Positions 1 to 37,995 of a stretch of DNA of 37,995 bases are shown piece by piece. Within the stretch, counting starts at the first letter, position 1; every line of letters starts with the position of its first letter. The DNA comes from a virus. The stretch lies in the IMG/VR virus record IMGVR_UViG_3300047380_000297, positions 1 through 37,995 of that record; one strand, given 5' to 3'. A program made the position numbers and the translations under genes. Under the pieces are notes generated by a model. The model had not been told where the DNA came from and did no database searches. It saw nothing but the letters and a program-made list of their open reading frames with translations.

Positions 1-413
1 GAGCAGGTGCTCACTTTGTTATGCTTGGCGGTATGTTAGCAGGACACAAAGAAGGTGGCGGTAACATTATTACAAAACATACTGCAACAGGTGGTGCTCA
101 CAAGTTAGACAACGGAACTTATGTTCCACGTTTTGAAGAACAAAACTTTGTTGAGTTCTACGGTATGAGTTCAGATGCGGCAATGGCAACACATGGTACA
201 CGTAAAGATGGATACAGAGGTGCTGAAGGCAAACTTGTTTCTATTCCTTACAAAGGAGAAGTAGAAGGTACACTAACAGAGATACTTGGTGGACTAAGAT
301 CTACTTGTACTTACATTGGTGCTAAACGTATTAAGGACATGCCAAAGTGTACTACATTCGTAAGATGTACACAACAGGTAAATCAAGTGTTCAATCAGTT
401 TAATGCAAGTTAA
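1..413 (+). CDS. guaC: GMP reductase, C-terminal part (5' end outside window)
   Basis: The reading frame is already open at the window start (codons from base 3), so only the last ~136 residues are seen. They match the C-terminal half of the IMPDH/GMP reductase barrel: the LGGMLAGHKEGGG loop, the FYGMSS motif, the AEGK and PYKG segments, and LGGLRSTCTYIGA near the end. The ending resembles GuaC (GMP to IMP, NADPH-dependent) more than IMP dehydrogenase, with the TTFVR segment typical of GuaC. It would recycle purine nucleotides during phage replication. The next gene starts inside its last codons, so the two are probably cotranscribed. The catalytic Cys loop lies upstream of the window and cannot be checked. 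Confidence 0.88.
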   Translation, partial: AGAHFVMLGGMLAGHKEGGGNIITKHTATGGAHKLDNGTYVPRFEEQNFVEFYGMSSDAAMATHGTRKDGYRGAEGKLVSIPYKGEVEGTLTEILGGLRSTCTYIGAKRIKDMPKCTTFVRCTQQVNQVFNQFNAS

Positions 414-960
414 ACATTTCAAAGAACCCTTTTATCATACGATTATATACGATTACTTTTCACCAAGTGAACTATCAGAAGTATGGCAAGAAATAGATGA
501 GTTGCAACAGTATTGCAAGGACACTAGAGATGAAGGTGATCCTAGAGCAATGAATATGACTAGTGTGCATGTGGATAGACACTTTGCTGATAATCGTGGC
601 AAAAGTAAAATCCTTAAACACAATAGAAAAATATTCAATTTAGAAGAAGAATTAAAAGAAAACATATTTTCACAGTTTATTTGGCAAAGTAATTTTGATG
701 TTACTCAGCTGAATATGTACGAAAATGGACTATACCATGGGCATAGAGATAGTGCAGTTATGTCAGCAGTTAGCTTGTTTTATAGGGAACCAAAGCCCTA
801 TAAAGGCGGAGAACTAGTGTTTACGGAGCATCGTTACACACCTGATATAGTAAACAATAGCATTATGATATTCCCTAGTTTTGAGCTACATGCTGTCAAT
901 CCTGTACAAGGACCAGGCAGATTTAGCCTAAATCAGTTCTTTTTTGTCAATATCTCGTAA
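403..960 (+). CDS. 2OG-Fe(II) oxygenase family protein
   Basis: This 185-residue protein has the jelly-roll signature of 2-oxoglutarate/Fe(II) oxygenases. The HxD iron motif is His114-Arg-Asp116 (GHRD), the distal iron His is His163 (ELHAV) and the 2OG-binding Arg is Arg173 (GRFSLNQFF). KGGELVF before the distal His is typical of prolyl-hydroxylase-like members. The substrate cannot be told from sequence. The start codon lies inside the last codons of the GMP reductase gene (11-base overlap), suggesting translational coupling. It is one of six or seven such oxygenases in the window. Confidence 0.85.
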   Translation: MQVKHFKEPFYHTIIYDYFSPSELSEVWQEIDELQQYCKDTRDEGDPRAMNMTSVHVDRHFADNRGKSKILKHNRKIFNLEEELKENIFSQFIWQSNFDVTQLNMYENGLYHGHRDSAVMSAVSLFYREPKPYKGGELVFTEHRYTPDIVNNSIMIFPSFELHAVNPVQGPGRFSLNQFFFVNIS

Positions 961-970
961 ATCCGAGATA
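951..970 (+). other. Perfect 7-bp hairpin across the stop codon
   Basis: TATCTCG at 951-957 and CGAGATA at 964-970 form a perfect 7-bp stem with a 6-base loop that holds the TAA stop of the oxygenase gene. No T-run follows, so it is not a classical terminator. Its 3' arm overlaps the GATAAATA late-promoter box at 967-974, which is unusual. It could protect the upstream mRNA end. Confidence 0.5.
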
Positions 971-974
971 AATA
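967..974 (+). promoter_or_regulatory. Candidate late promoter GATAAATA for hsp20 operon
   Basis: GATAAATA fits the T4-type late promoter box (TATAAATA in T4, NATAAATA in T4-like marine phages). It stands 89 bases before the hsp20 start, in the only intergenic gap ahead of hsp20, clpS and the bilin genes, so it would drive that operon late in infection. The same box stands before several other genes in the window. Confidence 0.6.
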
Positions 975-1063
975 AATGTGTACAAAGAGAAGAGCTCAAT
1001 GTACATGATGTGTCCAAAAGGAACATCGTAATATAAATCTTGCTTATTATAAGGAGAAACAAA

Positions 1064-1522
1064 ATGACAAGACAAAGACTAACAACTCTAGACCTACCAC
1101 ACTTCCACAGAGCAACAATTGGCTTCGACCAAATGTTTACCGAACTTGAAAGACAGTTTGCTAATAGCCCTAACGGAAATGGTTATCCCCCATACAACAT
1201 TGCACAAATCAACGAAGATGAGTATATGATCTCATTAGCAGTTGCAGGATTTGGCATGGACAACTTAGAAATCGAAAAAGATGGAAAGATGTTACGTATT
1301 GAAGGGACTGCTCCTAAAGTAGATGACGAAGTTAATTACCTACACAAGGGTATTGGCGGACGCAACTTCCGTAGAGAGTTCACACTTGCTGACCACGTTG
1401 AAGTAGAAAGTGCAGGCCTTGAACTAGGTATGCTTAATGTACACTTAAAACGTAATGTACCAGAAGAACTACAACCAAAGAAGATTAAGATTGTAGATAA
1501 TTCAGTTATCGACAGTAAGTAA
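1064..1522 (+). CDS. hsp20: Small heat shock protein, Hsp20/IbpA type
   Basis: This 152-residue protein is an alpha-crystallin-domain chaperone. After an N-terminal stretch it shows PPYNI and the DEYMISLAVAGF strand, then LRIEG, the GIGGRNFRREFTLADHVEV segment and a LELGMLNVHLKRNVPEELQPKKI ending (read as overlapping parts), as in IbpA-like phage Hsp20s. The ATG at 1064 is chosen because AAGGAG stands just upstream; an in-frame codon at 1040 lacks such a site. Hsp20 genes are common in T4-like cyanophages and pelagiphages, where they are thought to help fold or assemble virion proteins. Here it heads a late operon with clpS. Confidence 0.93.
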   Translation: MTRQRLTTLDLPHFHRATIGFDQMFTELERQFANSPNGNGYPPYNIAQINEDEYMISLAVAGFGMDNLEIEKDGKMLRIEGTAPKVDDEVNYLHKGIGGRNFRREFTLADHVEVESAGLELGMLNVHLKRNVPEELQPKKIKIVDNSVIDSK

Positions 1523-1529
1523 TCAAGTC

Positions 1530-1553
1530 TAGGGGGAGGGCAACTTCCCCCTA
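1530..1553 (+). other. GC-rich intergenic hairpin between hsp20 and clpS
   Basis: TAGGGGGA (1530-1537) pairs with TTCCCCCTA (1545-1553) to give an 8-9 bp stem around the loop GGCAAC, far more GC-rich than its surroundings. No T-run follows, so it is more likely an mRNA-processing or stability element, or a partial terminator that would make hsp20 more abundant than the downstream genes. Confidence 0.55.
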
Positions 1554-1574
1554 ATTACTACCAACGGAGCAAAC

Positions 1575-1886
1575 ATGATGATAAGTAATAGTATGGACGT
1601 AGAAATAGACGAAAAGATCAAGATTAAGGTTACTGAACCAAATATGTATAAAGTAATCTTCCTCAATGATAACGCAACCCCAATGGATTTCGTGATTGAG
1701 ATACTTACTGGAATTTTTAGGCATTCGCCAGATACTGCTAGAGATATAACTATGGAGATACACGAGCAAGGCTCGTCTGTAGTTGGTATTTACAACTTTG
1801 AAATAGCAGAACAGAAAGCCGTAGAAGCAACCACTTTGAGTAGAAGTCATGGATTTCCATTACAAATCAAAGTGGAGCAAGAATGA
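1575..1886 (+). CDS. clpS: ClpS-like adaptor of the Clp protease
   Basis: The 103-residue product matches ClpS, the adaptor that delivers N-degron substrates to ClpA. Residues 24-44 (MYKVIFLNDN followed by ATPMDFVIEIL) are the ClpS core; Asn31, Asp32, Met37 and His63 (EIHEQG) line up with the N-degron pocket. The third pocket acidic residue of E. coli ClpS (NDD) is Asn33 here. GGAG precedes the ATG. The stop overlaps the heme oxygenase ATG. A phage ClpS could redirect host ClpAP, and a ClpP homologue is encoded at 7391-7954. Confidence 0.88.
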   Translation: MMISNSMDVEIDEKIKIKVTEPNMYKVIFLNDNATPMDFVIEILTGIFRHSPDTARDITMEIHEQGSSVVGIYNFEIAEQKAVEATTLSRSHGFPLQIKVEQE

Positions 1887-2431
1887 GCTTAAAAGACCTT
1901 ACTTGGGAACATCATAAGAACGCAGAAAGACAAGAATTTGTAAAAGTCTTAATGGGCGGAGACATTAGCCCTGAGACTTATGCTACATTTTTATTCAATC
2001 AACACCCGTGTTATAACCTATTAGAAGTAATTGCTATGACACATGGATTGTTCGACGACATTCCTGAAGTGCGTAGAGCACCTCGTATCTTTGCAGACTA
2101 TGAAGAACTATGGGAAGATAAAGATAATACGCCAACGTTATTAAACGTAACAAAAGAATACACCGATCACATTATGTCTATTAAAGACGATAAAGAAAAA
2201 ATTATGGCTCACTTGTATGTTAGGCATATGGGCGACCTAAGTGGTGGTCAAATGATTAAGAAGAAAGTTCCTGGCAAAGGAACTATGTACGAGTTCGATG
2301 GAGAAGTCAACGACCTTAAAACAAAGATTAGAGCAAAGATACACGACGATTTGGCTGACGAAGCTAAAATATGTTTTGACTTTGCAACTAAGGCATTTAA
2401 GGAAATGATGGAACACGAACGCAATGACTAA
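1883..2431 (+). CDS. ho1: Heme oxygenase (biliverdin-producing)
   Basis: This 182-residue protein is a soluble heme oxygenase that opens heme to biliverdin, CO and iron. The proximal heme ligand is His11 in the HxxAE motif (HKNAE), and the distal-helix signature GDLSGGQ is at residues 117-123. There is no membrane tail, as in bacterial and cyanophage HO. ATGA overlap with clpS and an 8-base overlap with the halogenase gene suggest one transcript. Because a bilin reductase follows two genes later, the likely role is to supply biliverdin for bilin synthesis rather than to release iron, though both are possible. Confidence 0.93.
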   Translation: MSLKDLTWEHHKNAERQEFVKVLMGGDISPETYATFLFNQHPCYNLLEVIAMTHGLFDDIPEVRRAPRIFADYEELWEDKDNTPTLLNVTKEYTDHIMSIKDDKEKIMAHLYVRHMGDLSGGQMIKKKVPGKGTMYEFDGEVNDLKTKIRAKIHDDLADEAKICFDFATKAFKEMMEHERND

Positions 2432-3917
2432 CGTATCAAGTATTTGTATTGTTGGAGGTGGCACAGCAGGTTGGATGACAGCCGCTTATGCTTTATATAA
2501 CTTACCCAACGTAAACGTTACCCTTGTAGAAAGTCCTAACATTCCAACAGTAGGAGTAGGTGAAGCAACTATACTAGGCTTTGACCATTACTTAAAAGAC
2601 TGTGGCATTCCAATAGAGTTATGGACCAAGGCATCAGACGCAACTATTAAATGCGGAACATACTTTCCTAATTGGAAAGGCGACAATACAAATATTTGGC
2701 AACCGTTTTATTTTCCAGTAGGTACTAGTGACGAAGGACACATGGGCGACATTGTAAACTTAGCTCTTGATGCTGGTGCTACACAAACTGATATGGAAAC
2801 GTACATGTCATGGTACAACACTTGTATTACAAACAACGTTGTTCCAGAGAACACAAGTGTTAAAGGCGGCAACGCTCATGTAGGATATCATTTAGATGCT
2901 ATCAAACTTGCAAACTTCTTATCAGAATATCTAAACAAAAAGTATACTAAACTAACACACATTAAAAAACATATTAGTAAGCCTGTAATTAATAAATGTC
3001 AAGTTGAAAAAGTTATATTAGAAGATGGACAAGAACTTGTTGCTGACTTCTTTGTTGACTGTACAGGATTTAAGAAACTATTATCAAACGCAATACCAGG
3101 TGCAGACTGGGTTGACAGAAGTCATATGCTGTTTACTAATGCCGCGGTTGCAAGTCAAATTGATTACGAAACAGATGACGAACCACAAGTACCTTATGTT
3201 ACTGCACAAGCAACTGACCTAGGTTGGATATGGAAAACTCCTGTTAGAGATAGAATAGGTAGTGGGCTATGTTACAACAGTGACCTAACAACTAAACAAG
3301 AAGCAGAAGATCACTTTGTACAACATTGGGGAGAACATAGACTACGTACAGGTAAGTTTAACCACATACCGTTTGAGCCTAAGTATAATAGAAAGAATTG
3401 GAGAGGTAATTGTTTTAGTGTAGGACTTGCTAGTGGATTTATTGAGCCATTAGAAAGTACAGGACTTGCATTACTAATCATTGGTGCTACTGGACTTAGA
3501 TGTTTACAAAAAGGACATTTTACACAAGAAGATGTAGATGGTTATAATAACGACATTGAAACAGTATACGAAGATAGCATGAACTTTGTAGCATTGCACT
3601 ACTTTAATAATCCAAGACAAGGTAAGTTTTGGAAACACGTTTACGAAAACTTTAAAGAAACACCTAAGCTAGAAGAATTGGCAACAGGGTATGCAAGAAC
3701 GTATACCCCAACACTAGACGAATCGCAGTTCTTTCCACGTAACACGGAAATATTTGCAGAAACTAACTGGAAGTTATGGCTACATGCTACAGGCATTAAT
3801 CCAGCAACACCAAAAATTAAAAAACAAAACGCAATTGACATAATTAAAAGTATGCACGAAGTTGAATTAAGGGAATCAATGCCAGGTATATCTAACAGAG
3901 AGTGGAGTAATAGATGA
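2424..3917 (+). CDS. prnA: Flavin-dependent halogenase, tryptophan-halogenase family
   Basis: The 497-residue protein is a full-length FAD-dependent halogenase. GGGTAGWMTA at 11-20 is the FAD-binding loop. Lys76 aligns with the catalytic Lys79 of PrnA, with the same spacing between flanking Trp residues. GWIWKTP at 267-273 is the W-x-W-x-x-P motif, and FIEPLESTG near 339-347 carries the catalytic Glu. The substrate is unknown: phage homologues exist in marine T4-like phages (VirX1 of cyanophage Syn10) and need not act on tryptophan. It overlaps genes on both sides and lies between heme oxygenase and bilin reductase. The symbol denotes the family, not PrnA activity. Confidence 0.9.
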   Translation: MTNVSSICIVGGGTAGWMTAAYALYNLPNVNVTLVESPNIPTVGVGEATILGFDHYLKDCGIPIELWTKASDATIKCGTYFPNWKGDNTNIWQPFYFPVGTSDEGHMGDIVNLALDAGATQTDMETYMSWYNTCITNNVVPENTSVKGGNAHVGYHLDAIKLANFLSEYLNKKYTKLTHIKKHISKPVINKCQVEKVILEDGQELVADFFVDCTGFKKLLSNAIPGADWVDRSHMLFTNAAVASQIDYETDDEPQVPYVTAQATDLGWIWKTPVRDRIGSGLCYNSDLTTKQEAEDHFVQHWGEHRLRTGKFNHIPFEPKYNRKNWRGNCFSVGLASGFIEPLESTGLALLIIGATGLRCLQKGHFTQEDVDGYNNDIETVYEDSMNFVALHYFNNPRQGKFWKHVYENFKETPKLEELATGYARTYTPTLDESQFFPRNTEIFAETNWKLWLHATGINPATPKIKKQNAIDIIKSMHEVELRESMPGISNREWSNR

Positions 3918-4609
3918 GCGTAATATGGAATAAACTAATTGAAACACAGGATCGTATACTTGGTATTTTTGATGAGTTTGCAGTTGAGAAAGAAGAAAAA
4001 ACACTAAACAAATTTCACCAACCAGAGAATGGATGGCTTAATAAAGTATGGGCTAATCCGCATGTACGCAGAGCTCACATTGATGTAGTTGATGTACGTG
4101 ATAGCAAAGGCTTATGGATGATGCATGTATGTTGTTTTCCTACACTAACTAACGATGCTCCTATATACGGCTTTGATGTTATTGCAGGTAAGAACAAGAT
4201 GACAGGTGCTTTCCATGACTTTAGTGCAAGTAGTGGTGGAGAAGACCATCCGTTAGTTGATTGGTATCAAGATGCAGTTGCAGACTTTATTCCAAGTAAG
4301 AAACGTGAACTACCTGAATGGGCTCGTAATATTTTTAGTCCAAGTATGATTGCCGCTGGTAATGTAAACACAGTAGAAGAAGCTACTGCAATATGCGACC
4401 TAGCAGTAGATAACTTAAGAACATGGTTTGAAAGTGTTCCTCAGTATACAGGCAATGCTAATATTGAACTTACCGCTGGAGCACAGAACTATTACTGTCA
4501 TAACCAGCAACAAAACCCACATACGCCACGTACAATGAAGTCTTTAGGATTACCTGAAGCTGATGTTGATGAGTTTTGTGCAGATGCTCTGTTTCCTAAA
4601 ATAGTATAA
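3914..4609 (+). CDS. pcyX: Ferredoxin-dependent bilin reductase, PcyX/PcyA-like
   Basis: The 231-residue protein carries the ferredoxin-dependent bilin reductase core: MMHVCCFPT with His71 (equivalent of PcyA His88) and IYGFDVIAG with Asp88 (equivalent of PcyA Asp105), then the F-H-D-F-S segment. The C-terminal YYCHNQQQNPHTPRTM stretch matches the FDBR YCxQQxxNxxTRR helix. The PcyA Glu76 position is not clearly conserved. The family reduces biliverdin to phycobilins with ferredoxin electrons. Phage members include PebS (cyanophage) and PcyX (uncultured marine phages, presumed alphaproteobacterial hosts), both forming phycoerythrobilin. ATGA overlap with the halogenase and the nearby heme oxygenase support the call; the subtype needs a phylogeny. 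Confidence 0.85.
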   Translation: MSVIWNKLIETQDRILGIFDEFAVEKEEKTLNKFHQPENGWLNKVWANPHVRRAHIDVVDVRDSKGLWMMHVCCFPTLTNDAPIYGFDVIAGKNKMTGAFHDFSASSGGEDHPLVDWYQDAVADFIPSKKRELPEWARNIFSPSMIAAGNVNTVEEATAICDLAVDNLRTWFESVPQYTGNANIELTAGAQNYYCHNQQQNPHTPRTMKSLGLPEADVDEFCADALFPKIV

Positions 4610-4612
4610 ATA
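4605..4612 (+). promoter_or_regulatory. Late promoter TATAAATA abutting the next ATG
   Basis: A perfect T4 late box lies at the stop codon of the bilin reductase gene and ends 8 bases before the ATG at 4621. With T4 spacing, transcription would begin only a few bases before the start codon, and there is no ribosome-binding site, so the mRNA would be leaderless or nearly so. Confidence 0.7.
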
Positions 4613-4620
4613 CTAGTGTT

Positions 4621-6213
4621 ATGAGATTCTTCGAGTTTAAAAAATACAATAAGCCAGTCATTGAAAGCACTAGAGGCATCAAAGGTGCAGTAGACGATGT
4701 TAACGACAAAGGAATGGAAAGTCCTTTTAGTACTAAAGAAGGTGGTAAGTTTATCCCTTCTAATAGTTGGTTCTTTCCTTTAGAGGCTAGTCAAGCACAA
4801 TACGTTCCAGTAGAAGCACAACAATCAACTGATCCAGCTGATGCACAAAACGGTTCAGCAGTAGGACCAAAGAGCGAAACACCAGCAGAACAATTCCAAA
4901 ACGATTTAGCAACAGCCGGTGTAGCAACAGCAGACTTAAAAGAAGTAAACAAACAACCATTAGGTCCATTTGCGGCTATTGTTGTTGAAATTACTACAGA
5001 CTCAGGAACACTCCATTTTGTAAGATACTATAAACAAAAAACTAGTAATTACATCAAATGGGAACAAACAGATTTTATGAGAAACATTGCTCCATTAGGT
5101 TTTGACATTGTTAAAACTAAAGCAAAGAACTCAAACAAAGCACACCCTAACATTAGAATGTTTCCAAACAGACTAGGTGTTACTAATGGACCAATGCAAG
5201 TTGACGCAGTTGCTAACGCAATTAGAACATCAACATTGTATCCAGATGATGTGCCGGCAGAAGAAAGAAAAATTGTTGCAGACATAATTGATAACTTAGA
5301 TGAAGTAATGCCTGCTACTAAAGACTATAAAGGAAACTACGAAGTACAGATTGGTGAGATAGCAGGGCCTATTGCGTTATCACAAGGGTCTAGCATCGTA
5401 ACAGGTAGTGTAAAAGAAGCTGAAGAAAATCTTTTACAGGTACTAGAGCCAGGGTTGACATGGGGTGCAATGAAAACAGTTGATTACCCTGCAGACGAAA
5501 CACAGAAACTTATTGATAGCTTTTTAATATCACCTAAAGGAACTAGAGTTGGTATTAGTGCTAAAGACGGTAAGGGTGGTGCAAAAGCAAGTGCAATTAG
5601 TATTGCAGAAACTATTGACAACAAACCAGATCAGCTTAAAAAGGCTAATCCTAAATTCTTTGAAGAGTTTGCAGAATACCTTTCTTGGATGAACATCATT
5701 AAAGAGAAAGATAAGAAACATCAAATTTATAAACTTGCGGCATCAGTTGGAATTTTAAATGAAACTGAATTAGAAGCAGTTAAAGGTTTAGTTAACGATC
5801 CTAATACATGGAATGACGAAGGTGCTATTAGTAAAGCACTACCAAGACACTACAATTCATATATGAATTCAGACACATATCGTCCTAAGGATTCATCTAT
5901 TAACAATGCCAAGTACAAGAAGCTATGGCATTGGACAACAGTTCTTGCAAAAGCAACACAGAATGCAATGAACAAAAACCCAGAAATGTTAAACAGGTTC
6001 TTTAAAACAGTACTTGAAAGTTCTAACATGATTCAAATTAAAAGTTCATTCCAAATGCAAGGTGATGATAAAGGTAAGTTTACTAAAATGGCTGTCATTT
6101 ATCCACCAGTGTTTGAAGGACAAATTAGATTTGATTCGGGCAAAGAGTTTTATGCTACTATGGCATTACCAGGTTCAATGAGTTTTGGATTTGGTAGAAT
6201 GATTAAAACTTAA
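4621..6213 (+). CDS. Phage protein of unknown function (530 aa)
   Basis: I do not recognise this protein. It has a short N-terminal region, a Gln/Ala/Pro-rich and probably disordered linker at about residues 52-110, and a mostly folded remainder. A Gly/Ala/Lys segment near residues 311-325 (VGISAKDGKGGAKAS) recalls a loop seen in some nuclease-like phage proteins, but that is weak. No signal peptide or membrane segment is visible. A perfect late box directly upstream suggests late expression, so a virion or packaging-related role is possible. Its stop shares the palindrome TTAA with the stop of the convergent gene. Confidence 0.75.
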   Translation: MRFFEFKKYNKPVIESTRGIKGAVDDVNDKGMESPFSTKEGGKFIPSNSWFFPLEASQAQYVPVEAQQSTDPADAQNGSAVGPKSETPAEQFQNDLATAGVATADLKEVNKQPLGPFAAIVVEITTDSGTLHFVRYYKQKTSNYIKWEQTDFMRNIAPLGFDIVKTKAKNSNKAHPNIRMFPNRLGVTNGPMQVDAVANAIRTSTLYPDDVPAEERKIVADIIDNLDEVMPATKDYKGNYEVQIGEIAGPIALSQGSSIVTGSVKEAEENLLQVLEPGLTWGAMKTVDYPADETQKLIDSFLISPKGTRVGISAKDGKGGAKASAISIAETIDNKPDQLKKANPKFFEEFAEYLSWMNIIKEKDKKHQIYKLAASVGILNETELEAVKGLVNDPNTWNDEGAISKALPRHYNSYMNSDTYRPKDSSINNAKYKKLWHWTTVLAKATQNAMNKNPEMLNRFFKTVLESSNMIQIKSSFQMQGDDKGKFTKMAVIYPPVFEGQIRFDSGKEFYATMALPGSMSFGFGRMIKT

Positions 6214-6572
6214 CCAATAGCTAATCTAACAATTATATAATATCCAAAGAAGTGTACCATCTGATCAAACATGTTCAGTACCCAAAATGCTCTTTGGTTT
6301 GACTTCCATTGCATCTTTTCTCTTATATGGGTCTTAATGTAGTCGGTATGCCAGTGTAGTACGTAATCAAGTATTCCCAACAGTATAATAAGCTCTAAGG
6401 ACCCTTGCAAGGTCATTGCAAGTGCGACCATAGTTAGTAAACCATGTGGAATATAATGTTGTTGATGTGCCGCCCAACCAAAATATCTTAATTTGGTTGC
6501 TCCTAAACCAAAAGGCTGAAAGCCCAAATCTACAATAGCGTGTTTGAGCATTAATAATAGAAAAATTTCCAA
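6210..6572 (-). CDS. DUF3307-like membrane protein
   Basis: The 120-residue product has about four hydrophobic helices with histidines near their ends: KHAIVDL, HGLLTMVALAM, LDYVLHWHTDYIK and MFDQMVHFFGYYIIV. The D..(Q)..H pattern and the DQ..H motif in the last helix recall the DUF3307 family of phage and bacterial membrane proteins of unknown function. The start is the TTG at 6572, ten bases after GGAGG; an ATG seven codons later has no ribosome-binding site. A minus-strand late box AATAAATA lies 26 bases upstream. A role at the host membrane is likely but undefined. Confidence 0.7.
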   Translation of the reverse strand: MEIFLLLMLKHAIVDLGFQPFGLGATKLRYFGWAAHQQHYIPHGLLTMVALAMTLQGSLELIILLGILDYVLHWHTDYIKTHIREKMQWKSNQRAFWVLNMFDQMVHFFGYYIIVRLAIG

Positions 6573-6573
6573 C

Positions 6574-6602
6574 TTGACTTTGCCTCCAGTTTATAGTATA
6601 TT
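6574..6602 (+). promoter_or_regulatory. Sigma70-type promoter for 6656 gene
   Basis: TTGACT (6574-6579) and TATATT (6597-6602) are separated by exactly 17 bases and face the gene at 6656. The -10 box shares bases with the oppositely directed late box at 6599-6606, so early and late promoters overlap head to head. Confidence 0.55.
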
Positions 6603-6606
6603 TATT
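6599..6606 (-). promoter_or_regulatory. Minus-strand late promoter AATAAATA
   Basis: Read on the minus strand, this is AATAAATA, 26 bases before the TTG start of the DUF3307-like gene. The spacing and the presence of a GGAGG site match the arrangement before the S74 fibre gene at 23732 (27-base gap). Confidence 0.55.
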
Positions 6607-6655
6607 ATATACTGTTGATAAGTATTTTTAACAGGAACTAACCGAAAGGACATGT

Positions 6656-6844
6656 ATGTTACATAAGATTAGCGATTTGTGTGCAAAAGTAGATGCCATG
6701 CACAAAGTATCACAAGAACTTTACAAGTTAAAGTATGAAAGCCCGGCACCAAAAGACCAAGTACTAATACAAGCTAATATTGAAAACCTTCAAGCATTAG
6801 CAGGCGACATATACCATGATAGAAGCCCTTACGAAAAAGGTTGA
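6656..6844 (+). CDS. Small helical phage protein (62 aa)
   Basis: The product is mostly alpha-helical and rich in Lys, Gln and Ala, with no membrane segment or recognisable motif. AAAGGA stands five bases before the ATG, and a sigma70-type promoter lies upstream, so this is probably an early gene. Its TGA stop lies within the -35 box of the next promoter. Function unknown. Confidence 0.6.
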   Translation: MLHKISDLCAKVDAMHKVSQELYKLKYESPAPKDQVLIQANIENLQALAGDIYHDRSPYEKG

Positions 6845-6869
6845 CATTACTTACTAACGAGTGTATAAT
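6841..6869 (+). promoter_or_regulatory. Consensus sigma70 promoter for the SprT-like gene
   Basis: TTGACA (6841-6846) and TATAAT (6864-6869) with a 17-base spacer form a perfect consensus promoter. The TGA stop of the preceding gene (6842-6844) is part of the -35 box. Confidence 0.85.
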
Positions 6870-6895
6870 ATATACAAACGTTGAGAGGAATAGGT

Positions 6896-7372
6896 ATGAG
6901 AATCAAACTTAGAGGTGCATCGGATTTTGAAAAAGAATACGCTATCGATGTAGTTAATTTCTGCTGTTCATTATTAATGAGCAAACGCCTACAAGAAAAT
7001 CTTGATATTACTGTTAAATTTATACCAGGACTATTTGAAGCATCACGCCAATGCGGTAACTGTATTTGGGAAGATGATTATGTACGTCCAAAAGAATTCA
7101 CTATTGAAATTGACCCAACCCAAGATAAACGTACTATTATTGAAACATTGTGTCACGAGTTAGTACATGTAAAGCAATTTGCTACAGGCGAAATGCGTGA
7201 TTTACAATCTGATACTGATATAGTAAATTGGAAGGGTAAGCGTTACAACCGTACAAAATACCACTATTTTGACCTACCATGGGAAATTGATGCACATGGC
7301 AGAGAAGTTGGGTTATTTGTAAGATGGGCTGAAAGTAGAAACCTAGGCCACTTGCAATGGACTCAGGTATAA
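6896..7372 (+). CDS. SprT-like zinc metalloprotease
   Basis: The 158-residue protein has a zinc-protease helix HELVH at residues 87-91 and a later PWEIDAH segment (Glu130) that can supply the third zinc ligand, an arrangement typical of small SprT-like/zincin phage proteins. Cys53 and Cys56 (CGNC) could bind a second metal or be structural. The ATG at 6896 is chosen because AGAGGAATAGG precedes it; the in-frame TTG at 6881 lies in that site. A consensus early promoter stands directly upstream. Targets are unknown; SprT-like proteins include DNA-protein crosslink proteases. Confidence 0.75.
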   Translation: MRIKLRGASDFEKEYAIDVVNFCCSLLMSKRLQENLDITVKFIPGLFEASRQCGNCIWEDDYVRPKEFTIEIDPTQDKRTIIETLCHELVHVKQFATGEMRDLQSDTDIVNWKGKRYNRTKYHYFDLPWEIDAHGREVGLFVRWAESRNLGHLQWTQV

Positions 7373-7375
7373 ATA
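7368..7375 (+). promoter_or_regulatory. Late promoter TATAAATA for clpP
   Basis: A perfect late box overlaps the stop of the protease gene and ends 15 bases before the clpP ATG. The stretch between is AT-only apart from CG and has no ribosome-binding site. Confidence 0.65.
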
Positions 7376-7390
7376 CGTATATAATAAATT

Positions 7391-7954
7391 ATGCCTAAAT
7401 ACGATAATTGGAATAGCTCAGATGCAGTAGAACGATCGTTATTAGATAACGACATACACTATCTGAATGGAGAACTTACAGGTGAAAATGTAGGTGAAAC
7501 AATTAAATGGATCCTTAGTGCTAACCTAACAAAAAAGCCCAAAAGAACACTTGAACTTTATATTAACACTACAGGCGGAGATCTCTATGAGATGTTTGCT
7601 CTTATTGACGTAATGAAGAATAGCTATCACAACATAAGCACAGTAGGCGTAGGTGCTATTATGAGTGCAGGATTTATGCTATTTGCAAGTGGTACAAAAG
7701 GATATCGTTGGATTGGTAAGAACACAGGTATAATGAATCATCAACACAGCGACAACATGGATGCCAAAATGCATGATATGAAAGCACAGATGAAAGAGAA
7801 TAAAAACTGTGAAATGAGATGTATGCAAATACTACGTGAAGCAACGGGTATGACTATCCAAGAAGTAAACACCAAATTCATCAAAAATCCAAGTGATCAA
7901 TACTACACAGCCAAACAATTGGTTGATCTTGGTATAGCCGACGAAATATTATAG
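7391..7954 (+). CDS. clpP: ClpP-like serine protease
   Basis: The 187-residue product belongs to the ClpP/crotonase-fold peptidases. The catalytic triad is complete: Ser92 in AIMSAGFML, His117 in MNHQHSD and Asp169 in SDQYYTAKQ, followed by the usual G-I-A-D-E ending. NTTGGDLYEMFAL matches the substrate-binding NSPGG region in altered form. The nucleophile context is MSAG rather than the usual ASMG. It could form its own tetradecamer or mix with host ClpP; with the phage ClpS at 1575-1886 this suggests control of host proteolysis. It is less likely a prohead protease, since no head genes are near. Confidence 0.87.
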   Translation: MPKYDNWNSSDAVERSLLDNDIHYLNGELTGENVGETIKWILSANLTKKPKRTLELYINTTGGDLYEMFALIDVMKNSYHNISTVGVGAIMSAGFMLFASGTKGYRWIGKNTGIMNHQHSDNMDAKMHDMKAQMKENKNCEMRCMQILREATGMTIQEVNTKFIKNPSDQYYTAKQLVDLGIADEIL

Positions 7955-7955
7955 G

Positions 7956-7984
7956 TTGACAAGTTTAGTTTTTGATGTTATTAT
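7956..7984 (+). promoter_or_regulatory. Sigma70 promoter for 8013 gene
   Basis: TTGACA (7956-7961) and TATTAT (7979-7984) are separated by 17 bases, starting two bases after the clpP stop. The gene at 8013 follows with AGGCAAAAGGC upstream of its ATG. Confidence 0.8.
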
Positions 7985-8012
7985 ATTAACATAATTAGGC
8001 AAAAGGCAACTT

Positions 8013-8702
8013 ATGGCACAGGCAAACGAATACTTAACACACGAAATATTAGCAGTAGCATTCGCAGTACACAGAGTTAATGGCGGATACTATAAAGACA
8101 CACGTAGGTTTTCAGAAGACACTCCTACATTGTTTAGTAATAAAGAAGCAGTGAAGTTTCAATTAGAGTCTAATGGCCCTAATGACTTTTCTTATATTAC
8201 TATTACTGACGAAGATTATTCAAACGCAAAAGAAAGTGTAGAATGGTTGCACAAAGATAATGCACTTGCTATTATCGGAGGAACACTAAACGATTTCATG
8301 CAAAACATAATGTCAAGTATTTCAAGCACTACATCAACTACACAGAATATTGGTTTATTATCTGTTGTACCTAAAGTTTATTTTGAATCTCGTGAACGAA
8401 AAGAACATAAAAAGGATCTTAAGACAAACTTTGGTGAGTCAAAATTGATAAGTACTATTGGGAGTAGAGTTGAAGGTAACTTTACCCTACAAGGAATAAA
8501 GTTTGTTGACAAGTTTTCTTGTTACGTTTTGAATGGACATATTGAAGGTGACTTAATTAGTTTTTTCAAGAATTTCGATCAAACTAATGAACTTCCCATT
8601 AAAGGAAGCACTTTCAAAATCAGCGGTAAGGTTAAAAGACATGGTCAGCACTATGTTACCAAACTGCCTGAGACTATACTCAATTACGTAAAGATAGGTT
8701 GA
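8013..8702 (+). CDS. Phage protein of unknown function (229 aa)
   Basis: I do not recognise this protein with certainty. The first ~110 residues are mixed helix and strand; a Ser/Thr-rich segment (SSISSTTSTTQN) follows. The C-terminal ~100 residues are strand-rich with alternating hydrophobic residues (SRVEGNFTLQG and TFKISGKVKRHG), which could be an OB-like nucleic-acid-binding fold, but this is only a pattern. It has its own consensus-like early promoter, and its TGA stop forms part of the next promoter's -35 box. Confidence 0.65.
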   Translation: MAQANEYLTHEILAVAFAVHRVNGGYYKDTRRFSEDTPTLFSNKEAVKFQLESNGPNDFSYITITDEDYSNAKESVEWLHKDNALAIIGGTLNDFMQNIMSSISSTTSTTQNIGLLSVVPKVYFESRERKEHKKDLKTNFGESKLISTIGSRVEGNFTLQGIKFVDKFSCYVLNGHIEGDLISFFKNFDQTNELPIKGSTFKISGKVKRHGQHYVTKLPETILNYVKIG

Positions 8703-8727
8703 CAATTAACTTGAACTCTTGTATTAT
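8699..8727 (+). promoter_or_regulatory. Sigma70 promoter at the head of the long early operon
   Basis: TTGACA (8699-8704) and TATTAT (8722-8727) have a 17-base spacer; a second possible -10, TATAAT, lies at 8731-8736. The -35 box contains the stop codon of the previous gene. The run of closely spaced genes from 8756 to 14676 has no other clear promoter, so this may serve much of it. Confidence 0.8.
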
Positions 8728-8755
8728 TAATATAATGTTAGATCAGGAGAGAGGT

Positions 8756-8989
8756 ATGTCAAACGAATACAAGTATGAGGATAGAACTGTAGAATGGGCC
8801 GATGACGACTGGGGATTGATTATTGCAAATGACGGAAGTTTACGTGGACTATATATTCCACCCGGATTTGAAGATGAAGATGTTCCACACTCTATTGTTG
8901 TAATATGCAACAAATATTTTGGAGTAGACCCTAATGATGCAACAGAAGATTTAATTAAACAACCGATGGTAAGTGTAGCCATCCACTAG
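8756..8989 (+). CDS. Small acidic phage protein (77 aa)
   Basis: A 77-residue acidic protein of unknown function. The ATG at 8756 follows GAGAGAGG; reading further upstream would run into the promoter. Its N-terminus (EYKYED) resembles that of the AbrB-like protein at 11974, which may be chance or a shared short tag. No motif is recognised. Confidence 0.6.
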   Translation: MSNEYKYEDRTVEWADDDWGLIIANDGSLRGLYIPPGFEDEDVPHSIVVICNKYFGVDPNDATEDLIKQPMVSVAIH

Positions 8990-9004
8990 TAACAAAGGAG
9001 ACTA

Positions 9005-9202
9005 ATGAAGATAGAAGTAAGAAATGGCAACGTAGAAAAAGCCCTAAGGGTAATGAAGAAAAAGTTAAAAAATTCAGGCATGATGCTTGAGCTTAAAGAA
9101 AGAATGTATTATAGTAAGCCAAGCGAAAAGAAAAGAGAAGCGAAGAAACGTGGTATTAAAAGACAAGCCAAACTTCGTAGAGAACGTGAACAAAATATGT
9201 AA
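9005..9202 (+). CDS. rpsU: Ribosomal protein bS21
   Basis: The 65-residue protein matches bacterial ribosomal protein bS21: an N-terminal strand with VRNGNVEKALRVMKKK, then LELKERMYYSKPSEKKREAKKRG (in parts) and a highly basic tail. bS21 sits near the mRNA exit of the 30S subunit and helps initiation. Phage bS21 genes are known in T4-like pelagiphages and are thought to replace the host protein on ribosomes, favouring phage mRNAs. A strong AAAGGAG site stands upstream. It is slightly shorter than typical bacterial bS21. Confidence 0.92.
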   Translation: MKIEVRNGNVEKALRVMKKKLKNSGMMLELKERMYYSKPSEKKREAKKRGIKRQAKLRREREQNM

Positions 9203-9214
9203 GGAGTACATATA

Positions 9215-9856
9215 ATGAAGGCAGAGATTCTAGCAAAAAATATCGCAAACGGAAGTGGCGGTCACGGATTAAAACAAGAGATACTAGAACAAATCTTTGC
9301 TCAACACGAGGACAAGCTCGACGACCTGTGTTATACTTTTCAAAAAGTTATTTCTTTAAGTGGTTCTGATTTTTTCAGTACACAGGATATCTCCATTGGT
9401 GAGCCACAATCAGGTGATTTTACAAAGTGGCATCACATTGATTCTAAACATGATGCATCTTGGGGATTTAGTAAAAAAGATGCCGGCTGTTACCTATATG
9501 GATATTTTCCGTTAGGTGAACCAGAAGGTCCCGCAGACTTTCTTAGTAATGAAGTCATTTACATAGGCGAAAGCAGAGCAGTGAGCAGAAACTGTATGCT
9601 AGGCAGACGCACAGACTTTAAAGGTACTATTCGAAATGAACGCCTTAGCCCTTATGGCTGTGGTACTGCATTTAAGAATAACTATAACATTGAAGACCTT
9701 GACCATTGTTACCAGGCATATCTTCCAATGCATAGTAGCCTAGTTAAGTCATATGAAATGAACTTGTTGTCAGACTATTATAAAAAATATAACAGAGTAC
9801 CTTTATGTAATCCAGACAACGATTTACGTAGAGTTAAATTATTATTAGGTGTATAA
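9215..9856 (+). CDS. GIY-YIG-like nuclease
   Basis: The 213-residue protein carries features of the GIY-YIG fold: GCYLYGYFP as the GIY-like strand, VIYIGES as YIG, then an Arg in GRRTDF and, near the C-terminus, KSYEMNLLSDYY with a Glu in the metal-binding position, ending PLCNPDNDL. The first ~100 residues are not recognised. Such proteins include homing endonucleases and phage host-DNA-degrading enzymes; there is no intron context, so a stand-alone phage nuclease is more likely. AAGGAG stands 12 bases upstream of the ATG. Confidence 0.6.
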   Translation: MKAEILAKNIANGSGGHGLKQEILEQIFAQHEDKLDDLCYTFQKVISLSGSDFFSTQDISIGEPQSGDFTKWHHIDSKHDASWGFSKKDAGCYLYGYFPLGEPEGPADFLSNEVIYIGESRAVSRNCMLGRRTDFKGTIRNERLSPYGCGTAFKNNYNIEDLDHCYQAYLPMHSSLVKSYEMNLLSDYYKKYNRVPLCNPDNDLRRVKLLLGV

Positions 9857-9857
9857 A

Positions 9858-10352
9858 TTGAAATTATTTAAAGATAAGAGTGAAGAGTTTTTTCGCTGGG
9901 TAAAGGGTACTGAGCTCGTTGAACTAGACGATATCGACGTAAGCGAAGATCCTGTTAGACCAGAACTAACTCTTGGCTGGCGTATCACTAACGGTCGTAA
10001 GATTTACGGTTTGAAATATGACGATACTGTTGAAGGTATTATTTGTATTGCATATACAAACGATATTCCGCATAGTGTTAAAGAACTTGATATGATGAGC
10101 GAACTTGCACATTTAAAAGACGAAAAGAATATTGCTATTGCATATACTGTTTGGTCACGTAAGCGAGGTGCAGGTAAAGAAATTATACACAAAGTATTAG
10201 AGTTTGCAAAGAAGGAAGGGATTAACCAAGTAGTAACACTAAGTCCTTTAACTCCTATGGCAACACATTTCCATATACGTAATGGTGCTAAACAAATTAG
10301 TATCAATAAAGAAACACAGAATTTTGAATATAACCTAAAGGAGAAGAAATGA
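9858..10352 (+). CDS. GNAT-family N-acetyltransferase
   Basis: The product (~164 residues) fits the GNAT fold: a substrate-side N-terminal part, a GIICIAYTND strand, the acetyl-CoA-binding loop VWSRKRGAGKEII (an R/Q-x-x-G-x-G/A variant), then VVTLSPLTPMATHFHIRNGA, a C-terminal motif common in phage members. I prefer the TTG at 9858, which follows TTAGGTG; an in-frame GTG at 9849 overlaps the previous gene. The acceptor is unknown: protein, small molecule or tRNA are possible. Confidence 0.7.
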   Translation: MKLFKDKSEEFFRWVKGTELVELDDIDVSEDPVRPELTLGWRITNGRKIYGLKYDDTVEGIICIAYTNDIPHSVKELDMMSELAHLKDEKNIAIAYTVWSRKRGAGKEIIHKVLEFAKKEGINQVVTLSPLTPMATHFHIRNGAKQISINKETQNFEYNLKEKK

Positions 10353-10582
10353 CGAGAACTGAATACGACAAAACGTGCGAAGTAGTATGCACGGACAATG
10401 ATAGAGTTGCACAAGCAGATGTTGACCATTTTGAAAGTAAAAAGTTTTTAAATATCTTCATGGCAGGTAACAAAATTAAAATGATGTGGAATGGTAGAGT
10501 ATTTGTAGGAAATGCATTTGGGTTTGAATTTACTACACCCGGTCCACGTGAATATAAAGTCAACCCTGGAAGAGGATTCTAA
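10349..10582 (+). CDS. Small phage protein (77 aa)
   Basis: A 77-residue protein of unknown function. Its ATG overlaps the stop of the acetyltransferase gene (ATGA) and is preceded by AAGGAG. The C-terminal part (WNGRVFVGNAFGFEFTT) is strand-like. No motif is recognised. Confidence 0.6.
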   Translation: MTRTEYDKTCEVVCTDNDRVAQADVDHFESKKFLNIFMAGNKIKMMWNGRVFVGNAFGFEFTTPGPREYKVNPGRGF

Positions 10583-10583
10583 T

Positions 10584-10892
10584 ATGGAAGTTGCAGACAA
10601 AATTGCAGAAATGAAGGGCATACCTACTAAGGATGACCTCATGAAAATGCTAGAGGAGAATGTTGTAGTTGTTACATTCTTAAAACTAGACGGAGACCAA
10701 AGGATAATGACCTGTACACTTAAAGAGGACATTAAACCAAAAGCAACTAAAACTGATACATTAAGTCAAAAGAAAGTTAGAGAAATTTCTGATAAAGTGT
10801 GTTCAGTATGGGACGTGAATGCCAATGGGTGGCGATCTTTTAGATATGACAGAGTTCAAACTGTCGAGCTGAAAGATACCGCTAATGATTGA
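10584..10892 (+). CDS. DUF2693/SH3-barrel-like phage protein
   Basis: The 102-residue protein has VVVVTFLKLDGDQRIMTCTL near residues 27-46 and a C-terminal VWDVNANGWRSFRYDRV, a pattern resembling the SH3-like DUF2693 family found in many T4-like phages. Family function is not established. The start is the ATG at 10584, two bases after the previous stop and after GAAGAGG; the frame is open further upstream but overlaps the previous gene. Confidence 0.65.
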   Translation: MEVADKIAEMKGIPTKDDLMKMLEENVVVVTFLKLDGDQRIMTCTLKEDIKPKATKTDTLSQKKVREISDKVCSVWDVNANGWRSFRYDRVQTVELKDTAND

Positions 10893-11109
10893 TTCGCATA
10901 TACATAATAAATACGTTTCATTAGGCAAATATACGTTCGTTCATATTTGTCGTTATATGGTTAAATCAGGAATGGTAAAAACTCCAAAAGCCGCAGTAGA
11001 CTTAATTAATACAGATACTATTGATCTAAACGAGCTAGTCAAAATAATGTCTCAGCCACCGGCCCCAGAAATAAGTACTACTGAAGATGAAGAATCAACC
11101 GACGAATGA
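10885..11109 (+). CDS. Small phage protein (74 aa)
   Basis: A 74-residue protein with a basic N-terminal half and a Pro-rich acidic tail (SQPPAPE, TEDEESTDE). It overlaps the previous gene by 8 bases. The first codons contain AATAAATA at 10906-10913, probably by chance. Function unknown. Confidence 0.5.
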   Translation: MIDSHIHNKYVSLGKYTFVHICRYMVKSGMVKTPKAAVDLINTDTIDLNELVKIMSQPPAPEISTTEDEESTDE

Positions 11110-11110
11110 T

Positions 11111-11275
11111 ATGATAGATGGATTGCGTAGAACAATCCAATCTAAAGCAGATGAAGTTCAGCGAATGCGTCAAAATGGTGCAAAAGCTCAACGGATTTCT
11201 GCTGTTCGAGAAGAAGTGTTTAGATTACAAAGACAATTAGGAGAGGAGTTAAAAAGATTTAATGCAACACGATAA
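11111..11275 (+). CDS. Small coiled-coil phage protein (54 or 62 aa)
   Basis: A short basic protein made almost wholly of helix, with heptad-like spacing in RRTIQSKADEVQRMRQ and VREEVFRLQRQLGEELKR, so a coiled coil is likely. Two starts are possible: ATG at 11111 or the in-frame ATG at 11087; neither has a strong ribosome-binding site, so coupling to the upstream gene is likely. It overlaps the next gene by 14 bases. Function unknown. Confidence 0.5.
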   Translation: MIDGLRRTIQSKADEVQRMRQNGAKAQRISAVREEVFRLQRQLGEELKRFNATR

Positions 11276-11987
11276 TAAAGAACTAATCGATTTTTACGAT
11301 GCACACAAAGACAAGAGCTTTGACTTTCCTATATTACCTGATAACATTCAACCTTGGGACGGAGTAAATGTTGCTAAATGGTTTATAGACCAAATGCTAC
11401 ACAGTAATGTAGGTTGGTTAAACATCGCAGTACGTACAGTTAACGATCCAGGCTACGAACATCTTCCACAACACTTTACAGGTCGAATTGAGTGCGACAA
11501 AATTAAAAACCAGTACAAGGGTAAAGAAACAAATTTAAATTTAGCTAACCATTGGACATTAGCAAGAGAAACAGCACCAGCTTCAAAAGATTGGTGGCAT
11601 AAATGTTTTCCTTCTGAAAAATATAACTTTATTAAAGTAAACTTCATTGAACCATTGCAAGGATTAGGACCACGTATTGATTTAGGTCCTAAAGGTGATA
11701 ATGTATTTGAAGTAATTGATCACGGACTACCTGTTCATTTAGCTATGAAGCGACCTGGACATGATTGTAAGTTAGTAGTAGAAGATTGTGGCATTGTACC
11801 AATGAATGAAGGATCAATGTATCTATTAAATCCTACTAAACAATATGCATACATTAACACATCATCAACTCAAGATGCACATACACACATTGCTAGTGTT
11901 ACCTTAGGAGACCAGTTTACAAGATTTTGTGATCTTATAGCTAGAAGCTACGACATACAAAGTAGGTTACACAATGACCATCAGTAA
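11262..11987 (+). CDS. Possible Asp/Asn hydroxylase-like (cupin) protein
   Basis: The 241-residue protein has a C-terminal half with VIDHGLPVHLAMKRPG, VPMNEGSMYLLNPTKQYAYINTS and DAHTHIASVTLGD, which resembles the double-stranded beta-helix of aspartyl/asparaginyl beta-hydroxylase-like proteins (H...GS..LLN....N.S...H). A classical HxD triad is not evident, so this is tentative. The N-terminal half is unrecognised. It overlaps the genes on both sides. Confidence 0.5.
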   Translation: MQHDNKELIDFYDAHKDKSFDFPILPDNIQPWDGVNVAKWFIDQMLHSNVGWLNIAVRTVNDPGYEHLPQHFTGRIECDKIKNQYKGKETNLNLANHWTLARETAPASKDWWHKCFPSEKYNFIKVNFIEPLQGLGPRIDLGPKGDNVFEVIDHGLPVHLAMKRPGHDCKLVVEDCGIVPMNEGSMYLLNPTKQYAYINTSSTQDAHTHIASVTLGDQFTRFCDLIARSYDIQSRLHNDHQ

Positions 11988-12159
11988 AGAATACAAGTAC
12001 GAAGACCTATTTCACGTTGAAACCAAAGGACCACGTGCAGGTGAAACTATTTTAACTCTTCCTCCAGAGCTTCTTAAAGAAAAAGGATGGGACGAAGGAA
12101 CTAAACTTAAAATTGAAGTAGGTGATATGGGTACTCTAATATTAACGGAGATAACATGA
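11974..12159 (+). CDS. AbrB/MazE-like small protein
   Basis: The 61-residue protein ends in a swapped-hairpin-like pattern: ILTLPPELLKEKGWDEGTKLKI followed (after a short turn) by GTLILTEI. This is the shape of AbrB/SpoVT/MazE DNA-binding domains. The partner toxin expected for an antitoxin is absent, so a small regulator is more likely. It overlaps its neighbours by 14 and 4 bases. Confidence 0.65.
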   Translation: MTISKEYKYEDLFHVETKGPRAGETILTLPPELLKEKGWDEGTKLKIEVGDMGTLILTEIT

Positions 12160-12935
12160 GAATTATTGCAGGGCCTTGCCAACACGAATCATACGAACAC
12201 AGTTTAATGATTGCCAAACATTGCAAAGCAATTTGTGATAAGTTAGGTATTGACTATTACTTCAAAGCAAGTTTTGACAAAGCAAATAGAAGTAGTATGC
12301 AAGGTAAACGTGGTGTTGGACTTATTAATACACTAAACGACTTTAGAAGATTAAAAGATGCAATACCAAATCTTAAAATTCTTACAGATGTACATGATGT
12401 AGACCAAATTGAAAAGTTAGAGATGGATGAATTCTGTGACTTAGTAGACGTATTACAAATACCCGCATTCCTTTGTAGGCAAACTGACTTGGTACAAGCG
12501 GCATGCGAAACAGGCAAAATTGTTAACATCAAAAAAGGACAGTTCTTAGCACCTTGGGACATGAAAGGTATTCTAAGCAAGTGTACTGATGCTAAACAAG
12601 TTTGGATAACCGAAAGGGGAACAAGTTTTGGATATAATACTTTGGTGGTTGATTTCACCGGCCTTAATTATATGCTTGATAATTTTAGCAATCCTATTAT
12701 ATTGGATGCCACACACTCAGTACAGAAGCCAGGCGGTAATGGAAGTAGTAGTGGCGGTAATCGCGATTATGTGCCTGGCTTATGTAGGGCAGGTAGTGCT
12801 TTGGGTATTACAGACTTCTTCTTAGAAGTACATGATGACCCTGATAATGCCCCAAGTGATGGTCCTAACATGCTACACTTAGATAATTTTGAAAGGGTTA
12901 TAAATGACATCGTCAGCTATTCTTATTCCGGCTAG
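12156..12935 (+). CDS. kdsA: KDO-8-phosphate synthase (KdsA)
   Basis: The 259-residue protein is a full-length 3-deoxy-D-manno-octulosonate-8-phosphate synthase, joining PEP and arabinose-5-phosphate in KDO (LPS core) synthesis. KASFDKANRSS at 37-47, LTDVHD near 76-81, IPAFLCRQTDL at 102-112 and FGYNTLVVD near 158-166 are signatures. Cys8 (AGPC), His187, Glu224 and Asp235 match in identity and spacing the metal ligands of the metal-dependent class (as in Aquifex), unlike E. coli KdsA, which has Asn at the Cys position. kdsB follows with overlap, so the phage could make CMP-KDO. Confidence 0.93.
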   Translation: MRIIAGPCQHESYEHSLMIAKHCKAICDKLGIDYYFKASFDKANRSSMQGKRGVGLINTLNDFRRLKDAIPNLKILTDVHDVDQIEKLEMDEFCDLVDVLQIPAFLCRQTDLVQAACETGKIVNIKKGQFLAPWDMKGILSKCTDAKQVWITERGTSFGYNTLVVDFTGLNYMLDNFSNPIILDATHSVQKPGGNGSSSGGNRDYVPGLCRAGSALGITDFFLEVHDDPDNAPSDGPNMLHLDNFERVINDIVSYSYSG

Positions 12936-13599
12936 ATTTGCTAGTACACGTTTTCCTGGCAAGCCATTAGCTATGTTGGGCAAAAAGACTATGATCAGAC
13001 GTGTGTATGACGCTTGTATTGCGTCTAAGATACCAACATATGTAGTAACTGACAGTATGCAGATATACAACCAGTTCAATGCAGACACTTGTTTTATTGA
13101 AGAAACGGAGTATGAAAACGGAACTGCAAGATGTGCAGGTGCAATTAAGCACGAGTTTTTTAGCAAGTACGATACATTTATTAACGTACAAGGTGACATG
13201 CCAGATGTTACACTAGACATGATTGAAGGAACATTAAGCAACTTAAAAGACTATGATGTGTCCACAATGTGTGCAATGATGCCAGAAGAAAAACAGAACG
13301 ACCCTCACACAGTTAAACTAGTTAGAGGTGCAGGTAAGTGTTTATGGTTTGGTAGAGGCATGACCGGCTACGGTGATTGGCATTTAGGTATTTACGGTTA
13401 CAAACGTAAAGCATTAGAACAATACGATAACTTAATTGTTACAAAAGAAGAACGCCACGAAAGTTTAGAACAGCTTCGTTGGTTAAAGAACGGATGGAAT
13501 ATTGGTGTACTTCCTTGTGAGTTTAGCGGAATGGAAATTAATACACCAGAAGAATTAGAACAATGGAACGAACTGAATGGCAATAATAGTAAAAGATAA
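12904..13599 (+). CDS. kdsB: CMP-KDO synthetase (KdsB)
   Basis: The 231-residue product is a nucleotidyltransferase that activates KDO as CMP-KDO. The N-terminal IPARFASTRFPGKPL loop at 8-22 binds CTP; ENGTARCA at 71-78 and INVQGDMP at 93-100 correspond to the E. coli HRSGTERL and VNVQGDEP motifs, with Met for Glu in the latter. ESLEQLRWL and MEINTPEELE near the end are typical. It is slightly shorter than bacterial KdsB (about 250). It overlaps kdsA by 32 bases and the next oxygenase gene by 23. No KDO transferase is seen in the window. Confidence 0.9.
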   Translation: MTSSAILIPARFASTRFPGKPLAMLGKKTMIRRVYDACIASKIPTYVVTDSMQIYNQFNADTCFIEETEYENGTARCAGAIKHEFFSKYDTFINVQGDMPDVTLDMIEGTLSNLKDYDVSTMCAMMPEEKQNDPHTVKLVRGAGKCLWFGRGMTGYGDWHLGIYGYKRKALEQYDNLIVTKEERHESLEQLRWLKNGWNIGVLPCEFSGMEINTPEELEQWNELNGNNSKR

Positions 13600-14089
13600 C
13601 TTCTTAGATCAAAAACTAATTGATACTATTGCAACTGAGATCAAAACAAAGATCCAGTCGTCAGAAGCTGTCTGGGCTACTAGTCATAGTTGGGAAGGTA
13701 TAGTTGTTGAAGGATCTAATAGTGCTAACATGAGTCCTTTGAAAAACGGTATACATGAACTACGTCAAAAGTTTGTAAACTTAAATCCGTTTTATAGTGG
13801 GTTACAGTTTGAAGCATTTATATACTTATGGAATAGAAACAGTATGCTAGACTGGCATGATGATTCAGGATATGTAGCAAGTGGTACAATTTATCTTAAT
13901 CAACATTGGGATTCAGCAGACGGTGGGTTATTCTTATACAAAGAAGATGAACAAATTCTAGCACAAGAACCAAAGTTTAATAGATTGATACTAAACGACA
14001 ATAGAAAAAATTCAACAATGCATAGTGTAAGTGCTATTACTCCTTGGGCTAAACAAACAAGAGTAACTGTACAAGCGAGGTTTAAATAA
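13577..14089 (+). CDS. 2OG-Fe(II) oxygenase family protein
   Basis: The 170-residue protein has the iron-binding HxD as His94-Asp-Asp96 (LDWHDDSG), a distal His149 (MHSVSAI) and the 2OG-binding Arg162 (QTRVTVQARF). DGGLFLY is the usual GG strand before the distal His. Its position directly after kdsB, with overlap, raises the possibility of a sugar or lipid-A related substrate, but that is only context. Confidence 0.82.
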   Translation: MAIIVKDNFLDQKLIDTIATEIKTKIQSSEAVWATSHSWEGIVVEGSNSANMSPLKNGIHELRQKFVNLNPFYSGLQFEAFIYLWNRNSMLDWHDDSGYVASGTIYLNQHWDSADGGLFLYKEDEQILAQEPKFNRLILNDNRKNSTMHSVSAITPWAKQTRVTVQARFK

Positions 14090-14676
14090 TGTATCAACTA
14101 ACTCCGCCTAACATACGTAATAACCCAATGCCGTACTTTAAGTTACAGGAATGGGGTCTTGAACAATCAATGATTGATGCTATTGAAGACCAAATTAATG
14201 TTCAACCTGCAAAGTATATTACTGATAATGGTAAAGATGATGACACATCAATACGTAGTACAGACATTGATTGGATTGATACTCGTATGCAACCAGACTT
14301 TTATGCACTACTAGGTAATGTTGTCCATTATGCAAACAACACATTATTCAAATATGCAATTACAGATTTAGAACCTTGCCAGTACGGAGTATATGACGCT
14401 GACAAGAAAGGACACTACGACACTCATTCGGACGGGGCCTTTAAAGGACAACACGGCCAGGTTCGGAAGATATCTTTTAGTATTCTTCTTAGTGATCCAA
14501 AAGATTTTGAAGGCGGCGAGTTATTACTAATGCCAGACTTTCAAGGTATTAAGACAGATTTACAAAAGCATGAGATCTGTTTCTTCCCAAGTTGGTTACC
14601 TCACAAAGTAACTCCTGTTACTAAAGGCATTCGCAAAAGTATTGTTGGGTGGGTACATGGACCCGATTTTGTGTAA
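14089..14676 (+). CDS. 2OG-Fe(II) oxygenase (PKHD-like)
   Basis: The 195-residue protein resembles the PKHD-type hydroxylases found in many marine phages. The iron ligands are His113 and Asp115 (THSDG) and His172 (LPHKVTPV), with Arg182 (IRKSIVGW) for 2OG. EGGELLLM is the conserved strand between. A TAATG overlap couples it to the preceding oxygenase gene. The substrate is unknown. Confidence 0.85.
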   Translation: MYQLTPPNIRNNPMPYFKLQEWGLEQSMIDAIEDQINVQPAKYITDNGKDDDTSIRSTDIDWIDTRMQPDFYALLGNVVHYANNTLFKYAITDLEPCQYGVYDADKKGHYDTHSDGAFKGQHGQVRKISFSILLSDPKDFEGGELLLMPDFQGIKTDLQKHEICFFPSWLPHKVTPVTKGIRKSIVGWVHGPDFV

Positions 14677-14692
14677 TTGGTTACATAAGTAT

Positions 14693-14721
14693 TTGACTTC
14701 TTAATAAACTCCTGTTATAAT
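14693..14721 (+). promoter_or_regulatory. Sigma70 promoter for the HTH gene
   Basis: TTGACT (14693-14698) and TATAAT (14716-14721) have a 17-base spacer. A 65-base leader follows, with a weak stem-loop around 14730-14747 and AAAAGGAG before the ATG at 14787. Confidence 0.8.
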
Positions 14722-14786
14722 ATATAAACTTAAGGCTGTAACGGCTTTATGTGTGACGTTTTTATAATTATAAAAGGAGAAAACAT

Positions 14787-15035
14787 ATGAAAACAACTAT
14801 CCAAGATAGTGTGCTAACAGCACTTCAAAGCGGCAAAGAGTATACTTCAGCTGAACTTAAATCAAGATTCAAAGCTGGTAATCCTCAAGCTGTAATCCAA
14901 TCACTAAGATTCGCAGGACACCCTGTGTATTTGAACACTAAGAAAAATGGTGTTAAAAAGTACAGATTGGGAACACCGTCAAGAGCAATCGTAGCCGCTG
15001 GTTACAAAGCACTTGCAAAAGGTTTAGTAAGCTAA
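14787..15035 (+). CDS. Small winged-helix/HTH protein
   Basis: The 82-residue protein has a helix-turn-helix pattern: IQDSVLTALQSGKEYTSAEL, then FKAGNPQAVIQSLRFAGHPV, then a wing-like NTKKNGVKKYRLG. It may be a DNA-binding regulator. It is monocistronic: it has its own consensus-like promoter, a strong ribosome-binding site and a terminator just downstream, which suggests high early expression. Confidence 0.7.
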   Translation: MKTTIQDSVLTALQSGKEYTSAELKSRFKAGNPQAVIQSLRFAGHPVYLNTKKNGVKKYRLGTPSRAIVAAGYKALAKGLVS

Positions 15036-15056
15036 TATAACGTTAGTTTTACTAGG

Positions 15057-15091
15057 AAACAGGCGGCTCATTAATTTGTGTCGCCTGTTTT
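15057..15091 (+). terminator. Rho-independent terminator
   Basis: AAACAGGCG (15057-15065) pairs perfectly with CGCCTGTTT (15082-15090), giving a 9-bp stem with a 16-base loop and a short run of four T. It closes the HTH gene transcript, just before the tRNA gene. Confidence 0.8.
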
Positions 15092-15098
15092 CATTTAC

Positions 15099-15175
15099 GC
15101 ACCCGTAGCTCAGCTGGATAGAGCACAACTTTGCGGAAGTTGGGGTCAGAGGTTCGAATCCTTTCGGGTGCGCCA
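15099..15175 (+). tRNA. tRNA-Arg, anticodon GCG
   Basis: A complete 77-base tRNA with encoded CCA. The acceptor stem pairs GCACCCG with CGGGTGC. The anticodon stem is CAACT/AGTTG with loop TTGCGGA, so the anticodon is GCG (15133-15135), reading CGC and CGU arginine codons. The T-arm has loop TTCGAAT, and its stem contains one G-T pair. Bacteria normally read these codons with an ACG (inosine) tRNA, so GCG is uncommon. It lies between a terminator and the ligase promoter with no obvious promoter of its own. Confidence 0.93.
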
Positions 15176-15184
15176 ATAAAGAGG

Positions 15185-15213
15185 TTGACAAAAGCCACAT
15201 TTGACTGTATTAT
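15185..15213 (+). promoter_or_regulatory. Sigma70 promoter for DNA ligase
   Basis: TTGACA (15185-15190) and TATTAT (15208-15213) with a 17-base spacer, ten bases after the tRNA CCA end. The ligase ATG follows at 15253. Confidence 0.82.
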
Positions 15214-15252
15214 GTATATAACAATTAATTATTAAGGCAACAGAGGCACAAT

Positions 15253-16587
15253 ATGAGAACACAACCACAAGAAATTATTGCAAAATTAGAGGCAGACAAC
15301 AGTCGCCTAGCAAAAGAAGAAGTTATCGTAGAAGCGATGGAAGAAGAACTAGATGAGTTTTTCGAAGGTGTAAAAATGGCACTTGACCCGCTTGTAACTT
15401 TTGGTGTTAAACAAGTACCACAAAAAGAAGAAAACGAAGTACTTTCAGCACAAGGTCTTGCATGGCCTACATTTAAAGAATTAGCACGTAACTTAATTGA
15501 TAGAAAACTTACAGGTCATAATGCTAGAGATGCCATTATACTTTGTAAAGACCTTGCAACGGCAGAGCAATGGAATATGTTCTATCGTAGAATCCTTATT
15601 AAAGATTTACGTTGTGGCGTTAGTGAAAAAACAGTAAACAAGGTTGCTAAGAAAATTGGAATGCCACAGTACAGTATTCCTACATTTACTTGTTCACTTG
15701 CACACGACTCAGCTAACCATGAAAAGAAAATGGTTGGTAAGAAACAAATTGAAGTTAAACTAGATGGTGTACGTGTACTAACTATTATACGTGGTAACAA
15801 AGTAGAAATGTTTAGCCGTAATGGAAAACAGTTTCATAACTTTGATCACATCATTGAAGAAATTAAAGAAGTACTCAAAGACAACCAAGCACCATATGAT
15901 CTTGTGCTAGACGGAGAAGTAATGAGTGCTAACTTCCAAGACTTAATGAAACAGATACATCGTAAAGAAACTGTCCAAAATAGTGATGCAGTATTACATT
16001 TGTTTGACATTTGTCCGTTAGAGGATTTTAAGAAAGGCAAATGGGATAAACCACAGAGTTTTAGAAGTGCGGCAACCAAGGCTTGGGTAGAAAAACACTC
16101 AAGCGTTTTAAAGCACGTACAAGCACTTGAGTGGGAGGAGGTAGACCTAAGTACTCCTGAAGGCAATAAACGCTTTGTAGAGCTTAATAAGACGGCTGTA
16201 GACGGTGGTTATGAAGGTGTTATGATCAAAGATATTGATGCACCCTATGAATGTAAGCGAACTCATGCTTGGTTAAAGGCAAAACCATTTATCGAAATTA
16301 CACTAAAAGTCGTAGACGTTGAAGAAGGCACTGGACGTAATGAAGGCCGACTTGGTGCCATAATAGTAGAAGGAGAGGACGATGGATACAATTATCACCT
16401 TAACTGTGGAAGTGGTTTCACTGACGATCAACGTAGTAGCTTCTGGGCTGACCGTACTAACATCATTGGTTCTTTAGTAGAAATAAGAGCAGATGCTCGT
16501 ACTAAATCACAAGATAGTGAAACGTATAGTTTACGTTTTCCACGATTTAAAACGTTTCGTGGCTTTGACTCTAATGAAAAACTTTGA
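15253..16587 (+). CDS. ATP-dependent DNA ligase
   Basis: The 444-residue protein is a T4 gp30-like ATP-dependent ligase that seals nicks in phage DNA replication and repair. The adenylated lysine is Lys169 in EVKLDGVR (motif I). LVLDGEVM near 217-224 is motif III, YEGVMIKD is motif IV and AWLKAKP is motif V. Residues 1-150 form the helical DNA-binding part (RRILIKDLRCGVSEKTVNK), and the C-terminal OB domain follows motif V. It has its own consensus-like early promoter. Confidence 0.92.
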   Translation: MRTQPQEIIAKLEADNSRLAKEEVIVEAMEEELDEFFEGVKMALDPLVTFGVKQVPQKEENEVLSAQGLAWPTFKELARNLIDRKLTGHNARDAIILCKDLATAEQWNMFYRRILIKDLRCGVSEKTVNKVAKKIGMPQYSIPTFTCSLAHDSANHEKKMVGKKQIEVKLDGVRVLTIIRGNKVEMFSRNGKQFHNFDHIIEEIKEVLKDNQAPYDLVLDGEVMSANFQDLMKQIHRKETVQNSDAVLHLFDICPLEDFKKGKWDKPQSFRSAATKAWVEKHSSVLKHVQALEWEEVDLSTPEGNKRFVELNKTAVDGGYEGVMIKDIDAPYECKRTHAWLKAKPFIEITLKVVDVEEGTGRNEGRLGAIIVEGEDDGYNYHLNCGSGFTDDQRSSFWADRTNIIGSLVEIRADARTKSQDSETYSLRFPRFKTFRGFDSNEKL

Positions 16588-16609
16588 TAACACAAGTCAT
16601 CATTTTTAG

Positions 16610-16637
16610 TTGACTTTTTATCTTTTTGCTATATAGT
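16610..16637 (+). promoter_or_regulatory. Probable sigma70 promoter for 16673 gene
   Basis: TTGACT (16610-16615) and TATAGT (16632-16637) with a 16-base spacer. It is weaker than the others in the window but in the right place, with AAGGAG before the ATG at 16673. Confidence 0.6.
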
Positions 16638-16672
16638 TACTGTTACACGAGATTTTTGAAGGAGAACGTCCG

Positions 16673-17965
16673 ATGGGCATAGGAATAAAAATTCCAAAAA
16701 GAAAGAAGCCAGTTACTAGGCGAGTGTCTAATAAAGGTGGAGAGCCAAACTACGAAGGCGCGGCAGACTTAACTGGTGAACAGTTTGGTCGGCTTAGGTC
16801 ATCAGCAATGGACTTCTACCGAATGGAGTTTAAGCCTAGCGATTTTAAACTTTGGGTATTAGCATACTGCAAAGAAAGTCCAAAGTGGAAAGACAAAGTA
16901 GACAGTCTTAAAAAACTTCCTGATCATGAATTTCGTTCTTCATTGGGCGGGGCTTGTCGAATGGCAACTAAAGGCTTTCCAGACTTTCACGAAGGATATG
17001 CAAAACACTGGCTTGGCCTTGCAGGTACAATGGGCGAGATTAAACCTACTTCAGATTTTATTAACAAATATCTTAAAGAACTAGAAGTTAAAGCAAATGA
17101 AGTTGTTGTTGAGCTAAAAGAAAAAGCTGAAGAAGAAGCTAAAAAAGAAAAGAAGAAGCCAACTATACAACAACGTATCTATGCACAAGCATGTATGATG
17201 TCTGAAGAGATTGATTATTGGCTAGACAGTTGGTGCGAAACACAAGAGAAGTTTGACAAGAAAGGCCTAGACATAGGTAAGCATCTACGTAAAGTTGGTT
17301 GTACACAAGCACATGCTCGTAAGATTAAAGACTTTTACATTGGAGAAATTGAAGAACTTGATAATGTTGTAAACTTTCCAAGCAAAGCACAACTGGCTAA
17401 GATGAGTGAATATGATCAAGAAACATATCAACAGTACAAAGAAGCATATTCTTGTTACAGTACAAAAGCACTTAAAATAAAACTAGAAGCGTTCCGTAAT
17501 TTAATGGGCTCACTTGAAGTTGTTGTTGAAACTGCTAAAGCTACACGTAAACCACGTAAGCGTGTTATAAACAAAGAGAAGCTTGTTAAAAAATTAAAGT
17601 ATGCAAAACAAGATGACAAGTTTAATTTAGCAAGTATCAATCCACAAGATATTATATATGCTTCAGAGCTTTGGGTGTTTAATGTTAAGACACGTAAGAT
17701 AGGACGTTATCTTGCACAGAACTTAGATCCAATGCGTCAAGGACGTGAAGGTAGTGGATTAAGTGTTAAGGGAACTACTATCATTGGCTTCAACGAAGAA
17801 CAAAGTATACAGAAAACTATACGTAAACCTGAAGAAAAACTTGCAGAAATCAAAGGTGCAGGTACACGTAAACTAAACAAGTTCTTAGAAGAAATCAATG
17901 CTGTAGACATTAAATTAAACGGTCGTATAAATCCAGATACAATACTTTTAAAAGTCGTTCAATAA
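16673..17965 (+). CDS. Large basic coiled-coil phage protein (430 aa)
   Basis: I do not recognise a family. The protein is rich in Lys and Glu. Residues ~140-165 form a highly charged helix (VELKEKAEEEAKKEKKK), a likely coiled coil. Several Cys and Trp residues occur in the middle (YWLDSWCETQ). A C-terminal domain (from about 320, IIYASELWVFNVKTRKIGRY) may be globular. The basic N-terminus (KIPKRKKPVTRR) suggests nucleic-acid binding. It follows the ligase gene with its own early-type promoter, consistent with DNA metabolism. Confidence 0.7.
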   Translation: MGIGIKIPKRKKPVTRRVSNKGGEPNYEGAADLTGEQFGRLRSSAMDFYRMEFKPSDFKLWVLAYCKESPKWKDKVDSLKKLPDHEFRSSLGGACRMATKGFPDFHEGYAKHWLGLAGTMGEIKPTSDFINKYLKELEVKANEVVVELKEKAEEEAKKEKKKPTIQQRIYAQACMMSEEIDYWLDSWCETQEKFDKKGLDIGKHLRKVGCTQAHARKIKDFYIGEIEELDNVVNFPSKAQLAKMSEYDQETYQQYKEAYSCYSTKALKIKLEAFRNLMGSLEVVVETAKATRKPRKRVINKEKLVKKLKYAKQDDKFNLASINPQDIIYASELWVFNVKTRKIGRYLAQNLDPMRQGREGSGLSVKGTTIIGFNEEQSIQKTIRKPEEKLAEIKGAGTRKLNKFLEEINAVDIKLNGRINPDTILLKVVQ

Positions 17966-17973
17966 GTTGATCG

Positions 17974-17981
17974 GATAAATA
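17974..17981 (+). promoter_or_regulatory. Late promoter GATAAATA abutting fibre gene ATG
   Basis: The box ends five bases before the ATG at 17987 with no ribosome-binding site between, so the transcript would be leaderless if T4-like spacing holds. Confidence 0.65.
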
Positions 17982-17986
17982 ATAGT

Positions 17987-19117
17987 ATGAACAACAGTGA
18001 TATTCCAAATAACGACCTATTAGTAATCAAAAATGGCTTGAATCAGCTTAACCAAGTAATTGAAACTATAGCCAATAGAGAGAGCGTTGCACCATCTGTA
18101 GAAGGTATGGCTAACGATTCTATTTCCGGAGACTTAGTACATGGTGGCACTATTTCAGCATTTAAAAGTGTTGGCATATACGACCAAGCATCAAAAGTAA
18201 GTGTAATAGTCAAAGACGACAGACTTGTTGTAGACTATGTTGATGCTGTAGAGTTAAAGGGTGATATTAAAGTTGAAAAAGATTTAAACGTTGGTGGTAC
18301 TATTACTGCACAACGTATTGACGCAGTAGAAATTAATGCGGAAGTAAGGCATGAAAGAACAAGTCCTTTAGAGTTTAAGTGTAGCGAAAGCGATACTATG
18401 TACGGAAAAGGATTGATGTGGACAGGTAATGGACATACTAGACAACTAGTAATGCAAGCCAATCCAGATCGTTTATGGACTAGTGAATCATTAGATTTGC
18501 ATACAGATCAACATTATATGATCGCAAATACTAGTGTACTAAGTTCAGATACATTAGGCCCAGGTGTTATGCACTCTAGTTTAACTAGTGTGGGTACACT
18601 AAGAAATTTAAGAACTGAAGGCAATATGAACATAGATCAGTTCATCTTCTACGATGGAGATGGAATGAGATTAGGGGTTGGCATCGATGCTCCAAACGGA
18701 CAACTAAGTGTTGCGAGTAATGAAGCAGAATACATCATTGATCCTGGATACGATAGTATCAAAGCAGGAACATATACGACACACGATTTAGAATTAATCA
18801 CAGATGATATTACAAGGATCAAACTTAAATCAACTAATAAGATTGAAGTTGGTTCAGATACTGAAACAGTTACAACTTTTAAAGGGAAAGTTGGAATTGG
18901 TATTAACAACCCAGACACCGCGTTAAGTGTTGCGTCTCCGATCAAAGTTCAAGGTAAGAAAATAGAATTTGGAGAACAAGTACCAGACAATGGTATATAT
19001 AACAGAGGTGATTTGATATTCAACACACAACCTAGTCCAACAGGATATGTAGGGTGGGTGTGTATTAGAGAAGGCACCCCAGGAGAGTGGAAACCCTTTG
19101 GTGCTATTGGAGCATAA
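17987..19117 (+). CDS. Tail-fibre-like structural protein (376 aa)
   Basis: The protein is beta-rich, with repeated short strands (GGTISAFKSVGIYDQ, GGTITAQRIDAVEIN). KVGIGINNPDTALSV is a typical phage fibre motif, and the C-terminus YVGWVCIREGTPGEWKPFG is shared by many T4-like marine phage fibre or needle proteins. It is expected to be part of a tail fibre or other virion surface structure. A late box directly upstream supports late expression. Which fibre it belongs to cannot be said. Confidence 0.75.
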   Translation: MNNSDIPNNDLLVIKNGLNQLNQVIETIANRESVAPSVEGMANDSISGDLVHGGTISAFKSVGIYDQASKVSVIVKDDRLVVDYVDAVELKGDIKVEKDLNVGGTITAQRIDAVEINAEVRHERTSPLEFKCSESDTMYGKGLMWTGNGHTRQLVMQANPDRLWTSESLDLHTDQHYMIANTSVLSSDTLGPGVMHSSLTSVGTLRNLRTEGNMNIDQFIFYDGDGMRLGVGIDAPNGQLSVASNEAEYIIDPGYDSIKAGTYTTHDLELITDDITRIKLKSTNKIEVGSDTETVTTFKGKVGIGINNPDTALSVASPIKVQGKKIEFGEQVPDNGIYNRGDLIFNTQPSPTGYVGWVCIREGTPGEWKPFGAIGA

Positions 19118-19122
19118 AAGCG

Positions 19123-19476
19123 GTGGACATTAAAAGTAAAAAATTCGATAGAGAAGTAACACTATGGGCGTGGTTAGGACGTATTGCTCCAATGACTGCA
19201 CTATTAGTATTAGCCATAGTATCAACTACAGAATATAACGATTATACAGATATATTAGTTACAGGTATTGCTGTTTCTTTTGGAACTATTGCGTTCTTTT
19301 GGTGGTGGTGGGTACTAAGATCTGTAGGCATACTTACTAACCTATTAGATACTACTTCTGAAAGGTTTACAGAAGTTGTTAAAGAATTAAAAGAGATTAG
19401 GAAAGATGTAAAAGATCTTCCGATCAAAAAAATTCCTAAGCGTAAGTACGAACGTAAGCCTAAAAGTCAAAGTTAA
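19123..19476 (+). CDS. Two-helix membrane protein, possible holin
   Basis: From the GTG at 19123 the product has 117 residues: a short basic N-terminus, membrane segments at about 17-35 and 44-68 (ending FFWWWWVLRSVG), a charged helical tail and a very basic C-terminus (KKIPKRKYERKPKSQS). The shape fits a holin or another small inner-membrane phage protein, but no family is recognised. It lies right after a fibre gene and ends convergently with a 17-base overlap against the next minus-strand gene. The GTG start is uncertain. Confidence 0.55.
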   Translation: MDIKSKKFDREVTLWAWLGRIAPMTALLVLAIVSTTEYNDYTDILVTGIAVSFGTIAFFWWWWVLRSVGILTNLLDTTSERFTEVVKELKEIRKDVKDLPIKKIPKRKYERKPKSQS

Positions 19477-19801
19477 AACCAAATACTAAACCTTTTGTGT
19501 CGCCTTCAAGTGCAGGCATAACAAACATATTGTTATAGTTTAATCTTACCATTGGTGCAACATCATACTTCCATAAGTAACCTGATACAAGTCCTACATC
19601 AATAGATAGTTCTTCTTCTGTATACTTGTTGACTAATGGAAAGTTAACTGCTCCAAATGCACTCAGCGTATCTAGACTGTTATAATAAAGTCCTGTAACT
19701 GTTCTTTCTGTTTCACATTTTACGTATGGATGAATTTGATTATAATCTTGTTCTAATCCAAAGTGTAAAGACAAGGCAAGTCCTACTGCTAGGCAACTCA
19801 T
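19460..19801 (-). CDS. Small exported beta-strand protein
   Basis: The 113-residue product starts with a hydrophobic stretch (CLAVGLALSL) followed by alternating strands (TVTGLYYNSLDTLSAFGAVNF, LSIDVGLVSGY, LVFGFNFDF), like a small outer-membrane or periplasmic beta protein found in other phages. It lacks the positive N-region normal for signal peptides. A 10-codon upstream frame (19830-19798) beginning MKNTIRTARP, with AGGA before its ATG, ends in an ATGA overlap; a one-base shift there would join it and give a normal signal peptide. So this may be a coupled leader or a frameshift. Confidence 0.55.
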   Translation of the reverse strand: MSCLAVGLALSLHFGLEQDYNQIHPYVKCETERTVTGLYYNSLDTLSAFGAVNFPLVNKYTEEELSIDVGLVSGYLWKYDVAPMVRLNYNNMFVMPALEGDTKGLVFGFNFDF

Positions 19802-19831
19802 GGTCGTGCCGTCCGTATTGTATTTTTCATA

Positions 19832-19957
19832 TTATTCCTGTGGTTTGTTATCGGGTGGTAAAAGTGGTGGAGTGTTTATCGGTTGATACATCTCGGGTAT
19901 CTCACCGTTTGGCAAACTTCCGTCAGGCTGTCTAAGTTTTTCTTTATCCTGATCCAA
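19832..19957 (-). CDS. Small Pro-rich protein (41 aa)
   Basis: A 41-residue frame begins with TTG at 19957, eight bases after AGGGAG, inside the end of the preceding fibre gene, and stops at 19832. The product is acidic then Pro-rich (EIPEMYQPINTPPLLPP). An internal ATG at residue 23 is an alternative start. It fills the gap between the fibre gene and the exported protein and resembles the Pro-rich small spanin or lipoprotein type only in composition; there is no lipobox. Function unknown. Confidence 0.4.
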   Translation of the reverse strand: MDQDKEKLRQPDGSLPNGEIPEMYQPINTPPLLPPDNKPQE

Positions 19958-21557
19958 GTGTTAAACTCCCTCTGCCATTATAATAATCACTCATGCTCAT
20001 ATTAATTAGTTGTTTCTTTACACCAAAGTTTCCGTTAGGTGCACTTGTTAATAACTCATCAGACTTGAATACTGCAATGCTATCATTTTGCTGTCCTTGA
20101 GTTGCTCCATCATGAACATCATTAACAACTCCTTGACTGTATCCATATACCAAGTATTCACCAACAACTCTAAGTTGTCCTGCTAGGTAATATTGAAACT
20201 CAACTGAGTCGCCAACTACTGTAGTTCGGATATATTTATATAACTCACTTGTGTCAAGTGCATTGTGGAAGTATCCATCATTGTCTGTTTTGATTTTATT
20301 CAAACAGTTTGCTTCAGTCATACCATCATCAAATTGATGTATAAACCCACCTATGTTAGTTTCTGATCCACCTATTGGAGTAAAATAGTATTGGAGTCGT
20401 AGTCTTGTTGGATACCCGTAATGTTCTCTAAGGTGGTTACTAAATGTAGGTGCTGTAGCATGTGAGTTAACAAAATTACTACCACTGTCTGCCCAAAGAA
20501 GACTCCACAAGCTACTTCTATCTGGAGCAGAGCCACTTGCCTTTTGCCATCTGTATAATGCAATATCTGATCCAGTATTATTTGTTATAGTACCATTGAG
20601 TACTGACATACTATTTGTCATCAGTAGTGAAACACTTTCTGTGGTACCTAGATAGTTAGGATTACGTGCTACATTATAACCTGCCGTATTAGCAAGTAAG
20701 TTTGCAACTGTAGCCGCATCATTATTAACCCCATTGATTACTACTCCTGATCCGTTTGTGTAACCAACGTTGTTTGTCCATGCAATATTTCTAAAATTAC
20801 TAAACGAAGTTAGTTTAGTGCTACTGTCATATGTAGTATCGTACAACTGGAAATACATATAATGATAAGTTCCGCCTGAAGCTACTGTTGGTAGTGCATT
20901 TATTTGACTTGTAAAATCAATACTGCCACCGGCAGGAATAAGTACACCAAACTCATCATCTGTAATTTGTCTTTTTGTAGTTACTTTTTGACTTCTACTT
21001 CCGCCAACATATGCTCCTGCATCAGAAAATTGAAACTTAGCTTTTCCGTATAAGAAGTTTACTCTGTTGGCTACGTTGCCTGGATCTGATACAACATAAA
21101 CAGGTACAGCAGTTCCGCCTGTTGTGTTATCTGATTTAATATATCCGGCTAGTACTCCTGTCTCTGAACCTGTATATTGAGAAAGATCAATGGTCATTAT
21201 ATTGCCATCAGCTGTACCGTTGTTAGTTACTCCTGTTGTAAGTAAGTTAACGTTACCTGGGTCAGCTGTTGAACTCCAGTATAAATTACTGTTATCCCAA
21301 GTTCCAGAAGTCTTTGCCAAAACAATAGTCATGTCATCGTTTAATGCTAATCCTGCTGTGTATTCTTGAGCATTAAACTGTAATCTATCATTGGAGCTGT
21401 TAAATGCCATTGAAGCTAAGAAATAGGCTGGGCCACCGTCTGTTGCACTAGAGTTAGAATTTTGTGATCTAAACTCTGACATGGATATAGGATTAGATCC
21501 GCCGTACTCTGTTTGTAGATCTGAAAAACTAATTTGACCACTACTTGGTAAAGCCAT
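19944..21557 (-). CDS. Phage tail/fibre structural protein (537 aa)
   Basis: The N-terminus MALPSSGQISFSDLQTEYGG and ISMSEFRS are the hallmark of a virion protein type common in marine T4-like phages. The rest is Ser/Thr/Gly/Asn-rich and strand-like. It begins immediately after the stop of the S74 fibre gene (TAA followed directly by ATG), so the two are cotranscribed and probably part of the same fibre or tail-tip structure. The exact role is unknown. Confidence 0.75.
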   Translation of the reverse strand: MALPSSGQISFSDLQTEYGGSNPISMSEFRSQNSNSSATDGGPAYFLASMAFNSSNDRLQFNAQEYTAGLALNDDMTIVLAKTSGTWDNSNLYWSSTADPGNVNLLTTGVTNNGTADGNIMTIDLSQYTGSETGVLAGYIKSDNTTGGTAVPVYVVSDPGNVANRVNFLYGKAKFQFSDAGAYVGGSRSQKVTTKRQITDDEFGVLIPAGGSIDFTSQINALPTVASGGTYHYMYFQLYDTTYDSSTKLTSFSNFRNIAWTNNVGYTNGSGVVINGVNNDAATVANLLANTAGYNVARNPNYLGTTESVSLLMTNSMSVLNGTITNNTGSDIALYRWQKASGSAPDRSSLWSLLWADSGSNFVNSHATAPTFSNHLREHYGYPTRLRLQYYFTPIGGSETNIGGFIHQFDDGMTEANCLNKIKTDNDGYFHNALDTSELYKYIRTTVVGDSVEFQYYLAGQLRVVGEYLVYGYSQGVVNDVHDGATQGQQNDSIAVFKSDELLTSAPNGNFGVKKQLINMSMSDYYNGRGSLTLGSG

Positions 21558-23732
21558 TTATCTCTTACCTTTTAAAAATTCTATTTCGTGCTTTAATTCT
21601 TTGATTGCTTCTACCAGCAGTCCTACAACTTTATCGTATTGTACACCTAAGTATCCGTCTTTGTTACTACGAACAATTTCTGGTAACACTTGTTCTACGT
21701 CTTGTGCAATTAGTCCTGTGTCGTTTTTCTTAACAAAGTAACCATCTTCGCCACCGTGTTGTTTCATGTATGCTTCAGTCCAATCAAATGTTACACCATT
21801 GAGTTGATTAACTTTGTCTAGTGCATTTGGAATGTTAGAAATGTTTTCTTTAAGTCGTCTGTCTGATGAATAGTATGCTGTGATGTTGTTAGTAGCTCTA
21901 ATCTCTCCAGTAGTTCCTGAAGCGGCTGTGCCAACACCTAATGAATCGTGTTGTACATCATCATCTGTGTCAAGTGTTAATAATTTACGTTGTGAACTTG
22001 CACCTGTTACTGTAGATGCCGCTAACAATGTTCTTGCTTGAGCAGGTAAAGCAAATACAGAAGCAGTACCTGATCCTGTAAAATATATTCCTTTGTCTGC
22101 CGCAGAAGTTAATCCTGCTATTGCGGCTAAGTCTGCATCATATGCTTGTACGTTTACTCCAATGTCTGCGTCAACTACCATAGTTGCATCGTAAGCCATT
22201 ACGTCTGAGCCAATAGCAAGTCCTAATGCTGTTCTAGCGTCACTTGCAGATGTGCTACCTGTTCCACCTGAAGCAACTGGAACTGTTCCTAAACTAATAT
22301 CACCTGCCGCGGATACTGAGATTGGACTTGTACCACTAACTGCTACTGTGCCTGTTGCGGCTGGCAATGTAATAGTTACATCGGCAGTACTTGCAGGACC
22401 TATTAGTGTTGCTTTATTAGTACCGTTGTTTGTTCCTTCTAAAAACTCAATCTTACCACCTGTTGTAGCAGTAGGAGATAGAATAGGATCAGTTAACGTT
22501 TTGTTTGTTAGTGTTTGTGTTGCCGCAATACCAACAAGTGTTTCATCACTAACCGCAGTATTAAATTCCGCAAAGGTTCCTGTTACAGTATTATCAGTTA
22601 GATCAATACTTTTATTTGTAAGTGTATCAGTTGTATCTCTACCTACTACAGTTTCATCACTAACTGCGGTATTAAGTTCTGCTATTGTACCTGTTACTGT
22701 ATTATCAGTTAAACTGATTGACTTGTTTGTAAGTGTGTCTGTTGTATCTCTAGCTACTACACTTTCGTCACTAACGGCTGTATTCAATTGTGCTATAGTT
22801 GTCGTTAGTGTATTGTTTGCTAAGTTAACACTTTTATTAGTCAACGTATCTGTTGTGGCTTTGCCTACGAATGTGTCGTTGCTATCGGGCAATGCCCAAC
22901 TGTTACTTGCACTAGGTTTAATAGCGGCTATGATTGGTGATGTTAAAGTTTTGTTTGTTAAAGTTTGTGAACCTACAAGTGTTGTTACAGTACTGTCTAT
23001 TGCCCATTCAATAGTGTCTGTTCCAGGTGTTGTTGTAATATCAATACCTGTTCCACCTGTTAGGTTTAAAATATCTTGGATGTTGTCAGCAACAACAGGA
23101 CTTGCTCCTGATACTTGAATAGTTTTAAATGCGTTCTTTGCTCCACCGTAATCAGCAGTAGCAACTCCGCCACTTGTATATGCACTAAATCCTGTGCCGT
23201 CTATTGATGTTGTTAATTGTGCATCTGAATACAAAGCAAATGTAGTACTAGTTAGTACGTCCATAAAGTATTCATTACCGTTAACATTGGTCATTCCAAC
23301 TACATCAACTAGTGTTACTTCTGTACCATCTGTAAATGCGTGAGCGTTAGTTGTTGTAACTACAACAGGATTAGCCGCTGTAATATTACTAATTGATTTA
23401 CTAACACCTCCTACTAGTGCCGCAATAGTCATCTGATTTGCGTTATCTCTAGTAATGATCATGTTACCACCAGCAACTAAATTAATATCGCTTGAAACGT
23501 TATTAACATCAGTTAATCTAATTGCAGTAGTTGACAACGGAACACTTAAATTATATTCAACATCAAACTTAAATGTATCTGTTGCTAAGTCTACACTATT
23601 CCATGCTACACCATTTCCACGTATAAAGTTAATACTATCAGTTACATTATCCGCCTCAATAGTCTGCTCAAGAGTCGTTCCATCAGGTGAATAAAGTTTA
23701 ACATATCTAAAAAAATCGTAATAAGCAGTCAT
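21558..23732 (-). CDS. Tail fibre with C-terminal S74 chaperone domain (724 aa)
   Basis: The fibre has a strand-rich N-terminal part, three 37-residue repeats (residues 294-404), further beta repeats and a C-terminal ~105-residue intramolecular chaperone of the peptidase S74 type: [35 protein letters not shown] and a final helix [20 protein letters not shown]. In this family the chaperone drives trimerisation and cuts itself off at the Ser of the SDRRLKEN motif. AAAGG stands before the ATG, and a minus-strand late box is 27 bases upstream. It is likely a receptor-binding or side fibre. Confidence 0.88.
22521..22853 (-). repeat. Three 111-bp tandem repeats in the fibre gene
   Basis: Residues 294-330, 331-367 and 368-404 of the S74 fibre repeat a 37-residue unit starting TDTLTNKS and containing LNTAVSDE (FNTAVSDE in the third). 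The third is followed by a degenerate TQTLTNKT. In-frame DNA repeats like this can expand or contract and change fibre length. Confidence 0.85.
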
Positions 23733-23759
23733 GTTCGTATTTGTTCCTTTTGTATATTG

Positions 23760-23767
23760 TATTTATT
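23760..23767 (-). promoter_or_regulatory. Minus-strand late promoter AATAAATA (fibre operon)
   Basis: On the minus strand this reads AATAAATA, 27 bases before the S74 fibre ATG, with AAAGGAAC between. It overlaps the candidate plus-strand box TTAAATA of the gene at 23778, so the region appears to be a divergent late promoter. Confidence 0.6.
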
Positions 23768-23777
23768 AAATAATGTT

Positions 23778-24332
23778 ATGCTTGTAATTGGCAACGGTGA
23801 AACTAGATATAACATTGATTTAGGTCTGTTTAGAGATACTAAAGTAGGATGTAATGCCCTGTATAGAGATTATACAGTAGATCATTTAGTCTGTTGCGAC
23901 AAGCGAATGGTTAAAGAAGTACTAGAAGCAAACACATTTAAGGGTACTTTATATACCCGTAAAGACTGGTTTGAAGATTTCAAAGGAGTTGAGTGTTTAC
24001 CCGACTTACCTTACAAAGGTACAGCAAGACCAGATGATCCTTGGCATTGGGGCAGTGGTCCTTTTGCTGTACTAATTGGAGCAAGATTAGCATATGAATG
24101 GAAAGAACCTGTTAACCTAGTAGGGTTTGATTTGTACAATGGAAATATTTACAAGGATACTAAAAACTACGCCAAATCAGATGCAAGACCAGTAGATCCT
24201 AGTTATTGGATACACCAAATGAACAAAGTATTTGAACACTTTCCTAGTGTTACGTTCAATTATTATTCTACAAAAAAATGGCCAGATAAGTATAGTAACA
24301 TAAAGAATTTTAATTTAGAGGAACTTAAATGA
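23778..24332 (+). CDS. Phage protein, Rossmann-like (184 aa)
   Basis: The N-terminus LVIGNGETRYNIDL and the GCNALYRDY and DHLVCCDKRMVKEVL segments fit a Rossmann-like domain seen in uncharacterised phage proteins; the WHWGSGPFAVLIGA and NLVGFDLY segments look like a second conserved core, recalling DUF115/MptE-like or sialyltransferase-like enzymes. This is a fold-level guess only. The ATG at 23778 is preceded closely by a TTAAATA late-like box and has no ribosome-binding site. It overlaps the next oxygenase gene by 4 bases. Confidence 0.6.
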   Translation: MLVIGNGETRYNIDLGLFRDTKVGCNALYRDYTVDHLVCCDKRMVKEVLEANTFKGTLYTRKDWFEDFKGVECLPDLPYKGTARPDDPWHWGSGPFAVLIGARLAYEWKEPVNLVGFDLYNGNIYKDTKNYAKSDARPVDPSYWIHQMNKVFEHFPSVTFNYYSTKKWPDKYSNIKNFNLEELK

Positions 24333-24979
24333 ACTACGAACCAAAACATCATAATGCGTTCCCTTCACTGATCACTAGTTTTGATATTGAAGGACACGAA
24401 AGTGAGCAGACTTGTGTAGACATGATTGATGCGTTTAATGAGTATGGTCCCGACCATCCGTTAGTTGCAAAAGGAAAAAGTAGTTATCAAAAAGGAGACG
24501 AACAGTTTTTAAACGATCACAAACTTGTTCCTCTTTGGAAAACTGTACAAGAATGTATTGACGTATACACACAGCATCTTGGTGTTGATTATACTCTATT
24601 GTCAACTAGCTGGTTTAATTCTTTATTCGAAGGTGGTGCAGTCGACGCCCACAGACATGAACGCAGTATTATTAGTGGCGCATACTATCCGTATGTAGAC
24701 AAAGGTAGTTCGCCTATTGTATTTAGAAATCCTAACCAAGTAAACTTTATGAACTATTCACCAATGGGGTTAACAGACTACAATAGATATGAATTAGAAT
24801 GTTTTCCTAAAACAGGATTATTAGTTTTGTTTCCAAGTTGGATGGAACATCGTGTTATTCCAAACCAAACAGAAAAAAGATACACAGTTAGTTTTAACAC
24901 AATTAGACATAGTGACAGAGCCGCATTTATGAACATAAGAGATTATAGGATTGACCCGCATGAAAGCACAGATAGTTGA
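24329..24979 (+). CDS. 2OG-Fe(II) oxygenase-like protein, copy A
   Basis: The 216-residue protein belongs to a 2OG-Fe(II) oxygenase group (Oxy_5-like) in which the usual HxD is HxH: His108-Arg-His110 in DAHRHERSIISGAYYPYV. The distal His174 (WMEHRVIP) and Arg184 (EKRYTVSFN) are in place. SSPIVFRNP follows as in the family. It is a paralogue of the next gene, with the same motifs. The substrate is unknown. Confidence 0.75.
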   Translation: MNYEPKHHNAFPSLITSFDIEGHESEQTCVDMIDAFNEYGPDHPLVAKGKSSYQKGDEQFLNDHKLVPLWKTVQECIDVYTQHLGVDYTLLSTSWFNSLFEGGAVDAHRHERSIISGAYYPYVDKGSSPIVFRNPNQVNFMNYSPMGLTDYNRYELECFPKTGLLVLFPSWMEHRVIPNQTEKRYTVSFNTIRHSDRAAFMNIRDYRIDPHESTDS

Positions 24980-25562
24980 TGGACCGTTTAGGAAAGCAAA
25001 CTATCCTGTCTTTCCTACACTAGTACAAGTTTACGATTTACAAGACAACCCTAGTAACATTGAGATAATCAATTACATTGACGAGCAAGAATTAACCGAA
25101 TGGCCAAAAGACATTGGTGATGGTGCTTCAACTAGTCAAAACGAAATGAACATACTTGATAACTTTGACATTAAAAAAGATATTGAAAATTGTGTAAATG
25201 AATATTGCATTGACGTTGGACTAGACAGATTAGAAATTGGAAAGAGTTGGCTTAACGTACAAAGACAAAAAGGCTACATTGCTTCACACAGACACGAACT
25301 CAGTATTATAAGTGGAGCCTACTATCCGTTTGTAGAACCAAACAGTTCACCATTAGTTTTTGGAAGTCCAATACTAGGTCCTAAAATGAGTGAGATACAC
25401 AATCAAGCTACAGAGTATACTGCTAACGAAATGGAATTTGATGTACGTACAGGCTTCCTTGTATTATTTCCAAGTTGGTTATATCATTATACAATTCCAA
25501 ACCCTTCATTAAAACGAGTAACCTTAAGTTTCAATACCTACCACAAAACACTTGACAAGTAG
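24960..25562 (+). CDS. 2OG-Fe(II) oxygenase-like protein, copy B
   Basis: This 200-residue paralogue of the upstream gene shares HRHELSIISGAYYPFV (His110/His112), the distal His176 (WLYHYTIP) and Arg186 (LKRVTLSFN). The ATG at 24960 is preferred (AGGA seven bases or so upstream); an in-frame TTG at 24951 is possible. The two genes overlap by 20 bases. The last codons contain the -35 box for the queD promoter. Tandem duplication and divergence are likely. Confidence 0.75.
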   Translation: MKAQIVDGPFRKANYPVFPTLVQVYDLQDNPSNIEIINYIDEQELTEWPKDIGDGASTSQNEMNILDNFDIKKDIENCVNEYCIDVGLDRLEIGKSWLNVQRQKGYIASHRHELSIISGAYYPFVEPNSSPLVFGSPILGPKMSEIHNQATEYTANEMEFDVRTGFLVLFPSWLYHYTIPNPSLKRVTLSFNTYHKTLDK

Positions 25563-25580
25563 TAATTTTTAATATATAAT
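25552..25580 (+). promoter_or_regulatory. Sigma70 promoter for the queD-like gene
   Basis: TTGACA (25552-25557) and TATAAT (25575-25580), spacer 17, are both consensus. The -35 box is in the last codons of the preceding gene. A ~70-base leader with a stem-loop follows. Confidence 0.85.
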
Positions 25581-25592
25581 ATTACACATGTT

Positions 25593-25618
25593 AGAGGACT
25601 TTAATACGTCGACCCTCT
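25593..25618 (+). promoter_or_regulatory. Leader stem-loop, possibly preQ1-I-like
   Basis: AGAGG (25593-25597) pairs with CCTCT (25614-25618) around a 16-base loop, followed by an A-containing tail TTAAATACT. Position, stem sequence and ACCCTCT arm recall preQ1-I riboswitches, which control queuosine genes, and the next gene is QueD-like. The conserved loop (GGTTC) and the long A-rich tail are not matched, so this is only a candidate; it may be a plain hairpin. Confidence 0.3.
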
Positions 25619-25654
25619 TTAAATACTCCGCCGTTAATATTATAGGAGAAATAT

Positions 25655-26101
25655 ATGGCTTATTATAGCACTAAACATTACGGACACAACATTGGACTGT
25701 CAGCAGTCTTTAGACAACCAAATGCAGATCATTCACATTGTCATTTACTACATGGCTACAGTTTAGCATTTACATTTAAGTTTGGTTGTAATGAATTAGA
25801 TAATAAAAACTGGGCAGTTGACTTTGGTGGACTAAAGCCTTTAAAGAAGTGGTTAGAGGATCACTTCGATCACAAGACAGCAATTGATAAAAACGATCCA
25901 CACTTGGACAAGTTTATGGAACTACAAGAACTTGACCTAGCAGAGATTGTTGTAATGGATGGTGTTGGTGCAGAGAAGTTTGCCGAACATGCATTTAATT
26001 TTGCAGACAAGCTAGTACGTGAAGCAAGTAATGATCGTTGCTATTGCGTAAGTGCAGAATGTGCAGAGCATGGAGCAAATTCTGCAATCTATGAGAGATA
26101 G
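25655..26101 (+). CDS. queD: QueD-like 6-carboxytetrahydropterin synthase
   Basis: The 148-residue protein belongs to the PTPS/QueD family of pterin and 7-deazaguanine synthesis (second step to preQ0). The catalytic Cys29 is in SHCHLLHGY, AVDFGGLK at 54-61 and FDHKTAI at 71-77 are conserved, and VSAECAEHG is near the end. Two of the three usual zinc His are changed: AAH is AVF, and HGH is HGY; extra His residues at 26, 28 and 30 may bind instead. This variant occurs in a phage/proteobacterial subgroup. The gene has its own promoter. A role in DNA or tRNA deazaguanine modification is possible but unproven. Confidence 0.78.
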   Translation: MAYYSTKHYGHNIGLSAVFRQPNADHSHCHLLHGYSLAFTFKFGCNELDNKNWAVDFGGLKPLKKWLEDHFDHKTAIDKNDPHLDKFMELQELDLAEIVVMDGVGAEKFAEHAFNFADKLVREASNDRCYCVSAECAEHGANSAIYER

Positions 26102-26110
26102 GAATTATAA

Positions 26111-26662
26111 ATGATTTGGGAACAAGTAAACGAGGATCGTAAAAAACTTAAGGTAGCACATTATAAAAATGCGTTTCCAGAAGCAGTAAATGATATTAAC
26201 TTTACAACACTAGTAGAAGTAAATCAATATAAGTCTACAGTTACAAACGTAGATGAATTTGTAAAAGGAAGTACACATATTTCTGACATCGGGTCAGACA
26301 AGCGTATACAAAAATATTTGTTAGAGTTTCAAAAGAACTATGACAGACATGAAACTGAAGCTCACTTCAATGCTAGTTTGTTCTTTTCATTAAGTGACGG
26401 ACATAATAGCTTGTTCCTACATAATGATTACGAAACTGTTTTGCTTATACAAGGATACGGTGAAACTGCATATCTTGTAACAGATGGAGATACAATGAAC
26501 AAACAAATTTATCATTGTAAAACAGGAGATGCTTTACTGTTACCAAGACTTACAAATCATAAACCTTTAATCTTAGGTCCAAGAGTTACATTAAGTTTGG
26601 GTGCTAATCCTTTAAAAGCAATGACCAGTAAAAACTATGGTCCAGTTAATTCATCAATGTAG
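26111..26662 (+). CDS. Cupin/2OG-Fe(II) oxygenase-like protein
   Basis: The 183-residue product has a C-terminal beta-helix with candidate iron ligands His104-Asn-Asp106 (FLHNDYE) and His150 (TNHKPL), and Arg158 (GPRVTLSLG) for 2OG. KTGDALLLPRLTNH matches the GD...P...H strand of JmjC/cupin-like hydroxylases. The first ~90 residues are unrecognised. It follows queD by nine bases. The substrate is unknown. Confidence 0.65.
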   Translation: MIWEQVNEDRKKLKVAHYKNAFPEAVNDINFTTLVEVNQYKSTVTNVDEFVKGSTHISDIGSDKRIQKYLLEFQKNYDRHETEAHFNASLFFSLSDGHNSLFLHNDYETVLLIQGYGETAYLVTDGDTMNKQIYHCKTGDALLLPRLTNHKPLILGPRVTLSLGANPLKAMTSKNYGPVNSSM

Positions 26663-26673
26663 AGGAAGTTAAA

Positions 26674-27375
26674 TTGCCCAACCATGTAGTTTGTTTAAAA
26701 CACGGTAAGAAATATTCAGCAGAATATGTTAACGTTCTTTACAGAATGGTAACACGTAATCTTACAGTACCACATAACTTTGTTTGCTTTACAGAAGATC
26801 CTAAAGGACTTGATATGGGTATTCAAGTTAAGCCTTTACAATTAAACAGCGACATCAATGGTTGGTGGTATAAGACAATGTTCTTTAATCCAGACTTTGG
26901 GTGTTACGGTACTGTATTGTTTTTAGATTTAGATGTTATTGTGTTTGGAAACATTGATAAGTTGTTTACTTACAAGCCAGGAGAGTTTTGTGTAATACGT
27001 GATTTTAATCGTAGTGTACAAAGCCATTGGGACAGAATGAATTCAAGTTGTTTTAGATTAGAAACAGGACAACATGCAAATGTATATCAAGAGTTTATGA
27101 CTAACCCAGGACAGAATGCACGTAAGTATCACGGAGATCAAGATTGGTTGTATGCTAATGTAAAATCTCAATATAACTTTTGGCCAGATGAATGGATACA
27201 AAGTTATAAATGGGAAATGCGTGGACGACCTGAGATGAATAGATACAACGGTAAACGTAACTTTGTTACTCCAGGTGATCCTAAGATTTTACCTGAAACA
27301 AGTATTGCAGTATTCCACGGTGATCCTAATCCTAAAGATTGTATTGACCCTTGGTGCAAGGAAAATTGGCGATGA
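26674..27375 (+). CDS. Glycosyltransferase, GT-A (GT8-like)
   Basis: The 233-residue protein has the DxD metal/sugar-nucleotide motif as Asp85-Leu-Asp87 in VLFLDLDVIVFGNID, an N-terminal NHVVCLKHGKKY strand, and a FHGDPNPKDC C-terminal motif typical of GT-A enzymes related to GT8/capsular transferases. It starts with TTG, after AGAGGAAG; no in-frame ATG is near. Donor and acceptor are unknown. A phosphomannomutase two genes downstream suggests mannose- or GDP-sugar-related glycan work. Confidence 0.75.
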   Translation: MPNHVVCLKHGKKYSAEYVNVLYRMVTRNLTVPHNFVCFTEDPKGLDMGIQVKPLQLNSDINGWWYKTMFFNPDFGCYGTVLFLDLDVIVFGNIDKLFTYKPGEFCVIRDFNRSVQSHWDRMNSSCFRLETGQHANVYQEFMTNPGQNARKYHGDQDWLYANVKSQYNFWPDEWIQSYKWEMRGRPEMNRYNGKRNFVTPGDPKILPETSIAVFHGDPNPKDCIDPWCKENWR

Positions 27376-27581
27376 GTGGACAAAGAAGATTTTTAAAATT
27401 ATGGAGTAGAACTGTTGGTATGCCTGTAGGGCTTGATGACGATGACAAGCCAGAGTTCTTACCTATTACACAAGACGATGTTCATAAAGCATTATGGTTT
27501 AGAACTTTTTGGATTGTCTTGCATATATTAACGTGTGGATTTATAATTGTAGGCAACGGAAGGATGTTAAATTTATGGTAG
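27372..27581 (+). CDS. Small membrane protein (69 aa)
   Basis: A 69-residue protein with one membrane helix at about 41-61 (LWFRTFWIVLHILTCGFIIVG) and an acidic middle (LDDDDKPE). ATGA overlap with the glycosyltransferase gene and overlap with the next gene indicate cotranscription. It may anchor a partner. Function unknown. Confidence 0.6.
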   Translation: MSGQRRFLKLWSRTVGMPVGLDDDDKPEFLPITQDDVHKALWFRTFWIVLHILTCGFIIVGNGRMLNLW

Positions 27582-28282
27582 ATAAGTTTATTTTTGATGT
27601 TGACGGTACACTAACACCAAGTCGTGGATTAATTGATTTAGAATTTAAAGCGTTCTTTAATACATTTTGTTTGACAAATGATGTGTATCTAGTAACAGGT
27701 AGCGACCGTGCTAAGACTGTAGAACAATTAAGTGAACCTACGTACAACCTAGCAAAACGTGTATACAACTGTTCAGGCAGTGATGTATATGAAGGTAGAA
27801 TCAATGTTCATCGTAGCGATTGGGCTTTACCACGCAAGTGCAATAATTGGTTAGAAGATAAACTAGAAGAAAGTACGTTTGAACTTCGTACAGGATTACA
27901 TATTGAAGCAAGACCAGGTATGGTTAACTTCAGCGTAGTAGGACGTAAAGCAACGCCCGAACAACGTCAGCAATATGTTAAGTACGATACGAAACACAAC
28001 GAACGAGTGAACATTGCCGCTTTGTTCAATTTAGAATTTCCAGAATTAAAAGCAGTAGTAGGTGGAGAAACGGGTATTGATATATTCCCAAAAGGATACG
28101 ACAAAAGCCAAATTATAAGAGATTTTGATCCAACCGATACACTACACTTTTTTGGTGATGCAATGGAACCTACAGGAAATGATTATCCTTTGAAGAAAGT
28201 AATCATTGACAATGATCTAGGAATGTGCTATAATGTAAACAGTTGGAAGGATACCCGAGAACTGTTGTATGAAAAAAAATAG
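27575..28282 (+). CDS. Phosphomannomutase, eukaryotic (HAD) type
   Basis: The 235-residue protein matches the HAD-fold phosphomannomutase family known from eukaryotes (PMM1/PMM2), interconverting mannose-6-P and mannose-1-P. FDVDGTLTPSRG at 7-18 carries the nucleophile Asp8 and Asp10. VTGSD at 40-44, NFSVVGR at 118-124, GGETGIDIFPKGYDKSQI at 163-180 and FFGDAMEPTGND at 192-203 follow the PMM order exactly. The ATG at 27575 overlaps the preceding gene; earlier in-frame codons would give a 22-residue extension without a site. Bacterial PMMs are usually a different family, so the gene was probably acquired. Confidence 0.88.
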   Translation: MVDKFIFDVDGTLTPSRGLIDLEFKAFFNTFCLTNDVYLVTGSDRAKTVEQLSEPTYNLAKRVYNCSGSDVYEGRINVHRSDWALPRKCNNWLEDKLEESTFELRTGLHIEARPGMVNFSVVGRKATPEQRQQYVKYDTKHNERVNIAALFNLEFPELKAVVGGETGIDIFPKGYDKSQIIRDFDPTDTLHFFGDAMEPTGNDYPLKKVIIDNDLGMCYNVNSWKDTRELLYEKK

Positions 28283-28922
28283 TAACTTTATAAAATATAC
28301 AAAAATAGGTGCAGTAGCAGTCCTAGGACTAGGTCTTAGCTATGGCGTTGGTACCTTTACACCCAACACTTGGACTATAAATGATATAGTTGCAAAAGCA
28401 GAAGAAAAGATTATAGGAGAATGGAACGAGTTTGGGTTTCATGAACCTTCAATAGAATATACAAACAATGCTCAATTCGTAGTCGGTGTATCACGTTGTA
28501 TTGACTTCCTTAACTTACATACAGAAATAGGTAAACGTGTTCCACGAGATATTATTGTTGCGATGGCTATATTAGAAACAGGATATGGCAAAAGTAGATT
28601 TGCACTTGAAGGCAATAACTTATTTGGTATACGTACATGGGATAAAAATACACCACAATTGAAACCTTTAGAGTTGCCCAATGCGGCGTTTGGTGTTAAA
28701 ATGTATAAAACAAAGTGTGCTTCTGTAAAAGATATGATTCACACTATTAATACGCATCGTGCGTATGTAGACTATAGAGATGAACGTGACAGACAAGAAG
28801 CAACAGGAGTTTTAGATATTAATGCACAAGTAGATCAATTACACAAGTGGAGTACAAATCCAAACTACACAGCATTAGTAAAAGAAAAGATTTTAATATT
28901 ACAAGGCAAACAACATGACTAA
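28269..28922 (+). CDS. Membrane-anchored glucosaminidase, probable endolysin
   Basis: The 217-residue protein has an N-terminal membrane/signal-anchor segment (IGAVAVLGLGLSYGVG, about 13-28) and a glucosaminidase (GH73/Bax/FlgJ-like) domain: AMAILETGYGKSRFALEGNNLFGIRTW (in parts) with catalytic Glu103. It would cut peptidoglycan glycan strands. The weakly hydrophobic Gly/Ala-rich anchor resembles a SAR signal, which would keep the lysin inactive in the membrane until lysis. It overlaps genes on both sides. It could instead be a virion-entry lysin. Confidence 0.8.
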   Translation: MKKNSNFIKYTKIGAVAVLGLGLSYGVGTFTPNTWTINDIVAKAEEKIIGEWNEFGFHEPSIEYTNNAQFVVGVSRCIDFLNLHTEIGKRVPRDIIVAMAILETGYGKSRFALEGNNLFGIRTWDKNTPQLKPLELPNAAFGVKMYKTKCASVKDMIHTINTHRAYVDYRDERDRQEATGVLDINAQVDQLHKWSTNPNYTALVKEKILILQGKQHD

Positions 28923-29934
28923 ACGTATAGGCTTCGCATGTAAGTACATGCACTCAGATCAAACGCAGAAGAAGAAACTGCTAGAAGAAATTCAACGACC
29001 ACTAAATACACGTAGTACGACAGTACAATGGCTTAACAGGCAAACACGTGAAGTAGCAGAAGAACGCTTGTGGGACATTATGGTACACAACATTCAATCG
29101 TACTCTAACTTGATCGAATACGTAGGAGGATTACCTAATGAACTTAGAATGGTTAGACTCGGTAGCGATTGCCTTCCGGTATACACGCAACAAGATTGGT
29201 CATATTTTTGGCGAAAGCCTGACGTCCGTGATTACTGTAGTAAACATCTCGCTCCCGTCGGCGACAAGGCAAGAGCCCTCAATGTCCGACTATCGATGCA
29301 CCCAGGCCAATTTACTGTACTTGCGAGCGACAACCCCGAAATTGTAGATAGGAGCATAGAAGAATTTGAATATCACACCGACATCATACGCTGGATGGGA
29401 TACGGCAAGACCTTCCAAGACTTTAAATGCAATGTCCATATATCAGGTAGACAAGGTCCAACCGGTATCATCAATGTCCTGCCAAGACTATCTCAAGAGG
29501 CGAGAAACTGTATTACGATCGAGAACGACGAGAACTCGTGGGGGCTCGACGCATCGCTCGAACTTGAAAAACATGTCGCATTGGTTCTTGACATACACCA
29601 CCACTGGGTGCGTACAGGTGAATACATACAGCCCACCGACGATAGATTTTCTCGCGTAGTAGATAGCTGGCGTGGTGTACGACCTGCAATGCATTACAGC
29701 TACAGTCGTAACGAACATTTACCACAAGACTTTGCACATGACACTATGCCTAATATGGAACAACTGCTAGAAGCAGGCCATAAGAAACAGAAACTTAGAG
29801 CCCATAGTGACTACTATCCTAACAAACTTGTTAATGATTGGGCATTGAGCTTCTTAGAACATGCTGACATTATGTGCGAAAGCAAGTGCAAAAACCTAGC
29901 CAGCATTGAGCTATACGAACAATATAAAGCGTAA
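28915..29934 (+). CDS. uvdE: UV damage endonuclease UvdE
   Basis: The 339-residue protein is a UVDE-type TIM-barrel endonuclease that nicks DNA 5' to UV photoproducts. Metal-binding segments are in order: LSMHPGQF at 126-133, NVHISGR near 173-179, ENDE at 203-206, DIHHHW at 226-231 and HSDYY at 297-301. Length is normal. The middle of the gene (about 29150-29660) is much richer in GC than its ends and neighbours: two 60-base lines counted gave 57% and 55%, against 28% just upstream. That points to recombination with a foreign allele inside the gene. Confidence 0.92.
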   Translation: MTKRIGFACKYMHSDQTQKKKLLEEIQRPLNTRSTTVQWLNRQTREVAEERLWDIMVHNIQSYSNLIEYVGGLPNELRMVRLGSDCLPVYTQQDWSYFWRKPDVRDYCSKHLAPVGDKARALNVRLSMHPGQFTVLASDNPEIVDRSIEEFEYHTDIIRWMGYGKTFQDFKCNVHISGRQGPTGIINVLPRLSQEARNCITIENDENSWGLDASLELEKHVALVLDIHHHWVRTGEYIQPTDDRFSRVVDSWRGVRPAMHYSYSRNEHLPQDFAHDTMPNMEQLLEAGHKKQKLRAHSDYYPNKLVNDWALSFLEHADIMCESKCKNLASIELYEQYKA

Positions 29935-29937
29935 ATA
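29930..29937 (+). promoter_or_regulatory. Variant late promoter CGTAAATA
   Basis: CGTAAATA spans the stop of uvdE and lies 28 bases before the next ATG, the same spacing as other leadered late genes here. It lacks the first A of ATAAATA, so it is a weak candidate. Confidence 0.35.
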
Positions 29938-29965
29938 CTGTACATTAACTTTTAAGGAGATTATA

Positions 29966-30139
29966 ATGATCGATACTATTAAAGAATGGGTAAGTGAACG
30001 TTTTGAAGAACGTACATCTTGGGATGGAGCAATGCTTATTGCTATTGGCGTAATTGTACTAATCGCAGGACCATTTGCAAAACTAGCGGCTTATGCGGCA
30101 ATCGCATATGGTGCTTGGACTTTATTCAAATCTGAATAA
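29966..30139 (+). CDS. Small membrane protein (57 aa)
   Basis: A 57-residue protein with an amphipathic N-terminus (IKEWVSERFEERTSWDG) and two hydrophobic stretches (AMLIAIGVIVLIAG and LAAYAAIAYGAWTLF). AAGGAG stands seven bases before the ATG. Similar small proteins occur in other T4-like marine phages, but no function is known. Confidence 0.7.
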   Translation: MIDTIKEWVSERFEERTSWDGAMLIAIGVIVLIAGPFAKLAAYAAIAYGAWTLFKSE

Positions 30140-30150
30140 TCACTTTAGAC

Positions 30151-30188
30151 CAATGATTGACATCACAATTTGCTGATGTCGGTCATTG
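30151..30188. terminator. Strong hairpin between convergent genes
   Basis: CAATGATTGACATCA (30151-30165) pairs with TGATGTCGGTCATTG (30174-30188): 15 pairs including two G-T, with an 8-base loop. It contains the stop codon of the minus-strand zinc protein and lies just after the plus-strand gene. No T-run is present on either strand, so it may be a bidirectional, factor-dependent terminator or an RNA-stability element. Confidence 0.55.
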
Positions 30189-30447
30189 TATCTACCCTAA
30201 CATTGAGTTTTTTGCGTTGTAATACGCCAGCTTTTTGAGCAAAACGTTTAGGATCGCATTTTTCACATACATGTGAGTAGTCATTTGTTAGGCGCTTAGG
30301 GTCTACTTGTCCTTTGTCGCGTGAGAATTCTTCATGGCAGTTATCACATTCAAAGAATACAATCGTTTTTTTACGCTTGTATGGATGATGTCCACGCTTA
30401 CCTTTACGCATATAGTATTGAATTTTCTTTTCAGTTCGTAAAAACAT
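30163..30447 (-). CDS. Small zinc-ribbon protein (94 aa)
   Basis: The 94-residue basic protein has two CxxC pairs, Cys34/Cys37 (CDNC) and Cys61/Cys64 (CEKC), about 24 residues apart, typical of a zinc ribbon, flanked by Lys/Arg-rich stretches (RKGKRGHHPYKRKK). Nucleic-acid binding is likely. The ATG at 30447 is chosen because a perfect minus-strand TATAAATA box ends eight bases before it; reading further upstream crosses that promoter. There is no ribosome-binding site. Confidence 0.7.
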   Translation of the reverse strand: MFLRTEKKIQYYMRKGKRGHHPYKRKKTIVFFECDNCHEEFSRDKGQVDPKRLTNDYSHVCEKCDPKRFAQKAGVLQRKKLNVRVDTMTDISKL

Positions 30448-30455
30448 AGTAATAG

Positions 30456-30463
30456 TATTTATA
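30456..30463 (-). promoter_or_regulatory. Minus-strand late promoter TATAAATA
   Basis: A perfect T4 late box on the minus strand, eight bases before the ATG of the zinc-ribbon gene, the same gap as at 4605-4621. It lies 25 bases from the oppositely directed box at 30489. Confidence 0.65.
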
Positions 30464-30488
30464 ATCACATTCGGATTATAGATTAACA

Positions 30489-30496
30489 GATAAATA
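30489..30496 (+). promoter_or_regulatory. Late promoter GATAAATA for iscA-like gene
   Basis: GATAAATA ends 18 bases before the ATG at 30515, with TAGGAAC as ribosome-binding site between. It probably also serves the giant fibre gene that follows. Confidence 0.6.
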
Positions 30497-30514
30497 ATAA
30501 TGATAGGAACAACA

Positions 30515-30838
30515 ATGTCAATAGTTACTTTAACAGACTCAGCCAAAGAACAGATGTGTAATATGGTTGAAGAACATAAAAAGCCAGCAGTTAGGCTTTC
30601 ATTAAAGGGTGGCGGTTGTGCTGGTTTTAAATATGAATGGACTATGGAAGACAACGTGAACACAGAAGACGAAGTAGTTGATTTCGATAAAGGTAAATTT
30701 GTAGTAGATCCATCTAGTGTGATGTATTTGCTAGGTAGTACAATAGACTACAAGAAAGAAATGTTTGGATCTTACTTTGCAGTAGAGAATCCAGGAAGTA
30801 CATCAAGTTGCGGGTGCGGCGAATCAATAGGATTTTAG
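30515..30838 (+). CDS. A-type Fe-S carrier (IscA/HesB/ErpA-like)
   Basis: The 107-residue protein has the three family cysteines: Cys35 in GGGCAGFKY and Cys99/Cys101 in SSCGCGES. A-type carriers bind and pass on Fe-S clusters. The ATG at 30515 follows TAGGAAC; the ATG at 30500 is too close to the late box. Similar genes occur in T4-like cyanophages and pelagiphages. It could help mature ferredoxin-dependent or other Fe-S enzymes during infection; a link to the bilin reductase is only speculation. Confidence 0.92.
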   Translation: MSIVTLTDSAKEQMCNMVEEHKKPAVRLSLKGGGCAGFKYEWTMEDNVNTEDEVVDFDKGKFVVDPSSVMYLLGSTIDYKKEMFGSYFAVENPGSTSSCGCGESIGF

Positions 30839-30848
30839 GGAATAATAC

Positions 30849-33800
30849 ATGTCAAAATTAAATATTAATATTGGTACAGAGGGTAATGATAATACTGGTG
30901 ATAGTATTAGAGAAGCCTTTAGAAAAGCCAATGAAAACTTTACTGAACTATATGCTGTTTTTGGTATTGGTGGACAAATTAGCTTTACAAGTTTAAGCGA
31001 TGTTCCAGATGTACTAACTGCATACACAGTACCACAAGCTAACGCAGAAGGATCAGCAATTGACTTCAAGACGCTAGTTGGTGGAACTGGAATGACTATT
31101 AATTCAACTAGTCCAAACCAAATTGTTATTAGCAACACATCAAGTATTATTAGTACAGACGGTACTCCAAGTTTAGGTGGTCCACTTAATGCGGCCAACC
31201 AGGCTATAGCAAACGCACCTGTTTCCCTAAGTGCAGTTAACGCCTTAAATTCTACACACGGTACTAACTTTATTATTGACGACTTAGTTATTAATAAAGG
31301 TTATGCTGACGGACGTTATTTGCGTTCAACAGGTTCACCAGGTGGTGACGGACAAATTAGAGTTAGAGAAGAACCAGTTGATGCCGCGGCATACACTCTT
31401 ACTATTACAAGTTTTGCAAACGGTAACGTTGTTGTAAGTGGCGGACATGGCTTCTCAACAACTGCAAACGGTATTAGCTACATTTACAATTCAACAGGTG
31501 CAGATGCAACAGGCTTAACATCTGGTACTAAGTATTTCCTACGTTATGTAAGTGATACGCAATTAAGTGTTCACACAACACTATCAGAAGCACAGAATGA
31601 TGATGACTTAACAAGAGTTAAAATTGGTATTACTTCAGGTTCAGGTACTGGCACACAAACAATGGTTGATGCAGAGTATGATGCAACCTTAGCAGGATAT
31701 TGGATTAGTACTGAAGCAATGCCACGTAAGAGTATTACTAGACGAGAAGGTGATACAATGGCAGGTGCATTGTACTTGCATGATCATCCAGGATCACAAG
31801 CAGGAGCAGGAGCACCAGGTGGTATTACAGACATGCAGGCGGCTACAAAATACTATGTAGACAATAGTGCATATCCTTCTAAAACAAATTTATTCGTAAG
31901 TACCAAAGGTGACGATGCAATGACTAACGTTCCAGTTGGTCAAGAAGGTCGTTCATGGAACTATTCATATGCTTCTATTGCGGCGGCTTGTGCTAAAGCA
32001 GAAGAAGTTATTGCAACAAGTCCTATTAAGATTGGACCTTACGCACAACGTATTACATATGCTTCAGGACAGAATAATTCAACAGTTGCTTCAACAGGTG
32101 TTACAAGTTCAAGTGGTTACGAAGAAGTTAAAATTCTTACAGACGCAAACAAGCAATTCATAATTGATGAAACTATTGCTTACTTGGCGGCTACATATCC
32201 TACTTTACTTTATGATGAAACTTTATGTCGCAGAGACTTAGGTCTTATTGCAGAAGGTATTGTATTAGATATACTAGACGGAACATTTGCAAACTACCAC
32301 AGTAGAAATGCTGGATTAAGATATTACAGTAGTGCAAGTGGACAGATTGCTAGACGTACACAGTACACAGAAACAATAGCATCACTTAACTTTGCTAAAG
32401 CTCTACATGCTAAAGTTATTACTAACACAGTAGAAACTAACTTATACCAAAGTGTTACTACACAGACTACAATTCCAGCACAAGTAGTTGACTTAGTTGG
32501 GCAAACAGCAGTTGCGGCTAAATGGGATATTATTAAAACAATAGTAACAGGGCCAACTATAGCAAGTGCTCCACAACTAGTTGAAGGTAGTAGTTGGACT
32601 ATTACTATTACTAATGGTGGACAAGGATTTGTTGATCAAAACATAGTTTCAAACCAAGACTTAGTTCCTGGTAAGATTATAACTTTTGAAACAAGTGGCG
32701 CAGTTGGTAGAATTGTATCAACAACAAGAGGTGCATCAGTTGACACTATTGAATTAGAATTACTTGAACCAATTACTCCAGTAGTTGGTGATGAAATGGA
32801 TTACGGTAATGCATTTTCAATTAAAGATATTAGTGTGCATGTTGAATCAGGAACATACTACGAACAGTTTCCAATTAAGATTCCAAACGGTGTATCAGTA
32901 AAAGGTGATGAGTTTAGACGTGTTAATGTTAAACCAGCACCAGGTGTAAGTACATCAATTTGGGCTGACAGTTATTTTTATAGAGAGCCAACGTTTGACG
33001 GAATTGCATTAAAACCAGAATACAATCCAAATGCTGTTGAACTATTAACAGTTAATAAAGAATTCCTTAAAGACGAAGTTGTAGCTTGGATTGATGCACA
33101 GATTGTTATTAACACAGGTATATGGAACGGCTTTACATACGATAGTCAAAAATGTGAAAGAGATGCAGGAATTATCATTGACGGATTGATATACGATCTT
33201 AAATGGAGTGGTAACGAAAAGACTCACTATAATGCATCAAGATATTATAATGGTGTAGTAAGTTTAGTAGCTGGCCAACAAGCACAAACTACTGCGGCAA
33301 TGGCACAGTTAAAAGCAATTATTCAAAGCTATATTTTTGCTAACGCAACATACACAAGTTTACAAAGCCCTGTAAGAACAACACAAACAATTGATTCTAC
33401 AGCAGGTGAAACATCGGCAAGTACACAGGTTGGTACATTAATTGACATGGTTGGAGACGTTATTACTAACGGACTACCTAACTTACCACCACTTGACTCA
33501 CCAAGTTATGGTTATCATTACTTAACAGATTACACTAACGGTTCAAGTACACCTAAACACAACAAAGACATGGACGTCTTCTTAATGAATGACGCAACTA
33601 TCATACGTAACATGAGTGTCCAAGGACACGGTGGGTTTATGTGTGTATTAGATCCAGAAGGTGTTGTACTTACTAAGTCACCATACATACAAACAGGTTC
33701 AAGTTTCTCACAGAGTATTAATAAACAAGCGTTTAGAGGCGGTATGTTTATTGACGGATTTGTTGGTAACTTAAGAACTGTTGTAAACAGTAAAACAGAT

Positions 33801-36800
33801 AACTTCACAATAAACGTACAAAGTGCGGCAGGTGAAGGATTAAGAATTAAACGTCCGCAAGTACCAAGTCCGTTTTATATTAACGGCAAACGTCATCAAG
33901 TAAATGCTATTACTAGTTACGACCAAGCGGCAGGTACTGCAACACTTATACTAGATCCAACATCAAATGATGGAACTGGTTTTGATCAACCAATGCCAAC
34001 TAACATTGTATTACAAACAGCTGGTAACAGATCAATGTTGGCAAACGACTTTACACAAGTTAACGATTTAGGTTATGGTACTGTAGCTGTTAACACAGGA
34101 CTTTCAGAACTTGTTTCACAGTTTACATATTATTGTCAAGCGGCATACTATGCAGGCAGTGGTTCAGAGATTAGATCACTTAACGGTTCTAACGCTTATG
34201 GTGAATACGGACTAGTAAGTACAGGTTCAGATCCAAACGAAATTCCAGACATTATTACAACAACTAATAGATTTACATCACCATTTAAAATCTTTGATGA
34301 TGGTTCAACTTTTGACCACCCAGAAGATCAGTTGTTTATATATGCATACGACTTTGACGGTGTTCCAAGAACTAATTCAGAAGTAGAAATTGATCATGGT
34401 GGATCACTAGGAACTACTAGATACGAAATTACAACTGTTGAAGCAATAACACAACCTGGGTCACCTCCAACTGGTGTTATTAGTAACACAGTTTATAAAT
34501 TAAACATGGCAACAACAGGTGCCAATCAAACTAGTACTACAGGACTTAAGGCAGTATTAACAAACGGCCAAATTGGTACTATTAGAGTTGGACAAACTAT
34601 AGAACTATCAGGTGTTGAAGTTGCTACAACTAGACCAAGTAGTGCATTAATATTTGATCAAGAAGTTGATTCAATCTACAGAGTTATTAGTTTTAACACA
34701 ACAAACGCACTAGGTACAGCATTACCAAGTGGTACACAACAAGTTAGACTTGATAGTACATACGAATATATTAAACTAGTTGTTGATGAAACAAATTCAC
34801 AGTTAACTACATTTGCTGGTACAGGTACTACAATGGGTAATACAGCAGGCGATAATGTTATTGCTGTTGTTAGTATTTTCTCACAGAAACAATTAGATCA
34901 ACTTAATGCAGGTGATATGATCTTTACCTGGAATGGTAAAACACATACTGTTCAAGGATACACACAAAGAACAGGCTTTGGTACAATTAGTATCCAAGAC
35001 TTAGCTGGTACAGATATTAATTCACCGGCATCAAGTCCAGGACTTGTAAGTTCAGTTTACAATGCAACCAACACAGTTACACTAAGAGTAGGTTTACGTG
35101 ATGGTGAAGGTGGTAACATTACTGTTAACATTTCAACAACTAGAGCAACAGGACATGACTTCTTAAGTATTGGTACAGGTGGATTTAACACAAGTAACTA
35201 TCCAAACGTTGTATTAGGTGCTCCAACGCAACCTAAGGATGTATCAAGACAAGTTGACGAAAGAGATAAAGGTAGAGTATTCTACGTAAGTACAGACGAA
35301 GACGGATTCTTTAGAGTTGGTAAGTTCTTTACAGTTGACCAAGGTACTGGTACAGTTACATTTAGTGCTTCGATTGCATTGAGTAACTTAGATGGTATTG
35401 GATTTAAACGTGGTGTTGTTGTAGCAGAATTTAGTGCTGATGACGGCATGACTGATAACGCTACTGATACTGTTCCAGTTGAATCAGCAGTACGTGGTTA
35501 CGTTGCAAGAAGATTAGGTTGGGACCACGGTGGTAATCCATACGCTAACATTATTGGCCCAGGTGCATTAGCAAGAGATGGAACAACTTCTCTAACTGGT
35601 AATATTAATGCAGGTGGTAACACATTTACAAACTTATCAGATCCAGCTAACCCACAAGAAGCGGCAACTAAGAGTTACGTTGATAGCTTAATTGATTCAG
35701 GTGATACAATACCTGAAAACATTGACTTTGAAACTAATGGATTAGCCGGCAATCAAATGATTGCTACAACAGGATTGTTTAGACTTTATACACAACCAGC
35801 AACTGGTGGAAACTTCCAAAACGGTGATACTATCACAGGTAACGGTTCAAGTGCAACAGGTACTATTGTAGATATTACAAACGTTACACGTAATGGAGTT
35901 GCAGAAAACTTAATTGTATACACAGCAGTAACAGGAACAATATTAAATTCAGATATTGTTGCAACAGCAGGCGGAGTGTCAGCACAAGTTACAACTGGTC
36001 CTATTATGGAGTTTGCAAACTTAGTTGAAACAGCAAGTTCAGATATTAATGTTATTGTTGCAAGAGATGTAAGTGGTGCAACAGTTGACTTTAGACTTAG
36101 AGCAGATAGTATTATTAATGCTGATGTAAATGCAAGTGCAGGTATACAGCAAAGTAAACTAGCATTAGAAAGTGCAAGTACAAGAGCCAATGCAACAGGT
36201 ATTACACAAAATGATTTAGGTAGTGCTAGTTTTGATAGTGATATATTTACAGCAGACAGTGGTTGGATTACAATTGATAATGGTGCATTAGACTACAGAA
36301 AACTTATTAATATTGCAGACGGTACTGTAATTGGTAGAGCGGCAGGTGACTCAAGTACAGGTGATGTAAGTGAAGTTCCATTTGCTACTATTGTTAGTGA
36401 AGGTGGCGGTGTACAAGAAACTGTTAGTACAACAGGAGCAATAAACGCTCTTGTTAAAACAGATGCTTCAGGTGTAGCAACAGTACAAGGACTTAAAGTT
36501 GACAGTTACTTAGTAATGGATACAAGTGGTACAGAGTTACAACTTTCAACTCCAGGTGGTGCATTGTTTATGACATCAGCAGGTACTGTTACACCAACAG
36601 TTGAAATACCAGGTTCAGTCAACATTGGAGCAACAGGTGTTACACAAGGATTCTTCCAAACTAACTCAGCACTAGCAGGCGAAAGTAGACTAGCTGTTGA
36701 TTGGATACACAGTAGCTTTATTGAAGCACCAAGTGAACTTGATGCAAACTCAACAGGTATTGGTATTGGCGCTAACACAGGTTATAGTGCGGCAGGACAA

Positions 36801-37334
36801 ATTGCTTTAATTAGTGACGGTGCTGTAATTATTAAAACAACATCAACAGGATTTGAACCAGGATTAGATAACACATATAACATTGGTACAAGTTCAGCTA
36901 GATACAACACAGTTTATGCAGGTGTACTAAACGGTACATCAACACAATCACGTTACGCTGACTTGGCAGAGAATTATTTGGCAGATGCAGAATATGAAAC
37001 AGGTACAGTATTAGTGTTTGGTGGTGATGAAGAAATTACAACAACAACTGCAAAAGGCGACAGACGAGTAGCTGGTGTTGTTTCTGAGAAACCGGGTTAC
37101 TTAATGAACGGTGACTTAGAAGGTAGCTTTGTAACTGCTATTGCACTACAAGGTAGAGTTCCAGTTAAGGTACTTGGCACAGTTGAGCCAGGAGACTTAG
37201 TTGTAACATCAAGTATACCAGGATACGGAATTGTCGATAACGATCCTAAAGTAGGAACTATTATAGGTAAGGCACTAGGGGCTAAGGAAGATCCCGAACG
37301 TGGAATTGTCGAAGTAGTTGTGGGGAGAGTATAA
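30849..37334 (+). CDS. Giant tail fibre protein (2161 aa)
   Basis: The N-terminal ~38 residues (NINIGTEGNDNTGDSIREAF, then KANENFTELYAVF) are an attachment module shared with the next gene. A long Thr/Ser/Gly/Asn-rich beta region follows, interrupted by two related helical modules near residues 455-530 and 764-840, each with a Cys-x-RD-x-G signature (LCRRDLGLIAEG; KCERDAGIIIDG). The C-terminus has YNTVYAGVLNGTSTQSRYADLAENY and a GDRRVAGVVSEKPGYLMN region typical of T4-like marine phage fibres, perhaps an autocleaving chaperone (G2-like). It is probably a proximal or long tail fibre. Only one base overlaps the next gene. Confidence 0.85.
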   Translation: MSKLNINIGTEGNDNTGDSIREAFRKANENFTELYAVFGIGGQISFTSLSDVPDVLTAYTVPQANAEGSAIDFKTLVGGTGMTINSTSPNQIVISNTSSIISTDGTPSLGGPLNAANQAIANAPVSLSAVNALNSTHGTNFIIDDLVINKGYADGRYLRSTGSPGGDGQIRVREEPVDAAAYTLTITSFANGNVVVSGGHGFSTTANGISYIYNSTGADATGLTSGTKYFLRYVSDTQLSVHTTLSEAQNDDDLTRVKIGITSGSGTGTQTMVDAEYDATLAGYWISTEAMPRKSITRREGDTMAGALYLHDHPGSQAGAGAPGGITDMQAATKYYVDNSAYPSKTNLFVSTKGDDAMTNVPVGQEGRSWNYSYASIAAACAKAEEVIATSPIKIGPYAQRITYASGQNNSTVASTGVTSSSGYEEVKILTDANKQFIIDETIAYLAATYPTLLYDETLCRRDLGLIAEGIVLDILDGTFANYHSRNAGLRYYSSASGQIARRTQYTETIASLNFAKALHAKVITNTVETNLYQSVTTQTTIPAQVVDLVGQTAVAAKWDIIKTIVTGPTIASAPQLVEGSSWTITITNGGQGFVDQNIVSNQDLVPGKIITFETSGAVGRIVSTTRGASVDTIELELLEPITPVVGDEMDYGNAFSIKDISVHVESGTYYEQFPIKIPNGVSVKGDEFRRVNVKPAPGVSTSIWADSYFYREPTFDGIALKPEYNPNAVELLTVNKEFLKDEVVAWIDAQIVINTGIWNGFTYDSQKCERDAGIIIDGLIYDLKWSGNEKTHYNASRYYNGVVSLVAGQQAQTTAAMAQLKAIIQSYIFANATYTSLQSPVRTTQTIDSTAGETSASTQVGTLIDMVGDVITNGLPNLPPLDSPSYGYHYLTDYTNGSSTPKHNKDMDVFLMNDATIIRNMSVQGHGGFMCVLDPEGVVLTKSPYIQTGSSFSQSINKQAFRGGMFIDGFVGNLRTVVNSKTDNFTINVQSAAGEGLRIKRPQVPSPFYINGKRHQVNAITSYDQAAGTATLILDPTSNDGTGFDQPMPTNIVLQTAGNRSMLANDFTQVNDLGYGTVAVNTGLSELVSQFTYYCQAAYYAGSGSEIRSLNGSNAYGEYGLVSTGSDPNEIPDIITTTNRFTSPFKIFDDGSTFDHPEDQLFIYAYDFDGVPRTNSEVEIDHGGSLGTTRYEITTVEAITQPGSPPTGVISNTVYKLNMATTGANQTSTTGLKAVLTNGQIGTIRVGQTIELSGVEVATTRPSSALIFDQEVDSIYRVISFNTTNALGTALPSGTQQVRLDSTYEYIKLVVDETNSQLTTFAGTGTTMGNTAGDNVIAVVSIFSQKQLDQLNAGDMIFTWNGKTHTVQGYTQRTGFGTISIQDLAGTDINSPASSPGLVSSVYNATNTVTLRVGLRDGEGGNITVNISTTRATGHDFLSIGTGGFNTSNYPNVVLGAPTQPKDVSRQVDERDKGRVFYVSTDEDGFFRVGKFFTVDQGTGTVTFSASIALSNLDGIGFKRGVVVAEFSADDGMTDNATDTVPVESAVRGYVARRLGWDHGGNPYANIIGPGALARDGTTSLTGNINAGGNTFTNLSDPANPQEAATKSYVDSLIDSGDTIPENIDFETNGLAGNQMIATTGLFRLYTQPATGGNFQNGDTITGNGSSATGTIVDITNVTRNGVAENLIVYTAVTGTILNSDIVATAGGVSAQVTTGPIMEFANLVETASSDINVIVARDVSGATVDFRLRADSIINADVNASAGIQQSKLALESASTRANATGITQNDLGSASFDSDIFTADSGWITIDNGALDYRKLINIADGTVIGRAAGDSSTGDVSEVPFATIVSEGGGVQETVSTTGAINALVKTDASGVATVQGLKVDSYLVMDTSGTELQLSTPGGALFMTSAGTVTPTVEIPGSVNIGATGVTQGFFQTNSALAGESRLAVDWIHSSFIEAPSELDANSTGIGIGANTGYSAAGQIALISDGAVIIKTTSTGFEPGLDNTYNIGTSSARYNTVYAGVLNGTSTQSRYADLAENYLADAEYETGTVLVFGGDEEITTTTAKGDRRVAGVVSEKPGYLMNGDLEGSFVTAIALQGRVPVKVLGTVEPGDLVVTSSIPGYGIVDNDPKVGTIIGKALGAKEDPERGIVEVVVGRV

Positions 37335-37995
37335 TGGCACAACAAAACATAAACATTGGTTCAAGTGCTAACAAGGGTGATGGCGATCCGATTAGAGTTG
37401 CATTTACAAAAGTTAATGCAAACTTTACAGATTTATTTGCAAGAGTTATTGTACTTGAAGGTGGTGGCGTTGCAGTTGCACAAGATATACAAGGTGATAT
37501 TTTTGCACAAGATAGTTCATTAGCATACAACTCAGCTACTAATACACACTACGGATCATTTGTAGGTGCATTAGCCGGTGATGTAACAGGTTCAGTATTT
37601 GCAGACAACAGTACTGTAATAATTGACGGTGTTGCAGGTACTGTTAGTTCTAGTGCGTTATCTGGTAACTTACCAGCATTAGATGGTTCAGCATTAACAA
37701 ACTTAACTATTCCAGCACAAACATTTGCTAGTTTAACAAGCAAGCCAACTACGATAGCAGGGTATGGAATTACTGATGCATTGTCTGGTGCTGTAACAGG
37801 TTCTAACACAGGAACAGTTAACTTCACCGGTGCTACATTAAATTTTGTAAGCACTACATTTAACGGTTTAGACTTTAGTGACTTAGGTACAACTCCAACA
37901 ACCTTAGCAGGTTATGGAATCACAGACGGATTACAATTAGGTACAAGTAGTACAACTGCTCTTGCAGGTGACACTGCTTTGTTCTCAGGTGCGTT
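37334..37995 (+). CDS. Second tail fibre protein, 5' part (cut by window end)
   Basis: Only the first 220 residues are seen. The N-terminus NINIGSSANKGDGDPIRVAF and KVNANFTDLFARV repeat the attachment module of the giant fibre. Later KPTTIAGYGITDA and TPTTLAGYGITDG are tail-fibre repeats of the GYGITD type. The ATG shares one base with the previous stop (TAATG). It is very likely another fibre subunit of the same tail structure. Confidence 0.85.
   Translation, partial: MAQQNINIGSSANKGDGDPIRVAFTKVNANFTDLFARVIVLEGGGVAVAQDIQGDIFAQDSSLAYNSATNTHYGSFVGALAGDVTGSVFADNSTVIIDGVAGTVSSSALSGNLPALDGSALTNLTIPAQTFASLTSKPTTIAGYGITDALSGAVTGSNTGTVNFTGATLNFVSTTFNGLDFSDLGTTPTTLAGYGITDGLQLGTSSTTALAGDTALFSGA

Follow-up and report, generated by a model that had tools for sequence, protein, structure and literature searches.

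Four consecutive, overlapping genes of a putative marine phage occupy positions 1575–4609 of the window, the whole 37,995-nucleotide stretch of viral DNA analyzed here; they encode the protease adaptor ClpS, a heme oxygenase (HO), a flavin-dependent halogenase (PF04820) and a ferredoxin-dependent bilin reductase (FDBR) of PcyX type. The explanation that fits these genes best, and that is held here to be probable if not secure, is that HO and PcyX would together make phycoerythrobilin, with the halogenase as an active accessory enzyme kept in the slot between HO and FDBR. The features concerned are as follows.

1040..1522, + strand: Hsp20-family small heat-shock protein (PF00011, 1.5e-14)
1575..1886, + strand: ClpS, Clp protease adaptor (PF02617, 6.5e-28)
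1883..2431, + strand: heme oxygenase, HO (Heme_oxygenase PF01126, 2.9e-19)
2424..3917, + strand: flavin-dependent halogenase, cassette-specific subfamily (Trp_halogenase PF04820, 6e-93)
3914..4609, + strand: PcyX-type ferredoxin-dependent bilin reductase, FDBR, predicted phycoerythrobilin synthase (Fe_bilin_red PF05996, 2e-15)
7391..7954, + strand: ClpP-like protease (PF00574, 1.9e-26)

The open reading frames (ORFs) of HO, halogenase and FDBR are all complete, with Pfam scores each above the curated cut-off, in agreement with a preliminary description of this DNA that had named three full-length overlapping genes. The coordinates give overlaps of 4 nt (ClpS/HO), 8 nt (HO/halogenase) and 4 nt (halogenase/FDBR); because ClpS also overlaps HO, the coupled unit is ClpS-HO-halogenase-FDBR. 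All three genes are under purifying selection, with dN/dS values of 0.02–0.19 (seven pairs per gene) that are only rough because several dS values exceed 1, and the HO-halogenase-FDBR arrangement does not consist of chance ORFs. The usual upstream neighbor of the cassette is the Hsp20 gene (74/80 relatives). In the 79 of 80 related loci that have ClpS, this gene overlaps HO in 45, is separated from it by 0–60 nt in 24 and by more than 60 nt in 6, and has no readable spacing in 4. Downstream, a ClpP 64–100% identical to that of the window is found in 21/22 halogenase-containing loci, the remaining locus being cut short; this ClpP-like protease may be a partner of ClpS. A promoter scan of the DNA was uninformative (16 found vs. 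18.8 expected), and a single weak terminator-like site on the + strand lies within the halogenase gene.

The window HO has the hallmarks of a canonical heme oxygenase. Its H11 aligns with the histidine conserved in solved heme oxygenases (the His of 5kzl) and the motif GDLSGGQ is present; these we take to be the proximal histidine and the distal helix, respectively. An alternative assignment as an HO-like diiron nitrile synthase (AetD) was rejected because both features are kept. The best solved match of the FDBR is PcyX_EBK42635 (5owg; E 5e-79), with 52% identity over 226 aa, as against 19–24% identity to three phage PcyA proteins and P-SSM2 PebS. FDBR D57 aligns with D55 of 5owg, a position that is Asp in 56/56 distinct sequences and Glu in all three PcyA; Asp55 is given as the PcyX-specific catalytic residue in a passage of PMC11480375. 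Residues H55, D57, H71, D88 and D102 are invariant among the 56 distinct sequences. In a quick tree, built without bacterial or plant FDBRs and with very long outgroup branches, the window protein joins 5owg and the FDBR of the pelagiphage Mosig, apart from PcyA and PebS. These comparisons assign the FDBR to the PcyX type rather than to PcyA or PebS, and the pairing of HO with a PcyX-like reductase put forward in the preliminary description is thus upheld.

In the proposed route, HO would act on heme, either taken from the host or freshly synthesized, and open it to biliverdin, CO and Fe(II), after which the FDBR, with electrons from host ferredoxin, would most likely reduce biliverdin by four electrons to phycoerythrobilin. 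The electron donor is assumed, because a Fer2 ferredoxin was found in 0/30 IMG/VR contigs. Likewise, no psbA-type match was seen in 31 related records, mostly fragments, consistent with the earlier remark that a photosystem gene is absent; neither search yielded a clue to the host. A phage 5-aminolevulinate synthase (ALAS) may feed the route in the window's phage species. Contig G001, 99.94% identical to the window over 13,126 shared bases, is a contig of that same species and encodes ALAS about 43 kb upstream of the cassette; with G001 included, ALAS is encoded in 7/31 related records.

These ALAS genes bear on the purpose of HO and PcyX. Iron supply, a purpose discussed in part of PMC11480375 and compatible with the other readings considered here, would have heme iron freed for the phage's numerous iron enzymes and the bilin formed only as waste, relieving product inhibition of HO. 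Four 2OG-Fe(II) oxygenases and one Fe-S biosynthesis protein encoded within the window point in this direction, as do the NrdB-like and Rieske-type proteins that related contigs encode. However, heme that is made and then broken gives no net iron, so the occurrence of ALAS would favor the view that the route serves to make bilin or CO, and iron supply is considered unlikely.

The halogenase shows the features expected of a flavin-dependent halogenase, namely the FAD-binding glycine motif (GGGTAGW), the catalytic Lys and Glu, and the fold. K76 and E344 are invariant in 76 sequences and align with RebH K79 and E357, residues named in an excerpt of PMC5945002. The structure model (pLDDT 92.5; an earlier one from 13 sequences, with pLDDT 59, was set aside) gave Z values of 35.7–41.1 against the 48 tryptophan-halogenase-type entries listed, and tryptophan halogenases rank first in Foldseek. 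The protein is most likely an active enzyme dependent on FADH2, O2 and halide, for which a host flavin reductase would be needed. By sequence, the nearest solved enzyme is Thal (4.1e-61), followed by VirX1 (7.4e-55), BrvH (8.3e-49) and Xcc4156 (2.8e-46). A classification as BrvH-like rather than tryptophan-halogenase-like was not kept, since sequence scores favor Thal while structural Z values are tied; for the same reasons, the view that the substrate is probably not free tryptophan was withdrawn too.

In enzymes of the PrnA/RebH type, the cover loop holds the amino and carboxyl groups of tryptophan, as stated in the available text of PMC5945002. By hand count, the loop of the window enzyme is intermediate in length, with pLDDT of about 56 there; I443-F444 is more BrvH-like and N448, equivalent to RebH N470, more RebH-like. 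An insert in the loop, Pro438-Arg439, is present in 13/13 cassette halogenases, and its positions are gapped in 37–39/40 viral and 23/23 bacterial relatives. R439 stands opposite RebH E461 only under a gap-free alignment.

The gene order recurs among related phages. A halogenase lies between HO and FDBR in 22/80 FDBR relatives and in one further contig (L091) from the halogenase scan; a second FDBR scan brought in another 27 contigs but no additional case. The absence from all relatives that the preliminary description had set against its own proposal is therefore not what is seen. The halogenase overlaps HO in all 22 of these loci. A profile scan of IMG/VR, which superseded a single-sequence scan of viral_contigs (6 matching stretches), found at least 584 matching stretches, and among the best 80 of 584 every occurrence of the cassette subfamily (18/18 loci) lay in the cassette. 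Among the matches listed, the fetched DNA of 63 other halogenase loci, just 37 of them with at least 9 kb of DNA, showed no HO, FDBR or ClpS. The cassette halogenases form one clade in a quick tree (support 100), apart from VirX1, with members diverged down to 50–55% identity. A single clade of all halogenase carriers was rejected by AU tests (p 0.0013 for FDBR, 0.014 for HO; quick trees). Since the carriers are not one clade though their halogenases are, either ancestral presence with losses or transfer would account for the distribution.

Among the 79 relatives with HO in view, 57 have no halogenase between HO and PcyX, so neither of these two depends on it. The gap between HO and FDBR is a cargo slot, which in other phages holds a CN-hydrolase, 2OG oxygenases, a second HO-like protein, small ORFs, two 305-aa ORFs, or nothing. 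According to the favored explanation, the halogenase would be an accessory gene placed into this slot, retained and translationally coupled to HO. A stricter form, possible but appreciably less probable, takes the halogenase as mere cargo with a task unrelated to tetrapyrroles, acting for example on tryptophan, indole or a host signal. The varied contents of the slot agree with this, as do the best score against Thal, a tryptophan 6-halogenase, and the fact that marine phages commonly carry halogenases at other places (70 phage records, besides at least 584 IMG/VR stretches). Free cargo would, however, be expected at other loci too, and no member of the subfamily was seen elsewhere among the matches listed; its members have remained cassette-bound despite their divergence, with the HO overlap kept throughout.

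The same exclusive tie could reflect a dedicated tetrapyrrole substrate. The preliminary description had taken translational coupling as a sign of a common process, such as halogenation of a tetrapyrrole. The association has been strengthened by the cassette-bound subfamily and the constant overlap with HO, but coupling as evidence for tetrapyrrole halogenation is weakened by the loci without halogenase, the unrelated genes in the slot, and the inspected FDBR core residues, which are identical in loci with and without the halogenase. Halogenation of biliverdin, phycoerythrobilin or another tetrapyrrole of the route, giving a product with changed color, stability or toxicity, is thus possible yet distinctly doubtful. 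The loop insert could fit an acidic substrate, and the open site of the related BrvH may take larger substrates (in a passage of PMC5945002). Conversely, the insert-bearing residues 431–440 are poorly modelled (mean pLDDT 56), a CN-hydrolase separates halogenase from FDBR in three loci (L028, L029 and L032), Thal is the nearest solved enzyme by sequence alone, and the best 10 of 25 matches of a literature search gave no sign of halogenated bilins made by flavin halogenases. More improbable still is a full jumbo-phage route from ALAS through HO and PcyX, with a dedicated halogenase, to a halogenated linear tetrapyrrole, in which ClpS would tune turnover of the tetrapyrrole enzymes; such a product class was not met in the literature searched.

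There is no consensus on what bilin cassettes do in phages of heterotrophs, and the co-occurrence is termed enigmatic in a passage of PMC11480375. As hemO-pcyX in phages of non-cyanobacteria, sometimes with ALAS, is already reported in part of the same source (Wegner 2024, PMC11480375, citing Ledermann 2016), that half is not a discovery; the embedded halogenase and the type of virus carrying the pigment route look new. Here another lineage of PcyX, carried by phages that do not resemble Mosig, is coupled to ClpS and has a swappable slot with a dedicated halogenase in it, which provides concrete partners for testing. Should the halogenase act on bilins, the reaction would be new in tetrapyrrole chemistry; otherwise the enzyme nonetheless represents a separate halogenase subfamily, marked by a substrate-loop insert of its own and so far found only beside heme oxygenase among the matches listed.

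Known halogenases differ from the window enzyme in several ways. VirX1 (6qgm), which we take to be the halogenase of cyanophage Syn10 and for which Gkotsi 2019 is reportedly the reference, is likewise phage-encoded with a flavin-dependent halogenase fold (Z 35.7). The Syn10 enzyme has 29.6% identity to that of the window and falls together with L157 on a branch separate from the cassette clade (quick tree, no bootstrap), so that the window halogenase appears not to belong to the VirX1 clade; the 12 listed neighbors of the Syn10 gene are all hypothetical proteins. The tryptophan halogenases Thal, PrnA, RebH and PyrH share the catalytic Lys and Glu at 26–27% identity, and by hand count the window loop over the substrate site is shorter than that of RebH. 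BrvH (6frl, Z 38.8) and Xcc4156 (6y1w, Z 41.1), tied with tryptophan halogenases at 39–40, have the C-terminal ExFxxx(S/N)W motif in common with the window enzyme but only 26% identity and sequence scores below Thal; unlike this group, with 23 aligned bacterial relatives lacking it, the cassette enzymes carry the Pro-Arg insert.

Judging from gene comparisons, the virus is most likely a large marine phage, as yet uncultured, whose lineage is related to jumbo phages. In G052, a 117-kb relative syntenic with the window, the DNA polymerase and clamp loader have their nearest counterparts in the jumbo phages Phosso, Atu_ph07 and PA5oct rather than in Mosig, a T4-like pelagiphage: the polymerase is 51% identical to Phosso, 31% to Mosig and 78–80% to three other FDBR contigs, and the jumbo likeness extends to a second polymerase value of 47%, the clamp loader (56%, PA5oct group) and two further proteins (31–36%). 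Such a polymerase was found only in G052 and 3/31 other IMG/VR contigs, and in no other halogenase-carrying contig (fragments); Phosso, Atu_ph07 and PA5oct are absent from the set of phage records that matched HO or FDBR. Portal_T4 was detected in 0/30 IMG/VR contigs (fragments, some near-duplicates), yet is present in Mosig. The lineage is mosaic, with NrdB nearest Mosig and cyanophages (64%) and the window DNA ligase nearest phages of Bacillus-type hosts (32–36%).

The closest known system is the hemO-pcyX cassette of pelagimyophages, reportedly the subject of Ledermann 2016. It likewise pairs HO, directly upstream, with a PcyX-type FDBR; in Mosig (EXVC030M) the genes overlap and the FDBR is 52% identical to that of the window, and some of the genomes have ALAS. 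In flanking stretches no longer than 4 and 8 kb, Mosig-type loci have a neck gene nearby (73/80), ClpS in 0/80 and a halogenase between HO and FDBR in 0/80; in contrast, window-type loci have the Mosig-type neck gene in 0/80, ClpS in 79/80 and the halogenase in 22/80.

The preliminary description had overlapping genes for heme oxygenase (HO), a flavin-type halogenase and a ferredoxin-dependent bilin reductase (FDBR), and these are borne out in that order, each with a Pfam match over the curated cut-off. The genes discussed here, by window coordinates, are:

Hsp20, immediately upstream of the ClpS-HO-halogenase-FDBR cassette
1575-1886, ClpS, overlapping HO by 4 nt
1883-2431, HO, 182 aa, overlapping the halogenase by 8 nt
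2424-3917, halogenase (PF04820), 497 aa, overlapping FDBR by 4 nt
3914-4609, FDBR, 231 aa
7391-7954, ClpP

By these overlaps all four cassette genes are coupled. Estimates of dN/dS for HO, halogenase and FDBR were 0.02-0.19 (seven pairs per gene); they are approximate, since dS lies above 1 in several cases. Among the best 80 of 224 FDBR relatives in IMG/VR, HO was found in 79 loci, ClpS in 79, Hsp20 in 74, and a halogenase between HO and FDBR in 22. A second FDBR scan (best 80 of 207) repeated 53 contigs of the first by name and added 27, none of these 27 with the halogenase, giving 22 of 107 contigs; one further carrier (L091) came from a halogenase scan, so that the gene order recurs in 23 contigs besides the window. 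The FDBRs compared from these carriers comprise 14 distinct proteins. By predicted starts, HO overlaps the halogenase by 8-20 nt and ClpS overlaps HO by 4 nt in all 22 carriers; the halogenase-FDBR junction, resolved in 14 of the 22, is a 4-nt overlap in ten and a distance of 116-895 nt in four. In this lineage HO is accompanied by ClpS as regularly as by the FDBR (79/80 loci, halogenase-free phages included), and ClpS overlaps HO in 45 of 79 loci (75 resolved).

The solved relatives of the window HO are heme oxygenases. Its H11 aligns with the histidine conserved in them, the proximal His, and the GDLSGGQ of the distal helix is also present. The FDBR had been called PcyX-like, and its closest solved match is indeed PcyX_EBK42635 (5owg; E 5e-79, 52% identity over 226 aa), with 19-24% identity to three phage PcyA proteins and P-SSM2 PebS. 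Its D57 aligns with Asp55, named as PcyX-specific in PMC11480375, and D57, H55, H71, D88 and D102 are invariant in an alignment of 56 distinct sequences drawn from 83, including those of the window and of the T4-like pelagiphage Mosig EXVC030M. In a quick tree with very long outgroup branches, 57 PcyX-type rows separated from PcyA/PebS, and Mosig and 5owg formed one branch. Phycoerythrobilin is the predicted product, and, judging from the families, HO and PcyX would convert heme to it. If the two enzymes instead served iron supply, HO would return iron from heme; 5-aminolevulinate synthase (ALAS), however, is encoded about 43 kb before HO in G001, a longer contig of the same phage species (13,126 shared bases at 99.94% identity; about 60 kb added), and 7 of 31 records, G001 among them, have ALAS. 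New heme would use up the iron that HO gives back, which disfavours simple salvage. A Fer2 ferredoxin was found in none of 30 contigs, so that electrons must, as far as seen, be supplied by the host. An intriguing side of the coupling to ClpS is that in Arabidopsis this protein helps to degrade glutamyl-tRNA reductase under heme control (PMC6597238); that the phage ClpS might act on tetrapyrrole enzymes is speculation.

As far as the scans reach, this halogenase subfamily keeps to the cassette. A profile scan (best 80 of 584 relatives) gave 17 relatives with at least 50% identity; in these and in L085, a locus from an earlier separate scan, HO and FDBR flank the gene (18/18). HO, FDBR and ClpS were seen near none of 63 other halogenases, all at most 38% identical, in the DNA fetched (under 9 kb for 26 of the 63). 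PF04820 exceeded its cut-off in 14 of 50 whole records chosen from 80, with one more match below it; of the 14, 13 carry the cassette and have a single copy, and the other, L020, has three copies at other places. The closest bacterial halogenases among the matches listed are 35-36% identical. A quick tree unites the cassette halogenases in a clade with support 100, next to other viral halogenases, and places the Syn10 enzyme elsewhere. The carriers of the cassette halogenases, however, are not one clade in the FDBR (AU p 0.0013) or HO (AU p 0.014) trees, so the gene was either kept or moved together with its slot between HO and FDBR. Such a pattern speaks for a link of some kind to HO, in function or in expression; the slot lacks the halogenase in 57 of 79 loci, and HO and PcyX therefore do not need it. 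Halogenation of the bilin itself would be a striking alternative, but it is improbable. Separately, in each of ten marine viral contigs (L102, L104, L107, L114, L115, L120, L131, L133, L134, L151) tblastn marks three or four halogenase-like stretches, all lying within 13 kb.

The halogenase model, built from a 76-sequence alignment, has pLDDT 92.5. K76 and E344, invariant in 76/76 sequences, are the counterparts of RebH K79 and E357, described as important for catalysis (PMC5945002). VIA-align Z values of the predicted fold were 41.1 for Xcc4156, 39-40 for PrnA, Thal and PyrH, 38.8 for BrvH and 35.7 for VirX1, most of them tied. Sequence-only scores put Thal, a tryptophan 6-halogenase, first (4.1e-61; VirX1 7.4e-55, BrvH 8.3e-49, Xcc4156 2.8e-46), as does Foldseek for the model. 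On the other hand, the C-terminal EIFAETNW agrees with a motif that BrvH, Xcc4156 and the L11 enzyme show in a profile alignment, although this profile, with 23 bacterial sequences in it, is biased in that direction; in BrvH the loop is short and open, and tryptophan is not halogenated (PMC5945002). A loop insert with P438-R439 is common to the 13 cassette halogenases; the alignment has gaps there for 37-39 of the 40 viral relatives and for all 23 bacterial ones. At position 272 the 13 have Thr, against Ile in 34/40 and 23/23. Model confidence is low in this loop (mean pLDDT 56 over residues 431-440), and the placement of R439 opposite RebH E461, by gap-free hand count, is no more than a hint.

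What else the slot holds bears on whether the halogenase is pure cargo:

CN-hydrolase (PF00795) between halogenase and FDBR: L028:3989-4756, L029:7102-7887, L032:3990-4763
L027, no halogenase: CN-hydrolase 1707-2618, second HO-like protein 2629-3255, 2OG oxygenase
L408, L409, L417, no halogenase: CN-hydrolase alone, as tblastn match
L030, no halogenase: 2OG oxygenase
L062, no halogenase: two 305-aa ORFs

Other relatives without the halogenase have small ORFs or next to nothing in this slot. The CN-hydrolase (nitrilase family) thus occurs with and without the halogenase. The second HO-like protein (PF01126) apparently lacks the conserved His and GDLSGGQ, judged by eye, and is possibly a degenerate or repurposed HO fold. 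Cargo, bilin tailoring and iron supply are not mutually exclusive.

The phage itself has mixed affinities. G052 is a 117.5-kb contig with the halogenase, and 38 of the 41 window ORFs have a match in it, in largely conserved order. The DNA polymerase of G052 shares 51% identity with that of Sinorhizobium phage Phosso (469 kb) and 47% with that of Atu_ph07 (490 kb), and its clamp loader (56%) and another protein (36%) match the PA5oct group (287 kb); one window protein is closest to PA5oct (31% over 62%). Of 31 other IMG/VR contigs, three encode a polymerase 78-80% identical to that of G052, and none of the three has the halogenase; Mosig's is 31% identical. Portal_T4 was detected in Mosig but in 0/30 contigs. 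Against jumbo-type affinity stand NrdB, closest to Mosig and cyanophages (64%, among the matches listed), and DNA ligase, closest to phages of Bacillus-type hosts (32-36%). G052 (L256-L261) also encodes Hsp70, and ORFs resembling DnaJ and ClpB were recognised in it by eye; with ClpS, ClpP and Hsp20 these make up an extensive repertoire of protein quality control for a phage. In the window, overlapping DAHP-synthase-family and cytidylyltransferase genes (12156-13599), which we take to be a KdsA/KdsB-like pair for Kdo, have no match in the syntenic G052. Pfam found four 2OG-Fe(II) oxygenase genes among the ORFs scanned (403-960, 13577-14676, 24329-24979) and a JmjC match below cut-off (26111-26662); UvdE, PTPS, an Fe-S biosynthesis protein and a single tRNA-Arg with anticodon gcg (15099-15175), uncommon in bacteria, are also present.

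Phage HO-PcyX and ALAS are already known (PMC11480375), as are phage halogenases, in 20 of 153 cyanophage genomes (PMC10452541); the latter treats genes of both kinds in cyanophages, each separately. Among the matches listed from a search of open-access main texts, no publication places a halogenase beside HO or PcyX, and the word 'halogenase' is absent from the main text of PMC11480375. The contigs of that paper are reported to group with pelagimyophages by gp13, and no jumbo lineage was found in the sections covered. Mosig carries a putative ferrochelatase (L082:4357-5127) a few genes before HO and a Fer2 ferredoxin (record 2758-3000), possibly tied to its bilin route. Mosig-type loci (best 80 of 194 in a scan with the Mosig FDBR) have a neck gene in 73/80 and ClpS and halogenase in 0/80 each, unlike window-type neighbourhoods, which gives PcyX two settings among phages.
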